In this document: piece after piece, positions 1-64,000 of the stretch
How positions within the stretch are numbered: position 1 is the first letter of the stretch
How the letters are laid out: each line of letters opens with the position of its first letter
Position numbers and translations under genes: made by a program
From: Sulfolobaceae archaeon
GTDB taxonomy: Archaea > Thermoproteota > Thermoprotei_A > Sulfolobales > Sulfolobaceae
Reading direction: 5' to 3'
DNA: 64,000 nucleotides
NCBI GenBank assembly: GCA_028277025.1
Contig: JAPYVG010000004.1
Coordinates: 1 to 64,000 of the forward strand
The notes under the pieces: generated by a model
Database searches by the model: none
What the model saw: only the letters and a program-made list of their open reading frames with translations
Told to the model about the DNA's origin: nothing

Positions 1-798
1 TAAGATGAATAATGGCTGATCTGACTGTGTCTGATAAACTTCATCACTCTCTTTACATTTCTCAATTACACTAAAGTCCTCATCCCTTCCCTCCAGCATC
101 TTGGCTCTACTTTCTCTATTTAAAACCACAACCTTCTTTACATTAACGTTAGCCTCATTTAACGCATTATCAACAACGCTCTTTAACTCTATTTCCTTAC
201 CTCTCCTATACGTTACATCGGCAGTAAAAATTATAGAGGGCTGTGAGCTTTTTATCCTATCAGCCAAAGCCTTTACTCCAAAGCCGGAAAATACAACAGT
301 ATGTATTGTTCCAGCCATTGCAGAACCTAACATCACGGCACCCGCCTCAACTACCATTGGCATATAAATTAGCACTCTATCCCCTGGAGAGGTAAAACGT
401 CTTATAAAACTGGAAATTTTTGAAGAAAGCGTATACAAATCTTGATAAGTATACTTCTTTTCATCTCCGTTTTCATTTAGCCAAATTATTGCGGTCTTAT
501 CACCTTTATCCTTCTTAACCCACCTTATTAAAGCATTGTAGGCAATATTTATTTTTCCTCCAACAAACCATCTGTAATTATCTGGGGATTTATAATCAAG
601 AACCTTCTCGTACGGCTTAAACCATTCAAGTTCTTTAGCTATCTTATCCCAAAATCTTTCTGGTTCTTTTATACTTTCATTCCAGATTTTTAAGTAATCG
701 TTAAGTGAAAGCTCTTTCACAAAAGAAGATAGGAGTAACTGTTTAAAGGAATTATTGCTAAAAATGACGTTCACAGATACAGCATATGGACTTTTCAT
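1..798 (-). CDS. acs: Acetyl-CoA synthetase, AMP-forming (N-terminal part, runs off the window)
   Basis: The frame is open from an ATG at 798 to the left window edge, giving about 266 residues; the rest of the gene lies outside. The translation begins MKSPYAVSVNVIF and has the N-terminal ACS features: a W-N-rich stretch with SIKEPERFWDKIAKELEWF, the DNYRWFVGGKINIAYNALI segment, then TYQDLYTLSSKIS and GDRVLIYMPMVVEAGAVML. Family enzymes activate acetate with ATP to acetyl-AMP and then acetyl-CoA in the cytoplasm. The catalytic P-loop-like and A8 motifs are beyond the edge and cannot be checked. An AT-rich TATA-like stretch sits at 838-850. Another short-chain acyl-CoA synthetase (for example propionyl-CoA) is possible from this fragment. 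Confidence 0.85.
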   Translation of the reverse strand, partial: MKSPYAVSVNVIFSNNSFKQLLLSSFVKELSLNDYLKIWNESIKEPERFWDKIAKELEWFKPYEKVLDYKSPDNYRWFVGGKINIAYNALIRWVKKDKGDKTAIIWLNENGDEKKYTYQDLYTLSSKISSFIRRFTSPGDRVLIYMPMVVEAGAVMLGSAMAGTIHTVVFSGFGVKALADRIKSSQPSIIFTADVTYRRGKEIELKSVVDNALNEANVNVKKVVVLNRESRAKMLEGRDEDFSVIEKCKESDEVYQTQSDQPLFIL

Positions 799-860
799 AA
801 ACAATTTGCTAGTCTCTATAGCATATAGAAACTGATGTAAATATAATAAGGGAGTGTTTA

Positions 861-910
861 CCCGTGGCGTAACTTTTCCTTACTTTTAATTACTTCTAAT
901 TCCACCACGG
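861..910. repeat. Inverted repeat of unknown nature in the acs to tRNA-Thr gap
   Basis: CCCGTGGCG at 861-869 faces CACCACGGG at 902-910 (8 of 9 positions pair) across a 32-nt AT-rich loop. It is followed by a GC-rich strip to about 951 with a smaller CCC-ATT-GGG hairpin near 933. Such GC-rich islands stand out in this genome and often mark structured RNA or the end of a lost mobile element. No ORF, C/D box set or tRNA fold was found in it, so its nature is unknown. Confidence 0.4.
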
Positions 911-1013
911 GCTAAGGGATCATACGCATTCACCCATTGGGGCTAGTCGAGGAAAACTATATAAACACAACTTGTCAAAACGATATTTAGAAGTGATTAA
1001 AAATAACGAGTAG

Positions 1014-1229
1014 TTATATAGAAGCGTTACAGTCTTTACAAGGGAGGAATTTAGAGATAGGGGATTTATTACATCAGTAGTATCAAAACTAACTTATCAT
1101 AATCGTTAAAGAAGACAAAATAGCTTCCTTATATGTGAGGGAATATAACTTACCGGCAATATGCGTTTATAAAAGATCGGATTTAGAGTATGGGAGAAAT
1201 ATTATGGGTTCAATAAATACGAATGCTAG
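1014..1229 (+). pseudogene. GNAT-family N-acetyltransferase relic with frameshifts
   Basis: Three reading frames in succession give GNAT-like pieces. The frame from 1023 reads SVTVFTREEFRDRGFITS, matching the acetyl-CoA-binding motif A region (R-x-x-G-x-A/G), and stops at 1107. A second frame from 1111 gives EDKIASLYVREYNLPAICVY. A third then gives KIGFRVWEKYYGFNKYE, the usual GNAT ending (Y-x-K-x-GF), before a stop at 1227. At least two frameshifts are therefore needed to restore one protein, and no N-terminal half is visible upstream. I read it as a decayed gene. A sequencing error could explain one shift but not the missing front half. Confidence 0.7.
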
Positions 1230-1293
1230 ACCGATGTAATTACAAGGCGTGTTAGATAAGTATGCCGTGAAGCGAAAAAGATTTGATATAAAC

Positions 1294-1300
1294 TTTATAA
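1294..1300 (+). promoter_or_regulatory. TATA box of tRNA-Thr
   Basis: TTTATAA lies about 30 nt upstream of the first tRNA base, the usual archaeal TATA position; a second TATAAA at 1311-1316 is too close to act for the mature 5' end. Confidence 0.5.
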
Positions 1301-1326
1301 CCTCACTCGTTATAAACTTTAGTAGT

Positions 1327-1412
1327 GCCGCCGTAGCTCAGTTTGGTAGAGCGCCGGCCTTGTAAGGTAACTGGAAAGCCGGTGGTCCGGGGTTCAAGTC
1401 CCCGCGGCGGCT
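1327..1412 (+). tRNA. tRNA-Thr (anticodon UGU) with a 12-nt intron
   Basis: The cloverleaf can be drawn by hand. The acceptor GCCGCCG (1327-1333) pairs with CGGCGGC (1405-1411), followed by discriminator U at 1412. The D stem is GCTC/GAGC, the anticodon stem CCGGC/GCCGG, and the T stem CGGGG/CCCCG around TTCAAGT. The loop bases C-T-TGT-A precede an insert at 1365-1376, after which A and the 3' stem resume. That places a 12-nt intron directly 3' of position 37, the canonical archaeal site. The anticodon TGT (1361-1363) reads ACA codons. CCA is not encoded. The 3' end is overlapped on the opposite strand by the small RHH gene. Confidence 0.95.
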
Positions 1413-1540
1413 TTCTTTTCCCTTAGATACTTTATTAGAGCTTCCCTAATTACTTCACTTCTAGTTACCCTTGAATTCACAGCATATAAATCAAGCTCTT
1501 GTAATAAGTCCTCCTCCAATTTAAATGTGATCACTCTCAT
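1394..1540 (-). CDS. Small ribbon-helix-helix DNA-binding protein, candidate cell-cycle regulator aCcr1
   Basis: A 48-residue frame starts at ATG 1540 and ends at a TGA inside the T-loop of tRNA-Thr. It reads [17 protein letters not shown] at the front, the beta strand and first helix of an RHH/CopG fold, then [13 protein letters not shown] as the second helix, with a basic tail. Such proteins bind DNA as dimers through the beta strand. Sulfolobales carry a tiny RHH regulator, aCcr1, reported to repress cdvA through an AGTATTA motif. As I recall, its DNA-contact residues are R2, K7 and R27, and all three positions match here. A TATA-like AATATATGAG lies about 30 nt upstream, so the gene is probably leaderless. 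RHH paralogues are common, so the aCcr1 identity is inference. Confidence 0.75.
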
Positions 1541-1542
1541 GG

Positions 1543-1591
1543 TACCTCGGTATTACTCTTTGAACACCTCATATATTTCCTGTTCGAGGTA
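1543..1591 (-). promoter_or_regulatory. Promoter and possible operator of the RHH gene
   Basis: TACCTCG (1543-1549) and CGAGGTA (1585-1591) form a perfect 7-bp inverted repeat that brackets the TATA-like element at about 1569-1578. GGTATTAC at 1549-1556 differs by one base from the AGTATTA motif of aCcr1-type regulators. The arrangement would suit autoregulation by the RHH protein. This is a reading of position only. Confidence 0.4.
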
Positions 1592-1609
1592 TAAGTGGAA
1601 TTAGAGAGA

Positions 1610-2767
1610 CTAAACCGAAAGTATTACCTTACTCTCCGTAAGTATTTCATCTATTATTTTTGATAGAAATTGAGGGTCGTTCTCATCAGATATGAAGCCC
1701 TTAATTATCATAGACTCAGCCTCTTTCCTACTGAAACCTCTTGACTCTAAATAGAATATTAAATCCTCCGGAACTTTCGATACTGAAGCTGAGTGCTTAG
1801 CTAATTTAACTCTACCAGTTTTAACCTCTAACATAGGCGCAACTACTGCCTTAGCTTCTTTACCTATTATAAACGCTCTTCCTAAGATTGAAGTTGATGA
1901 ATCGTACGCATTTTCAAATATTGTAGCATCCCCTCTTATAACGGTCAGTGCATTATCGGCCGATATCGCTTTTAACACACCTTCACTCCTGCTATTACTA
2001 CCTATATGGTTAACGTTTATTCTAATATCAATATTGTCGTCATCAATTCCTATTGCCTTGGCTGTAAATGTAGAACTGCTAATACCTTTCAATTCTATAT
2101 TATAATTTATATGAGAAGCTATGGATTTAGAAGAAAATACTAGGTTATTAACCGTACCCTCTACTTCAGCCTTCATGTGAAGAAATACATAAGGAGATAA
2201 AGAAATTACATATAAATTAAGTATTGAATCCTTGCTCACTTTAAGTGAGATAACTGAAGAAGTCATGGAAGTTAGTTTAGACTCAGAAAAATAAATAAGA
2301 TCTAATTCATCACCCTCTTTTATCTCTACCTCTAAATTTAAGGGTGATATTGTCTTCTCTAGGGAGGACGTATGATATACTAAAACCTTCTTAAACTCAC
2401 GGGAGGTAATCCGTATTTTCCTTGATAATGCTAAGGTTAATGCTACAAGTTTGTGTTCTTCCGGCTTTATTAACTCGTTATAGGGAGAGTCAGAAACAGT
2501 TACATTACTGTCTTTTATCAACCCGTTGTCCACTACGATAGTCTTATAATCTTCTATCTGTCTACTCACTTTAGTTTCATCTGAGTCTTTAACTTCGAGA
2601 CTCAAGTTATCAAATTTATTCCAATCAGTATAATGTTTTAGTGTTGGTGAATCATGAATTACTTGATAAGGTAAAGAAAGATATGTTGATAAAAGCTTTT
2701 CCCTTTCCATCTTATTTTCAAATTTGGAAATATATTGTTGAGCAGAAGAAAAATTTACAACTCCCAT
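1610..2767 (-). CDS. sufD: Fe-S cluster assembly protein SufD
   Basis: SufD-type scaffold subunit of 385 residues. With SufB and SufC it forms the SufBCD complex that builds Fe-S clusters in the cytoplasm. The C-terminal half shows the right-handed beta-helix pattern and the motif KLAKHSASVSKV, holding the His that the family uses at the SufB-SufD interface, followed by the helical end LIFYLESRGFSRKEAESMII. It begins one base after the sufB stop, so the two are co-translated. The N-terminal helical part is poorly conserved, as usual for SufD. It is the last gene of the phoU-like/sufC/sufB/sufD run. Confidence 0.93.
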   Translation of the reverse strand: MGVVNFSSAQQYISKFENKMEREKLLSTYLSLPYQVIHDSPTLKHYTDWNKFDNLSLEVKDSDETKVSRQIEDYKTIVVDNGLIKDSNVTVSDSPYNELIKPEEHKLVALTLALSRKIRITSREFKKVLVYHTSSLEKTISPLNLEVEIKEGDELDLIYFSESKLTSMTSSVISLKVSKDSILNLYVISLSPYVFLHMKAEVEGTVNNLVFSSKSIASHINYNIELKGISSSTFTAKAIGIDDDNIDIRINVNHIGSNSRSEGVLKAISADNALTVIRGDATIFENAYDSSTSILGRAFIIGKEAKAVVAPMLEVKTGRVKLAKHSASVSKVPEDLIFYLESRGFSRKEAESMIIKGFISDENDPQFLSKIIDEILTESKVILSV

Positions 2768-4207
2768 TTATGCCACTGCACCTAGCTTATCCAATTCCAA
2801 CTTAATAACCTTATTTAACATTGTAGCGTACTCAAATGGCAACTCTTTCATTATTTCGTCTATGAAACCAAGTACTAGCATTGATACAGCCTCTTTTTCA
2901 TCGATACCTCTGTTCATTAGATAGAATAGCTGGTCTTCATTCATCCTAAACGTGTGGGCTTCGTGAGCTACATCTGCGTCTTCCTCAAACACTTGATTGT
3001 GTGGGAATGTGTAAGCCTTAGTTTTCTCATCTAGCATTAACGAATCACACTTAACAAATGCTTTGGAACTCACAGCACCTTTATTTACCTTAATTAACCC
3101 TCTGTATATATTTACGCCACCGTTAAACCCTATATTCTTGTTTATAACCTTACTCCTTGTATAAGGAGCGGCATGAATCATCTTAGACCCACTATCCTTC
3201 CACTCCCCTTCACCGCTTGCTAAGGTTACTACTAAGCTTGTTGATGAAGCATTTCTACCCCTTAATATTGTTGAAGGATATACGAAACTGTACTTAGAAC
3301 CTAAGGAACCTTCAACCCATTCAACTGTCGCATTTTCGTCAGCCCAAGCCCTCTTATTGTTAAAGTTTATTACGTTTTTACTCCAGTTCTGAACAGTAGT
3401 GAATTTAATATAAGCGTTTTTCTTGGCGTAGAGTTCTACCATACCATCGTGGAACGAGAATTTCTTAAACTGTGGTGCACTACAGCCCTCAATAAAATGA
3501 ATATAAGACCCCTCATCAGCTATTAACAGTGTATGTTCAAATTGTCCTTCCATTTCACTACCTATAATAAAGAAACCTTCTACTGGTATCGATATTTTTA
3601 CTCCTTTAGGAACGTAAACAAATACCCCACCGCTCCATAAAGCTCCGTGTAATGCCGCGAACTTGTGATCAGAAACTGGGAAAATTTTTGTGAAATACTC
3701 CTTCATTACATCAGGGTATTTCTGCACTGCTTCTTCTGGTGGCATCATTATGACTCCTTTTTTCTGAAGTTCTTGTTTCACGTTTGAATAAATAGGCTCT
3801 GACTCAAAGGTAGCTACCAAACCGCCTAAGTATTGTTGTTCTGCTTGAGGAATACCTAACTGTTCATAATACTTCCTAATCTCTGGTGGGATTTGAGACC
3901 AATCAGAAGTTCTCTCTACGTCTGGCTTTATGTAAATTTCCATTTTTGAAACATCTAACTCTGATAGGAAGTCTGGTAACCAATTAGGAGTAGGAAGTTT
4001 CTCAAATAATTCGAGACTCTTTAACCTTAAACGTAACATCCACTCGGGTTCTTTCTTTATCCTTGAAATCTCCACGATAACGTCTTTGCTTAACCCAGAC
4101 TCAACTACCCTCTTATGAAACTCTTGCTGTGTGAGGTTATTGTTCTTAGCCTCAATGGCAGCATTTATTATCTCGTTTATATCAACGGATATTTTCTCTT
4201 CTTGCAA
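2768..4207 (-). CDS. sufB: Fe-S cluster assembly protein SufB
   Basis: A 479-residue SufB, the cluster-scaffold subunit. The family signature is clear: ALHGALWSGGVFVYVPKGVK, EGCSAPQF, the conserved Cys in FVKCDSLMLDEK, and EEDADVAHEAHTFRMNE near the C-terminus. It starts with TTG at 4207; no ATG near the expected N-terminus fits better. A 109-nt gap separates it from sufC and carries its own TATA-like element, unlike the 18-nt and 0-nt gaps elsewhere in the cluster. sufB-sufD may therefore be transcribed separately as well as with sufC. No SufE/SufS gene is in the window. Confidence 0.96.
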   Translation of the reverse strand: MQEEKISVDINEIINAAIEAKNNNLTQQEFHKRVVESGLSKDVIVEISRIKKEPEWMLRLRLKSLELFEKLPTPNWLPDFLSELDVSKMEIYIKPDVERTSDWSQIPPEIRKYYEQLGIPQAEQQYLGGLVATFESEPIYSNVKQELQKKGVIMMPPEEAVQKYPDVMKEYFTKIFPVSDHKFAALHGALWSGGVFVYVPKGVKISIPVEGFFIIGSEMEGQFEHTLLIADEGSYIHFIEGCSAPQFKKFSFHDGMVELYAKKNAYIKFTTVQNWSKNVINFNNKRAWADENATVEWVEGSLGSKYSFVYPSTILRGRNASSTSLVVTLASGEGEWKDSGSKMIHAAPYTRSKVINKNIGFNGGVNIYRGLIKVNKGAVSSKAFVKCDSLMLDEKTKAYTFPHNQVFEEDADVAHEAHTFRMNEDQLFYLMNRGIDEKEAVSMLVLGFIDEIMKELPFEYATMLNKVIKLELDKLGAVA

Positions 4208-4236
4208 TTAGATTACCCAACATTAACTCTGTTAAA

Positions 4237-4249
4237 GATAAAATATAAA
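4237..4249 (-). promoter_or_regulatory. TATA-like element before sufB
   Basis: On the minus strand this reads TTTATATTTTATC, centred about 36 nt upstream of the sufB TTG start, in the only sizeable gap of the suf cluster. Confidence 0.5.
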
Positions 4250-4316
4250 CTTACCTATGATCAACGAATTAAATGAAATAAATTTAGTATAAAAAGTCAT
4301 TGTAGAGAAAATTAAA

Positions 4317-5054
4317 TTATTTTAAAATTCCTTCATAACCTTTTTCGTCTATTAGCTTCGCTAATTCTATACCACCGCTTGCCACAATCTTCCCCTTGTA
4401 AAGTACGTAAACCTTATCAGCATTAACGTGATCAAGAATTCTTCTGTAATGTGTTATTATTAAGAATCCGGTCTTATTTTCATCTCTTAGCGAAAGTATT
4501 GCATTCGCTATCGCCCTCAAACCGTCAACATCAACACCAGAATCTGGTTCGTCTAGTATGGCGAATTTAGGTTTCATTAACAACATTTGTAGTATCTCAG
4601 TCCTCTTCTTTTCTCCACCGCTAAACCCTTCAAAGATACCCCTATTCAGCAATGAATCTGCAACACCTACCTTCTTACTCAGCTCCTTTACGTAACTTAT
4701 TACTTGCATCGGTTGAGCTGAAGAACCATAAATTCTATTATATTCAGCAACTAATAACGTTGATAATTTCACACCACTTATTTCAATTGGGTTCTGAAAT
4801 GCTAGGAATAATCCTTTCCTCACTTTCTCAAATGTTTCTAAATTAGTGATGTCTTCACCATCTAGTATTATTCTACCTTTAGTTATCTTATACTTAGGAT
4901 GTCCCATGAGTGCTAGGGAAAGTGATGTTTTACCACTACCGTTAGGCCCCATTAATACGCTTATCTCTCCAGATTTTATTTCTAAAGACACTCCTTTCAA
5001 AATCTCTTTACCTTCGACTTCTACATGCAAATCTTCAATCTTTAGCTCACTCAT
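4317..5054 (-). CDS. sufC: Fe-S cluster assembly ATPase SufC
   Basis: A 245-residue ABC-type ATPase that drives SufBCD. Walker A GPNGSGKT lies at residues 36-43, the Q-loop is in FLAFQNPIEI, the ABC signature is FSGGEKKR near residue 147, Walker B is FAILDEPDSGVD, and the switch His is in IITHYRR. The FSGGEKKRTEI and EPDSGVD wording is typical of SufC rather than transporter ATPases. It starts 18 nt after the AbrB/PhoU gene and precedes sufB. Confidence 0.96.
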   Translation of the reverse strand: MSELKIEDLHVEVEGKEILKGVSLEIKSGEISVLMGPNGSGKTSLSLALMGHPKYKITKGRIILDGEDITNLETFEKVRKGLFLAFQNPIEISGVKLSTLLVAEYNRIYGSSAQPMQVISYVKELSKKVGVADSLLNRGIFEGFSGGEKKRTEILQMLLMKPKFAILDEPDSGVDVDGLRAIANAILSLRDENKTGFLIITHYRRILDHVNADKVYVLYKGKIVASGGIELAKLIDEKGYEGILK

Positions 5055-5072
5055 ATTTTTACACCCAATCTA

Positions 5073-6074
5073 TTATGCACCAGAGTTAAAATTTCTCTCT
5101 ATCCAGGGTAGCTCCTCTAAAAATATCGAACAAACAGAATTATTTAATGCTTCTTCTAGGTTTAATATTAAATCCTCCACATAATTTTTGAGAAGTAAAT
5201 CGGATAAATTTAGCTGAGAGTAGTATTGTTTTAACTGAGAAATTATTGTATATCCATTACTTATCCTCTTTATGCTTGGGAATAATATTGTCATTATTAT
5301 CTCATCAAGCAAATCATTAATCCTTTGAAACATTTCTATCATAATTTTAGCTTGTTCTTGTGATAAATTAGAGTTCCTTATAAACGTACTAATCTTATTC
5401 ATTATAGTATATATCCTCAAAATAATTGTAGAGCTTATGACTATTATAAAATTCCTCAAATTGTCCCGCTCAGATACATATTTACCTCCTATGCTTCTTC
5501 TAAGTAACATTAATTGAATTCTTTTTAAATCATCTAAATTAGCCTGAACCTCATTTATGTTTTGACCTTTAAGATAAGCTATTATTTCATCTACTTTTCT
5601 TGATGTAATATTAAGGATTCTACGTAAAAGCGATTCTGAACCTATTTTCTCAGTATCAAGTAGACAGTCAAGCTTTATACTATTATCAGTAGTTTCTGCT
5701 ACTTCAATTCCCACTAATTGCTTAGAATAATTAATTGTTTCTTCAAATTCTTTAGGATCAATATTTCTTTTAGAGACGAAAAATACTTCATCATAACCTA
5801 ACATATATAGGCATGGAATAGCAGTCACAATAGGTTGCTTATAATTATCTATGTCTATCTTTATATTTCTTCTATTAAAATTGATTTTAACTTTTTCAGC
5901 TATTAACCTAAGTGTTCCATCATCAGATATTTCCATAATTATTTTATCTCCAGGTTTTATTCCCCACTTGTTTATCCACTTCTTAGGTAATGTAATGAAT
6001 AATGAAGATGAACCTAAGCGTTGGACTTTCCTAGTTTCAACATCTTTTGATAACTTGTTAGTCTCTTCAGACAA
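5073..6074 (-). CDS. AbrB/SpoVT domain plus PhoU-like domain protein
   Basis: A 333-residue protein. Residues about 15-60 form a swapped-hairpin AbrB/SpoVT DNA-binding domain (LGSSSLFITLPKKWINKWG, then GDKIIMEISDDGTLRL). The remainder is helical with two PhoU-like repeats (DEIIAYLKGQNINEVQANLD; QERINDLLDEII-type helices). Archaeal proteins of this layout are annotated as phosphate-uptake or related regulators. No phosphate transporter is nearby. Instead sufC follows after 18 nt on the same strand, so a link to Fe-S cluster supply is possible but inferred. Confidence 0.8.
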   Translation of the reverse strand: MSEETNKLSKDVETRKVQRLGSSSLFITLPKKWINKWGIKPGDKIIMEISDDGTLRLIAEKVKINFNRRNIKIDIDNYKQPIVTAIPCLYMLGYDEVFFVSKRNIDPKEFEETINYSKQLVGIEVAETTDNSIKLDCLLDTEKIGSESLLRRILNITSRKVDEIIAYLKGQNINEVQANLDDLKRIQLMLLRRSIGGKYVSERDNLRNFIIVISSTIILRIYTIMNKISTFIRNSNLSQEQAKIMIEMFQRINDLLDEIIMTILFPSIKRISNGYTIISQLKQYYSQLNLSDLLLKNYVEDLILNLEEALNNSVCSIFLEELPWIERNFNSGA

Positions 6075-6147
6075 AAGAATATCACTAATAATTAACTTAA
6101 ACAGCGTTTATAAAAACATTTCTAAGAAAATATATGAGTATAAAGCC

Positions 6148-6528
6148 TTATGAAAAAGGCTTTCTCTTTTTGAATGATATAATTATATACCACTTCCTCT
6201 TCTCTACCTCCATACTTGAGGGATCTACGTCTTCTGGTAACTTTACCTTTAAATAATATGTTTTCCCAGATTTAGTTTTACACTCAACTCTAAGCGAATT
6301 CTCTACCGCACTAGCTTTTAGAGTTTGCGTATCAGCCTTAGGTAGGTCAATTATAAATCTATACTGATCTTCTGTCTCCTCAGCCGAATATAATGGACTC
6401 CTAATTCCCATCATCTCCTCCATTTCCTTGAACTCCTTTTCAACCTCCTCCTCGAACTTCCTCATTGCTTCTTCTTCCTTTTTTATTAAGTTTCTAATTA
6501 GATCATCTAAGTCTTTAAAAACTGGCAT
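6148..6528 (-). CDS. hsp20: Small heat-shock protein, Hsp20/alpha-crystallin family
   Basis: An ATP-independent holdase of about 126 residues. The first 45 residues are a highly charged helix rich in E and K (KKEEEAMRKFEEEVEKEFKE). The alpha-crystallin domain follows with YRFIIDLPKADTQTLKASAV, a LRVEC strand, and YLKVKLPEDVDPSSMEVEKR, then WYIIISFKKR. I prefer the ATG at 6528 because GTGAGG sits just before it; an in-frame ATG at 6543 overlaps the PAC2-family stop and would add five residues. The C-terminal I-x-I anchor is not obvious. It is the last gene of the gcvT-gcvH-PAC2 run. Confidence 0.88.
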   Translation of the reverse strand: MPVFKDLDDLIRNLIKKEEEAMRKFEEEVEKEFKEMEEMMGIRSPLYSAEETEDQYRFIIDLPKADTQTLKASAVENSLRVECKTKSGKTYYLKVKLPEDVDPSSMEVEKRKWYIIISFKKRKPFS

Positions 6529-6535
6529 TTTGGCC

Positions 6536-7279
6536 TCACGCATAAGTCATTGGTTTGCCAGAGGCATATTTAGGTAATTCGACCTTAGTTTGTTCCATTA
6601 ATCCCTTAATCTTCTCTCTTATTTCCTCAGCTTCCTTTAATAAATCGTCTACAGAGACTGAAAAACCTATGTACCTAGATAGTATTGTTAATGCAATAGC
6701 AGCAGCTTCTGGATCTGGAAGATCTAAAAACGACTCAACTACTATTACAAAGTTGTCTATTCCCTCTTTTCTACTATAGAGTAAAAGTGGGGCATAAGGG
6801 CCAGCAATATATCCATCACCAAATTTCTTCATTAATCCTATCTTATCTAACTCTTGCGAAATTTCGGGATTATTGCTTATCCAGTAAGCGTTTAAATTTT
6901 CTGTATTAAGCCTATCCTCTATTGGGATTCCAGTGATTGAAATTATCGTACTAACACCATATTTTTTAGCAAAATGTACTATTTCTTTATCAATCGGATC
7001 TATTGCACTAGAAGGTATTGCAATCCATGAGTGTGCTACTATAATATTTGAATTATGGTAAAACCTTATAGGTGATTTAGCTATACCATCTTTCACATGA
7101 GAAATAGGAGGTAAGAGTTTAGGAGCATAGAGCGACGCAAAGTCCTTAAGCCCTAACTTATCAATTAAATACTCAGTTGCGATAACACCTACTAATCCCG
7201 CATCTGGAATACCTACAATCATATATGTCGGTTTAGATAAGGTTGGAATATAATCCTCAATTATTTCTACCGTTTCCAT
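6536..7279 (-). CDS. PAC2-family protein (proteasome-assembly-chaperone-like)
   Basis: A 247-residue protein of the archaeal PAC2/DUF75 type. Visible family features are the front KPTYMIVGIPDAGLVGVIAT, then AHSWIAIPSSAIDPIDKEIV, ISITGIPIEDR, and FVIVVESFLDLPDPEAAAIA, ending in a helical segment. The family is related to eukaryotic 20S proteasome assembly chaperones; in archaea most members have no proven role. It abuts gcvH (next base) and overlaps the small heat-shock gene, so it is translated with glycine-cleavage genes. Whether that grouping is functional is unknown. Confidence 0.85.
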   Translation of the reverse strand: METVEIIEDYIPTLSKPTYMIVGIPDAGLVGVIATEYLIDKLGLKDFASLYAPKLLPPISHVKDGIAKSPIRFYHNSNIIVAHSWIAIPSSAIDPIDKEIVHFAKKYGVSTIISITGIPIEDRLNTENLNAYWISNNPEISQELDKIGLMKKFGDGYIAGPYAPLLLYSRKEGIDNFVIVVESFLDLPDPEAAAIALTILSRYIGFSVSVDDLLKEAEEIREKIKGLMEQTKVELPKYASGKPMTYA

Positions 7280-7702
7280 TTACAATCCCTCACGCTTCTT
7301 AATTAATTCAATATACTGCTCGGGGTTTAACAATTTTTCTACTTCCTTTAAATTCTTTATCTTGAGCTTAAATATCCAGCCCTTATCATAAGGATCCTTA
7401 TTTAGCAATTCTGGTAATGTAGTTAATTCCTCATTTACTTCTGTAATTATACCGGAAAGTGGTGAATATATATCTGCTGCAGCTTTAACTGATTCTACTA
7501 CAGCCACTTGTTCACCCACATTTACTTCTCTTCCAACACTAGGTAAATCAATACCTACTATATCTCTAAGTTTCTTCTGAGCATAATCAGTTATTCCCAC
7601 AGTGGCGATATCTCTATCAACTTTAACCCATTCATCTGTCTCGGTATAATAAAGCCCTTTTAATACCACATATTTTCCTCCCACAACTATTCTCTCACTC
7701 AT
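7280..7702 (-). CDS. gcvH: Glycine cleavage system H protein
   Basis: The lipoyl-carrying shuttle of glycine cleavage, 140 residues. The lipoylation site is the Lys in [19 protein letters not shown], and the front half has the [20 protein letters not shown] strand pattern of H proteins. It receives the aminomethyl group from GcvP and presents it to GcvT. It starts eight bases after the gcvT stop and ends directly before the PAC2-family gene. gcvPA-gcvPB are divergent just beyond gcvT. Confidence 0.96.
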
Positions 7703-7710
7703 TTTACCAC

Positions 7711-8751
7711 CTAAATAAACGGAAAGTCAGAAATTTTTGCTTCTATCAACTTTCCTCTAACATCAATACTTATATTATAACCAAAATATGCATGTGAAGG
7801 AGAAATGTAGCCCATTGCTATTACCCTATTTAAGTATGGGCTAAAAATACTACTAGTAATATATCCTATTTCTTTCTGTAATATTCTAACCTTCTGATCT
7901 TTCCTAGGTATAGTTCTCTCCCCTTTTTTAACTTTAAAACCAACCCTAATTCTAGATACGCCCTCTTGTAATTGTTCGATAATTTTCTCCCTTCCTATGA
8001 AATCCTTATTCAATGAAAACACCCAATATCTGGCTTCTATGGGCGTTATATTTGAGTCAATGTCTTCACCATAAAGTACAAACCCCATTTCTTGCCTCAG
8101 GCTGTCTCTAGCTATCAACCCTGCTGGTTTTACTCCTAAACTAACTATTTTCTGAATTATCCTAGACAGAATTTCTGGTTCCCCCCAAATTTCAACACCG
8201 TCTTCACCAGTCCAACCAGATCTACTCAGCAAAAACACATTCTCTCCCATATATTTGACATTTAATGAAAATTGGAGAGGTTTTAAATCAGTTTTTTCTA
8301 TGAAATTCCATACATTTCTACCTTGAATTGCGATCATTGCATATTTAAACGTTAAATCTTCCACGTCTAATGAGGAGTTCTTCTTGATCCAATTAATTAT
8401 CTTTTCTCTGTTTATCGCATTAGTAACAATCAAAAAGGAATCCTCAGATACTTTATAAACCATAACATCATCCTCAAACCCTCCTTTATCATTTAAGAAT
8501 GCAGTGGGCCCTATCATTTCTCCAATATTTTTATTCGAGACTTCCTTAGCGACTAGTTTTTCTAGCTCTTCTTTCTTACCCTTTAAAAGAAGTCTACCCA
8601 TATGAGAAAGGTCAAAAAATGCTGCAGACGTCCTTACTGCCATATGTTCTTCTTGGTAATTAGTGTACTTTAACGGCATCTGCCAATTTGCGAATTCCCC
8701 TATATCTGCATTTAATTTTAGTTCAATGTCCAAAAGAGGCGTACTAAACAT
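7711..8751 (-). CDS. gcvT: Aminomethyltransferase (glycine cleavage T protein)
   Basis: A 346-residue T protein that moves the methylene group from GcvH to a folate-type carrier (tetrahydromethanopterin or sulfopterin-like in archaea) and releases ammonia. Family features are [20 protein letters not shown] near the front, [28 protein letters not shown], and [18 protein letters not shown]. It is first in a minus-strand run with gcvH. Only 40 bp separate it from gcvPA on the other strand, so the two halves of the system share one promoter region. Confidence 0.95.
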
Positions 8752-8791
8752 TATTAATCTGAGTAATTATTTGCAATTTGGTATTTATATC

Positions 8792-10153
8792 ATGGAAAAC
8801 CATCCTTGGCTCCCTAATCTATCATATATCGAGGAAATGCTAAAGGTCATAGGCGTTAATGATATTTATGAATTATTCTCTGATGTACCAAAAGAGATAC
8901 TACTCCACAGAGAATTAAATCTACCTTACAAAAAACCTCTCTCTGAGTACAAAATTGCAAATAAACTTTTTGAATTAAAGAAAAAGAATATAGAATTAAA
9001 ATACCCTCCTTTCTTAGGTGGAGGGATTTGCCAGCATTATGTACCGGAAGTGGTAAAATTTATAATCTCGAGATCTGAATTCTATACTTCTTATACTCCC
9101 TATCAACCCGAGATCTCTCAAGGATTATTACAAGCACTGTTCGAATACCAAAGCCTTATAGCTGAACTCCTCGAAATGGAAGTAGTAAATGCCTCAATGT
9201 ATGATTGGGGGAGTGCATTAGCTGAGGCAGTACTAATGGCTAATAGGATAAATAAGAAAAAAGTAGTACTTATACCTTCTAATATGAACCCATTACACAA
9301 GGAAGTTCTGAAAACGTGGACTTATGGAAAAGGAATTGAAATAAAGGAAATTCCCTACAATAAAGAAACTGGCAAGATAGATTGTGAAAAATTACACTCC
9401 TTCTCCTCTAATGATATAACTGCCGTTTACGTACAACAACCTAACTATTTTGGAATTTTGGAGGACGAGATTGAGTGTATAGTGGATTTTGCAAAGAAAG
9501 TTAACGCTGTTTCAATAATGGGGGTTTCACCATTAGTGCTTGCACTTATCAAACCCCCTGGAGAGTATGGATTTGATATAGCGGTAGGGGACGGACAAGA
9601 ATTAGGCTTACCAATGAATTACGGCGGACCATTAATGGGGATCTTCGCAGTAAGATGGGACGCACAACTCATAAGACAAATGCCCGGCAGAATAGTTGGT
9701 ATGAGTAAGGACTCAGAAGGAAATAGGGCATTTACGTTAATACTCCAAACTAGAGAACAGTTTGCAAGAAGGGAAAAGGCTACATCAAACATAACAACTA
9801 ACGAGGCTTTAATGGCTATAGCTAATGCGGTTTACATATCACTCTTAGGGAGTAAAGGATTAGAAAAACTAGCTGAAGAAATTTATATTAGAAGCCATTA
9901 TGCAAAAAAGAGATTTGAGGAAATAGGAGTTAAAGGAGTTTTCAATGCAGAGTTCTTTGAAGAATTTGTAGTTAAATTCCCAGTAAAATACGAGAAAGTG
10001 TATTCGAAACTTATTAAAAATGGTATTCACGGCGGGTTAAAATTAGATGACTATTCGGCACTCTTTTGTGTTACTGAAGTCCATACAAAGAGTATGATAG
10101 ATGATTTGGTTGAAAACGTTAGAGAGGTGATAAATAATGTGGAGACAAGCTAA
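8792..10153 (+). CDS. gcvPA: Glycine dehydrogenase (decarboxylating) subunit 1
   Basis: N-terminal half of the split P protein, about 453 residues. The start at ATG 8792 (MENHPWLPNLSYIEEML) fits the family; an upstream in-frame ATG at 8663 lies inside gcvT and is unlikely. Conserved stretches are PPFLGGGICQHYVP, TPYQPEISQGLLQALFEYQ, NASMYDWGSALAEA, and GQELGLPMNYGGPLMGIFAV. Together with subunit 2 it decarboxylates glycine using pyridoxal phosphate. The gene overlaps gcvPB by 17 nt. Confidence 0.95.
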   Translation: MENHPWLPNLSYIEEMLKVIGVNDIYELFSDVPKEILLHRELNLPYKKPLSEYKIANKLFELKKKNIELKYPPFLGGGICQHYVPEVVKFIISRSEFYTSYTPYQPEISQGLLQALFEYQSLIAELLEMEVVNASMYDWGSALAEAVLMANRINKKKVVLIPSNMNPLHKEVLKTWTYGKGIEIKEIPYNKETGKIDCEKLHSFSSNDITAVYVQQPNYFGILEDEIECIVDFAKKVNAVSIMGVSPLVLALIKPPGEYGFDIAVGDGQELGLPMNYGGPLMGIFAVRWDAQLIRQMPGRIVGMSKDSEGNRAFTLILQTREQFARREKATSNITTNEALMAIANAVYISLLGSKGLEKLAEEIYIRSHYAKKRFEEIGVKGVFNAEFFEEFVVKFPVKYEKVYSKLIKNGIHGGLKLDDYSALFCVTEVHTKSMIDDLVENVREVINNVETS

Positions 10154-11654
10154 ATGGGATGAACCGTTAATAAACGAGTATAAGGGAAGTAACAGGATTG
10201 GAATTCTAATACCGGAAGAGGAAGAGTTAAGAAACACTATTAAACTTTCTATTTCAGAGAAATTAAAGAGAATTAATAAACCAGAAATTCCTTCGCTTTC
10301 AGAGTTAGAGGTAGTAAGACATTTTATAAGATTATCTCAGATGAACTTTGGCGTAGACAGCGGATTTATGCCATTAGGATCATGTACGATGAAATATAAT
10401 CCAAAAATCGAAGAGAAAGTCAATGATATAACTAACAATCTTCATCCTTTACAAGATAATGAAACTGTCCAGGGGATCCTGGAGATAATTTATGAGATGC
10501 AAAATATGTTAGCTGAGATAACCGGAATGGATTTATGTAGCCTTCAGGTGCCAGCGGGTGCAGCTGGAGAATTAGCCGGTGTACTAATGATTAAAAGATA
10601 TCATGAAAATAAGGGTAGGAAAAACAGGGACGAAATGCTTGTGGCCGACACTGCACATGGAACAAATCCGGCTAGTGCAGCAATGGCCGGCTATAAAGTT
10701 ATTTATGTCAAGTCTAATAACGAAGGCTTGGTTGATATTGATATACTAAAGGAAATAGTTAATGAAAAGACTGCTGGTTTCATGCTAACTAATCCTAACA
10801 CCCTCGGATTATTTGAGGAAAATATACTCGAAATCGCAAAAAATCTGCATTCCGTAGACGCTAAATTATATTATGATGGAGCTAATCTAAACGGAATTCT
10901 GGGAATTGTTAGACCGGGAGATATGGGCTTTGACATAGTTCATCTAAACTTGCATAAAACTTTTGGAGTTCCGCATGGAGGGGGAGGACCGGGTGCTGGA
11001 GCAATATGCGCTAAAGGAGAGCTAGCAGACTATTTACCTTATCCTATAGTACAGAAAAAGAATGGCAAATATTCTTTTGATTATATACCCAAATATACAA
11101 TAGGTAAAATAGCAACATTTTATGGCAATATAGGTAACGTTGTAAGGGCTTACGCATATATTTTAGGACTAGGTTCCGAGGGGATTAGTATGATAGGAAA
11201 GTTAAGTACATTAGCAACAAATTATATAATTGCGAAACTGAGAGACACCAAAGGACTAGAGTTAATAGCTCCTCATAGACCAAGAAAACATGAAGTAGTT
11301 TTCTCTGCAAAGCCTCTCTATAAAGATACTGGAGTTACTGCAAACGATATTGCTAAAGCATTGTTAGATAGAGGGTTTTACGCACCCACAATATACTTCC
11401 CACCAAATGTTGAAGAGGCATTAATGATAGAGCCCACAGAAACTGAGCCGAAAGAGGTTTTGGACGCATTTACTACTGTATTGAAAGATATAATTAATAC
11501 AGCGTACAAAAACCCTAATTCAATAACCACTTCTCCTAAGAATACTGCTGTTGGAAGGATAGACCAGGTTTATGCTAATCACCCTTCAACAATAACCCCT
11601 ACTTATAGAGTCAAGAGGTTAAGAGAGGAAGGAAAAATAAGTATCTTAAAGTGA
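10137..11654 (+). CDS. gcvPB: Glycine dehydrogenase (decarboxylating) subunit 2
   Basis: C-terminal half of the P protein, 505 residues, carrying the pyridoxal phosphate lysine in HLNLHKTFGVPHGGGGPGAG. The motifs PLGSCTMKYNPK, QVPAGAAGELAGVLMIK and DTAHGTNPASAAMAGYK are typical. With gcvPA, gcvH and gcvT it completes the four-part system; the lipoamide dehydrogenase (L protein) is not in the window. The start lies within the end of gcvPA, consistent with translational coupling. The 3' end overlaps the convergent signal peptidase gene by 9 nt. Confidence 0.96.
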   Translation: MWRQAKWDEPLINEYKGSNRIGILIPEEEELRNTIKLSISEKLKRINKPEIPSLSELEVVRHFIRLSQMNFGVDSGFMPLGSCTMKYNPKIEEKVNDITNNLHPLQDNETVQGILEIIYEMQNMLAEITGMDLCSLQVPAGAAGELAGVLMIKRYHENKGRKNRDEMLVADTAHGTNPASAAMAGYKVIYVKSNNEGLVDIDILKEIVNEKTAGFMLTNPNTLGLFEENILEIAKNLHSVDAKLYYDGANLNGILGIVRPGDMGFDIVHLNLHKTFGVPHGGGGPGAGAICAKGELADYLPYPIVQKKNGKYSFDYIPKYTIGKIATFYGNIGNVVRAYAYILGLGSEGISMIGKLSTLATNYIIAKLRDTKGLELIAPHRPRKHEVVFSAKPLYKDTGVTANDIAKALLDRGFYAPTIYFPPNVEEALMIEPTETEPKEVLDAFTTVLKDIINTAYKNPNSITTSPKNTAVGRIDQVYANHPSTITPTYRVKRLREEGKISILK

Positions 11655-12077
11655 GAAAAGTATTGAAATATATCCTAAATAAGGTATCGAGATAATAAAA
11701 CCTCCGAACTCGTCAACCTTTCCTACAACATCGTATTGTGACACACCGTAAGGGGGTTCTAAACCGATTCTATTATCTGGATATGGGTTTGTTATATTGT
11801 CTACTCCTTGTGTAATATAATGGGGAACTCCATCAACATAATTAATATTTATAACCCTATGAATAACAAATGTGCCATAAAGTGATTTATAAATTATTAT
11901 ATTGCCTATTTGGATGTTTGTAGGAGAAGAATAAAAAGTTAGGAAACCGTTTTGGAATAGCGGATACATAGAAACACCCTCAACGCTCGCAGTTTGTATT
12001 ATACCAGAGAATACTGCCAGATATATTATTATAATTAAAACTAATAAAATAATGTCACTCTTCTTCATCAAGATCAC
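11646..12077 (-). CDS. Signal peptidase I, archaeal/ER (S26B) type
   Basis: A 143-residue membrane-bound peptidase that removes signal peptides on the outer face of the membrane. A single N-terminal membrane helix (ILLVLIIIIYLAVFSGI) is followed by the catalytic Ser box VEGVSMYPLF. A His in FVIHRV replaces the bacterial Lys, and acidic residues follow in TQGVDNITNPYPD. This Ser-His-Asp layout is the archaeal/ER form. The start could be ATG 12077 or the nearby ATG at 12068 (MKKSD). It overlaps the Zn-ribbon gene upstream by 23 nt and the end of gcvPB. Confidence 0.88.
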   Translation of the reverse strand: MILMKKSDIILLVLIIIIYLAVFSGIIQTASVEGVSMYPLFQNGFLTFYSSPTNIQIGNIIIYKSLYGTFVIHRVININYVDGVPHYITQGVDNITNPYPDNRIGLEPPYGVSQYDVVGKVDEFGGFIISIPYLGYISILFSL

Positions 12078-12381
12078 TCAAATCTAATTCTATTATTTCA
12101 CCCCTATTTTCCTCTTCTTGACCCTCTTTCTCCTCTCCAATTTTCTTAACACCTTTCTTACCTTCAATCTCAACAGAACTACCTCCGGCTTTGATCTTTG
12201 AAACTACTGCCTTCCACTTATGATGGCACTTAGGACACTCAAATGAACCCATTATAGTTATAGTTATTCTTCCATAAGCGTCTGGTAATGGAGACACTAA
12301 CTGCCATGTCCTCGTTGGTTTATCAACTTTAGTACCGCAAACTGGACATACGTCCGGTTCAGCTTGCTTTTTCTTTGGCAT
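12055..12381 (-). CDS. Zn-ribbon protein with acidic C-terminus, function unknown
   Basis: A 108-residue protein. Residues about 12-58 hold two CxxC pairs (VCPVCGTK and FECPKCHHKW) around a beta-rich stretch with RTWQLVSPLPDAYGRITITI, a treble-clef or ribbon fold. The rest is a lysine- then glutamate/aspartate-rich tail ending in DLSDLDEEE. The layout recalls small nucleic-acid or RNA-polymerase-associated Zn ribbons, but I do not recognise the family. It overlaps the start of the signal peptidase gene and follows a small membrane-protein gene by 7 nt. Confidence 0.8.
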   Translation of the reverse strand: MPKKKQAEPDVCPVCGTKVDKPTRTWQLVSPLPDAYGRITITIMGSFECPKCHHKWKAVVSKIKAGGSSVEIEGKKGVKKIGEEKEGQEEENRGEIIELDLSDLDEEE

Positions 12382-12388
12382 ATCAATA

Positions 12389-12691
12389 TTATGAATAAAA
12401 TAAACTATAAATTAATTGTCCTAATATGGCCGTAATAAAAAATAACAAAGTTAGATAATTAAATCTATTTGTAACAACTAGATAATATCCTATTATATTA
12501 AATATAATAAGAAGTGGTAAAAGAAGCTCATATTGAGGGTAAGAATAAAAATATGCTACTAAAAAGGGTGCTGTTAGCCATGCGGCATAAAAACCCTTTT
12601 CATTACTTAATTTCCCCCTAAATATTGAACCATAAATCGGTGTTAAGATGCCATAAACTACGAGTGAAAGCACACAAACACATATTAACAT
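12389..12691 (-). CDS. Small membrane protein, function unknown
   Basis: 100 residues with three or four hydrophobic spans (LICVCVLSLVVYGIL; FYAAWLTAPFLVAYFYS; LLLPLLIIFNIIGYYLVV; LTLLFFITAILGQLIYSLF). No signature motif is visible. It starts 28 bp from the divergent enolase gene and runs into the Zn-ribbon and signal peptidase genes, which suggests one short operon. Reality as a gene is supported by position and the membrane pattern. Confidence 0.7.
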   Translation of the reverse strand: MLICVCVLSLVVYGILTPIYGSIFRGKLSNEKGFYAAWLTAPFLVAYFYSYPQYELLLPLLIIFNIIGYYLVVTNRFNYLTLLFFITAILGQLIYSLFYS

Positions 12692-12719
12692 TGATATACC
12701 TACATTTCTTGGGGTTTAA

Positions 12720-13970
12720 ATGACTGATGCATTCAGAATTAAAAGAATAAAGGGGTATCAAATACTAGATTCGAGAGGTAATAAGACAATTAGAGTTAAA
12801 GTGGAAACTTATTCGGGAATATCAGATTACGGGGATGCACCTGCTGGAGCGTCAAAGGGGACTAGAGAAGCTCTAGAGTTAAGAGATCAAGACGGAGGAG
12901 TTAGCAGAGCCGTAGAGTTAGTAAACACAGTTATAAACGATTCCTTAAGGGATTTTGATGTGAGGAGACAACTCGTAATTGATCAAACTTTAATTAAAAT
13001 GGACGGAACACCAAATAAGAGTCGTATAGGCGGTAATACAACCATAGCCACCTCGATTGCAATATTGAAAACAGCTTCAAAAGTTTTAGGCTTAGAGTAC
13101 TTCCAATATATAGGTGGGCCTAAAGTTAAATATATTCCAGTACCCCTTTTAAACATTTTAAATGGTGGATTACATGCTGGTAATAAATTAAAAATACAAG
13201 AATTTATGATAATCCCGAAGGATTTCGATACATTTTCTGAGGCTTTAACAGCCGCTGCTATTGTCTATAAGAAGTTAAAAGATCTAATAACTGAAAGATA
13301 CGGAAAAATTTATACAGCATTAGGAGATGAAGGTGGAGTTTCGCCACCATTAGAAAAGACTAAAGATGCCTTAGACTTAGTTTATACTGCGATTAAAAAT
13401 AGCGGATATGAGGATAAGATATACATGGGAATTGATGCAGCGGCAAGCGATTTCTTTATTAACAATCATTATGAAATAGATGGTGAAAGAAAAAGTCCAG
13501 ATGAGATGATAGACTATTATGTAACCTTAGCTAATGAATATCCAATAGTGTATATAGAAGATCCGTTTAATGAAAACGATTTCGAGAGATTCTCTATACT
13601 CCAGAGTAAGCTTAAAAAGGTTATAGTTACTGGAGATGATTTATATACTACTAATATTGATTACTTAAAGAAAGGCATCGAAATTAGGGCTACTAATGGG
13701 ACAATAGTTAAGCCTAATCAGATAGGCACTTTAAGTGAGACTTTCGAATACATAGAATATGCCAAGAAGAATAGTATAAAAATAATCGTTAGCCATAGGA
13801 GTGGTGAAACTGAAGACTCTTTTGTTGCAGATTTAGCCGTAGGAGTGCAAAGTGACTTTATAAAAACCGGTGCACCGGCTAGAGGGGAAAGAACGAGTAA
13901 ATATAATAGACTTATTGAGATAGAAAATAATTACTCGCTTGAATATTATGGTAAAAAACTCGTTTTTTAA
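12720..13970 (+). CDS. eno: Enolase (phosphopyruvate hydratase)
   Basis: 416 residues. It interconverts 2-phosphoglycerate and phosphoenolpyruvate in glycolysis/gluconeogenesis. The signature is [18 protein letters not shown]. Metal and catalytic sites appear in [34 protein letters not shown] and the catalytic Lys in [12 protein letters not shown]. The N-terminal [18 protein letters not shown] is standard. Its product feeds PEP synthase-type gluconeogenesis (ppsA lies at 36.7 kb). The stop overlaps the convergent small membrane protein by four bases. Confidence 0.97.
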
Positions 13971-14215
13971 GGTATTAATATCCCTAAAATTATTAGGAAC
14001 ACTGAAATTATTAACATTAGTAGTATAAATCTACTAAATGGCATATTAGGAACGGCCTTAAAAGCTTGAATGGCTCCATAAATTATACCGCCTATTATTA
14101 TCATCATCAGAATGGCTATGCCTATGATTATTAAAGCCGACGCTAAAGGATTAGGATTAATATGAATTGAGCCAAGTAACTGACTAGTGATGTTTTCCAA
14201 AGTTCGTAAGCTCAT
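13967..14215 (-). CDS. Small two-helix membrane protein next to cdvA
   Basis: 82 residues with two membrane spans ([20 protein letters not shown] and [17 protein letters not shown]) joined by a short loop [11 protein letters not shown]. No family recognised. The gene is divergent from cdvA and its 3' end overlaps the enolase stop by 4 nt. Its place beside the cell-division cluster is suggestive only. Confidence 0.7.
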
Positions 14216-14265
14216 TGTAAATAATAAATTAAAACGAGTTCACTTTTTAAATTAACTAGCATAAT

Positions 14266-14282
14266 ATCATCTGACAGATGAT
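14266..14282. repeat. 17-bp palindrome upstream of cdvA
   Basis: ATCATCTG-A-CAGATGAT is a perfect inverted repeat with a 1-nt centre, about 55 bp upstream of the cdvA TATA box and between divergent genes. It overlaps the candidate box C. It is the size of a dimeric repressor site, or it may be chance overlap with the RNA box. Confidence 0.5.
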
Positions 14283-14332
14283 GAGGGTTAAAAGCGCTTA
14301 TCGGTGCTGAGCCTCTACCTGCTGAAGAGCCT
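14270..14332 (+). ncRNA. Candidate C/D box guide RNA upstream of cdvA
   Basis: The strip is GC-rich for this genome. Box C ATGATGA (14278-14284) is canonical, and box D CTGA is at 14322-14325. Between them, CTTA (14297-14300) and GTGCTGA (14304-14310) sit where D' and C' should be: 12 nt from C to D', 3 nt from D' to C', 11 nt from C' to D. The D' box is degenerate, so the call is tentative. The region just upstream is a palindrome (14266-14282), and the cdvA TATA follows at 14338. It could instead be a regulatory DNA region of cdvA. Confidence 0.4.
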
Positions 14333-14337
14333 AAACC

Positions 14338-14381
14338 CTTTTAAATACTATTAGCACAGCTCATAATTTTGAGGAGTATTA
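14338..14381 (+). promoter_or_regulatory. cdvA promoter: TATA box, ribosome-binding site and AGTATTA motif
   Basis: CTTTTAAATA (14338-14347) is a TATA element. GAGGAG (14371-14376) is a strong ribosome-binding site. AGTATTA (14375-14381) follows immediately and ends two bases before the ATG. AGTATTA is, from memory, the motif bound by the Sulfolobales RHH regulator aCcr1, which represses cdvA. The site sits at or just after the expected transcription start, so a bound dimer would block initiation. Confidence 0.7.
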
Positions 14382-14383
14382 CC

Positions 14384-15100
14384 ATGGTGGTTTCAGTTGA
14401 AGTATTAACGAAATTCATAGGTCAAAAAATAAAGGACATATATGGAAGGGATGCGGGTGTATTATTGCATGTTTATACTGAAATTGACGGTACAATAACT
14501 GGCGTTGAAATAGCTAGAGGAGACGAGATAACAACTTACTCACCTGATAACCTAAAGCTTGACGGAGATACTTTAGTTCTATTACCAGAATGGAAAACTG
14601 AAGCTTTAAGAGTCTTAGGTTACATAGAAAAAATAAGAAGAAGGCAGAAAGCCTTAGAGGAGCTTTACTCTAAGCAAGAAATTCCCAAAAGCATGTATGA
14701 TGATATGAAAAGAAAACTTGACTCAGAGCTATTAAAGATTAGGGAAGAGCATGCAAAACTAAAAGGCAAGCTTAAGGATAGATTAAATAGAATAGAAGAC
14801 CAGCTGGCACTAATTGATAAAGCTACAATAGCATTAAAAATGAGTTATATTTCTGGTGAATTACCAGAAATTGCATATAAGAACTCCATTGAAATTTTAA
14901 GACAGTCAAGAGAAAGTTATACTTTAGAAAGAGACGATATAAAGAAAACACTTGACAAATTAGACGGCCTGGATAAAGAAACTATTGAACTTAAACCTTC
15001 TCCCTCATTATCCACGCAAACAGAACAACCCAAGCCTACAGAGAGTAATAAATCAGAAGTACCATTACCAATACCAGTAAGGGTAATAAATACTTTATGA
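14384..15100 (+). CDS. cdvA: Cell division protein CdvA
   Basis: About 238 residues. CdvA forms the membrane-associated scaffold at mid-cell and recruits the ESCRT-III protein CdvB. A PRC-barrel-like N-terminus ([20 protein letters not shown], then [18 protein letters not shown]) leads into a long coiled coil ([19 protein letters not shown] to about residue 195). A Pro-rich linker leads to the short C-terminal CdvB-binding peptide [15 protein letters not shown]. The ATG at 14384 has GAGGAG 8 nt upstream; a TTG at 14369 is less likely. It is first of cdvA-cdvB-cdvC. Confidence 0.96.
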
Positions 15101-15118
15101 ACAACTTAGTGAAATAGG

Positions 15119-15910
15119 ATGTTTAACAAGATATCTTCGCTTTTTAATAACGATAAAAAACGAAAGGCACAATTAGGGAAACTGCTAACAGAGATCTCAT
15201 TAAAATTAAAAGACCAACAGAACAGGTTAGAAGAAGCAATACATAGACTTAAGGATAGGGATAAAGAATTATTCGAAAAAGTCATCAGAGCACAAATAGA
15301 GGGCGATATGGCGAGAGCTACAATTTATGCTCAAGAAATCTCTGACATAAGAAAGATGATAAAAATTATATACACAGCCTATTTAGCCATAGAAAAAGTA
15401 AGGTTAAAACTAGATACCGTCCAAGAATTACAAGGAGTCTCTTTGGTACTGTTCCCAGTAATGAAAATATTAAATGAACTTAAAGATCAAATAAAAGGAA
15501 TAGCACCAGAAGTCGCAATAGCGCTAGACTCAATCACGAGTAGTGTAAATAGTATAGCCATAGAAACCGGTGCAATAAGTGAAAAGACTGTAGTACCAGC
15601 AGTTGTAGATGAGCAGGCTAAACAAATATTAGACGAAGCACAGAAGATGGCAGAAATTAAAGTAAGAGAACTATTACCAGAATTACCACATCCACCAAAT
15701 GAAATACCTAAAATTAAATCAACGCAAAGGGTTGAAAATAACGTAAAGAGAAGAACTCTGACAGAAGAGGATTTGCTAACTTATATTAAGAGCAAGGGAG
15801 GCATACTAGATATAGAACACGTATGCAAAACGTATGGAGTAGACAAAGAAGATATATTCGATTTACTTAGAAAATTGCAACAGAAAGGTGCTATTGTCAT
15901 AGAAGGGTGA
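15119..15910 (+). CDS. cdvB: ESCRT-III homologue CdvB
   Basis: 263 residues. It polymerises at the division site as part of the archaeal ESCRT machinery. Residues about 15-160 form the helical ESCRT-III core ([39 protein letters not shown]). A Pro-rich MIM2-type motif, [11 protein letters not shown] near residue 190, is the binding site for the MIT domain of CdvC. A C-terminal winged helix ([20 protein letters not shown] to the end) binds the CdvA tail. It lies 18 nt after cdvA and 4 nt before cdvC. Confidence 0.96.
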
Positions 15911-15914
15911 AGAT

Positions 15915-17039
15915 ATGTCTGCTCAAACTATGCTTGAAGAAATGGCAAGGAAGTATGCTGTAAACGCTGTTAAAGCTGACAAGGAAGGTAACGTGGAAGA
16001 GGCAATTAATAACTATAAAAAGGCAATAGAAGTACTATCACAATTATTAGCTTTATATCCAGATTCACCGTCAGCAAGAATATATGAACAAATGATAAAT
16101 GAATATAAAAAGAGAATAGAAGTTCTAAAAGAAGTGGTACCCGCAACAGCTGAAAATCCTACTAACAACAAAACAACAGTTTCAATTGACGATTTAATAG
16201 TAAAAGAGAAACCAAAAGTTTCATTTAACGATATAGTAGGATTAGATGATGTAAAAGAAGCATTAAAAGAAGCAATAGTATACCCTACCAAGAGACCAGA
16301 CTTATTTCCATTAGGGTGGCCTAGAGGAATTCTGCTATACGGACCCCCTGGCTGTGGTAAAACCATGATCGCCGCGGCAGTTGCAAATGAAATAGACTCA
16401 TATTTTATTCAGGTAGATGCAGCATCCATAATGTCAAAATGGTTAGGTGAGGCAGAAAAAAATGTAGCAAAAATTTTTAGCTCTGCTAGAGAAATTTCTA
16501 AAAAAGAAAACAAACCAATAATAATATTTATTGATGAAATAGATGCATTACTAGGCGTTTACAACTCTGAAAATGGGGGAGAAGTTAGAGTTAGAAACCA
16601 GTTCTTGAAAGAGATGGATGGGTTACAAGATAAAGCTGAAAAATTCCTAGTTTATGTTATAGGGGCAACAAACAAGCCATGGAGACTTGATGAACCGTTC
16701 CTGAGAAGGTTCCAGAAAAGGATATATGTAAGATTACCCGATTTCCAACAGAGACTTGCATTATTAAAGTACTATACTTCTAAAATAACCCTTGACTCAG
16801 ACGTTAATTTAGAGGAATTAGCCAAAAAGACCGAAGGTTACACAGCTAGCGATATAAAGGATATTGTGCAAGCAGCCCATATAAGGGTTGTGAAAGAAAT
16901 GTTTGAGAAGAACTTACCACAACCGAGACCAGTAAACATGAACGATTTTGAAGAAGTGCTAAAGGTTAGAAAACCAAGCGTGAACCAAGAGATGGTAAAA
17001 GCATATGAGGTCTGGCATGAGAAGTTTAAAGCTTTATAA
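15915..17039 (+). CDS. cdvC: Vps4-like AAA ATPase CdvC
   Basis: 374 residues. It remodels CdvB-family polymers during constriction. An N-terminal MIT three-helix domain (residues 1-75, with [20 protein letters not shown]) precedes one AAA+ module. Walker A GPPGCGKT is at 143-150, Walker [12 protein letters not shown] at about 202-212, and the Arg fingers lie in [15 protein letters not shown] Vps4-type C-terminal helix ends the protein. The start lies four bases after the cdvB stop. Two bases after its stop lies a candidate guide RNA on the other strand. Confidence 0.97.
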
Positions 17040-17040
17040 C

Positions 17041-17092
17041 TCAGCTACCCCAGGGTTCGCATCACCGTTCAAGTTGGCATGACTCACATCAT
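17041..17092 (-). ncRNA. Candidate C/D box guide RNA at the 3' end of topA
   Basis: Read on the minus strand: box C ATGATGT (17092-17086), 13 nt, D' TTGA (17072-17069), 3 nt, C' GTGATGC (17065-17059), 14 nt, D CTGA (17044-17041). These spacings are those of archaeal C/D box RNAs that guide 2'-O-methylation with L7Ae, Nop5 and fibrillarin. Box C overlaps the topA stop codon and D lies two bases from the cdvC stop, so the RNA fills a 44-nt convergent gap that is GC-rich against its surroundings. No target was assigned. Confidence 0.6.
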
Positions 17093-19081
17093 CTTACTCT
17101 TATATTTCAATACATCCTTAATAAACTTCCCAGTTGATTTTGATATTAATAACTTTTTAATTACCTCCTCTTCCTTTAACCCACTTCTCTCTCTCCATAT
17201 TTTAAGCGCCTCATCCAATTTCTTGTTAGCGTCATAATGATATTTACATAAACCGTCTTGATAAGCTTCTAAATCACATATTTTACATTTCTCGTATTTT
17301 AAAAGTCCTAATACATTCCCTAGTTTCCTACCTACAAGGTCTTTAACCTCATTATATTTATCCAAGTATTTCCGCAAAACGCTTATGGTCTCATTAACAA
17401 CTTCCTCAACTGTAGTTTTACCAGATATTATACTGTTGAGCTTACTTTCCATTACAGAAGTCATCTTAACGCTCGTTAAGTCTGAGAAATAGTCATTTAA
17501 AATTTTCGAAATAATAATACCTAAATTTGTCGGTTCAACATACCTTTTATTTTTTAATATCAAATACTTTCTATCAAATAAAGTCTCAATTATCCTACCC
17601 CTTGTAGCCTCAGTTCCTAAACCTGATGACTCCATCCATTTAAGAATGTCTATTTTAGTTAAGTTACTTATCGGTGGAGAGGACAGTTTCATTAGGACTG
17701 AAACTTGTTCAACCTCAAATTCATCTCCTTCTTTAACATTCAATAATTCTTCGTCCCTTATTCCCTTATAAGGATAAAGCAGTAGCCAGCCTTTAAATAT
17801 AATATGTTGCAAATTAATCTGAAAACTTTCTTTACTCAAAGAGAAAATTATCCTTTGACTCCTCACCTTAGCGTCTTCAGAAATGCTTGCCAAAAAGCGC
17901 CTTGTAATAAGCTCATATAACGAAAACTCCCTCTTACTTAATCTATCAGGCTTCTCTCCGGTAGGATAAATAGCTGGGTGGGCAGGATCTTCCTTTTCTC
18001 CTTGTCTAACGACATATTTACCCTTAGTGAGATTATTCAACAGGATTATAAGTTTAGGAAAAACCCCGTTTAAACCGTTCACTATATTTCTTATATCTAC
18101 TGTTGGTGGAATTTTCTGGCTGTTAGTCCTAGGATAGCTGATCAATCCATCTAAGTATAGTTGTTCAGCAATTCTTTCTGTAATATACGGTGAAAACCCT
18201 AATAGCCTACCGGCTTCTGCTTGTAGATCACCTAGGTTAAATGGAGGTGGCCTTGGAACTATATTATCTTCTTCCCTAACTTCCTTAACCTTAATTTTTT
18301 CGCCCTTTAACAGTTTTGCAAACTCTAACGCTTTCTGCTTACTATCGAACTGCTTATCCAATTTGACTTTAAACTTCCTTCCTTTAATAGTAAATGTAAC
18401 GTATGTTACATAATATGGTAGAGGAACAAACTGTTGTCTAGCTATGTAATTATTAACTACATAAATAAGAGTAGGGCTCTGAACCCTGCCAGCACTTAAG
18501 ATAACCCTTTTATTAGTAACATCTTTTAGAGCCCTCATTAACGCCCTACTAACGTTTATACCCCAAAGCCAATCTACTTTATGTCTTGCTATCCCAGCAT
18601 TTATCATGTTATAATCTAAAGGTTGTAAAGAATGAAAGGCCTTCTGAATATCCTCTTTGGTTAACGCAGAAAACTTCATTCTTTTAGCTTTCTTTAAATC
18701 TCCAAAAAACTTAATTATCATGTATCCAATTACTGACCCTTCTATGTCATAATCACAAGCATTGATATATTCTATAGCTCTAGAAGATAAGAACTTCAGT
18801 AAATCATAGTATTTTTTAGTATATCGAGCGGATTTGTCTATCTCCCATAAAGGTCTCCAATCTGCCTTAAAGACCGGAAAGGAGGAATTACCATAAAGGT
18901 TAAACAAATGTCCAGCTGCTGGAGCAACTACAATATTCTTAGACTGATAAGTAAAAACCCAAAAATTTACGGAGTATGCCCTACATAATCTGGGCTTAGG
19001 AGAAAGCGCCTCAGCTATTTTCTTAGCAGCTTTAGATTTTTCTGCTATTATCAGTAAAAAATTATAAGGATTACAACTCAT
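17084..19081 (-). CDS. topA: Type IA DNA topoisomerase (topoisomerase III type)
   Basis: 665 residues. It relaxes and decatenates DNA by single-strand passage. The TOPRIM domain at the front ([19 protein letters not shown], then the acidic triad region [16 protein letters not shown]) is followed by the active-site Tyr in [15 protein letters not shown] and the [10 protein letters not shown] motif. Near residue 612 a C-x2-C-x8-C-x3-H cluster ([17 protein letters not shown]) may bind zinc. The length fits the single-subunit Sulfolobus topoisomerase III rather than reverse gyrase. It overlaps rpo6 by 4 nt upstream. Confidence 0.93.
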
Positions 19082-19344
19082 TGTCCTATTTTCCTAATAC
19101 TTATTAACTCTACTTTACCATTAGGATAAACTCTTCTAACAGTAATTGGCAAAACACCTCTTTTCAATTCTTCTTCAGCGACACTTATCACGTCATCAGA
19201 AGGTAAATTAGACGTGTCAATCAGAGGAACAGCACCCATGGATAACTGTAAAGCCCTAGCACTTATAATTCTTGCCATCTCATATTTAGTTAGCCTATTT
19301 TTCCACGCCTCCTCAAAAATTACGTTAACTTTATCTAAAGGCAT
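19078..19344 (-). CDS. rpo6: RNA polymerase subunit Rpo6 (RpoK)
   Basis: 88 residues, the archaeal counterpart of eukaryotic Rpb6 and bacterial omega, which helps assemble the large subunits. The signature is [20 protein letters not shown], followed by [20 protein letters not shown]. The position directly ahead of topA, with a 4-nt overlap, fits co-transcription. Confidence 0.95.
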
Positions 19345-19376
19345 TATCTCACCCTTTCATAAAGAAATTAAAAAAT

Positions 19377-20492
19377 CTAACTCCACTCAACCTCATTCCT
19401 TAAAAAATCTGGTAATTTGCACTCATTAGGAGGAGAATAAGGAATACTTGCATCCAAAATCTTAGAAATAGCGTTAACTAACTTACTTATAGCCCTATCA
19501 TCAACAACTCCCAAGATGCCTATACGTATTATTTTGTCCTTTAGTTCGCCCATTCCACCAGCAACCTCAATACCAAATTCTTTCAATTTGTTTTTAAAAC
19601 CTGGAATAGGCGGAACAGTCGCTATAACGGTATTAGAGAAATTACTTTCATTACCAAATAATGAGAAACTAAGCTTGGAAAGTACAGCCCTAAGAAACCT
19701 AGCACACGCCTCATGCCTTTTCCACCTATTCTCTATACCTTCCATTTTTAGTAATTCCGCCGCTCTTAATGAGGCATTAAATATACCCACTGCCGGAGTA
19801 AAAGGAGTTTCGTGTTTATCTTGAAATCTTAAATGCAAAGAAATATCTAAATAAGAAGGCAAATCGTTTACAACCAACTCATCTATACCCTCTTTAGAAA
19901 GCCCTACAAACCCTACACCCGGCAAAGAAGCTAAAGCTTTTTGACTACCAGTAGCTACGGCATCAATTTTCCATTCATTAACCAGCAATTTATATGCCGC
20001 GAAACCAGAAACGGAATCCACAATGAGTTTCAGTCCTTTTCCTTTAACTATTCTCGAAATTTCTTCTAAATTTCTAAATGCAATTCCCGCGCTAGTCTCA
20101 TTATGAACTATTGCGACAGTTGTAGCGTCCTTATTCTCTTCAATAGCTTTCTTAATTTCATCTGTTTCAAATGATTGTCCTATTGGTTTCTCATAGGAAA
20201 CCACTTTAGCCCCTCTTCTCTTCAAAGAGTCTAGCAACCTTTTCCCAAATTCTCCATAAGGAAAAGTTAATACTTTTTCTTCCCTTTTTACGAGAGAAAA
20301 AACCATCGACTCCACAGCCAAAGTCCCAGAACCAGTTAGTAACGCTACCCTTTCGGCACTAAAGTGCTCTCTCATTAACTCTTCTAAATTCGCAACTATC
20401 TCTCTAAATTTTTCGCTTCTATGATTTATTACTAGAGTAGCTGCCTCCTTTACACTCTTAGGAACCTCAACTGGGCCCGGAATTAATAACAC
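19377..20492 (-). CDS. Class V aminotransferase (alanine/serine-glyoxylate type)
   Basis: 371 residues, pyridoxal phosphate enzyme of the serine-pyruvate/alanine-glyoxylate group. [18 protein letters not shown] at the front, [32 protein letters not shown] and the Schiff-base Lys in [18 protein letters not shown] are typical. The gene lies one base after serA on the same strand, so phosphohydroxypyruvate, hydroxypyruvate or glyoxylate are natural substrates. Annotation of this class to an exact substrate is uncertain. Confidence 0.88.
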
Positions 20493-20493
20493 T

Positions 20494-21429
20494 TTAAATC
20501 ATCCCCAACTCTTTCATAGCTTGTAATAAGTTCTGAGTTGTCATCTCAGCGACTCTTTGTTGTGCCTCCTTGGTTTGTGCACCGATATGAGGAGTAACTA
20601 TTACCCTTTCATGCTTTAGCAACTCTAGCTCCCATTCCTCCTTTGGAGGTTCATTCCAAAATACGTCAGTAGCATAAGCTAATACTTTACCATTTCTAAT
20701 ATATTCTAGTAAAGCTTTACCATTTACTATCACTGCCCTACTAGTGTTTACAATTATTACACCGTCTTTCATCCTCTTAAATTGTGGTTCATCTAGAATG
20801 GGTTTAGCGTTTTTGCCAACAGTAACGTGAAGGCTAATTATATCAGATTGCTCCACCAACTCGTCTAAAGTTACCGGTTTCACTCCTAATTTTTCTGCCC
20901 TCTCTCTAATGTCAATTATATCATAAGCTAAAACCCTCATTCCCATAGCACTGCCTATAATCCCGACTTTAGTACCGATTCTCCCAAACCCTATTATACC
21001 TAAAGTTTTCCCAGCTAATTCTATTCCTTCTATCTTCTTAAAGATTCCAGATTTTGCAAGATTCATAGCAGTATGCATTCTTCTAGCTGCAGCTACCATT
21101 AATCCTATTGTTAGTTCCACCGCAGAATCCGTAGAAGCCCCCGGAGCATAAACAACTTTTATACCTCTTTTATCAGCCTCATCAGTATCAATGTTGTCTA
21201 AGCCTATTCCAGCCCTAGCGATTATCTTTAGTTTCTTTCCCCTCTCTATTACCTCCTTATCAACTTTAGTCCTACTTCTAACTACTAAAATATCATAGTC
21301 GTTTATTATATTAAGAAGTTCCTCCCTAGTAATTTCGGGCCTATAATCTACTATTACTCCCTTTTCCTTAAGACTTTTTATTAAGATTTCATTGATTGGG
21401 TCTGTAATTAATGCTTTCACGACTTGCAT
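20494..21429 (-). CDS. serA: D-3-phosphoglycerate dehydrogenase (SerA-type 2-hydroxyacid dehydrogenase)
   Basis: 311 residues. The NAD-binding motif is [14 protein letters not shown]. Catalytic Arg is in [19 protein letters not shown], catalytic Glu in [10 protein letters not shown] and His in [12 protein letters not shown]. The protein has no C-terminal ACT domain, so serine feedback of the bacterial type is not expected. Paired with the aminotransferase it would make the first two steps of serine synthesis from 3-phosphoglycerate. A glyoxylate or hydroxypyruvate reductase role is the alternative. Confidence 0.9.
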
Positions 21430-21625
21430 ACTCTCACCTTATAGGAAATTTTCATAAATTAGAAATTTAACATGATGAGCTTGATGATGAAGAATAAACG
21501 AGAGAAATAGTTATTAAAAGAGTAATCATTCCCAAATTCCTTAATACCATATTTACGACGTTTAACCTATCTTTCATTTTAATCTCGCATTATACCTTAC
21601 TTTCTAGCTTTTATATTTTTTTATT

Positions 21626-22240
21626 TTATTTTACGAGAGTTTTAGTTTGCTTAAAAAATATAAACAGATCTAGCAATCCTACTTGAATATTTAAGCCATC
21701 TGCAATGCTCCTTAATAAACCTTCAACTAAAAAATAATCCCTTCTTTTACGTAATTTTATATCACCAACTATATCAGTAATAAAGCGTAGAACATGCCTG
21801 TCGATTATAGCTAGATCAAAATAGCCTACATTCCGTAAAAAATGGCTGGCTTCTTTATACCCGATTCCATTTACTTTATTAACCAAAAACTCTCTTGCTT
21901 CCCATTGATCCCTATCAGCTAAAGGCTTAATAATTTTTTTAAGACTCCCATACAAACTTTTAGCTTCCGTTAAATATTTTGATTTCAAATTATAGAATCT
22001 ATATCCACATTCCTTTAAAATTTTTGATAACTTGTACTGGTCTAATGAGAAAAAATTGTATTCAAAAACGCAATTTAGCGCTTTATACGCAGATATAAAA
22101 GATGAGTTAGCAGTAAGAATGCATAATACAAGTTCCCTAAACCAAATATCTTCTCCGGCTTTATTATTTAATAAAAATTCTTCAGCTCTTTCCAGAACTC
22201 TTGCTCTTAACTTTTTGTCTACCACTAGACTTCTTAACAC
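21626..22240 (-). CDS. ogg: N-glycosylase/DNA lyase, Ogg2 family
   Basis: About 204 residues. It excises 8-oxoguanine and cleaves the abasic site. The helix-hairpin-helix motif with catalytic Lys is NGIGYKEASHFLRNVGYFD, followed by the catalytic Asp in AIIDRHVLRF, exactly the Ogg2 arrangement. The front WFRELVLCILTANSSFISAY is also family-like. I place the start at GTG 22240 inside the preceding gene, since the longer frame from 22297 adds an Arg-rich stretch that merely shadows that gene's Lys-rich tail. The overlap is about 59 nt and suggests coupled translation. Confidence 0.88.
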   Translation of the reverse strand: MLRSLVVDKKLRARVLERAEEFLLNNKAGEDIWFRELVLCILTANSSFISAYKALNCVFEYNFFSLDQYKLSKILKECGYRFYNLKSKYLTEAKSLYGSLKKIIKPLADRDQWEAREFLVNKVNGIGYKEASHFLRNVGYFDLAIIDRHVLRFITDIVGDIKLRKRRDYFLVEGLLRSIADGLNIQVGLLDLFIFFKQTKTLVK

Positions 22241-22700
22241 TCCTCTTCCTCTTTTTACTCTTCTTCTTCCTAGCCTTTTGTAATTTTGGCTTATCATTAA
22301 TTAAACCAATACTTATAACTCTAGTATATCCACCTTCAAACTCTAGTATAACAAACTGTTTATCGAAATCTGAAGTCACATCGACCCCTACTAATCTATA
22401 ATCCTTATCAAAGAAGGTCAAATATTCGACTTGAACATTTTCATTATTTTGTAAATCTTTAGGAATACCCACTCTCAACAACTTTAAAGGAGTTGGTAAA
22501 ACTAGAAGAGCATTAACACCGTTAATCGCTTCACTGCCATTTACTCTCACTAAAGTTACAAGCCCTTCCGAATTAATATTCTCTATCTCTTCTCCGTTTA
22601 TATCCCTATTTTCTTCTTTAACTAGATTTACTTTATAACCTATTACCCCTTTTATTAACTCAACTTTTTCTACGTTAAAATAATCTATCAGAGCCTTCAA
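22182..22700 (-). CDS. Unknown protein with Lys/Arg/Ser-rich tail
   Basis: 172 residues, no family recognised. Residues 1-140 look beta-rich (VTLVRVNGSEAINGVNALLV, FVILEFEGGYTRVISIG). The last 35 are almost all K, R and S (KKKSKKRKRSVKKSSGR), as in proteins that bind nucleic acid. It is upstream of ogg and overlaps it, so a link to DNA repair is possible. An AT-rich promoter region separates it from the divergent gene at 22817. Confidence 0.7.
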   Translation of the reverse strand: MKALIDYFNVEKVELIKGVIGYKVNLVKEENRDINGEEIENINSEGLVTLVRVNGSEAINGVNALLVLPTPLKLLRVGIPKDLQNNENVQVEYLTFFDKDYRLVGVDVTSDFDKQFVILEFEGGYTRVISIGLINDKPKLQKARKKKSKKRKRSVKKSSGRQKVKSKSSGKS

Positions 22701-22816
22701 AGTAAATTCCTAACAATATATAAGACTTACTACTAATAATAATTTACTTCATACTGAGAGGTATAATTCAATCCTTTTCGTTAATTATAAATATAGCATT
22801 AAAAGTAATATAACGC

Positions 22817-23035
22817 ATGAGCATCAAAATAAGAGGGTCTAACGCTTACGGGCATAATGGGTGGTTTACAGTTTATTGCAGAATATGTAACAGAAAATTG
22901 AAAATAGGAACAGACTTAGTTTATAAATGCCCAAAATGCGAAAAGAAATATAATGCATATTTCTGTGAAGCTGATGCAAGAGGACTAAAATATAAATGCC
23001 CATATTGTGGTTCAGAACTAGTAAGTGTATTATGA
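22817..23035 (+). CDS. Small zinc-ribbon protein
   Basis: 72 residues carrying three Cys pairs: YCRICNRKL, YKCPKCEKKY, and YKCPYCGSEL, with an extra Cys in YFCEADARG. This makes two zinc knuckles or one ribbon plus a lone site. A TATA element TATAAATATA at about 22787 lies 25-30 nt upstream, so the mRNA should be leaderless or nearly so. The stop overlaps the next gene in ATGATG. Function unknown. Confidence 0.75.
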   Translation: MSIKIRGSNAYGHNGWFTVYCRICNRKLKIGTDLVYKCPKCEKKYNAYFCEADARGLKYKCPYCGSELVSVL

Positions 23036-23334
23036 TGAAAACCAGAATTAATGGTAAAAACATTGTAATTATAAACAATATTTTTTATGCAGACACTGAC
23101 TTAGAAATAACTAATAAAGAATTCTTACAAAAATTATCCTTTTACCGTGATAAGCTAGCATATATAGATTTTAACATAGAAAAAGACAATTATAAGATAG
23201 TTAAAGGAGTTGCTTGTAAGACAAAACTTCATGTTTATTTATGCAATATTATTATAGAACTAAAGGAGCGGATAGACGATATTCAACAATTCTATACTAA
23301 AGTACTAGAAGAAGTGGCTAAAGTAATAACATAA
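23032..23334 (+). CDS. Unknown 100-residue protein
   Basis: Starts at the first ATG of an ATGATG that overlaps the stop of the zinc-ribbon gene, so the pair is co-translated. Begins MMKTRINGKNIVIINN; no motif recognised. The C-terminal half is amphipathic helix (NIIIELKERIDDIQQFYTKV). The last 43 nt overlap the convergent gene at 23292. Confidence 0.6.
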   Translation: MMKTRINGKNIVIINNIFYADTDLEITNKEFLQKLSFYRDKLAYIDFNIEKDNYKIVKGVACKTKLHVYLCNIIIELKERIDDIQQFYTKVLEEVAKVIT

Positions 23335-23615
23335 CCATTTCTACGTAAAGCAGAGGACAATTTATTTATAATTTCTACTATTTGAATAGCATTATAAGAT
23401 TGAAGTTTTAAGTAAGCTGATAATTGCCTACTCTCATTGAATCTTGTATAAACTAGAACTAGAACGTTTTCATTAGGAGCACAAATTAAAGACGCTCCCA
23501 CTTTTACAACCTTACAGACTTCGCCTAATTCTTTTTCTACGATTTCTATTAAATACTGAACTTTAAAGGCTAATGAAGGCTCTGAAGGCAAAATAGCATA
23601 TTCTACTTCAAACAT
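23292..23615 (-). CDS. Unknown 107-residue protein
   Basis: A small alpha/beta protein (SLAFKVQYLIEIVEKELGEV, then VVKVGASLICAPNENVLVLV) with no recognised family. It follows the 130-residue gene by three bases and overlaps the plus-strand gene end by 43 nt. Confidence 0.6.
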   Translation of the reverse strand: MFEVEYAILPSEPSLAFKVQYLIEIVEKELGEVCKVVKVGASLICAPNENVLVLVYTRFNESRQLSAYLKLQSYNAIQIVEIINKLSSALRRNGYVITLATSSSTLV

Positions 23616-23618
23616 TTC

Positions 23619-24011
23619 CTAACCCCCTATTTTTAAATTAACTCTTTTTAACGGGATTTTCAACATTTCGAATATGCTTTTAACGTACTCGGCATAACTA
23701 GTATCACCTCTAACAGCTTTAAGCTTTAATTTTCTATAATTTAATTCAAGCACCACTTTACCGTCTTTATAAACATAAACCTTCCCTTTCACTTTATTAT
23801 AAATATTTTTAACAAATATTAAATGAACAAAAGTCCCTTTGTCTGGGATTGATATAACAAGCTTCTCCCCCTTAATATAGGTACCTTTTTCTTTTTTCTG
23901 TATCTTATATTCTTTAAACTCTTTAATGTTATTACCTTCAATTGTGAAAATTAAACTACGTATAGCGTGCTTTCCAGTCTTACTACTACTGTTTTCTAAC
24001 GATACCTCCAT
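23619..24011 (-). CDS. Unknown 130-residue protein
   Basis: Beta-rich and basic, with repeated strands such as [19 protein letters not shown] and [18 protein letters not shown]. No motif recognised. Its start overlaps the end of the geranylgeranyl-reductase-like gene by 26 nt, so it belongs to that operon with the following 107-residue gene. Confidence 0.6.
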
Positions 24012-24957
24012 TTTTAATAAACCTCGCCGCTTCCATTATCCCTTCTGGAGTTAATTTATCTTCTAAGTAAGCGTCAATTAAAATTTCATTCTTAAATAAA
24101 AATTTCAACAGTGCTTTTCTTAATCCCATCCCGGCATTTCTGTACAGGTTTAATAACTTATGTTGTAAGTTAATAGCATATTCAATCTTCTTTATAGCTT
24201 CGCCTAAATAATCTTCTATTTGCCCATATTTAACTATACTTTCATATGCATATATAGCGGAAATAGCGGAAGGCCTGATCCCCTCGCCGCTTAATGGAAA
24301 TACCAACCCCCTAGCTTCACCTATTCTATTATTTTTTACCTTCACTGGTGAGATCGAAATAGGAGCCCCCCTTATATCTTCTATCTTATATTCCTTTATT
24401 TTCTCTCTGATATATTTTAATACAAGTTCTTTTGAATTTTTATATTCTATGAAACCAGCTCCTATATTTAGAAACCCTTCTTCAGCTGGGAAAATCCAAT
24501 AAAAACCAGTGTACTTTGTATTAAATTCCAAAATTGCCTCATCAGAAAAATTTTCAGTTTTCACTATAGCCCTCGTAGTATAAACTACTTCCCTATCCAT
24601 ATCATACGGCCCCTTTGAGTCAATTATTAAATCGAATTTCTCGTCTATCGTCCGAGAATATGGAATACCTTCGCGCATACTGTTTATCCACTTCCACTTA
24701 TCTATAACAACCCATTTTGTGTGTCTATACTCTATATCGTAAACTCTTTCTCCATCTATGTAAAAGGCGAAACGTTTAATATTAAACTTGATATCCCAAG
24801 AGTAAGGGGGATTAAAAACATTAGGAACTATGTCACCACAAGGCTTAACATATTTAGGGTTAATATCAATTATTTTAACCTCATAATTAGTCTTAGTCTT
24901 TAATAAGTACCCTAGAAGTGACCCTGCGACCCCTCCTCCGATAATTCCTATTTTCAT
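23986..24957 (-). CDS. Geranylgeranyl-reductase-like FAD-dependent oxidoreductase
   Basis: 323 residues. The N-terminal dinucleotide fold [19 protein letters not shown] binds FAD. The family marks PCGDIVPN (Cys near the flavin) and [19 protein letters not shown] follow, then [20 protein letters not shown]. Archaeal enzymes of this group saturate the isoprenoid chains of membrane lipids or quinones. The chain is shorter than many family members (about 400-450), so the substrate is open. It is divergent from valS by 51 bp. Confidence 0.82.
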
Positions 24958-25008
24958 CTTAAATAGCTTATAAGTAAGCCTTAATAAACTAGTGTAATAG
25001 GTGAACTA

Positions 25009-27450
25009 ATGATATCGCAAGATGAGATTAGTAAGAAGCTTGAGGAATGGCCTAAGCACTATGATCCACAATCTATAGAGTTAAAATGGCAACAGATCTG
25101 GTTATCAAAAGAGTATTGGGAGAAGGTATATAGGTTTAGAGACGAGGACACACAGTCACCAGTATTTGTAATTGATACACCTCCACCATTTACCAGCGGA
25201 GAGCTTCACATGGGTCATGCGTATTGGGTTACTATAGCGGATACAATAGCTAGATATAAGAGATTAGCTGGATACAACGTTCTCTTACCACAAGGCTGGG
25301 ACACACAAGGATTACCAACAGAATTAAAAGTACAATATAGACTAAAAATACCAAAAGAAAATAGAGAATTGTTCCTTAAAAAATGCATCGAATGGACTGA
25401 AGATATGATAAGTAGAATGAGATCAGCAATGATTAGATTAGGATATAGACCGGAATGGGAAAGATTTGAGTATAGAACATATAAAGAAGATTATAGAAAA
25501 ATTATACAGAAAAGTTTACTAGATATGCATAATGCTGGATTGATAGAATTCAGAGAAGGACCAGTTTATTGGTGTCCTAAATGCGAAACCGCATTAGCAC
25601 AAAGTGAAGTAGGATATCTGGAGAAGGAAGGAGTACTAGTCCATATAAAATTCCCGTTAAAAGACGGGAGCGGGGCTATTATAATAGCAACGACTAGACC
25701 AGAATTACTGGCTGCTACTCAAGCTGTTGCCGTACACCCAGAAGATGAGAGGTATAAAGGCTTGATTGGAAAAACGGTAATAGTTCCCGTTTTTAATAAG
25801 GAAGTAAAAATAATTGCGGACAGTGCAGTAGAAAAGGGATTTGGAACTGGAGCAGTTATGATAAGTACCTACGGTGACCCTCAGGACATTAAATGGCAGT
25901 TAAGCTATAACTTGCCAGTAACTGAAATAGTTGATGAAAAAGGTAGGATAAAGAATACTGGAATAATAGATGGATTAAAAATTGAAGATGCTAGGAATAA
26001 AATGATAGAAATATTAAAGGAAAAAGGCTACCTTGTTAAAATAGAGAAAATTAAACATAATGTATTATCTCACACAGAAAGGAGTGATTGTCTGTCACCA
26101 ATAGAATTTCTTGTAAAGAAACAAATCTATATAAAAGTTTTACCATTCAAGAATAAACTACTAGAAGAATATAAGAAAATGAAATTCACCCCAAGTAGAA
26201 TGACACATTACTTAGAGGACTGGATAAAAAGCTTAGAATGGGATTGGAATATTAGTAGGCAAAGAGTGTATGGCACTCCTTTACCGTTCTGGTATTGTGA
26301 TAATGGCCACTTAATTCCGGCCAAAGAAGATCAACTCCCAGTAGACCCTACAAAAGCTCAACCACCATATGAAAAATGCCCTAAGTGTGGATTACCGTTA
26401 AAACCTGTTACTGATGTAGCTGATGTATGGATAGACTCAAGTGTAACAGTTCTTTACTTAACAGGGTTTTATACTGATAAAAATAGGTTTACAAAAACTT
26501 TTCCGACATCATTAAGACTTCAAGGCACTGATATAATAAGGACATGGTTGTTTTACACATTTTTCAGAACACTTATGCTTGCTGGTGATGTACCATTTAA
26601 ACAAGTGCTAATTAACGGTCAAGTACTGGGTCCAGACGGTACTAGGATGAGTAAAAGCAAAGGAAATGTTGTAAATCCATTAGATAGAATTAACGAATTC
26701 GGCGCAGATGCGATAAGACTAACACTATTAGATGCGAGAATAGGTGATGATTTCCCATTTAAGTGGGAAACCGTTAAAGCTAAAAAACTCTTACTCCAAA
26801 AACTCTGGAACGCTGGAAGGCTTTCTTATCCATTCATCGGGAAAAAGAAGTTTGAAAAACCAGAAAAATTACATCAAATAGATCAGTGGATACTACTTGA
26901 GCATAAAAGGTTTGTAAAGAAGGTAATAGAGGCTTATGAAAATTATGATTTCTACACGGTAGTAGAATCATTATACTCATACTTCTGGGAGACAATAGCC
27001 GATGAGTACCTGGAGCTAATAAAACATAGATTATTCAGCGAAGACCAATCGGCACTTTACACTCTTAGTAAAATATTAAAAGACTTACTGATACTAATTC
27101 ACCCACTAGCACCACATATAACTGAAGAGATGTATAGTAGACTATACGGTGATAAAATCAGTATACAATTAGAGAAATTACCAGATGTAAGTGATATACA
27201 AGAGAATCAAGAAATAGATAAATTAGGAAATTATATAAAGAAAACAACATCAATTATTAGAACATTAAAGATACAGAATAAATTATCAATCGTGACTCCA
27301 ATAAGCGTAAAGTTATACGGTCCAGAGGATTATATCAGTACAATAAAATTAGTTGAAGATGATCTGAAAAAGACACTAAAAATTGAGCAGATAGAATATG
27401 TGAAATCTGAAGAGATCAAAGCTGAGCTGACATCAGCCCATGGGAGTTAA
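25009..27450 (+). CDS. valS: Valyl-tRNA synthetase
   Basis: 813 residues, class I synthetase. The HIGH box is HMGH at 67-70 in [16 protein letters not shown], and the KMSKS box is RMSKS at 546-550. The editing domain has [19 protein letters not shown] and [32 protein letters not shown] is a zinc site in the insertion. The TRPELLAA and GTPLPFWYC wording and the length point to ValS rather than IleS or LeuS. The C-terminal coiled-coil arm of bacterial ValS is short or absent, as in archaea. Confidence 0.92.
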
Positions 27451-27482
27451 GCTCACCGGTCGCGCTATCAGGGTGTCATCAG
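27433..27482 (-). ncRNA. Candidate C/D box guide RNA between valS and aspC ends
   Basis: On the minus strand: C-like CTGATGA (27482-27476), 12 nt, D'-like GCGA, 3 nt, weak C' GTGAGCT, 13 nt, D CTGA (27436-27433). The strip is GC-rich, unlike its surroundings, and overlaps the 3' ends of both convergent genes. The 12-nt guide next to D' is complementary to CTATCAGG, a string I recall from crenarchaeal 16S rRNA, but this is unchecked. C' and D' are degenerate, so the call is weaker than the ones at 17.0 and 35.3 kb. Confidence 0.38.
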
Positions 27483-28670
27483 CATATTAATGTACTCACC
27501 CATCCTTTTAACCCCTTCTATTATATCGTTCTCGTTAACTGCAAAGCTAAGTCTAATAAAGTCCTTACCAACATCTAGCGGAAATACCTCACCGGGTATC
27601 GTAGTAACGCCCTTTTCTTCTATTAATTTTATCACGAAGTCTTTAACACTCATACCAGTCTTTTTAAGTATATCCCCTACATATGGAAACATATAGAAAG
27701 CACCTTGACTCCTAAATACTTTGATCCACTTTATTTTCTTAAGCTCAGAGTACATTACATCTCTCCTTCTTTCAAACAATTTAATCATTTCTTTAACGTC
27801 ATCAAAAGAGTCAAACGCAGCTAAAGCACCTTTTTGAGCAAAACTAGTTGGGCAAGTATAAATATCGGCGGCTAAAGAAGCCATCTTCTTTATTACATTC
27901 CCTTTAGCTATAACATATCCTAACCTCCAGCCCGTCATAGAAAACGTTTTACTAAAACCATTAATATATATCACATAGCTCCTCCAATCTGGATCCTCTA
28001 ATACACTCTTCATTTTACCGTTATATATGAAGTAATCATATATTTCATCTGAAATTAGTACTAATTTTCTCTCTTTAGCTATTTCCATTATTCTCTCAAT
28101 CTCTTTGGGATCAAAAACCATCCCGGTAGGATTATGGGGATTATTAAGTACGACTAGTTTAGTCTTACTATTTATCTTCTCCTCTAATTCATCTACATTA
28201 AGGGAAAACCCCTTCTCTTCATCCCATTTCATCCTAACATAAACTGGCTTCCCTCCTAACATTTTGACTACTTCTGAGTAAGAATAGAAAGAAGGATCAA
28301 ATAATATTACTTCATCGCCAGGATTAACATATAATAAGAACGCTAAATAAAGTGCAGTCTTGGCTCCAGGAGTAACTATTACTTCATCTTTTTTAACACC
28401 AGCATTATACTTGCTATTTATATGCTCAGCAATTTTACTCCTAAGCTCATCAATTCCATAAGCCGATGTATATCCAGTAAAACCCTCGTCCAATGCTCTT
28501 TTAGCCTCTTCCCTAATCTTCTTAAAAGTTGGTAGGTCCGGTTGGCCTATGCCGAAATTAATAACCCTTATTCCCTTCTCCTTTTGAACTCTACGAGCTA
28601 TATCTTGATAAACTAAAGTAGACTCTCCCGAAATACTTAAAGATGCAACTGAAAAGTTATCTATAGACAT
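27468..28670 (-). CDS. aspC: Aspartate aminotransferase-type class I aminotransferase
   Basis: 400 residues. The Schiff-base Lys is in [17 protein letters not shown], with [12 protein letters not shown] and [10 protein letters not shown] for cofactor contacts and the substrate Arg in FIRLSFAV. This matches the Sulfolobus aspartate aminotransferase group, which converts aspartate and 2-oxoglutarate. It lies 11 nt after trpC at the end of the trp operon, so a role with aromatic amino acids is also possible. Confidence 0.88.
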
Positions 28671-28681
28671 TAGTTATAACT

Positions 28682-29428
28682 TTAAACGAACTCTTTTATT
28701 TTATTCGGATCTAGCATTAAAGTAGTCCCAATTAAGAACGCATCAGCACCAGCACTTTTCAACTTATCTATATCTTCCCTACTTTTGATCCCACTTTCAG
28801 CAATCTTAATCTTATGTTGCGGAATCTTACTTAATAATTTCATAGTCTTTTCTATACTTATTTCCAAGGAACTTAAGTCTCTTGAATTTACACCAATAAT
28901 ATCTACATTATTCCTTAACGCGATATTTAGTTCTTCTTCATTAGTAACCTCAACTATAACGTCTAAACCAAAACTTTTAGCATACTTATATAGACTTACT
29001 AATTCCCTCTCAGTTAATATCCTAACAATTAGAAGTATAGCATCAGCTCCCAAACTATATGCAGAAACTATTTGCTTTTCAGAAACTATGAAGTCTTTCA
29101 TAAGTATGGGAATAGAGACCGTTTTAGCTACAATTTCTAGATCATTATAGCTACCTTTAAAGTATTTCTCCTCCGTTAAAACGCTTATTCCTACAGCACC
29201 GTTATCTTGCATGAATTTCACGTATTCAACTATGTTTCTATCAATATTTAGACCAGAAGGAGAAGCCCTTTTAAACTCTGCAATTATTGCATTCTTTCCC
29301 TTATTTTTAGCACTTAAAATAGACTTAGAAAGGGAATGAATAGGCCTATCTCTAGCTTTATTAACTTGTGGTCTTGTAAGAGATAATTTAACTACCTCTG
29401 TCAACCATTCCTTTAAAAACCTTGGCAT
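28682..29428 (-). CDS. trpC: Indole-3-glycerol-phosphate synthase
   Basis: 248-residue TIM barrel that closes the indole ring from CdRP. IAEFKRASPSGLNIDRN carries the conserved Lys; IPILMKDFIV holds another catalytic Lys; IIGVNSRDLSSLEIS and ESGIKSREDIDKL contact the phosphate. It is the seventh gene of the trpBADFEGC order and follows trpG by five bases. Confidence 0.96.
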   Translation of the reverse strand: MPRFLKEWLTEVVKLSLTRPQVNKARDRPIHSLSKSILSAKNKGKNAIIAEFKRASPSGLNIDRNIVEYVKFMQDNGAVGISVLTEEKYFKGSYNDLEIVAKTVSIPILMKDFIVSEKQIVSAYSLGADAILLIVRILTERELVSLYKYAKSFGLDVIVEVTNEEELNIALRNNVDIIGVNSRDLSSLEISIEKTMKLLSKIPQHKIKIAESGIKSREDIDKLKSAGADAFLIGTTLMLDPNKIKEFV

Positions 29429-29433
29429 GTAAG

Positions 29434-30015
29434 TTAGACTTTGTTAAGAAAGTTATAAAGTATTTTTTTCCCTAGAGGGGTACCAACGCTTTCTGGGTGA
29501 AATTGAACACCGAAAATCCTATACTCAATGTGATGAACACCCATAATCTCGTTATCTTCTAACGAGTATGCATTGATAACTAATGGCTCTTTAACCTCAT
29601 CAATAACAAGACTATGATAACGTGTTGCCTCAAACTCCTGAGGAATACCATCATATAAAATAGTAGTAGAATTGTGCCTAATTCTACTTATTTTACCATG
29701 AAAAACTTTCTTAGCTCTTCTGATCTTAGCTCCAAAAGCATACCCTATTGCTTGATGTCCTAAACAAATTCCTAGTATCGGAATCCTCTTGCCTAACTGC
29801 CTTATCACATCGATAACTATACCAATGTCCTCCTTTTTATCTGGCGATCCTGGACCGGGAGAAATTATAATCCTATCTGGATTAATCCTCTCGACCCCCT
29901 TAACTGTTATTTCGTCGTTTCTAATTACAATAGGATAAGACCCTAACTCTCCTACTATTTGTGCGATATTGTATACGAAACTATCATAATTGTCAATTAT
30001 TAAAGTTAAGTCCAC
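29434..30015 (-). CDS. trpG: Anthranilate synthase glutaminase subunit
   Basis: 193-residue class I glutamine amidotransferase that supplies ammonia to TrpE. The nucleophile Cys lies in [16 protein letters not shown], the oxyanion [11 protein letters not shown] is upstream, and the His-Glu pair is in [12 protein letters not shown]. It begins one base after trpE and acts with it. Confidence 0.96.
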
Positions 30016-30016
30016 T

Positions 30017-31318
30017 TCACATCACCCCCATAGCCACTTTTAGCGCCCTCATCTTATGTTCAGTCTCCATATATTCCATTTCTGGTACCGAGTCATAAAC
30101 TATTCCAGCCCCAGCTTGAATTCTAAAAACGTCTTTGTTTACAAACGCACTTCTAATAGTTATCGCGAACTCAGCATCATTATTAACTGAGAAGAACCCT
30201 ACTCCTCCAGCATATGGTCCCCTCTTATAAGGCTCTAACAACTCAATAATATTCATAGCCATTGGTTTCGGGGCACCGCTAACAGTACCAGCAGGGAAAG
30301 TGGCTTTAAGAACGTCAAAAGAGGTAAAATTCTTACGTAAAGTTCCAACAACTTTACTTACAATGTGTTGTACATGACTATACTTCTCTACATACATAAG
30401 TTCTGGTACTTTAACAGACCCCATATAACACACTTTTCCTAAATCATTTCTAGCCAAATCAACTAGCATCAAATGTTCGGCTCTCTCTTTTTCAGAGCTT
30501 AACATTTCCCTTTCTAATTCTAAGTCCTCCTCTGGGGTATTTCCCCTAGGCCTTGAACCAGCAATAGGATAGGCCTCTGCAATACCATCTTGCACACTGA
30601 ATAAAGTCTCCGGGCTAGACCCTATAATTTCTCTATCATAAAACTTCATATAAAACATATAAGGTGAAGGATTTATTTTCCTTAATGAATTATAGAACGA
30701 CATTAAATCACCAGTGAATATATATTTATAAAACCTAGAAATAACTACCTGAAAAGCATAGCCTCTTTTTATGTAATCCAAGATGTCTGAAACAGCTTTT
30801 TCAAATTCCGTTTTGTTTAAAGATTCCTCATAAAAATCGAACTTTATGTTACCTAAATCTTTACAACTTTGTTTTGAAGAGAAATCACCCTCAACGTAAA
30901 CCTTACCCTCAACGTGATCATATACAATAACATTTTTTGGAATTAAAAACTCAGCATTTGGCCACTCTTCAGGCTCTGGTTTAAGATCTTTAATACTTTC
31001 CCAATACCTCACAGCATCATAACTCATATAACCTATAATACCACCTTTAAATTTCCCGGGTATTGGAAGCGTTGGTGCCGATTTAATAAAATCTGATAAA
31101 ACTTCAATAGGATCATAAAAACTCCTATTTATGTCTCCTTGACTTTCATTTTTTACAAGCTTTATATAACCATGCTTCCCCCATGCTATGATACTATACC
31201 TAGCCTTGTGTTGAGGACCGCTACCACTTTCAAGTAAAACTGCTATATCTTCCCCTTCTTTAATACACTTAAAAACCTCATTAGGCTGTGCAAATGCAGT
31301 TATTGGATAAACCTCCAT
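30017..31318 (-). CDS. trpE: Anthranilate synthase component I
   Basis: 433 residues, converts chorismate to anthranilate. The catalytic core has [59 protein letters not shown] and [17 protein letters not shown]. Near residue 30, [16 protein letters not shown] matches the tryptophan feedback site (LLES) of the family, so end-product inhibition is likely. It overlaps trpF by 19 nt. Confidence 0.96.
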
Positions 31319-31926
31319 CCTTTAATAACCTCGACTATTTTTCTCATTTTTTCTAAGTCTTTTTTGCCTTTATATTTCTCTATTCCACTAGAAATATCAA
31401 TCCATTTAGGATTTAAAGAGGCATACTCTATCGCATTATCTGGAGTAATTCCTCCACCTATACCTACATCTGAATATTCCCTAACCCATTCTTTAACTAA
31501 ACTCAAATTAAGTTTCTCACCCTTTTTAGGAACATCGACTAAAACGTCGAAACCAGAACTAATTGCAGATTTGAAATACCCTTTATATTCATTGGATGCC
31601 GGCACATAAAGAATGAACCTCTTACTATAAGAATGCAATAACCCTAACTCTTCTTTACTTAACACCCTATGAATTTGTATAAGATCTGCGTTTTGCCCTT
31701 CTTTTACAATTTCATCTATACTACCATTAACTTTAACCATAACTACTGGCAAACTCACAAAACGTTTAACGATCTTTATAAACTCGTACTTAACATAGCG
31801 AGGACTAGAATAATCAACAACAACCCCTATCATATCTGCTCCCGTCTTTTCAGCGCTAATAGCATCCTCGATGTGAGAAATTCCGCAAAATTTAACCTTT
31901 ACCAGCTCTCCCCACCAACATATCAA
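31300..31926 (-). CDS. trpF: Phosphoribosylanthranilate isomerase
   Basis: About 208-residue TIM barrel, isomerising PRA to CdRP. The catalytic Cys is in [19 protein letters not shown], and the catalytic Asp region is [28 protein letters not shown] binds phosphate. The ATG at 31926 lies 35 nt inside trpD and adds nine residues before the VKFCG core. A start closer to VKVKFCG would need a CTG or GTA codon, so the overlap is probably real. Confidence 0.93.
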
Positions 31927-32938
31927 ACTTCTTTACATCACCATTACTTTCAATTATTCTCCTTATATGAGGTAATGAAGAGGAAATAAGCTGTATTGCA
32001 TATTCGTAACCGTCTTTATAGTCTTTGACTTTACCTAATAATTTTAAACCAACGCTTACATTTATTGCTATAAAATCCCTTACTGATTTTTCTAAACCTA
32101 AAATCCCTCGTAAAATCCTTATTGCAGAATCTTCAGCAGTACTTACAACTAATTTGTCCAAACTTGTAGGTTCCTTTAACCCGAACTCACTGTAATGAAC
32201 TTTATAGCTCTCAGTTTTATTTGAATAAACTTCATAAATATAAGTATACCCCGATGGACTAACCTCGTCAATACCGGGTTCCCCGTGATACAAGAAAACT
32301 CTCTCATAGCCCAACTTGATAGATGCCTCTGCTAGTTTTTGGAGGAAATCCTTAGAGAACACTCCTATCATCTGGTACTTAGTCCCAGCTGGATTAGTTA
32401 ACGGACCTAAAATATTAAAGATAGTCCTTATTCCGAGTGTCCTCCTTACATTAGCTACATTCTTCATAGCTGGATGATATAGCTGTGCAAAAAGGAAAAC
32501 AAAATTGGTCGATTTAATTAGCTCAATGGCCTTTTCTTGACTAACGGAAATATTATATCCCAAAGCTTCTAAAACGTCAGCACTACCAGATTTACTACTT
32601 ACAGCCCTATTCCCATGCTTTGCAACTGGAAATAGCTGGCTTAGTATCAATGCACTCGCAGTACTCACGTTAATAGTATTTAACCCGTCTCCTCCAGTCC
32701 CCGCAGTATCAAGACTGTCTGGAAAATCGATCCTTAGAGCGTTAGCTCTCATGGCCCTTGCAAAACCAACTATCTCTTCTGGTGACTCTCCTTTCATCGA
32801 AAGGGCTACTAATAATCCAGCGGTTTGAATTTCTGGTATTTCGTTTTTCATAATCGCATTAGCTATTAGCTCAGCTTCTCCGCTTTCTAAATCTTTTTTA
32901 TTGTACACTATTTTTCGCAAACTATCAACTATATTCAT
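31892..32938 (-). CDS. trpD: Anthranilate phosphoribosyltransferase
   Basis: 348 residues, joins anthranilate with [23 protein letters not shown] is the PRPP loop, [20 protein letters not shown] the anthranilate site, and [20 protein letters not shown] the Arg-rich active site. It overlaps trpA by 14 nt and trpF by 35 nt. Confidence 0.96.
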
Positions 32939-33665
32939 CTAGTATACCCCTGATCTTTTTAACAAGTTCTAAAGCTGAATTAATCCCGTTTCTCTCTATC
33001 TCTTCAATAAATGCAGTTCCTATCGCAACACCATCAGCACCAGCGCTCAATGCCTTTCTCATATCGTTAAAATCATTAAGTCCAAATCCCACAACTAACT
33101 TATTTTGAACCAAATTCCTAACTCTTATTATAAGAGAGTCAACACTTACTGGAATTATGACACCGGTAGTTGGTCTTACACCATAATATAAAAATAAATC
33201 AGAAATCAAAGAGGCTTGTTGAATCAAAGTATCTGGAACAGAAGGAGCAGTAAATAACACTGCCTTTAGTCCTTGGCTTTTTATCTTACTTACATAACTC
33301 TCATACTCATCAACAAAATCAATTAGAAGGTCTGGGAACAATATACCGTCTATTCCTATCTCTTTAAGCCTTTGTAAAAACTCATCTAAACTACTTAAAT
33401 AGTCTTCCAAATACGTTAAAATCACTATTGGTACATTATCTGCTATTTCCCTTACCTTAGCTAACACTTCATAATAATCTTTTATCTTACCTTCAACCTC
33501 CTTATAACTTTTACGTATCACTGGACCGTCATATTTTGCATATTTAGGAGGAACCCCTATTTCTAATATATCCGTACCTAACTCTATGCTACCCTTTATA
33601 AAACTATAAAAACCATCCAAATTCGGATAACCTAAAGTCATATAAGTAACTAACCACCTCTTCAT
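32925..33665 (-). CDS. trpA: Tryptophan synthase alpha chain
   Basis: 246 residues, splits indole-3-glycerol phosphate to indole. [17 protein letters not shown] has the catalytic Glu region, [14 protein letters not shown] the catalytic Asp, and [20 protein letters not shown] the phosphate site. The chain is shorter than bacterial TrpA (about 268), as in Sulfolobales. It overlaps trpB by four bases. Confidence 0.94.
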
Positions 33666-34936
33666 CTCCCTTCAATCCTCCTTCTAATAGACTCATAATT
33701 ACCTAAATCTAATAGACCGTGACCACTTAGATTAACTACTATTACTCTCTTCTCGTTCTCCTTCTTAGCCTTTAAGGCCTCCTCAATTACAGCCCTTAAA
33801 GCATGTGATGACTCTGGAGCTGGTACTACGCCTTGAGTTTTCATGAACAGTTTAGCTGCCTCAAAAATCTCCTCCTCCGTATACTCCCTCCACTCAATCA
33901 CCTTCTCTCTAATTAGCAGGCTTAAAGTAGGGGCAACACCATGATATCTAAGACCTCCGGCATATATCGGTGGAGGTACATAATCCTTCCCTAAGGTTAT
34001 CATCTTAACTAACGGTAATAAGCCAGCAGAATCTGGATAATCATATTCGTATCTCCCCTTACTAAATTTAGGAATTTCTGAGGCTCCTACAGCTATAAAC
34101 TTCTTTCCCTTTTTGGCTCCTATAAAGGGATAAGCAAACCCTCCAAAATTGCTTCCTCCACCAACACACCCTATTATAATATCCGGTTCCTCACCAAGTT
34201 CCTCTAATTGTGCTAGAGTCTCCATTCCTATAACAGATTGATGAAGTAGAACAACTTCAAGAACGCTACCAACAAGATATCTATATCCGTGATCTAAAGC
34301 ATATTCGATTGCCTCGCTCATTGCAACCCCTAAAGACCCTGGATGATTAGGGTTCTCTTTGAGAATCTTTCTACCATATTCTGTCAAATCTGTGGGGCTT
34401 GCATAAACGTTAGCACCATATAATTCCATAATCGTCCTTCTCATAGGCTTTTGCTCATAACTTACCTTAACCATAAAGATTGTGGATTGTAAATCGTACA
34501 TGGAAGCTGCTAAAGCTACAGCAGTACCCCATTGCCCAGCCCCTGTTTCGGTAACAACGTGTGAAATACCTTCTTCGGCAGCAAAATAAGCTTGAGGAAT
34601 GGCAGTATTTATCTTGTGAGAGCCCGTAGGTGTAGCACCCTCGTATTTGAAATAAATCTTAGCTGGGGTACCAAGGTACTCCTCAAGCCTCTTTGCTCTT
34701 AATAAGGGGGTTGGTCTTCCTATATTAGCATACCTATCCCTTACCTCCTCTGGAATTTTTATAAACCTCTCTATAGTAAATTGTTGTCTTAAAACTTCTT
34801 TAGGCAAGATCTTCTTTAATAATTCTATTCTAGAGAATTCTGCATTTGGAGGGTCTCTTGGAGGTGGTAACGGTTTAGGTAAATCTGGCACTATATTATA
34901 CCAGTACTTTGGAATTAGATCTACATTCCCTACCAT
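33662..34936 (-). CDS. trpB: Tryptophan synthase beta chain, TrpB2 type
   Basis: 424 residues. It condenses indole with serine using pyridoxal phosphate. The cofactor Lys is in [14 protein letters not shown], and [15 protein letters not shown] binds phosphate. The long front ([20 protein letters not shown]) and [16 protein letters not shown] wording place it in the TrpB2 branch, not classical TrpB1. In Sulfolobus the operon copy is a TrpB2 that works with TrpA. It is the first gene of the operon with a near-leaderless start. Confidence 0.94.
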
Positions 34937-34960
34937 TGGTGCAACAAAAACACCTACTAA

Positions 34961-34970
34961 CTTTAATTAT
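34961..34970 (-). promoter_or_regulatory. TATA element of the trp operon
   Basis: ATAATTAAAG on the minus strand, about 30 nt before the trpB ATG. A short GGTG...CACC inverted repeat lies between it and the start. No leader peptide or attenuator is visible. Confidence 0.5.
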
Positions 34971-34988
34971 TATCCCTTTATTAAGCTT

Positions 34989-35261
34989 TTAGTATGTTTC
35001 AAACGAACTAAATTCACCTTTATATTCCTCAAATCTGACTTCAACTTTTTCAACCCTAGAGAGAGGAGGTCCCTCTCTTATTTTATTTAACAGTTTATTT
35101 AAAGACTCCTCATGACCCTCCGCTATAACTTCTACCGAACCATCTGGTAAGTTCTTAGCATAACCTTTAACACCTAATCTAATAGCATGAATTTGTACAA
35201 ATCTCCTAAAACCTACACCTTGAACGATTCCATAAACCCTTACGTACATGCGTTTTAACAT
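34989..35261 (-). CDS. acyP: Acylphosphatase
   Basis: 90 residues. It hydrolyses acyl phosphates. The catalytic pattern [20 protein letters not shown] has the phosphate-binding Arg, and [17 protein letters not shown] the catalytic Asn. The ending [12 protein letters not shown] is typical. The Sulfolobus acylphosphatase is a known hyperstable small enzyme. A candidate guide RNA ends 10 nt upstream of the start on the same strand. Confidence 0.93.
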
Positions 35262-35271
35262 TTAAGACACC

Positions 35272-35319
35272 TCAGAGTCGCTCCACTTCTTCACCGCTCT
35301 GAATTCTCCTTATCATCAC
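35272..35319 (-). ncRNA. Candidate C/D box guide RNA upstream of the acylphosphatase gene
   Basis: On the minus strand: C GTGATGA (35319-35313), 11 nt, D' CAGA (35301-35298), 3 nt, C' GTGAAGA (35294-35288), 12 nt, D CTGA (35275-35272). C and D are exact, D' and C' each one base off, and all spacings fit archaeal methylation guides. The strip is GC-rich in an AT-rich gap. TTTTTAAAC around 35343-35351 could be its TATA box. The gap also holds the ino1 promoter on the other strand. Targets not assigned. Confidence 0.6.
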
Positions 35320-35320
35320 A

Positions 35321-35329
35321 ATATATTTA
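35321..35329 (+). promoter_or_regulatory. TATA element of ino1
   Basis: ATATATTTA centred about 29 nt before the ATG at 35354, which supports a leaderless start there rather than at the upstream ATG 35333. Confidence 0.55.
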
Positions 35330-35353
35330 ATCATGTTATCATGTTTAAAAATT

Positions 35354-36445
35354 ATGATTAGAGTTGCAATCGCGGGGTTAGGTAACTGTGCTTCAATGCT
35401 AATACAAGGAATAGAATATTATAGACAAAAAGGTGAGAATTACTACGAGGGATTAATAACACCAGTAATAGGGAATTATAAAATAACTGACATAGAAATT
35501 GTTGCTGCGTTTGACGTTTCTAAAAACAAAATAGGAAAAGATATAAGTGAGGCTATTTTCGAGAAACCAAACATAACTCCAAGAATAGTTAATGTACCAA
35601 AAAAAGACGTAAAAGTAGTTGCTGGTCCAGTATTTGACGGAGTAGCACAGCATATGATAAATGTATTTAACCCCACATTTGATGGCAAAATAGAAAATAT
35701 AGTCCAGGAATTGAAAGAAAGTAGAGCAGAAATTCTCATTAACTTATTACCAGTAGGAAGTGAAGTAGCAAGCAGAGCTTACGCCAGAGCGGCACTAGAA
35801 GCTGGTACAGCATTTATAAATGCAATCCCAGTGTTTATAGCCAGTGATCCCACAGGGGAATTCCCAAGGTTGTTCAAAGAGAAGAATTTACCATTGGCCG
35901 GAGACGATATAAAAGGGCAAATAGGTGCTACAATCCTTCATAGAACATTAACATCGTTATTCAGACTTAGGGGAGTAAAAGTGGAAGAAACTTATCAGTT
36001 AAATGTAGGTGGAAATACAGATTTCTTAAACATGAAGACCGAGGAAAGATTACACTCAAAAAGAATAAGTAAGACTAAAGCAGTAACAAGTACATTGGAT
36101 AATGAAGACTATTTAGAAAAAGAAGGAAAAATAAGAATAGGTCCTTCAGACTTCATACCATTCTTAGGGAACACTAAAGTAGCTTATATTTACGTAAAAG
36201 GTAGTGGATTTGCCGGAATGCCAATAAAAATAGAGGCTTCATTAGAAGTTGACGATAAATCTAACTGTGCTGCAGTTTTAGTTGATGTGATTAGGGGAGT
36301 AAAACTAGCTTTAGATAAAGGAATAGGGGGACCACTAGTTGAACTATCAGCATTCTACTTCAAGCATCCGCCAGTACAAGCTAAAGATGATGAAGAAGCT
36401 TACAACTGGTTTAAGAAGTTCCTTAATGAAGTGTCAAATTTGTGA
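35354..36445 (+). CDS. ino1: Myo-inositol-1-phosphate synthase
   Basis: About 363 residues. It turns glucose 6-phosphate into inositol 1-phosphate with NAD, the headgroup precursor of archaeal inositol lipids. The N-terminal [16 protein letters not shown] is the NAD fold; [37 protein letters not shown] and [12 protein letters not shown] are typical of the family. The ATG at 35354 is chosen from TATA spacing; ATG 35333 would add seven residues. The end overlaps the zinc-finger gene by 20 nt. Confidence 0.93.
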
Positions 36446-36680
36446 AGAGAACCAGACAAAATACACTTGTAAATTATGCGGAAGGAAAGTATGCGAAGAA
36501 GATTTCGTAAAGGAAAAGGGAATATGTAAAGTATGTGAAATGAGCTTATGCGAAATATGTCACGAAAACTTATCAATTGGAAAATGTGAAAAATGCGGAA
36601 GAATAATATGCGAAAAATGCACAGCGTATTTTGATGGTGCAAGAAGATATTGTATTATTTGTAACTCTTCACTTCCTTAA
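36426..36680 (+). CDS. Cys-rich LIM/B-box-like zinc-finger protein
   Basis: 84 residues with about seven CxxC pairs: [56 protein letters not shown], and [11 protein letters not shown]. This is a tandem zinc-knuckle array much like eukaryotic LIM or B-box modules, normally used for protein contacts. It starts inside the 3' end of ino1 in another frame and overlaps the convergent ppsA end by 12 nt. Function unknown; co-translation with ino1 is likely. Confidence 0.8.
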
Positions 36681-39050
36681 TTTCTTTTTATCATTTAATT
36701 TCTCTAGAATTATTTTTTGTTCCACAGAAGCCACTTGCCTCCTCACATTAATTACAGCATCTGGATTTACACTTATACTATCAATACCTTGTCTCACCAG
36801 AAACTCCACAATTTCTGGGTAAACGCTTGGTGCTTGTCCGCATATCGAAACTGTCCTACCATACTTATGGGCTACTCTAATTAACTTCTTAATCCCCTCT
36901 AATACAGCTGGATCCCTCTCATCATAATAACCCATCCTAGCTAATAAGTCTGAGTCCCTATCAACACCTAGCATTAACTGAGCTAAATCGTTACTACCAA
37001 TACTAAATCCATCAATTATTTGCGCGAATTTATCAGCTAGCATCACAACTGAAGGTACTTCAGCCATAATCCAGACTTTAAATTCAGAAGACCTCCTTAG
37101 CCCCTCGTCTTCCATAATTCTAATTGCTTTTTCTAATTCCCATGTAGTCCTAACGAACGGGAACATTACCCATACATTCTTTAAGCCCATCTCCTCCCTT
37201 ACCTTCCTTATAGCCCTAACTTCTAACCTAAATGCTGGCTCGTATTGCGGGCTAATGTACCTTGATACTCCTCTCCAACCAATCATCGGGTTTCTCTCTT
37301 CTGGCTCAAATTCTTCACCACCTTGAAGCCTCTTATACTCATTAGATTTAAAATCAGAGAAACGCACTACGACAGGCCTTGGGTAAATTGCTGAAGCGAC
37401 CATCGCAATACCTTCAGCTAACTTATCTACAAATAATTCCGGTTTACCAATTTTAATTAAGTATAACGGATGGTACTTTATCCACTCACTAACTATAAAC
37501 TCTATTCTCATTAAACCTATACCGTCAAATGGTAAGTCTAGGTACTTGTGTATAACGTCTGGTTGACCTAAATTCATATAAATCTTAGTGGCAGTAACTG
37601 GATAGAGACTTAATATTACATCCCTCGATAAACCTGAAACCCCAGTAGTTGGTTGGGTGACTTGTTGCTCTTTTTCCTCCTCAAAACCTACTCTCCCCTC
37701 ATAAACTATACCCCTCATAGCGTCTACAGTTATCTCCTGACCATCTTTAATTACCTTAGTGGCATTCCCAGTGCCAACAACTGCGGGAATTCCTAATTCT
37801 CTAGATACAATAGCGGCGTGACTTGTCATCCCACCTTCATCCGTAACTATAGCAGAGGCTATTTTCATAATCGGAACCCAATCTGGGTCTGTCATTTTAG
37901 TAACTAGTATATCACCTTTCTGGAAGTCTTTAGCTTGTTTAACGTCTAATATTATCCTAGCCTTACCAAAAGCTATACCGGGACTTGCAGGTAAACCTCT
38001 TGCCAAAACTTTACCGACTTCTACAGCTTGAACTTTTTCTTGGACTTGTTTCTTAGAACTCCAGTAAGTTTCTGGCCTCGCCTGAACAATAAATATATTA
38101 TCGGGGAACTTCAAATCAGCATCAATAGCCCATTCAATATCCATAGGCCTTTTATAGTGCTCCTCGATTTTCAACGCCATTTTAGCTAATTCAACAGCCT
38201 CCTCATCACTTATTGATATAGTATCGGCCTCTTGCCCTCTTAATTCAATTACCTCATTAGATTTAGTTTGTTGATCATAAACTATCTTAATAACCTTGTG
38301 AGAAACCCTTTTCTCAACAATCTTTAAAGTGGACTTTTCAATGACTATTTCATCTGGGGTTACTTTACCTCCTACAACAGTCTCTCCTAATCCCCAATTG
38401 GATTCTATAACAATATAATTCTTATCACCATTAGCGGGATGAAGAGTAAACATAACTCCAGCAGACCTAGAATTAACCATTTTCTGAACAACTACCGCCA
38501 TGGAAACAGACAATTGATCAATACCTTTAGATTTCCTATAAACAATAGCCCTAGTACTATATAAGCTTGCCCATACTTTCCTGACCGCACTCAATAACTC
38601 TTCTCTGGACACGTTTAGATAAGTATCTTGTTGACCAGCAAAGCTAGCCTCTTCTATATCTTCTGCAGTAGCAGAAGATCTAACTGCGACAAGAACTTCT
38701 TTACCTACAAGTTTAACTAGAGAATCGTAATACGATAAAATAGCTTGTTGCAAATCTGGAGGTATAGGTGAAGAGAGAATAAGAGATTTTATCTTCTCAC
38801 TCGCTCTTTCCGCACCTTCTTCTGAATCTAAATTCTCACTTTCAAGAATTTCCTTAATTTTGTCGTATAGTTTATTATATTCAATAAAATATTTATACGC
38901 ATATGATGTAATCACAAAACCCGGTGGTACCCTTACCCCCAAGGAGATCAATTCGCCTAAATTAGCCCCTTTACCACCAGCTATAGAAACCATCTCTTTT
39001 TTTACGTTTTTAAGGTCAGAAACGAGATCCCCTTCAATAACAGAAGTCAT
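36669..39050 (-). CDS. ppsA: Phosphoenolpyruvate synthase
   Basis: About 793 residues. It makes PEP from pyruvate with ATP, giving AMP and phosphate. The ATP-grasp N-terminus has [17 protein letters not shown] and [20 protein letters not shown]; the swivelling phospho-His is in [20 protein letters not shown]; the C-terminal PEP barrel has [29 protein letters not shown] and SICGQAPS. The ATG at 39050 ([13 protein letters not shown]) is preferred; the frame extends upstream 18 residues without family match. Confidence 0.95.
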
Positions 39051-39124
39051 AGTCCCCCATATTATTTTCTGTTTATACATTAAAAAATGTTTTCTACCAT
39101 TCAAAAAATCTATCTGATAATTTA

Positions 39125-39784
39125 TTATTTCTGATTCTCATTAGTTTTTTGCGTAACCGAAGTAACGAAAGCAGGCAAGGATGGGAACTTCTCTTTCATT
39201 CTCTCCTCTGCAACTGCAGCCGCCTCTTCTAATATCTTCTTAGCTTCTGGCGATGTAGTAGTAAACTCTACGCCAGACCCAGTGAAGTCACCAGCCTCTA
39301 TGACAACTTCTTGCAAACCTTCCTCTAATTCTGCTAACTCAACAGATAATTCTGGCATAATACCTTGCATTGCACTTCTTAACTCTCTAATAACACCTAC
39401 TACTGGAATTAAAGAAGTATAAACGTCTCCCAATTCTGTAACAGTTTCAAGCCTTAATTGTACTTGCTCTAAAGCTATTTGAGTTGTAAGCAGTTGCTTA
39501 GTAATCTTCCTAATTTCTGCAATCTCATTAGCATACATTGAGGCCCTTAAATTGTCTTTACTCATCTGGGCTTCAACTACTTTCTCAAACAAAGTCCTAT
39601 CTCTTTCCTGTAATTTTGAGATATAAACATCAAGTTTATTTATAGTAGTCTTTAGCCTATAATTTGCCATGACTAACCTATACCTTAATGGCTGTTGAGG
39701 CTTGAAAACACTTTTCAGCTTTTCGGCTAGAGTTGGCTCTTGCTTTCCGTTCCAATTCCTCATGAAATCGTTTACTCCAGCCAT
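39125..39784 (-). CDS. cdvB2: ESCRT-III paralogue without winged helix (CdvB2 type)
   Basis: About 219 residues. The ESCRT-III core is clear ([55 protein letters not shown]). The chain stops after a short tail [20 protein letters not shown] with a MIM-like end and has no winged helix, unlike CdvB at 15.1 kb. In Sulfolobus such paralogues complete constriction after CdvB is removed by the proteasome. Neighbouring ppsA matches the CdvB2 locus as I recall it; CdvB1 is the alternative. ATG 39784 is preferred to TTG 39793. Confidence 0.9.
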
Positions 39785-39814
39785 CTTACTCAAATTAGTC
39801 CTTTAACCTGACTT

Positions 39815-39843
39815 GTTTTAAATAGGACAGTCTTAATAATACC
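39815..39843. promoter_or_regulatory. Divergent promoter region of cdvB2 and the 94-residue gene
   Basis: TTTTAAATA (about 39816-39824) reads as a TATA element in both directions. GGTATTA on the minus strand (39837-39843) differs by one base from the AGTATTA motif at cdvA. Confidence 0.4.
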
Positions 39844-39862
39844 ACTCTTAACATTATAACCC

Positions 39863-40147
39863 ATGAGTAATTTTACGGTATTAAGAGAGGGGAATAAGAT
39901 CGTAATCACGTGTAATAGTGTTAAAAAAGTATTACTTAGGTTAGTTAGGATAGAGTATGAAGTAACTACACTTACAGTTGAGCAAGAAAGAATTCCAAAA
40001 ACGATATCAGAAGAAATTACAGTAGAAAAAGAAATGAAAAATGGAGATAAAATAGAAATAAAAGCTCAATTAGACACTGTAAAGAAAGTGAGCTTAATTT
40101 ACAGAGATGCTTTCGGGATGACCCTCAGGGATGATATTGAGCTCTAA
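39863..40147 (+). CDS. Unknown 94-residue protein divergent from cdvB2
   Basis: Beta-rich, charged and without Cys ([19 protein letters not shown] has one Cys only); likely a small beta sandwich. No family recognised. It shares a promoter region with cdvB2 and overlaps the convergent UbiD-like gene end by 23 nt. Confidence 0.65.
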
Positions 40148-41567
40148 TCCTTTCCCATAAGCTACCTAACCTCCTTTCAACCTCAACATCATCCTTAACC
40201 TCTTCTGGCCATTCCCTTCCACATTCCTCTTTAAATTTTCTAGTAGCATCAATGCCAATTTTACTACCTAAAGGAGGATTAGGGACTGTATGATCCAAAG
40301 AGTCAGTAATTGTGTTCTCAATTATCAATATATCTCTCTTAGGATCAACAGTTGTTGAGATTGCATACATTACTTGATTAATATCGTGAACATTTACGTC
40401 CTCATCAACTATTATAATCATTTTCAAAAGGCTTAACTGTCCAGTTCCCCATAAGGACATCATGACTTTCTTAGCATGACCAGGATACATCTTCCTTATA
40501 GAAAATATTCCTATTCCGGTGAATAGCCCATATTCTGGTAAGTTCATATCCACTAATTCTGGTACTATCATCCTCAAAAAAGGTAGAAATATTCTCTCTA
40601 CAGCCTTACCTATCCATGCATCCTCTAGGGGTGGCTTACCCACAGATGTAGCATGAAATATCGGATTATCTCTAATGTATACCTTCTCAAGTTTAAACGC
40701 TGGGTAATAATCTGGTGGAGTATAATAACCTAAATGATCCCCAAAAGGCCCTTCAAGCCTTAAGTCCTCCAAATCAACATAACCTTCAATAACTGACTCC
40801 GCGTGAGAAGGCACTAAAATCCCATTATCTAACTCATAAACGTCCACACCTTCACCTCTTAGAATACCAGCGAACAAATACTTATCGAGTCCTGGGGGGA
40901 CTGGAGATGCAGCAACAAAAGCTACTATTGGGTCTACACCATTCACTATTGCTACTGGAACTCTCGTGATTCCTCTTTTCTTATATTTATAAGCGGACAT
41001 GTTACCCCTTTTCAATGCCTGCCAATGCATTATTCCTTCCTTTTCATTTAATATTTGAATTCTATAGACACTTAAATTATGGACATTAGTTTCTGGATCT
41101 TTGGTTATAGTTATAGAAAAAGTGAAAAACTTACCTGCATCTTTAGGCCACGTCTTTAACGCTGGAAAATTGAGTAAACTTAGTTTCTCCTCATGAAAAT
41201 CGGCCTTTTTACTTTTAGGTAAAATTTTACCCATTTTAGAAAATTCTATCAAACTTTTAGCTTTTTGTAAAAGTGTTACCGGAATCTCTCCTAGAAAATC
41301 TCGCATAAAATTCTCACTAACTGTTTCTAGTTTTTGAGTATTAAAAAGTTCATAAAACACGTTAATTGAATTAAAAATGTTTGTAATAACCCTCCAACCC
41401 GGGTAACCCTTTACATTATTAAATAGGAGGGCGGGTAAATGAGCATATGTAGCTTTTCTAGTCAAATAAGCTATTTCTAAATCAGGTGATAGCTCGTCAT
41501 TGATTTCTATTATTTTATTCTTTTCTTTTAAGAATTTAATATAATCTCTTAGATCCCTAAATGCCAT
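40125..41567 (-). CDS. UbiD-family decarboxylase
   Basis: 480 residues. The family uses prenylated FMN to remove carboxylates from unsaturated or aromatic acids. Typical stretches are [70 protein letters not shown] and [18 protein letters not shown]. Possible substrates include a quinone precursor or an anhydromevalonate-type intermediate; the sequence does not choose. The UbiX partner is not in the window. Confidence 0.9.
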
Positions 41568-41645
41568 GATATTTATGTTTGAGAAAAAGCTTATAATTTA
41601 GTATAATAAAGAGCTAAACGCTAGTGGTGAGTTATAGTTGGAAAC

Positions 41646-42830
41646 ATGCAAGGCCATTTGAAATGCTTAAGCTGTAACTCAGAATTCCCACTACAACAAG
41701 ATTTAATAACATGCCCTAAATGTGGAGGATTATTAGAGATAATTGTACACCCTCCAAAAGATTTTTCATTTAAAAACTTAAGGGGAAAAGGAGTATGGAG
41801 ATATAGAGAATTAATAGCTGGTGAATACAAAAAAATAATCACTTTAAATGAAGGAAATACGCCATTAATAAGATCAAATCATAATGAAAACGCTTACTTT
41901 AAATTTGAGGGAGCAAACCCCACTGGAAGCTTTAAAGACAGAGGAATGACAGTCGCAATAAGCTCAGCAGTGACCTTAAACTACAAAGTAGTAGTTGCTG
42001 CTTCAACGGGAAATACTGCCGCCTCGGCAGCCGCCTATGCAAGTAGAGCTGGATTAAAAAGTTATATAGTTCTCCCTAAGGGTAAAGTAGCATTAGGTAA
42101 ATTAGCACAATCAATCCTTTATGGAACCACGATACTTGAAGTAGATGGGAGCTTTGACGTAGCGATGTCTAGTGTCATGAGACTTTACAAAGAATTGAAA
42201 ATAGTATACCCATTAAACTCTTTTAACCCCTGGAGACTTGAAGGACAAAAAACTATAGCCTTTGAAATAGCCGAGGAAATAGGAGTACCAGATAACATAA
42301 TAGTTCCAGTAGGTAATGCTGGAAACATTTATGCAATATGGAAAGGGTTTAAAGAATTACAAGAGATAGGAGTAATAGATAAAATCCCTAGAATGATTGG
42401 AGTCCAGGCTGAGGGAGCTGCACCAATAGCTAAGGCAATAGAAAAAGGCTCAGATACCCCAGAGTTTGTAAATAACCCAGAGACCGTGGCCACTGCAATT
42501 AGGATCGGTAAACCAGTAAATTGGCAAAAAGCGATGAAGGCAATAAAAGATTCTAAAGGTACAGCAATAAGTGTTTCTGATAACGAAATCCTTAACGCTC
42601 AAAGACAGCTAGCTAGAAATGAAGGAGTAGGAGCAGAACCAGCCTCGGCAGCCGCATATGCCGGATATCTGAAACTATTAAGCGAAAACAAACTTGATAA
42701 GAACGAAAAAACAGTTATGATACTTACGGGTCACGCTCTTAAAGACCCAGATGCAATGGTTAAGGCTGAAGCTAAAAGAATATTAGTTAACCCCGAATAC
42801 ATAGACAAAATTATTTTAAGTGATTTATAA
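41646..42830 (+). CDS. thrC: Threonine synthase
   Basis: 394 residues, pyridoxal phosphate enzyme converting O-phosphohomoserine to threonine. A zinc ribbon at the front ([19 protein letters not shown]) precedes the cofactor Lys in [35 protein letters not shown] and [16 protein letters not shown] are family marks. First gene of thrC-lysC-asd-PHP-nre. Its TAA shares an A with the lysC ATG. Confidence 0.94.
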
Positions 42831-44194
42831 TGTTCTCCAGTTCCTTAATTAGAATTTTAAAAGTAGGAGGATCAATACAAAAAGATGAGAAAGATTATGA
42901 ACTAATTCTGAAAAAGATATCGAAATATACGGAAGAAAAAGATTATTCTAGGCATATAGTAGTGACTTCAGCTATCAAAAACGTAACAAATCAATTGCTT
43001 GAAGCACTACAACAACCCGATAAGGCAGTAGATATAGTAAGTGATATTTATGATAAGCACATAAGAATTTTATCAAAATTAGTTGATGGAAGGGAGTTCG
43101 AAAAAGCGTTCAAAGACTTATCGAAATTAGCTGACGAATTGTATAAAATTGCGTGGTCTATAAGAGTTCTTGATGAAGTAACTCCCAGGGTTAAAGATTA
43201 TTTCCTCTCATTTGGCGAAAGGTTAGCCGTAATCGTTTTATCAGCTTACTTATCGAATAACAAAATGGATTCAGATAAAGTATTAGTACCACCACTAATC
43301 ACTGACGAAAACTACGGAGAAGCGAACATATTATTTGAAGACTCATCAAAACACCTTATTTCAATTCTAGAAGAAATTAACAAACAAGTAATCGTAGTAC
43401 CCGGTTTTATCGGCTTAACCAAACAAAACAAATACACTACAATAGGAAGAGGGGGGAGTGATTATACAGCAACAGTCATAGGAAAATTACTTAATGCAAG
43501 AGAAGTTAGGCTGATCACAGAAGTTCCAGGGATAATGACAGCTGATCCTAAAAAGATAAGTAATACAGTAACAATACCGCGTTTATCATTGGAAGAAGCA
43601 ATTGAACTATCACAATTAGGTGCTAAGAGACTACACCCAAGGACTTTTGATCCACTATTTAATTCTAATATGAAAGTAATAATTGAAGGCCTATATGAAG
43701 AAGGAAACACGGTAATTGAAGGTTTCTGTACTCCTAACGATTTGCTTAAAGGTATTGTAGCAAAAGATGATTTGCAATTAATTACAATAGAGAGCACAAG
43801 AATAGTTGGAAAAATAGGTTCCGCGGCAAAAATAACAGATGAAGCAAAACAAGCAAACGTTAATTTAGTAGCTTTATCACAACCCATATCAGAAACAGTT
43901 ATACAATTAGTAATAAACAGCTCGGATTCCCAAAGACTGATTAACAGATTAAACCAATTAGACCTTATAACCAATATAGAAACGAAAGACGTCGGGGCGG
44001 TAAGCATAGTAGGATGTGGGCTGAGAAATAAAGAAATATCTACAAAAGTGATGAACAGAGCCTCATCCTTTGATCCAATCTTCATTTCTAGAGGATTAAA
44101 AGGTGTAAGTATGACATTTATAGTAGATAAAAGACAAACAGATGACTTAGCAAAAGAACTTCATGAGGTGGTTTTAGAATGGTCGACAAAATAA
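42830..44194 (+). CDS. lysC: Aspartate kinase
   Basis: 454 residues. It phosphorylates aspartate, the entry to threonine, methionine and lysine. The kinase marks are [63 protein letters not shown] and [14 protein letters not shown]. Two C-terminal ACT domains (about 315-450) suggest amino-acid feedback. The start overlaps the thrC stop and the end overlaps asd by 16 nt. Confidence 0.95.
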
Positions 44195-45231
44195 AAGTCT
44201 CATTACTAGGCTCTACCGGAATGGTAGGACAAAAGATGGTAAGAATCTTATCATCCCACCCATACCTAGAACTAGTAAAAGTTAGTGCATCCCCAGGGAA
44301 AATAGGGAGAAAATATAAAGATGCGGTAAAATGGATAGAACCAGTAGATATCCCAGAAAACGTTAGAGATTTACCTATAGTATCAACTAATTATGAAGAT
44401 CATAAAGACGTAGATGTAGTGCTTTCCGCATTACCTAATGAACTTGCAGAGGGAATAGAATTAGAACTAGTTAAACAAGGTAAAATTGTAGTATCAAATG
44501 CAAGCCCTTTTAGAATGGACCCAGATGTGCCGTTAATAAACCCAGAAGTTAACTGGGAACACTTAGAATTATTAAAAACCCAACAGCAGAAAAAGGGATG
44601 GAAAGGACTACTAGTTAAAAACCCGAATTGTACAGCTGCAATTATGTCAATGCCGATAAAACCTTTACTAGATATAGCTGTAAAATCAAAAATAGTAATA
44701 ACCACCTTACAAGCAGTGAGTGGAGCAGGATATAATGGTTTACCCTTTATGGCGATAGAAGGGAATATCATACCCTATATAAAGGGTGAAGAAGATAAAA
44801 TAGCTAAAGAACTCACGAAATTGAACGGAAAATTACAGGATCATCAAATAATACCAGCTCCATTAGATTCTTCCGTAACTTCAATAAGAGTACCAACCAG
44901 AGTAGGGCATATGGGAGTAATAAACCTCATAACAAACGAGAAAATTGACGTTGATGAAGTAAAGAAAACTTTAAGAAACTTCAGATCATTACCACAAATA
45001 AAGAATTTACCTACAGCACCAAAAACACCCATAATAATAAAAGATGAAGAGGACAGACCTCAGCCATTGTTAGACGTTGGAGCAGAAAACGGAATGGCAG
45101 TAACAGTAGGTAGAATAAGGCATGAAGGAAACGTACTAAGGCTAATAGTCTTGGGAGATAACTTAGTTAGAGGAGCTGCTGGAATAACAATATTAACCGT
45201 GGAAGTAATGAAAGAATTAGGTTATATATGA
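44179..45231 (+). CDS. asd: Aspartate-semialdehyde dehydrogenase
   Basis: 350 residues. It reduces aspartyl phosphate to the semialdehyde. [20 protein letters not shown] binds NADP, the catalytic Cys is in [18 protein letters not shown], and the catalytic His in [14 protein letters not shown]. It matches the archaeal/fungal form. Overlaps both neighbours (lysC by 16, PHP gene by 4 nt). Confidence 0.95.
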
Positions 45232-45884
45232 TAAAATTAGATTTTCACGTTCACACGTTTTATAGTGATGGTAGATATTCCCCAGAGGAAATAGTCAACT
45301 ACGCATTAAAGATAGGACTTAACGGAATAGCAATCACGGATCATGACACCTCAAAAGGGCTAAAAAACTATAGGCAGATTCCCATTATACCAGGGCAAGA
45401 AGTCACTACAGAGTTCGGTCATGTAGTCATATTGTGTAACTTCCCTCCTTCACCACCTAGAAATTTATCTCAATTAGTAGATTATTCGCGAGAAAATAAC
45501 TGTATTATTTTCCCTTCTCACCCGTTTGACATTTTCAGAAAAGGAATAGGTAACAAAGTTTTTGAATATAAATTTGATGCAATAGAAGTATTTAACTCAA
45601 AAGCACCACCAAATGCTAACAAAAAGGCTTTACTGGCCTCACAACAGCTTAAACTCCCGGGTTTAGCAAATAGTGATTCTCATGTTAAGGAAGCATTAGG
45701 TTCCGCCTATAATTTAATCCCTTTAAATGAGTTTAACATAGACGAAATCTTAGAAAAAATTAGAAAAAAGGAAATTGAAGCTGTTGGATTGGGATTAACA
45801 GCAAAGGCTAAAATTAAGATTTTAGAATGGAGTATAATGAGGAAGCTAGGAATTGCGAAAAATACCGGCAGAACTTTGCGTTAA
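45228..45884 (+). CDS. PHP-domain phosphoesterase
   Basis: 218 residues. The metal-binding pattern is [18 protein letters not shown], then [34 protein letters not shown] and [12 protein letters not shown]. Such standalone PHP proteins cleave phosphate from nucleotides or small molecules; histidinol phosphatase is one possibility. It sits between asd and the Nre gene with overlaps on both sides. Confidence 0.85.
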
Positions 45885-47079
45885 ATGCAAAGGATATAAA
45901 TATTTATGTGGTTTACCTAGTTGCCCGATTTTAGATAGATTTAGAAGTATCGTTCATGTAGCAAGTAAGATTCAAGGCTCCGAAAAAATTGAAGGTTCTA
46001 CACCCCCTAGTATAGTAATTGGTGAAAAGAACTATCCCAAAGTGAGCTTAATATACAATATACCTCCAGGGATAAAAGGAGAAGAAGCAAGAGAATACGA
46101 GAATCCAGAAGGATGGTGGGGTAAGAAAAGCTTAAGTGACATACTCTCTCTAAGGAGTTCATTAGTCTCAACCATTTTACACGACGTTAATATAAATGAG
46201 CCAGAAAAACTATATGAAAAAGAAATAGCACTTGCTGGAATTTCTGAAAAGCCCGTGCTCTCAGAAGCCCAGAGCGAAGTCAAACAAATTTTACCTAGAC
46301 TGAAGTTTGACGGAATACTAATACCAAGAGGACCTTCAATTAAGGCTAAAGATATAAAAGTCGACGAAAACCCCAAGATACCTAAAAAAATAGAGAGCTT
46401 GATATTTGACGATGTTAAAGCCGAAGAAGGGGTCTTAGAACTTTATTCCAGCGGAGAAAATTATTACAGAATTATTACCACATTCTCTCTTGGTCTTTTA
46501 GGAAGAAAAAAGAACAGAAGAATAGTACCCACGAGATGGAGTATAACTGCAGTAGACCAAATAGTAGGAAACTATCTACTGTCAAAAATAAAAGAGTTTG
46601 ATACTATAAGTACAACTACAGTCTATTACAATTCCTATCTAGGAAACTATTTTCACATAATATTCTATCCGTCAAGATATTCAAGTATATGGATAGAAAT
46701 TTGGTACCCGTTCTCCTTATGGTCTAATGAGTTAGTAATCACAGACCTCTCTGAAGACTATTGGGGAGAGTACGAATTCTTAGATGGAGGATATATGGCT
46801 GCTAGATTAGCAGTAATAGAGAAATTAAACGAAATGAGAAGGCAGGCTGGAATTATAATAATAAGGGAAATAACTTCAGAATATTACGCACCAGTAGGAA
46901 ATTGGCACATAAGGGAAACCGTTAAAAAAGCATACAAAATAGCCGAATTCGATGATCTCCAAAAAGCTATCAACTTCGTAAACAGTAGATTAAAGAGTGA
47001 CAGAGTTAAATTAAACGAAATTAGAAGCATCAAAAAACTGCAAACACAAACTAAGATTGACTTCTTCCTAAAGAAGTAA
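45853..47079 (+). CDS. nreA: Nre-family DNA repair protein with C-terminal PIP motif
   Basis: 408 residues, TTG start at 45853 overlapping the PHP gene by 32 nt. The N-terminus has a zinc-type Cys cluster ([18 protein letters not shown]). The middle has Nre blocks [20 protein letters not shown] and [19 protein letters not shown]. The last residues [10 protein letters not shown] end in a PCNA-interacting motif (Q-x2-I-x2-FF). Haloarchaeal Nre proteins help repair DNA damage and contact PCNA through this tail. A-type versus B-type of the family is not settled here. Confidence 0.88.
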
Positions 47080-47988
47080 AGAGAAAACAGACATTGCAGT
47101 ATATAATCTATTTTCAGCCTGATCCCATACAGCACTCTGCTTACCGTCAATTACTTCAGCATCAACTTCCTCTCCCCTTACTGCGGGTAAACAATGCATA
47201 AATATAGCGTCCTTACTTGCATACCTCATTAGATCTGCAGTAACCCTATAATCTTTCAGTTTCTCTCTCTTCTCCTTAGCAATACTCTCTTGTCCCATAC
47301 TAACCCATACGTCAGTATAAACAACCTTACTGCCACGTACAGCCTCATAAGGATCATCGTAAAACTCTATAACAGCACCACTGTCCTCAGCCTCCTCCTC
47401 AATTAACTTCCATATATCATTACGAGGCCTGAACTCCTTAGGGCTAGCCACCCTTAATTCCAGGCCGAACTTTGACGCAAAAGCCATTAAACTGATTAAC
47501 ACATTATCACTTCCATCACCCACAAAACTTACGGTAACATAATCCCCGAACCTTTCCTTGATGGTCATGTAATCAGTAAGTGCTTGTAAAGGGTGGGATA
47601 AATCGCTAAGTAAATTAATTACTGGTTTACCAGAGTAGTCCCTTAACAGAATTAAGTTTCTATGATCTAAAACCCTTGCACCTATACCGTCCACATACCT
47701 ACCTAAAACCCTTGCAGTGTCCTCTACTGGCTCACCCCTACTGAGTTGAAGCTCACCCTTAGATAGCACTACGGAAATACCGCCCAACATCCTAATAGCT
47801 AAATCCGTACTCACTCTAGTTCTGGTACTCGGTTTTTCAAAGATTAACGCGACCTTCTTACCTTCTAATGTTTTAGGTAGAGAATTTGAATACACGTAAT
47901 TTTTCATTTGAAATGATATATCCATCATCTTTTCGATTTCTTGTCTAGAAAAATCTAACAAACATAGGAGGCTTTTACCCTTTAACAT
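47068..47988 (-). CDS. argF: Ornithine carbamoyltransferase
   Basis: 306 residues. It makes citrulline in arginine synthesis. The carbamoyl phosphate site is [15 protein letters not shown], the ornithine side has [14 protein letters not shown] and DVWVSMGQE, and the conserved [12 protein letters not shown] follows. A TATA element on the minus strand around 48011-48018 sits 26 nt upstream, so it is probably leaderless. The 3' end overlaps nre by 12 nt. Confidence 0.95.
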
Positions 47989-48019
47989 AATTTTTATCTA
48001 CCATTGAAAAGTTATAAAT

Positions 48020-48637
48020 GTGGAAGTTATAACAATCATCAACAAAGCCGTAACCCCAAAAAAGGGGAATAAGCCTAACTTTGATGAGGCTCACGTATTA
48101 CTAGCATTGGACATTATTAATAAAGAACAACCAATAGGCAGACATTTGCTAATGAAAAGACTAAATTTGTCAGAAGCTACTACAAGAACTTTAATAAGAA
48201 GACTAAAGGAACTTCAACTGATAAATATAGATAAAATTGCTGGGATTTTATTAACTGAAAATGGTAAAAAAATCATTGAAACCTTGTATTCACTAATAAA
48301 GATTATTGATGAAATAAAGATAGATACAATAAATTGGGAAACCAGTGCTTTAATTATAAGCAACGGCAAGCCAATACTTGATAAGATAGGAATACTCCAG
48401 ATGAGAGACCTCATAATAAAAGCCGGTGCAGAAAAAGTACTAATAGCAGTAGTAGAAAATAATACATTAGAATTACCTCCAAAATCATTTAATGAAAGTG
48501 AAGAAGTGAAGAAATTAAAAAACGAATTGAAAGAAAGGACTGAAAGACTGACAAAAGATGGCGACTTGATAATCTTCTTCGAACCAAAAGGAAGATATTT
48601 GGCTTATAAAATACTTACACTAATATTAGAAAAATAA
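48020..48637 (+). CDS. Winged-helix regulator with DUF4443-type C-terminus
   Basis: 205 residues, GTG start at 48020. Residues about 25-85 form a winged helix (PIGRHLLMKRLNLSEATTRTLIRRLKELQL). The C-terminal part (ETSALIISNGKPILDKIG; LIIFFEPKGRYLAY) matches the DUF4443 proteins of crenarchaea. Ligand and target genes are unknown. It is divergent from argF and overlaps the next gene in TAATG, so the two are coupled. Confidence 0.78.
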   Translation: MEVITIINKAVTPKKGNKPNFDEAHVLLALDIINKEQPIGRHLLMKRLNLSEATTRTLIRRLKELQLINIDKIAGILLTENGKKIIETLYSLIKIIDEIKIDTINWETSALIISNGKPILDKIGILQMRDLIIKAGAEKVLIAVVENNTLELPPKSFNESEEVKKLKNELKERTERLTKDGDLIIFFEPKGRYLAYKILTLILEK

Positions 48638-49707
48638 TGGTTGTTTGTTTTATAGTAAACCCTGTAGCAGGTAGTGGGGGGAGAATAGGACATAAAGGTA
48701 GTGATGACTTGAGTACGTATAATCCAGAAACACCCCTTAGAATAGATAGGTTTCTTCAGAAAGCACCAAAGGTCGAATATTTAGTAGGCCCAGGGGTAAT
48801 GGGAGAGAAGTACTTTTATAATAAATCATTCTCTTACTCAGTCGTTAACATAAAAATACATAATCCCACAATGAAAGAAGACACAATAAATGTGGTTAAG
48901 GAGTTTATGAGATCTGAATGCGAAATAATCGTATTCGCTGGAGGTGATGGTACTGCAAGAGACATATATGGTTTGACTAAAGACTCAATACCCTTATTAG
49001 GAATACCCACAGGGGTGAAAATGCACAGCGGAATATTTGCAACTACACCAGAATTAGCGGGACTACTTCTAGATAAATTTATTAAAAAAGAGGCTAATAT
49101 GATTTATGCTGAAATACTAGATATAGATGAAGAAGCGTATAGGAAAGGACAATATGCTGTTAAATTGTATGGTTTTGCTAGAACGATATCATATTCTAAT
49201 TATTTGACACCCAGCAAGTCCGAAATACCTAATGATCCCATAGAATTAGAAGATATAGCAGAATACATATTAAATGAAGTGTTAAAACCTAATGAAATCT
49301 ACATAATAGGGCCAGGGTCAACAACTAAATATATCTTGAAAAAGTTAGGGTATGAGCCTAATTTTTTATGTACAGATGTAATGGTGGGAAAGTCCCTTAT
49401 CAAGTCGTGCGTAAATTATTACGATTTAATGAATTTAACCGGGGAGTTAAACATAATACTAACACCCATAGGCAAACAAGGGTTCCTTATAGGTAGAGGA
49501 AATCAAGAAATAGGCCCAGAAATCTTGAAAAGGATTGGAAAAGACAGAATAATCGTAATTTCGACCAAGGAGAAAATTGAAACGATAGACTGTTTGAGAA
49601 TAGATACTGGGGACCCTCAGGTGGATAAGATACTTTATGGTGTGTATAAAGTAATCGTTGGGTATAAAGAATACATTGCGATAAAGAGTTGTAATATTAC
49701 CGATTAA
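48637..49707 (+). CDS. ATP-NAD kinase-family protein
   Basis: 356 residues. The kinase signature is IVFAGGDGTARDIYGL, with VCFIVNPVAGSGGRIG at the front and PLLGIPTGVKMHSGIFAT following. C-terminal segments IIGPGSTTKYILKKLGYEPN and LTPIGKQGFLIGRGNQEIGP place it in the AcoX/NAD-kinase branch found in archaea. It may phosphorylate NAD or another nucleotide-like substrate; the exact one is not clear. Confidence 0.88.
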   Translation: MVVCFIVNPVAGSGGRIGHKGSDDLSTYNPETPLRIDRFLQKAPKVEYLVGPGVMGEKYFYNKSFSYSVVNIKIHNPTMKEDTINVVKEFMRSECEIIVFAGGDGTARDIYGLTKDSIPLLGIPTGVKMHSGIFATTPELAGLLLDKFIKKEANMIYAEILDIDEEAYRKGQYAVKLYGFARTISYSNYLTPSKSEIPNDPIELEDIAEYILNEVLKPNEIYIIGPGSTTKYILKKLGYEPNFLCTDVMVGKSLIKSCVNYYDLMNLTGELNIILTPIGKQGFLIGRGNQEIGPEILKRIGKDRIIVISTKEKIETIDCLRIDTGDPQVDKILYGVYKVIVGYKEYIAIKSCNITD

Positions 49708-49742
49708 GAAAGGATTTGGGATTACTAACGTTGCTCCATAAG

Positions 49743-49755
49743 TCTATATTAATAA
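49743..49755 (+). promoter_or_regulatory. TATA element of whiP
   Basis: TCTATATTAATAA about 28 nt upstream of the ATG at 49778, consistent with a leaderless message. Confidence 0.5.
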
Positions 49756-49777
49756 TTAGTTTGCCTAATAGTAACTG

Positions 49778-50485
49778 ATGCAAGGAGAGGACAAAGAACT
49801 TGAGGAATTTCTACAAATAAAGAGCGGGCCTAGATCGAGGCTAATGGAGGCAATTCTCGTACTCCTATTAGCAAGACCTCTGAGAACCTCAGAAATTGCC
49901 TCCAATTTAGGTTTACAAACTAAATACGTAAGTAGTTACCTGAGCTATTGGCGCAAAAAGGGTTTAGTTTATCAAGAAGGAGGAAGATGGCATTTGTCTT
50001 CTGCAGGAGAAGATTTAGCTAAGGAAATAATAGAGAGCAAGAACGATAAACGTTTTTACGAATATTTGGGAATAGCGAGAGAAATTTTCAACGAAAAGGT
50101 TAAACAGACAATAAACAACAAGGAAAGGAAAAAAGAAAACAATGAAGAAAAAGAATTTTTGTCGTTTATTGGCGGACAAACCAATAAAGTTGAAAATAAA
50201 CAACAAAAGAGCTCATTAGAGGACTGTTTATCAGAACTTCTATCTAAACTTTCGGATGAGGAAAGGGATATACTAGAGTTATTACTACAGAAATATAAAC
50301 AGTGGGGTACTACATATATATACGTAGATCAACTACAAGAAGAATATAACGCTGATATAGGTTGGTTATTTAAAGTATTGAGGAGCTTACAGACTAAAAG
50401 AATTATTTACTTATATCATGATCCCAAATTGGGATTAAGGATCGGATTCTCACAAAGCTTCAAGAGCAAGCTTTCTCAGTGTTAA
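49778..50485 (+). CDS. whiP: Winged-helix initiator protein WhiP
   Basis: 235 residues with two winged-helix domains. The first is at about 15-75 ([20 protein letters not shown], then [20 protein letters not shown]). A charged linker rich in K, E and N follows, and the second lies at about 165-235 ([40 protein letters not shown]). This layout and the genomic neighbourhood (upstream of thermosome alpha) match WhiP, the Cdt1-like protein linked to replication origin oriC3 of Sulfolobus. It binds and specifies that origin. Confidence 0.85.
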
Positions 50486-50653
50486 ATATTATCTTCTACT
50501 ACTATTGCTTTCCTTTTGATATTATGTTCCCTTCAAAAAAACTAAGAATTATACAAACTGTTAATAGTTCTTACGTTTATTCTTTACTCTTAGTAGTAGT
50601 AGTAATTTATATTAGAGTTTTGTATGAAGATTTAGATGTAGTGGTGAGGATAA
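50486..50653. other. AT-rich gap after whiP, candidate oriC3 region
   Basis: 168 bp, roughly a quarter GC, with no convincing gene (the 73-residue frame across it lacks family features). CTACTACTA near 50494 and TAGTAGTAGTAG near 50590 form an inverted repeat about 90 bp apart. A near-palindrome AACTGTTAATAGTT lies between them. In Sulfolobus, oriC3 adjoins whiP, and from memory lies on this side. No clear ORB element was seen, so the exact boundaries are inferred. Confidence 0.45.
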
Positions 50654-50983
50654 ATGTCAGATACAAGATCTTCAAGGATTTCAGAGGAAGAGATGAATAA
50701 AGCTTTAGCAAAGGCTGAAAAGGAGGCCGAGAAGAAGGATCATAAAAAACAATGGATAGAAAAGATGATAAAGAGCGCTAAAACATATCATAAGTTATGT
50801 CCGCACTATGATAAGAAATCTCAAATATGCTTCCTTACCTTAGGTGGTACTAAATGTACGAGGGAGGGTAGGTTTGAGAATTGTCCAATTTTCATAGAGG
50901 ACTTGGAGAAAAAATATAATGAGATCGTGTCTAAGGGGAAAATGCTTCCTATGGACTATCTTGATTTATCACACGTCGTTTAA
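50654..50983 (+). CDS. CPHY-cysteine motif protein, function unknown
   Basis: 109 residues. A basic helical front (AKAEKEAEKKDHKKQWIEKM) leads to a four-Cys module: LCPHYDKKSQICFLTLGGTK, one C, then RFENCPIFIEDL, that is C-x9-C-x8-C-x8-C. The same CPHY...NCPI frame occurs in the protein at 55066-55452. Four spaced cysteines could hold zinc or an Fe-S cluster. It sits just after the proposed origin region. Confidence 0.75.
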   Translation: MSDTRSSRISEEEMNKALAKAEKEAEKKDHKKQWIEKMIKSAKTYHKLCPHYDKKSQICFLTLGGTKCTREGRFENCPIFIEDLEKKYNEIVSKGKMLPMDYLDLSHVV

Positions 50984-51023
50984 AAATTAATGTTACCCTG
51001 AAAAGCTAATTTTAGGGGTTAAA

Positions 51024-51830
51024 GTGCCCAGGAGGAAGAAAAAGGAAGAGGAAAATACACAACAGAGCAATCAAACTAAAAAGAAAAGGACTTCCTCTTC
51101 TAAGACTAAGTATGTAGACCCTAATGAACTATTAGACGAATACTTAGATGAAGTTATAAACGCGTTAGGACTAGCTTATTTAAACTTAAGTAGAGATGAG
51201 TACAAGGAGCTAATTAAAGAACCTTTTGCTGCCGCAGTAGGTGAAGTAAAGACAAAACCTAAAGCTAAAACCATAATCGGTAGGTTAAACGCAAATAGGG
51301 ATTCGCTTATGGAGTTTTTGGCGATGAAGTTAGTCAGGTTGAAAGAGCTAGAGAAAATGACTGATGAACAACTTGAGTTCGTAGTTTATAATACAAAATC
51401 CGCAATTAAAGACCTGGCACCGCGTTTATATGAGGTTTGTAACAAAAGAGGTAGGAAGGATCTTATTGATATTCTCAAGGTTAACTGGAACATTTATGGG
51501 ATTAACTCCCCGGTTAAATGTCCTAGATGTGAGTTTAATTCAATAATGCCAGATTTATCATGTTACGTGTGCAAGTATGTAATGAGTATGAAACAATTGA
51601 AGGAGCAAATTAAGGTGGTAGAGTTATTGGAAGAGTACTACTCAATTGATAAAAAAGGCTTTGAGGAGATCCTGAAAAGCGGGTACTTTTATTTCAGTTG
51701 GGACGGAGTTTCACCCCCCAGCCAAAAGGAGTTCAAAGACACATTGGTATTTGAGATTATATTAAATAAGGAGGAGAAGGAGAAGCTAAAAACTTTTTAC
51801 AACGAGCACAATACTCCTCCCCGTCAATGA
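51024..51830 (+). CDS. Unknown protein with basic N-terminus and Cys4 site
   Basis: 268 residues with a GTG start. The first 30 residues are K, R, S and T rich (PRRKKKEEENTQQSNQTKKK), like a DNA- or RNA-binding tail. A helical body follows (LLDEYLDEVINALGLAYLNL). Residues about 163-188 hold VKCPRCEFN and LSCYVCKYV, a zinc site. No family recognised. It is downstream of whiP on the same strand, and its end overlaps the convergent Ncs6-like gene by 74 nt. Confidence 0.72.
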   Translation: MPRRKKKEEENTQQSNQTKKKRTSSSKTKYVDPNELLDEYLDEVINALGLAYLNLSRDEYKELIKEPFAAAVGEVKTKPKAKTIIGRLNANRDSLMEFLAMKLVRLKELEKMTDEQLEFVVYNTKSAIKDLAPRLYEVCNKRGRKDLIDILKVNWNIYGINSPVKCPRCEFNSIMPDLSCYVCKYVMSMKQLKEQIKVVELLEEYYSIDKKGFEEILKSGYFYFSWDGVSPPSQKEFKDTLVFEIILNKEEKEKLKTFYNEHNTPPRQ

Positions 51831-52491
51831 TAAATGCAGAACACGATTTACACTCTTTGTAACCAAATAGTTTTAAAGACGATAAATAGGCGTGGAACAG
51901 CTCTTGGTTTTCACTTAACTCACTTCTAACCCAGTTAAATATGGTGTTAAAAAGCTCATCCTGGAACTTTAGTTCCTTTATCTCAACGAACCCCTTTAAT
52001 TCCTCTAAAGGTACCGAGAATAAGGGTAGAAAGAAATACGAATCGTCTATCTTTTTTACAAGGTTTATTATACTTAAATAAGAGAAGTCTTTAGTACTAA
52101 TAGAATATATCATATAAGATAAAAAGAAGTCTGAAAAGAATGGGAGTACTTTGACCTTGTATTTTTGTAATTTTTTACCTTCTATTATATAGCTCCAAAT
52201 ATAATCGTTTATGTTTTTACAATTCTCGTCAGCTGGAAGTTCTATAACGTCAACCTTAAGTTTACATCTATAACAAGCCCTATTTATAATGTAAGCTAAC
52301 ACTTTACTTATTCCGTCCAGAGGTTCCTTAGTTAGTACTGCTACTTCATCTGAATAGTTAAAGAGTTTTGTATTATGTATTTCTCTCCTGATCCTTTTAA
52401 CAATTTCATCCCTTGCGCACACTTCACAGAGCCTTCTTCCGCCTATAGTTACTAATGACTCTCTTTTATTACATCTTTGACAAAGTGCCAC
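51757..52491 (-). CDS. Ncs6/TtuA-like protein lacking the PP-loop
   Basis: 244 residues. The front CQRCNKRESLVTIGGRRLCE-x2-C and RIRREIHNTKLFNYSDEVAV align by eye with the N-terminal zinc finger and lead-in of Ncs6/TtuA tRNA 2-thiolation enzymes. The C-terminal CKSCSAFIIDGEEYCARCKK is the second zinc finger. The ATP-binding PP-loop SGGxDS should follow SDEVAV, but the sequence there is LTKEPLDG. The protein is thus an Ncs6 relative without the nucleotide motif, reminiscent of eukaryotic Ncs2. Family assignment is by eye. Confidence 0.65.
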   Translation of the reverse strand: MALCQRCNKRESLVTIGGRRLCEVCARDEIVKRIRREIHNTKLFNYSDEVAVLTKEPLDGISKVLAYIINRACYRCKLKVDVIELPADENCKNINDYIWSYIIEGKKLQKYKVKVLPFFSDFFLSYMIYSISTKDFSYLSIINLVKKIDDSYFFLPLFSVPLEELKGFVEIKELKFQDELFNTIFNWVRSELSENQELFHAYLSSLKLFGYKECKSCSAFIIDGEEYCARCKKFLASPSPPYLI

Positions 52492-52552
52492 TTACTAACG
52501 TTTCTCACTTTCTGCTAAAAAATTAATTAGAAAGCTAATGCTGAGAGAAAAA

Positions 52553-52563
52553 TTTATATATAA
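52553..52563 (+). promoter_or_regulatory. Strong TATA element of thermosome alpha
   Basis: TTTATATATAA about 36-40 nt before the ATG at 52598. Upstream, TTTCTC and GAGAAA form an inverted repeat with an inner TTTCT/AGAAA pair, between 52500 and 52550, a possible regulator site. Confidence 0.55.
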
Positions 52564-52597
52564 CCGATCCTAATGCAAACCAGAAGCGGGATCTAAT

Positions 52598-54280
52598 ATG
52601 GCTGGTACACCGGTTTTACTCTTAAAAGAGGGTACAAGTAGAACTACTGGAAGAGATGCCTTAAGGAATAACATTCTTGCTGCAGTAACTTTGGCTGAAA
52701 TGCTAAAGAGCAGTTTAGGTCCTAGAGGATTAGATAAGATGTTAATTGACAGCTTTGGAGATGTAACAATAACTAATGACGGTGCTACAATTGTAAAAGA
52801 AATGGAAATACAGCACCCTGCTGCAAAACTTCTCGTTGAGGCAGCAAAGGCACAAGATGCAGAGGTAGGTGACGGTACTACTTCTGCTGTAGTTTTGGCC
52901 GGATTATTGCTTGATAAAGCTGACGATTTACTTGAACAAAACATTCATCCAACAATCATAATTGAGGGTTATAAGAAGGCCTTAAACAAATCACTTGAGA
53001 TTTTAGATCAATTGGCGTTAAAGATCGACGTCTCTGACCTGAACTCCCAGCAGACAAGAGACCAATTAAGGAAAATAGTATACACTACGATGTCCAGCAA
53101 ATTCGTTGCTGGAGGTGAGGAAATGGATAAAATAATTAATTTAGTACTTGACGCAGTATCAATAGTTGCTGAGAAACAGCCAGACGGTACTTATAATGTG
53201 TCCACAGACCTAATTAAGATTGACAAGAAGAAAGGAGGAAGTATTGAGGACAGTATATTAGTCCACGGTTTAGTATTAGACAAGGAAGTAGTTCACCCTG
53301 GAATGCCTAGAAGAGTAGAAAAGGCTAAAATTGCTGTACTCGATGCAGCATTAGAGGTTGAAAAGCCTGAGATTTCAGCAAAAATTAGTATAACTAGCCC
53401 AGATCAAATCAAAGCATTCCTTGATGAAGAGGCAAGGTACCTTAAGGAAATGGTTGATAAGTTAGCATCAATTGGCGCTAACGTTGTAATATGCCAGAAA
53501 GGTATTGATGATATTGCCCAACACTTCTTGGCAAAGAAGGGTATACTTGCAGTGAGGAGAGTTAAGAGGAGTGACATTGAGAAGTTAGAGAAGGCTTTAG
53601 GTGCTAGGATTATAAGTAGCATTAAAGACGCTACTCCAGAGGATCTAGGTTATGCTGAATTAGTTGAAGAGAGAAGAGTTGGAAATGATAAGATGGTATT
53701 TATTGAAGGAGCTAAGAATCCCAAGGCTGTAAACATATTATTAAGAGGATCAAACGATATGGCACTTGATGAAGCTGAAAGGAGCTTAAATGATGCATTA
53801 CACGCTTTAAGAAACGTTTTAATGAAACCAATGATTGTCGCAGGTGGAGGTGCAATAGAGACTGAGTTAGCATTAAGGTTGAGAGAATATGCTAGAAGTG
53901 TAGGCGGGAAAGAGCAATTAGCAATTGAGAAGTTTGCAGAGGCATTAGAGGAAATTCCAATGATCTTAGCCGAGACTGCTGGAATGGAACCAATTCAGAC
54001 TTTGATGGATTTAAGGGCTAAGCACTCTAAAGGTTTAGTAAATGCTGGTATTAATGTCCTAGATGGGAAGATTGCTGACGATATGATGACTATTAACGTA
54101 ATTGAACCGGTAAGGGTTAAGTCCCAAGTACTAAAGAGCGCTGTAGAGGCTGCAACTGCAATACTGAAGATCGATGATTTAATTGCCGCTTCACCATTAA
54201 AGAGTGAGAAGAAAGAGGGAGAGAAGGGTAAGGGCGAAACAGGCGAGGAAGGAGGCTCGTCCTCTCCATCTTTAGGATAA
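52598..54280 (+). CDS. thsA: Thermosome subunit alpha (group II chaperonin)
   Basis: 560 residues. It is the ATP-driven protein-folding rosette TF55. [55 protein letters not shown] and the catalytic Asp in [13 protein letters not shown] are canonical. The Gly/Glu/Ser tail is typical of archaeal subunits. The front [15 protein letters not shown] and the position next to whiP match the alpha subunit of Sulfolobus rather than beta or gamma. Confidence 0.95.
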
Positions 54281-54288
54281 TAACTTTT

Positions 54289-54636
54289 TTATTTATACAT
54301 CATAACTTGATTTGTTTCTTCTCCAGAGGAATATCCGTCAAGTTCTTCAAGCATTTTATTTACAGCTTCCTTTATTTTAGGACTTGAATAACTATCCCTA
54401 ATAGTGTAAAGGAGCTTTTTCGAAAGGTCAACCCCAATAATGAAAACTAAGTTTACAAAATCTGGACTTAACAAATAGTCTGCTAACTTTTCTGGGTTTC
54501 CCCCGTAAGATGAAAAATTGTATTTAGATTCAGCTTTAGCTAAAAGTTTTTGAGCCTCATCTAATCTTTTCATATCAAGTGTTAATGGAGTGAGGACACG
54601 GGTAACTATGTGTCGTAGGAAATCAGGTTCTCCCAA
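54289..54636 (-). CDS. Unknown 115-residue helical protein
   Basis: Mostly alpha-helical (LDMKRLDEAQKLLAKAESKY; LLYTIRDSYSSPKIKEAVNK); no recognised motif. It starts divergent from the wHTH gene and ends nine bases from the thermosome stop. Confidence 0.6.
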   Translation of the reverse strand: MGEPDFLRHIVTRVLTPLTLDMKRLDEAQKLLAKAESKYNFSSYGGNPEKLADYLLSPDFVNLVFIIGVDLSKKLLYTIRDSYSSPKIKEAVNKMLEELDGYSSGEETNQVMMYK

Positions 54637-54762
54637 ACTATTCGCCTATTATATTTACTAGTCTTGTCATATAAAAGTTACAATTTTTATTTTGTTTCCT
54701 CATTTCATAAATGCTTATAAGTATGCTTTTAGGGATATAAACTTAGATAGTGGGGTTTATAT

Positions 54763-55074
54763 ATGTCGTCTAGCAAGAAAAGGAAAAGGGTTTCAAACAA
54801 AGAGGGCGATGAAGAGAAATTCAGTGAAGTGGAGAAAAAATTAAAAGTTCTATATTCTGACAAGGAAGTTATTGTAATGACCGCACCTAATGAGGAGGAA
54901 TTAAAGGAGATATTACTGGATTTATTAAAAGAGAAGCCAATGAACCTCAAAGAATTACATTCCGAATTATCCGGTATAGCGAGTGAGGATAAGATAAGGA
55001 AAGCTTTAGCTGAATTGGCTGAGAAAAATCTCGTTACAATGCTGGACGATGGTAGATATACTCGGTTAGGGTAG
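54763..55074 (+). CDS. Small winged-helix protein with basic N-terminus
   Basis: 103 residues. A Lys/Arg/Ser front (SSSKKRKRVSNKEGDE) precedes a winged helix at about 45-103: LLDLLKEKPMNLKELHSELS, KIRKALAELAEKNLVTMLDD. A TATA element at 54734-54742 (GATATAAAC) is about 25 nt upstream, so the message is leaderless. Target genes unknown. Its end overlaps the convergent CPHY gene by 9 nt. Confidence 0.75.
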   Translation: MSSSKKRKRVSNKEGDEEKFSEVEKKLKVLYSDKEVIVMTAPNEEELKEILLDLLKEKPMNLKELHSELSGIASEDKIRKALAELAEKNLVTMLDDGRYTRLG

Positions 55075-55452
55075 GCGTATAGGACAATTTTTCCATTGAG
55101 TTGAACAAAGTTTTGCTTGTGATTCAGTTAATATCCTTCCCATTATTTTACACATCGCAACTATTCCCTTTTCAGTCCTTATAACCTGGAAATACTTACA
55201 TTCACTGTCTAAAGGTTTTTCTAAGACGTTTATTTTATTGTAAAACGAAATCTCTTGTTCAACCTTTTCATCTTCCGTAAACATCTCTAACCCTTCCTTT
55301 CTGTTACTCTCCCCATCATCCATATAATATCTGCAAGATTTATAATTACCGAAACATCTATTGTTACTAGTTACAGAATCTGACGGGGAATCGAGTATAG
55401 GCGACATACAGTAACCGTTTTTATAATGAGGGCAAATATTACGTTTCTGCAA
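55066..55452 (-). CDS. CPHY-cysteine motif protein, two-module form
   Basis: 128 residues with eight cysteines in two similar modules: NICPHYKNGYCMSP ... RCFGNYKSCRYYMD, then SECKYFQVIRTEKG ... MCKIMGRILTESQ ... LCSTQWKNCPIRL. The first half starts with CPHY and the second ends with NCPI, matching the single-module protein at 50654. Zinc or Fe-S binding is likely; function unknown. It overlaps the next gene upstream by 14 nt. Confidence 0.72.
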   Translation of the reverse strand: MQKRNICPHYKNGYCMSPILDSPSDSVTSNNRCFGNYKSCRYYMDDGESNRKEGLEMFTEDEKVEQEISFYNKINVLEKPLDSECKYFQVIRTEKGIVAMCKIMGRILTESQAKLCSTQWKNCPIRLP

Positions 55453-55642
55453 CCTCCCTCACTATTACATGAATCCCAGTCAAGTTGTTTGAATCTTCAT
55501 CTAGAGCTAACGGGAGGGTTATTTTATTTACTACGATTCTGTCAACTTTCTCCAGTCTATTTAAGATTTCATTCAGTTTCTTATCATCAATTTTAACTTT
55601 TCCATCTTTATCCTCGACTATTAATATTTCAGCTCTCTTCAT
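55439..55642 (-). CDS. Unknown 67-residue protein divergent from argS
   Basis: Starts at ATG 55642 (MKRAEILIVEDKDGKVKIDD); longer frames run into argS antisense and are unlikely. A mixed alpha/beta small protein with LNEILNRLEKVDRIVVNKIT. The same central TATA element (55666-55674) lies about 25-28 nt from this start and from that of argS. Confidence 0.65.
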   Translation of the reverse strand: MKRAEILIVEDKDGKVKIDDKKLNEILNRLEKVDRIVVNKITLPLALDEDSNNLTGIHVIVREVAET

Positions 55643-55694
55643 GCTAATAGTCTTAAGACGAAAAAGATATAAACACAGTGGCTTATGCAAAAGT

Positions 55695-57560
55695 GTGAAT
55701 CCCATCGTTGATGCTAAAAAAGAATTTAGCGAAATAGTTGCTAAAAGACTCTCGTTGGATGAGGAAACAGTCTTAAATAACATAGAATACCCTCCAAGGG
55801 AAGAAGTTGGAGATCTAGCACTTCCTTTACCTTCAGTAACAAAAAATAAAGAGTTACTCTCCGTTTCCGATTTCCCATCTGGGAAATTTATTAAAAAAAT
55901 AGAAAAGAACGGAATTTACGTTAACGCATTTCTTAATGAGAGGGAATTATTTAATTACATTTTCTCCTCACTTTCTGAGAACTATGGAATAGAGAAAGTA
56001 CAAAAACCAGAAAGGATCGTGGTAGAACATACTAGTGCCAATCCGATCCACCCACTACATATAGGTCATTTAAGAAATGCGATATTAGGGGATACCATTT
56101 CTAGGCTATTGAAAGCAAGAGGACACGAGGTTAACAGAAGGTTTTATATAAATGATGCTGGGAGGCAAGTGGCAATATTAGCTTTAGGTTATATTCTTCT
56201 AGGCAAACCCGAACCCCCTAAGGATATGAAAGTTGATCACTGGTTCGGTTTCATTTACTCCTTAACTAACATCTTAATAGAAATAAGACAATTAAAAGAA
56301 GAGTTAAAAGAAGAAAAAGATGATAATAAATACAGAGAAAAAATAAGTAAATTAGACGAATTAGTAGCTTTAGCCGCGCAACATAAGGAGAAAAATCCAG
56401 AGTTATTTGATAAACTTGCTGATGCAATCAACTCATTGCCAGACGTAGAAAGTGAAATACAAAAAATTATTAGAGCATACGAAAGTGGTGAGGATGAAGA
56501 AATAAAGAAAGTAATTAGAAAGATAGTAGGGTATAACATAAGGGGTTTTGAAGAGAGTTTATTATTACTAGATATTTCCTTTGACGCATATGACTATGAA
56601 AGTGATTTATTATGGGATTCCTCAGTACAGAAAATATTACAGCAAGCGTTACAAATCTCAATAGAATATAAAGGCACTAGGGCGTTAAAGTTTGATTTGC
56701 TTAAAGAAGTGAAATACGAACTTAAAATCCCAGAAGGACTAGAAGTACCACCATTAGTGCTAGTTAGGTCTGACGGTACATCACTTTATACTACCCGTGA
56801 TATAGCGTATTCCATTAAGAAATTTGAAGCCTTCAATGCTGATAAAGTTATCAACGTTATAGCGGAGCAACAATCAGTTCCGCAAATGCAATTAAGGGCT
56901 GCACTCTATCTCCTAGGCTATAAAAAGTATGCCTTAAACTTAATTCATTATTCATATGGTATGGTAAACCTCCAGGGTATGAGGATGAGCGGTAGATTAG
57001 GTAAGTTCATCTCACTTGACGAAATTTTAGAAAAAGTCAAAGAAGTAGCTATTAAGAAGATCGAGGAAAAAGGAGGTGTACTCGAAAACGTTAAAGAAAT
57101 AGTAAACGCTGCAGTAAGATATGCTATACTGTCAGTTTCTGCAAACAAGCCCGTAACGTTTAACATAAATACCATAGTTAACTTTGAACAGAACAGCGGG
57201 CCTTATTTACAGTATACTTATGCTAGGGCTTATAACATTCTTACCAAGAACCAAGAAGGCTTAGACATGAAGAGTGTTGATTATTCTGATTTAACGGGCG
57301 ATAAAAGAAGATTATTAGTATTAATAGCCAAATTCCCAGAAGTCTTCACTAAAGCAGTTGATGAACTCAGACCGGAAGATTTGATAGACTTCTTAAGGAG
57401 GGTTGCAGACACTTTTAATAGATGGTATAATTACGAGAGGGTCTTACAAGAGCAAGATAAGGGCAAGAGAATGACAAGGTTGTTCCTGGTTAAGGGTGTA
57501 GAGAGGGTATTGTATAATGGTCTTATGTCGATAGGTATAAAACCCCTACAGAGAATGTAA
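55695..57560 (+). CDS. argS: Arginyl-tRNA synthetase
   Basis: About 621 residues, class I synthetase. The HIGH motif is in [19 protein letters not shown] near residue 122; [20 protein letters not shown] and [20 protein letters not shown] are typical (ArgRS lacks a full KMSKS); the anticodon-binding ending has ALxLY-type helices. The GTG at 55695 is chosen because GATATAAAC lies 25 nt upstream; a longer frame from 55485 covers the divergent gene. tRNA-Arg follows five bases after the stop. Confidence 0.94.
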
Positions 57561-57565
57561 TTATT

Positions 57566-57640
57566 GGACCCGTAGCTCAGCCAGGATAGAGCGTCGGCCT
57601 GCGGAGCCGAAGGGCCCGGGTTCAAATCCCGGCGGGTCCG
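57566..57640 (+). tRNA. tRNA-Arg (anticodon GCG), host of an integration site
   Basis: Cloverleaf: acceptor GGACCCG/CGGGTCC, D stem GCTC/GAGC, anticodon stem TCGGC/GCCGA with loop CTGCGGA, T stem CCGGG/CCCGG, discriminator G at 57640. The anticodon GCG (57601-57603) reads CGC. No intron. It directly follows argS. On the other strand, an SSV-type integrase fragment reads into its 3' part, marking it as an attachment site. Confidence 0.95.
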
Positions 57641-57859
57641 CTGTGGGGGTACCCCCACACACCCACTGCTATTTTTCAATTTCTCGTAAGTTTCGACTAC
57701 GTCAGTTAAGGGGTCGACGTAACGCTCCTTTATCTCACCGTTCACGTTCTCTAATTTGTAAACATAATACCGACCTTTTCTTTCGCGTAAAATATAGTCG
57801 CCGAATTTATAACGACGTTGCTTTTCGCCCAAAAACGTCCACCGTATTATAGTTGCCAA
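57600..57859 (-). pseudogene. N-terminal fragment of an SSV-type integrase, int(N), in the tRNA-Arg attachment site
   Basis: The first ~64 residues read [20 protein letters not shown], then [35 protein letters not shown], close to the N-terminus of SSV1 integrase as I recall it. The frame then passes into the reversed tRNA, giving [12 protein letters not shown], the counterpart of the PGFEPG segment encoded by attP in SSV1. SSV-type integration splits the integrase gene into int(N) and int(C) at the tRNA. The catalytic C-terminal part (R..HxxR..Y) is absent in the window. A TTG start at 57859 with TATA upstream is likely. The frame stays open through the tRNA but the product is not functional. 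Confidence 0.85.
57642..57659. repeat. 18-bp perfect palindrome at the tRNA-Arg 3' junction
   Basis: TGTGGGGGTACCCCCACA is self-complementary and starts two bases after the tRNA. It lies inside the int(N) frame. It could act as a terminator-like hairpin for the tRNA or be a feature of the element end. Confidence 0.6.
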
Positions 57860-57954
57860 TTCGTGTTTATAAGTATTGGCAACCCGTCAAAAATTGCCGT
57901 GATTTGCGTAGAGTTGAAAGAAGACGGCAAAGGTTCCCCATTTGTGCGAAAAAT

Positions 57955-58255
57955 TCAAAGCGACTTGAGGAATTCTTCACTGACTAAACCCTCACGTCCA
58001 TAGCGACGAATCAGATAGTAAACGCCCGGCAAATTAAACGCTCGGCAAATATTTCTTATTATAAATGAAATACCGCCCGTCGCCCTTAGTGACGTTGACG
58101 CCGTACGTTTTTAATTCACCGCGACCCGTTAGCCATACCCACCCGATTATTTCGTAACCGTCGTCGTCCTTTATCACGCGTATCACGGGTGGGTCGACAG
58201 TCCTATCGACGTAACATTTCGCTTTGCGTAAGCATTCGCAGTGAATTTTAATGAG
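57955..58255 (-). pseudogene. Broken gene from a Sulfolobus virus or plasmid
   Basis: Two overlapping minus-strand frames appear to be one protein split by a frameshift near 58036. The first (58255-58034, no start codon) reads CECLRKAKCYVDRTVDPPVI, then GYEIIGWVWLTGRGELKT and RYFIYNKKYLPSV. The second continues AFNLPGVYYLIRRYGREG-LVSEEFLKSL and stops at 57955. The DNA is markedly richer in CG than flanking host genes. Together with int(N) it marks the remains of an integrated element. I cannot name the gene. Confidence 0.6.
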
Positions 58256-58342
58256 TTAAAGAAGGGGTTATTACGGCAAAGATTTAGAAGTTGTACCTTG
58301 TGAGTAATTATGCCCGGTAATACGCAAAGCATTGATTAGTAT

Positions 58343-58352
58343 CCTTATATTA
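58343..58352 (+). promoter_or_regulatory. TATA element of nrdJ
   Basis: CTTATATTATT around 58343-58353 lies about 25 nt before the ATG at 58371 and marks the end of the foreign segment. Confidence 0.5.
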
Positions 58353-58370
58353 TTTTACGAGAAATATATA

Positions 58371-60896
58371 ATGGTAGCAATGCAAAAAGCTGAGATTAGC
58401 ATTATTGCTCTATCAAAACTTAAGGTTATTAAAAGGAATGGTTCAGTTGAGGAGTTTAAATCAGAGAAGATTTTCTCTAAACTACCTCCATTATCAGAGG
58501 AAGTAATGGATTCAATACTTACGGACATTTCGCAAAACGCTAAAGACAATGCAATAGACACAAGAACAATTGCTGACATTGTTGAAAGGAACCTGATTGA
58601 GCACTCGTTAGAAAACCCAGAGTTAATGGAAGTGGCAAAACGTTACGTGTTAGCAAGGATTTATAATCACGTTTATGGTAAAGGGAAGTGGAAGGAATTT
58701 GACAGCAAAGATTTACTTTTAACATACAACGCATTAAAAGTGCTTGAGGCTAGGTATTTACTCAAAAACCCAGATACTTTACGTTACATTGAAACGCCCC
58801 AAATGATGTTCAGAAGGGTTGCTAGGTTCTTAGCTTCTGTTGAAAAGCAATACGGCAAATCAGATGAGGAAGTAAAGAAGCTTGAGGAGAAGTTTTATGA
58901 GATAATGAGTGAGTTAAAGTTCTTACCAAACACACCAACACTAATGAACAGCGGTACAAGACTGGGTATTCTTTCAGCTTGCTTCGTAATCCCAGTTAGG
59001 GACTCAATGGTGACCTCAAACGGTGAGGGAATTTACGACGCATTAAGGGCTATGGCATTAGTCCATCAGCAAGGCGGTGGTACTGGGTTTGACTTCTCAG
59101 AATTAAGACCTAAAGGGGACGTTGTAGCATCAACTGCGGGTGTCGCCTCTGGTCCAATATCATTTATGAGGATATTTGACGTATCAACTGACGTTGTGAA
59201 GCAAGGGGGTAAGAGGAGGGGTGCTAATATGGGAGTAATGCATGTATGGCATGCTGACATTGAGGACTTTATAAAATCAAAGACTGGTGAGCTTAAAGAT
59301 GTGCAATTACAGAACTTTAACATCTCGGTTGGCGTTTACGACTACTTCATGAAAGCCGTTGAGAGGGGTGATGCAGTACCGTTAATCAACCCAAGGAAGA
59401 CCAAAATACCCGGCAAGGAATGGGATTATTACATTGTAAAGGCTAGGGGTTACATGGATGAGGAGTGGGTTCAAGACGTGATATTGGGCGAGTTAGAGGA
59501 GAAAGGAGGATCAGTTTATTTGGATGAAAGCGTAATAATAACAGTTGATGAGGCTTTAACAATTGCACAAAAGGAGGGAGCAATAGTTAGGTGGGTTAAC
59601 GCTAGGCAACTTTTCGACGAAATTGTTAAAGGTGCGTGGGATAGTGGTGATCCAGGATTATTATTCATAGACACGATTAATAGGAGGCACCCAGTATGGT
59701 ACCTAGGGAAAATTCAAGCTACTAACCCTTGTGGTGAAGAGCCTTTATTGCCATGGGAGAGCTGTAATTTAGGTTCGATAAACTTAGAGAAGTTTGTAGT
59801 CGAGAGGAATGGTAAGAAAGGAATTGATTGGGATGGCTTAGCTGAGACTATACGATACGCTGTAAGACTCTTGGATAACGTAATTGATGCAAACCGCTAT
59901 CCGTTAAAGCAGATTGAAGAAGCTACTAAGAGGACTAGAAAAGTTGGTTTAGGAGTTATGGGCTTGGCTAGAATGCTAGTTAAGTTGGGAATTCCCTACG
60001 ATAGTATTGATGCGGTGTATCTCTCTTATCAATTGGCTAAGTTCATTTACTACCACGCTTTCAAGACCTCTATTGAGTTAGCTAAGGAGAAGGGCTCATT
60101 CCCCGCTTACAACCCATCTCTGTATAGGGACATTTGGGATAGCGCAATGCCTTTTGAGGAACTATTGTCAATCTCTGATATTAAGGAGAAGCCAGCTGAT
60201 TATGTTAAGAAGTTAGCTGAGGTTGTCGATAAGCTCGATTTCTCCGAGTTGAAGGGTGATAGGATTAAATATGGTTTGAGGAACTCCACTGTGGTCTCAG
60301 TTGCCCCAACTGGTACAATTTCAATAATTGCTGGTACTTCATCATCAATAGAGCCTCTGTTCGCACTAGCCTTCGTTAGGAACGTTGCTGTTGGCAAATT
60401 TATTGAGATTGACCCGCTCTTTCTCGAGTACTTAAGAAAATATGAGTTAGATAACCCGGAGGTCGTTAAGAAGGTCGCTGAGACTGGTATGATTGGTGAT
60501 AACCCATTTATGCCCAAGACTATGAGGAGGGTGTTTAGGACTGCCCATGAAGTTCCTCCAGAATTCCACTTGCTTCATCAAGCAGCGTGGCAACAGTGGA
60601 ATGATTCTGGTACTTCAAAGACTATTAATTTAAAGAGTGAGGAACCGCCAGAAACTGTAGAGAGAGTTTATATGTTGGCGTGGAAGTTGGGTATTAAAGG
60701 CGTTACCGTTTATAGGGATAAGAGTAAGTCACAACAAGTAATTTACTTCGGGATAAAGAAGGAAAGGGAGGAGGTTGAGAAAAAGATGAAGGAAGAGAAG
60801 AAGTTGCAAGTATTGCCGTCTTCATTCAGGATGGAGAAGAAGTTTGTTGAGGTTTCAGAGACTTATGCTGGCGGATGTAAGACATGTGAGTTATGA
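58371..60896 (+). CDS. nrdJ: Adenosylcobalamin-dependent ribonucleotide reductase (class II)
   Basis: About 841 residues. It makes deoxynucleotides. An ATP-cone-like N-terminus ([20 protein letters not shown]) regulates activity. The barrel has [20 protein letters not shown] with the substrate Cys pair region, [20 protein letters not shown] with the thiyl Cys, and [20 protein letters not shown]. The C-terminal GGCKTCEL carries the reducing Cys pair. ATG 58371 follows a TATA element; the longer frame from 58332 is unlikely. Confidence 0.94.
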
Positions 60897-60944
60897 AAAT
60901 GGCTTTTTATATTTTAAAATTAAGTTATTTCTGTGTGAGTAAGA

Positions 60945-61331
60945 TTGCAATTAACTTTACCGTGTGAGTATTCGGTAAAGGAGATATTACCAGCTATAAG
61001 GGCTATTGTCGCCGAGAAATTGGTTAACGAAAAGAAGGTCTCTATTTATAAGGCTGCCGAATTGATGGGTTTAACTCCAGCCGCTGTAGAAAATTATATT
61101 AAGAAGAGGAGAGGAATAGCTGTTAAAGAAATTCTCAGAAAGGACAAGAGGTTTATGGATTTGATAGACTCTTTTACTGATAATATTTTAAACAGTAATG
61201 TAAGAAATCAGTTAGCGTCTTATTATTGTATACTCTGTGCTGAAGGTAAGAAAACTTTATCTAAGAACGGTTATCAGCTCTCTCCTTGTCTTGTAGAAAG
61301 TTTATCCTATGATTTTTCTTTTAAGAAATGA
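60945..61331 (+). CDS. HTH transcription regulator, archaeal COG2522-like type
   Basis: 128 residues with a TTG start. The front LPCEYSVKEILPAIRAIVAE, then a helix-turn-helix VSIYKAAELMGLTPAAVENY, then a Cys-containing helical half (YYCILCAEGKKTL, SPCLVESL) match the small archaeal regulators whose front begins LPCE-x-SVK-x-ILPA. It follows nrdJ by about 50 nt on the same strand, so nucleotide metabolism is a possible target. Its end overlaps the convergent 350-residue gene by 30 nt. Confidence 0.78.
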   Translation: MQLTLPCEYSVKEILPAIRAIVAEKLVNEKKVSIYKAAELMGLTPAAVENYIKKRRGIAVKEILRKDKRFMDLIDSFTDNILNSNVRNQLASYYCILCAEGKKTLSKNGYQLSPCLVESLSYDFSFKK

Positions 61332-62354
61332 TTCGAGCATTTTCTTTATTTTAATTCTTACAAACTGTATTCCGTACCTTCTGATTGGAATTCTAACTCT
61401 ATCAAACTCTGTGTTTAATTCCTCCTTTAAGTTTCCCTGAGGGTCTAAAATCTCCGTGCTTATTATTCTACCGGATATATTAAATGTGAAAATTATTGGG
61501 TCTGGGTTAATGTTTACTAGTCCCATTATTAATTCCCCATTATTATATCGGAGAAAGAACGGTATTACGCCGGCTGGGTAAATATAGTACAAGGGTAATC
61601 TAAATGTGGGTTTGCAGTCTAGTTTAATTATGGGGTTTTGCAAGTTCCATGCTATTTGATAGGGTTTTACCTCTTTCCAGTTATCACTTTCTATTACCAT
61701 AATCTCGTCATTGCCTTCAATGTGCAATGTTCCCTCTATGTTTTCCAATTTAAATGGGGATTTGCTAATTAATGAGTAAGTTTTAGTTAGTTCTATCGAG
61801 AAAAGGTTTGATACGCCATTTACCTTTTCTGAGGATCCTATGAAAAATGGGTTGAGATAATAATAAGTGGGGTTTAAAAAGCCTAGATTAAGCTTATCTT
61901 TTCCTCTTAGGATAATAATTTTGTATTTTTCCTTCTTCTCTTCACTTTCTGGGTTTTCTGTTAGTTCTCCACTTCTCATATAAACTCTTTTATTTTCTAT
62001 CCAATCAATTCTATCCCATGGAGACGGGTTGAAGTAACTTTCCCCTTCTTTACATGGTATTAAGTCTACGATTAGTCTCTTTAGAGAATTTACGTCTATT
62101 TTAAAATTCCAGCCTAACTGTGTTTTTTCTAAAGGCGTGCGTATGTAAGCTTTTTCTCCTTTTCCTATCGTGTTTATTTTGGTACCGTCTGGCCCTATTA
62201 TTTCCGCATTTCTTTTCCATTCTATTTCTTCACTTATAAAGGAAAGTAATTGTGGTGATTGTTCTAAGTTTAGAATTTCGTCCTCTATTTCTACTCTCTT
62301 TATTTTTGGAAATGGGAAATCAGCGGCTACCTTTATCAAATCATCTAGTTTCAT
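61302..62354 (-). CDS. Unknown 350-residue beta-rich protein
   Basis: No family recognised. The sequence is full of beta strands and aromatic residues (FNPSPWDRIDWIENKRVYMR, YYIYPAGVIPFFLRYNNGEL) with a C-terminal stretch that resembles the final beta domain of glycoside hydrolases (RIPIRRYGIQFVRIKIKKML). It could be a sugar-related or phage-type protein; no catalytic motif is seen. It follows gatE by 50 nt on the same strand. Confidence 0.65.
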   Translation of the reverse strand: MKLDDLIKVAADFPFPKIKRVEIEDEILNLEQSPQLLSFISEEIEWKRNAEIIGPDGTKINTIGKGEKAYIRTPLEKTQLGWNFKIDVNSLKRLIVDLIPCKEGESYFNPSPWDRIDWIENKRVYMRSGELTENPESEEKKEKYKIIILRGKDKLNLGFLNPTYYYLNPFFIGSSEKVNGVSNLFSIELTKTYSLISKSPFKLENIEGTLHIEGNDEIMVIESDNWKEVKPYQIAWNLQNPIIKLDCKPTFRLPLYYIYPAGVIPFFLRYNNGELIMGLVNINPDPIIFTFNISGRIISTEILDPQGNLKEELNTEFDRVRIPIRRYGIQFVRIKIKKMLESFLKRKIIG

Positions 62355-62404
62355 AAGCGGTCAAGCTCATCATTTTGATCCGCCAAATGCCTTTTCATCA
62401 TGTT

Positions 62405-64000
62405 TCAGGTTCGGGGGTAATTCTTCATCTTTTCCCGTATTAATTCTGATACTCTTTTACCATCAGCTCTTCCTCTAACCTTAGACATGACTTTACCCAT
62501 TATTATATTAAATGCTTTTTCTTTCTTTTCTTCGATTTCCTTTATGTTTTCAGCTATGACTTCATCTATTATCTTCTCTAATTCACTGTCACTTATACGT
62601 GAGTATTTATTTATTATTTCATCTACGTTTTTCTCAGAAGAGGCAGTCTCTAACAATATGTCTTGAATAGAGTCCTTAGATATTTTATCATCATAAATAG
62701 CCTTTACTATTTTCTCTATAACATCGTCTGTGATAATTGTTACATCTCCTATTTTCTTTTTAACATATTTAAGGTTGATTTCCAGCAAAGATGCTATGGT
62801 TATTGGCTGTACTTTTGGCGAGTATTTCTTTATAAGTTCCTCAAATAAATCAAGTCTGGGACTGTTAAGTATTGCGTTTGCGAGTTCTTGGTTTAAGCCG
62901 AGTTCAATTAGTTTTTTCAATTTTACTTCTGGGCTTTCAGGCATAAAAGACTTAGCTAATTCTATGATTTCAATGTCTATTCTTCTTGGTGGTATATCAG
63001 TTTCTGGGTACATTCTAGCAGACCCAGGCTGTGGTCTCATAAATCTAGTACTACCGTCTTCTAATGCAGCTCTAGTCTCTTTAGGAACTCCTTTAAAGGC
63101 GTATAAAATTCTGTCTTTTATCGTATTTATCGCTAATTCTAATTTCTCTCTGCTAGATACTATTAATACGAAAGCATCATTTTCTCCTACGTTTAACTCT
63201 TTTTTAACCTCATTGACCTCATCTTGTGTTATACCATAATTTGGCAATTCATCAGAATGGAATATTCCTCCTAATCCCGCTAATACTCTAACGTAATCTG
63301 CAACTTCAGTCCCAAACCTTCTGTTAGGCATTAGTTGCCATCCGAATATTCCTCTAAACCCTGCAACTTTCATGCCATATACTAATGAGCCTTTCTCCAG
63401 CTCTTTTTTAACTAACTTACTATTAGTGTCCTTAAACACGTGAGTTAAATCCTTTGGAATAAATTCCTTAATTATTTTTTCCTCTGTTAATCCCCTCTTT
63501 TTTAATTCCTCTTTAATTCTTAGTAACTCATACTGTCTTCTGGCTTCATTTCTTATTATATCCGGTATTAATTCTAATCTTTGAACGCCTTTAATTTCAG
63601 TCTTTACTCCACCACTTATCGAAACGTTTAAATCTTGTCTTATTGTTCCAATACCTCTTTTTACTTTTCCAGTAAGCCTCATTAGTTGTCCTATTTTAAA
63701 AGCTACTTTTTCTGCTTGCTCCGGGGAATGAATATCTGGTGCTGTGGATATTTCAATTAAAGGTACTCCTAATCTGTCAAGGCTGTAAACGGTTTCTAAT
63801 GGGTTTTCAGTTACTTTCCTTGCGGCATCTTCTTCAATTGCAATTGTTTGTATTCCTATTCTTTCTCCCTCTACATCAATATATCCGCCAAGTCCTATTA
63901 TTGCAGTTCTCTGGAACCCAGTGGTATTTGAACCGTCAATTACAATTTTCCTCATTACATAAACTTCGTCCACAATAGTGCTGTTTAGTGCCATTGCTAT
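62405..64000 (-). CDS. gatE: Glu-tRNA(Gln) amidotransferase subunit E (partial, runs off the window)
   Basis: The frame is open to the right edge (about 532 residues seen; family length about 620-630), so the N-terminus is missing. [49 protein letters not shown] and [20 protein letters not shown] are the GatB/E kinase core. [20 protein letters not shown] is the GAD-type insertion found only in GatE. The C-terminal helical and YqeY-like tail is present. With GatD it makes Gln-tRNA(Gln); gatD is not visible here. Confidence 0.95.

Follow-up and report, generated by a model that had tools for sequence, protein, structure and literature searches.

The gene considered here is a relative of aCcr1, a small regulator of the ribbon-helix-helix (RHH) type, which we take to be the product of SiRe_0197 / SiL_0190 and to be 58 aa long. 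The DNA contacts of aCcr1 are presumably R2, K7 and R27, and its recognition sequence, at cdvA, is presumably AGTATTA. SIRV2 gp21 is reportedly an experimentally tested member of the aCcr1 group. One founding study of aCcr1 reportedly treats, by its title, an RHH clade of the Sulfolobales and their viruses, and for this reason the gene described below cannot be called undescribed.

In archaea that divide with ESCRT proteins, DNA damage stops division; Orc1-2 activates genes via ANTTTC, and the division genes fall. According to passages of a study in which S. islandicus was treated with NQO, orc1-2 rose 3.3-fold and Dpo2N 21-fold, and expression fell to 0.28 for cdvA, to 0.31 for ESCRT-III and to 0.34 for SegA (PMC10470591); in the same passages the route by which cdvA and the division genes go down after damage is termed not fully clarified. 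Passages of a second paper report that damage-induced down-regulation of division genes is lost or reduced in orc1-2 mutants, and name ANTTTC the DNA Damage Response Element (DDRE), bound by Orc1-2 (PMC9738581). In excerpts of a third, ANTTTC is the UV hexamer of cdc6-2, tfb3 and two other genes (PMC6934391). The gene of this report could not be recognised in Table 1 of PMC10470591, and a literature search returned no paper on SiRe_1157-1162. The CopG genes of PMC8208165 are other loci, and PMC11868833 carries aCcr1 in its references only and contains no damage terms. Among the papers listed, no title, abstract opening or passage described this paralogue of aCcr1 or its induction.

We analysed a stretch of 64,000 nucleotides from a Sulfolobaceae archaeon (hereafter the window), together with 31 Sulfolobaceae genomes as relatives (the family of G003, Sulfolobales archaeon HS-7). 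The features that matter for the argument are these:

1327..1412, plus strand: a tRNA-Thr(UGU) gene, interrupted by a 12-nt intron, whose 3' end runs antisense into the RHH gene.
1394..1540, minus strand: the RHH gene, 48 aa, an aCcr1 paralogue of the second, cdvA-linked class (assigned from the open reading frame, PF01402, orthologues and class-diagnostic residues).
1549..1557, minus strand: a RGTAWTACY palindrome, which reads AGTAATACC on this strand, at -17 to -9 relative to the first codon of the RHH gene.
1571..1578, minus strand: a TATA-like A/T box, AAATATAT, read from the sequence as the probable RHH promoter.
1603..1622, minus strand: a damage-response-type element, ACTTTC (an ANTTTC hexamer, 1617-1622) and then GGTTTAGTCTCTCT.
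1610..2767, minus strand: the upstream neighbour of the RHH gene, read as sufD; sufC-sufB-sufD, so read, are on the same strand and conserved in relatives.
1620..1628, no strand assigned: a further copy of the RGTAWTACY palindrome, which shares bases with the ANTTTC hexamer and with the end of sufD.
14375..14383, plus strand: the palindrome AGTATTACC, immediately upstream of the ATG of cdvA, at the position of the aCcr1 box.
14384..15100, plus strand: a gene read as cdvA, with ATG at 14384; in the open reading frame list it begins at TTG 14369, 5 codons too far upstream.

The small RHH frame reported at 1394-1540 by the first-pass annotation is genuine. The plus strand is interrupted there by stops, with the open frame on the minus strand, and the 48-aa protein scores 31.7 bits with Pfam RHH_1 (PF01402), above the curated cut-off of 20.5 (E 1.4e-7). 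It is conserved in the Sulfolobaceae, the named relatives including Sulfurisphaera and Sulfolobus acidocaldarius. In the 39 codons that follow the start codon, comparison with the nearest relatives, G020 and G021 (92 percent identity for the RHH protein and 83 percent for CdvA), gives 21 synonymous and 4 non-synonymous codons for G020 and 18 and 4 for G021, and this synonymous excess supports the frame as coding. The AlphaFold model (mean pLDDT 86) has helices at 10-22 and 27-45, the strand being unassigned in the monomer. Its top fold matches in the PDB are mostly RHH proteins, including StnY, CopG and SIRV1 SvtR, all with weak E-values (best 0.039), and a sequence search of the PDB likewise gave weak matches.

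A further claim, that this protein is aCcr1 itself, did not survive comparison with the relatives. Each of the 31 genomes contains more than one relative of the RHH protein, and two classes can be told apart. Class A has 58 aa in 31/31 genomes, counted from a conserved start that the extraction pattern imposes, and ends in a VPxAxVE-type tail, which is also the tail of SIRV2 gp21; ATV gp29 has the class-A core. We take class A to be the class of aCcr1. Class W, the class of the window gene, has 42-73 residues and tails that differ from those of class A; in the window protein the tail is KAAAGT, with no VPxAxVE. Both classes are found in all 31 genomes. Class W is clear in 29, which are the 29 relatives counted below; in the remaining two the gene is cut by a contig end (G005) or represented by a diverged candidate (G003). 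Where several class-W-like matches were present (G002, G013 and G019), the one near cdvA was taken.

Alignment columns 14, 18, 22, 24 and 26, which fall in the helix region, split the two classes without overlap, and the window protein has the W residue at all five. Its core identity is 0.62-0.90 to class W and 0.50-0.60 to class A, in a table where three viral rows lack the core pattern. The supposed contacts R2, K7 and R27 are indeed all present, as had been stated, but they are no marker of aCcr1: R2 occurs in 30/31 W rows (29 relatives, the L087 copy described below and the window) and in 31/31 A rows, and K7 and R27 in every row of both classes, so that these residues cannot identify it. 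The DNA-reading strand, likewise, is RVITFK in the W protein and RVVTFK in aCcr1. The RHH match, the three contact residues and the AGTATTA before cdvA are thus what speak for the window gene being the true aCcr1 of its organism. We consider this scarcely credible, as an RHH gene closer to aCcr1, separate from class W, is found in 31/31 Sulfolobaceae genomes, the two closest included (L192 and L193), and as the core identities favor class W. A tblastn search of the 64 kb window found no second gene of this kind, and the aCcr1 gene of the organism itself is presumed from its relatives. The window gene is a paralogue, separate from aCcr1 and present throughout the family, and the case carries a caution that R2, K7 and R27 plus a nearby box are insufficient to identify aCcr1.

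Phylogenetic reconstruction (77 rows, 58 columns) placed class A together with SIRV2 gp21, ATV gp29, SSRV1 and AFV1-59b in a node with 99/98 support, with the window protein outside. The protein is short and the bootstrap had not settled, so that the tree is poorly resolved outside this node; class W is not recovered as a clade in it, and one W row (L081) is placed beside class A with weak support. Two candidate assignments were discarded. P0022, a 62-aa S. islandicus match, was rejected as aCcr1, being near plasmid RHH proteins and outside the 58-aa class, and L085 of G003 was rejected as a class-W orthologue because of its plasmid-kind tail. A candidate at G003:1991093 with 40 percent identity, which fits in position and carries the element upstream, was taken instead.

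The classes also differ in genomic position. Where the two genes share a contig, class W is 9,274-15,026 bp from cdvA (29/29 genomes), 24 of these distances being within 12.25-12.99 kb (12.8 kb in the window), with the qualification that in G002, G013, G019 and G003 the match was chosen near cdvA, so that its closeness there is partly by choice. Class A is at least 255,583 bp from cdvA in 24/24 measurable genomes. What stands of the idea that regulator and target share one stretch is therefore that an aCcr1 homologue is 12.8 kb from a boxed cdvA; that homologue is not aCcr1. The block in between, which we read as suf, PhoU-like, hsp20-like, glycine-cleavage, enolase and cdvABC genes, is itself conserved, which makes the linkage alone weak evidence of function, and closeness to cdvA may reflect only a conserved gene block.

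On its other side the RHH gene runs into a tRNA gene. The tail AAAGT-stop is read from the acceptor and T arm of the tRNA, antisense, with the stop TGA from the T loop. The class-W gene shares at least 1 base with an opposite-strand tRNA gene in 28/29 loci and more than 1 base in 24/29. This tRNA is mostly called tRNA-Thr (Thr(CGU) in G007), and we take the few non-Thr calls at the same place for intron miscalls; in the window, where ARAGORN makes no Thr call, the identity comes from the loop sequence and the relatives. A role as regulator of the suf genes was set aside, as in G012 and G002 an inversion separates the RHH-tRNA unit from sufD. In G002 (Metallosphaera yellowstonensis, contig C19) a 646-bp perfect direct repeat (L206, 1995-2640 / 15898-16543) starts inside a tRNA-Gln and holds the RHH gene and tRNA-Thr, so that the RHH gene is there twice; the second copy, L087, encodes an identical protein, and L085 and L087 are outside the class-W promoter counts. 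The approximately 13 kb between the repeats contain a split integrase and spindle-virus-like genes, as judged by eye from the open reading frames. This duplication is either a provirus capture of the RHH gene or an assembly artefact.

Such surroundings raise the question of whether the gene is a leftover regulator of a tRNA-integrated element, kept by drift. The overlap with a tRNA gene and the provirus-like element in G002 would fit, as would class-W-like RHH genes on plasmids (73 percent identity for pSOG2). Drift would not be expected to keep the gene in 31/31 genomes (counting the truncated gene of G005 and the diverged candidate of G003), nor to leave its promoter conserved and its codon changes largely synonymous, and we judge this explanation very unlikely. 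In separate observations, class-W-like RHH genes were seen in plasmid gene cassettes of pSOG2, pMGB1, pYN01, pAH1 and L085 (G003), several ending in VQEL or VREI; an annotated integrase is near in pSOG2 and pMGB1.

The promoter of the RHH gene contains an ANTTTC hexamer followed by a pyrimidine stretch, described by the motif TTTCGGTYNACTCTCTCT, which was drawn up from the W promoters themselves. The best match is at -72 to -87 from the W start in 31/31 promoters (window, 29 relatives and G003), and 25/31 have at most 3 mismatches, against 0/1550 shuffles. ANTTTC itself, in the orientation of the gene, is present at the element in the window and in 28/29 W relatives, the exceptions in the set being L117 and the G003 candidate. 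In the window, the variant TTTCGGTYNASTCTCTCT matches exactly at a single site, upstream of the RHH gene; a further site has 3 mismatches. The start regions of the 57 other window ORFs of at least 100 aa contain no element with fewer than 5 mismatches; the palindrome discussed below is found among them only at cdvA. The element stays with the RHH gene where the sufD arrangement is broken (G002, G003 and G012). We rejected the idea that the pyrimidine element is a terminator of the suf genes, since it accompanies the RHH gene even where sufD is not its neighbour or the unit has been turned round, and an Rfam search gave no family at the element.

Across 8 genomes, 34 places match the element with at most 2 mismatches, compared with 19 for a reversed control, and 7 of the 34 are W promoters. 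Sixteen of the other 27 were inspected (every one of the 12 with 0 or 1 mismatch, and 4 of the 15 with 2), and 12 of these 16 precede four recurrent gene families: orc1-2, identified as Cdc6/Orc1 from Pfam and from sequence matches in the PDB; a dpo2-type operon, assigned in L247 from DNA_pol_B and in L248 from the similarity of its first gene; a protein of 55-61 aa; and a protein of 113-124 aa. The other 4 lie outside these families and include the recurrent L238/L242, inside a coding frame. Two of the families are worth recording in their own right. The extended ANTTTC-pyrimidine element is carried by the 55-61 aa family, with CxxC (L233, L237, L240, L243, L245), and by the 113-124 aa family (L234, L241, L244); L233 and L241 gave no Pfam match, and from their promoters both families are candidate damage-response genes.

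The second promoter feature is the palindrome RGTAWTACY, a motif drawn up from the cdvA and W promoters. The first-pass annotation had noted AGTATTA right before cdvA, and this holds: the 7-mer at 14375-14381 ends 2 nt before the ATG at 14384, and the position is conserved, with AGTATTA before cdvA in 15/31 relatives and RGTAWTACY in 28/31. The bare 7-mer was discarded as evidence, since its 17 matches in the window are below the 24.9 expected. RGTAWTACY has 4 matches in the window against 3.29 expected, two of them directly before the RHH gene and cdvA. A palindrome at the place of the one at 1620-1628 occurs in 1/30 other W promoters (L094), and the fourth, at 39928-39936, is outside the start regions (120 nt upstream, 60 nt in) of the 57 ORFs of at least 100 aa. 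Within 45 nt before the W start the palindrome is exact in 15/29 relatives (mean 0.05 and maximum 1 in 300 shuffles), so that roughly half of the genomes, window included, have it close to where transcription is expected to begin. It is missing before W in 14/29, among them all 7 Saccharolobus-like genomes (G013-G019); there cdvA has the palindrome and W does not, and autoregulation is therefore not universal. No RGTAWTACY was found before class A (0/31) or before ESCRT-III paralogues (0/20, two of these having no usable upstream sequence), and putative segA has the full palindrome in 0/6, with AGTATTA-like halves only. Since the box is absent from the other ESCRT-III genes and putative segA, the W protein cannot explain all of the damage repression by way of this box. 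Directly upstream of cdvA, at 14274-14327 of the plus strand, we also observed a sub-threshold Rfam match to the C/D-box sRNA sR1 (35.1 bits against a gathering value of 45, E 9.6e-6); a CTGA-containing stretch there is, by eye, kept in most relatives.

With both motifs fixed beforehand, we examined the promoters of orc1-2, for which a single Orc1-2 match was available in 30/31 genomes; two of these 30 promoters had already been seen. ANTTTC is present at the best element match in 30/30, with 1 to 5 mismatches to the whole element; 22/30 have at most 4 mismatches, at -56 to -58 or close by, and three are at -71 to -84. The distance to the start is thus about -57 for orc1-2 and about -80 for W. 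RGTAWTACY is found in 17/30 orc1-2 promoters, at -25 to -29, compared with a shuffle mean of 0.19 and maximum of 2. By comparison, any ANTTTC occurs in 1/31 cdvA and 6/31 class-A promoters, without the pyrimidine part, and the best element match in class-A promoters has 5 mismatches. Genome-wide in 11 genomes, the two motifs occur together in 23 + 20 places (controls, 12 + 13), of which 13/43 are by coordinates orc1-2 (6) or W (7). Among the other 30, 20 are wholly inside frames of at least 100 codons, including the pair L337/L349, which recurs in two genomes; one (L323, in G028) is near another Orc1/Cdc6-like sequence. Over these 11 genomes, no promoters other than those of W and orc1-2 combine the two elements recurrently.

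This restriction to two promoters would also be expected of a damage-inducible protein that targets only itself and orc1-2, acting as a brake that ends the response and leaving cdvA to aCcr1. In passages of PMC10470591 it is supposed that a network may reduce orc1-2 RNA and so end the response. We regard a pure brake as doubtful, because the palindrome is most conserved at cdvA (28/31, against 15/29 for W and 17/30 for orc1-2) and because the two paralogues read DNA with almost the same strand. A different possibility starts from the box itself. If AGTATTA is the recognition sequence of aCcr1 at cdvA, aCcr1 may bind these palindromes, and those at W and orc1-2 would be aCcr1 sites tying the damage regulon to the cell cycle, with the W protein binding elsewhere. 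Passages of PMC12796447 report repression of cdvA by aCcr1 and its binding to the cran1 promoter, in which an aCcr1 recognition sequence is present. The five helix-region positions that differ between the classes also leave room for a separate specificity. The 58-aa gene itself lacks the palindrome (0/31), however, and with the presumed contacts R2, K7 and R27 and the strand RV[VI]TFK shared, a different specificity of W would be unexpected; this arrangement seems to us unlikely.

We prefer the reading that the window gene is a DNA-damage-inducible paralogue of aCcr1 and plausibly the missing repressor of cdvA in the damage response, to which we assign a probability of about 50 percent. The comparisons establish the paralogy, the promoter anatomy and the conservation of both; that the gene is induced, and that its product binds and represses, is inferred. 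On DNA damage, Orc1-2 would act at the ANTTTC element and turn the RHH gene on. The RHH dimer, with a strand nearly that of aCcr1, would bind RGTAWTACY and on the palindrome would block the initiation of transcription. Expression of cdvA (and cdvBC) would be lowered and division halted, and by limiting its own expression and that of orc1-2 the dimer would provide feedback. The most complete version, in which the protein is the missing transcriptional link of the damage checkpoint, induced by Orc1-2, occupying the cdvA box and feeding back on orc1-2, is tentative, and we would expect it to fail rather than hold. If true, a damage-induced RHH repressor would fill the regulatory gap for the cdvABC locus, while via this box the gap for the other ESCRT-III genes would stay unfilled. 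Conserved, easy to overlook at its 42-73 codons, and combining a promoter like that of orc1-2 with a DNA-reading strand like that of aCcr1, the gene is in any case a concrete candidate for the route by which cdvA falls. The idea is testable in Sulfolobus acidocaldarius and Saccharolobus islandicus, for both of which genetic tools exist; the orthologue in G024, probably S. acidocaldarius, is at 1188258-1188389, and that of S. islandicus is downstream of sufD.

The class-W protein may finally be set beside known systems. With aCcr1 it has in common the RHH match, the strand RV[VI]TFK, R2, K7 and R27, a Sulfolobaceae-wide distribution and the type of box at cdvA. It differs in lacking the VPxAxVE tail, in five diagnostic residues and in its locus, and its promoter has the ANTTTC-pyrimidine element and often the palindrome, both absent from 58-aa-class promoters. 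SIRV2 gp21 and ATV gp29 are likewise small RHH proteins, from viruses of the Sulfolobales, but they have the hallmarks of the 58-aa class and group with it. The RHH proteins of plasmids pSOG2, pRT2, pMGB1, pYN01 and pAH1 are nearer in sequence (best core identity 0.68-0.80 to class W and 0.55-0.60 to the 58-aa class), and differ in being plasmid-borne and in their tails. CdrS of haloarchaea is another small archaeal RHH protein and, according to PMC7439475 and PMC12284271, regulates cell division. It controls ftsZ2, in euryarchaea. The bacterial SOS response, with its LexA regulon and the inhibition of division by SulA, is an analogy only. In the logic proposed here, as in SOS, a damage-induced gene would stop division; the class-W protein, however, would do so as a putative transcriptional repressor under Orc1-2, and not as an inhibitor of a division protein.
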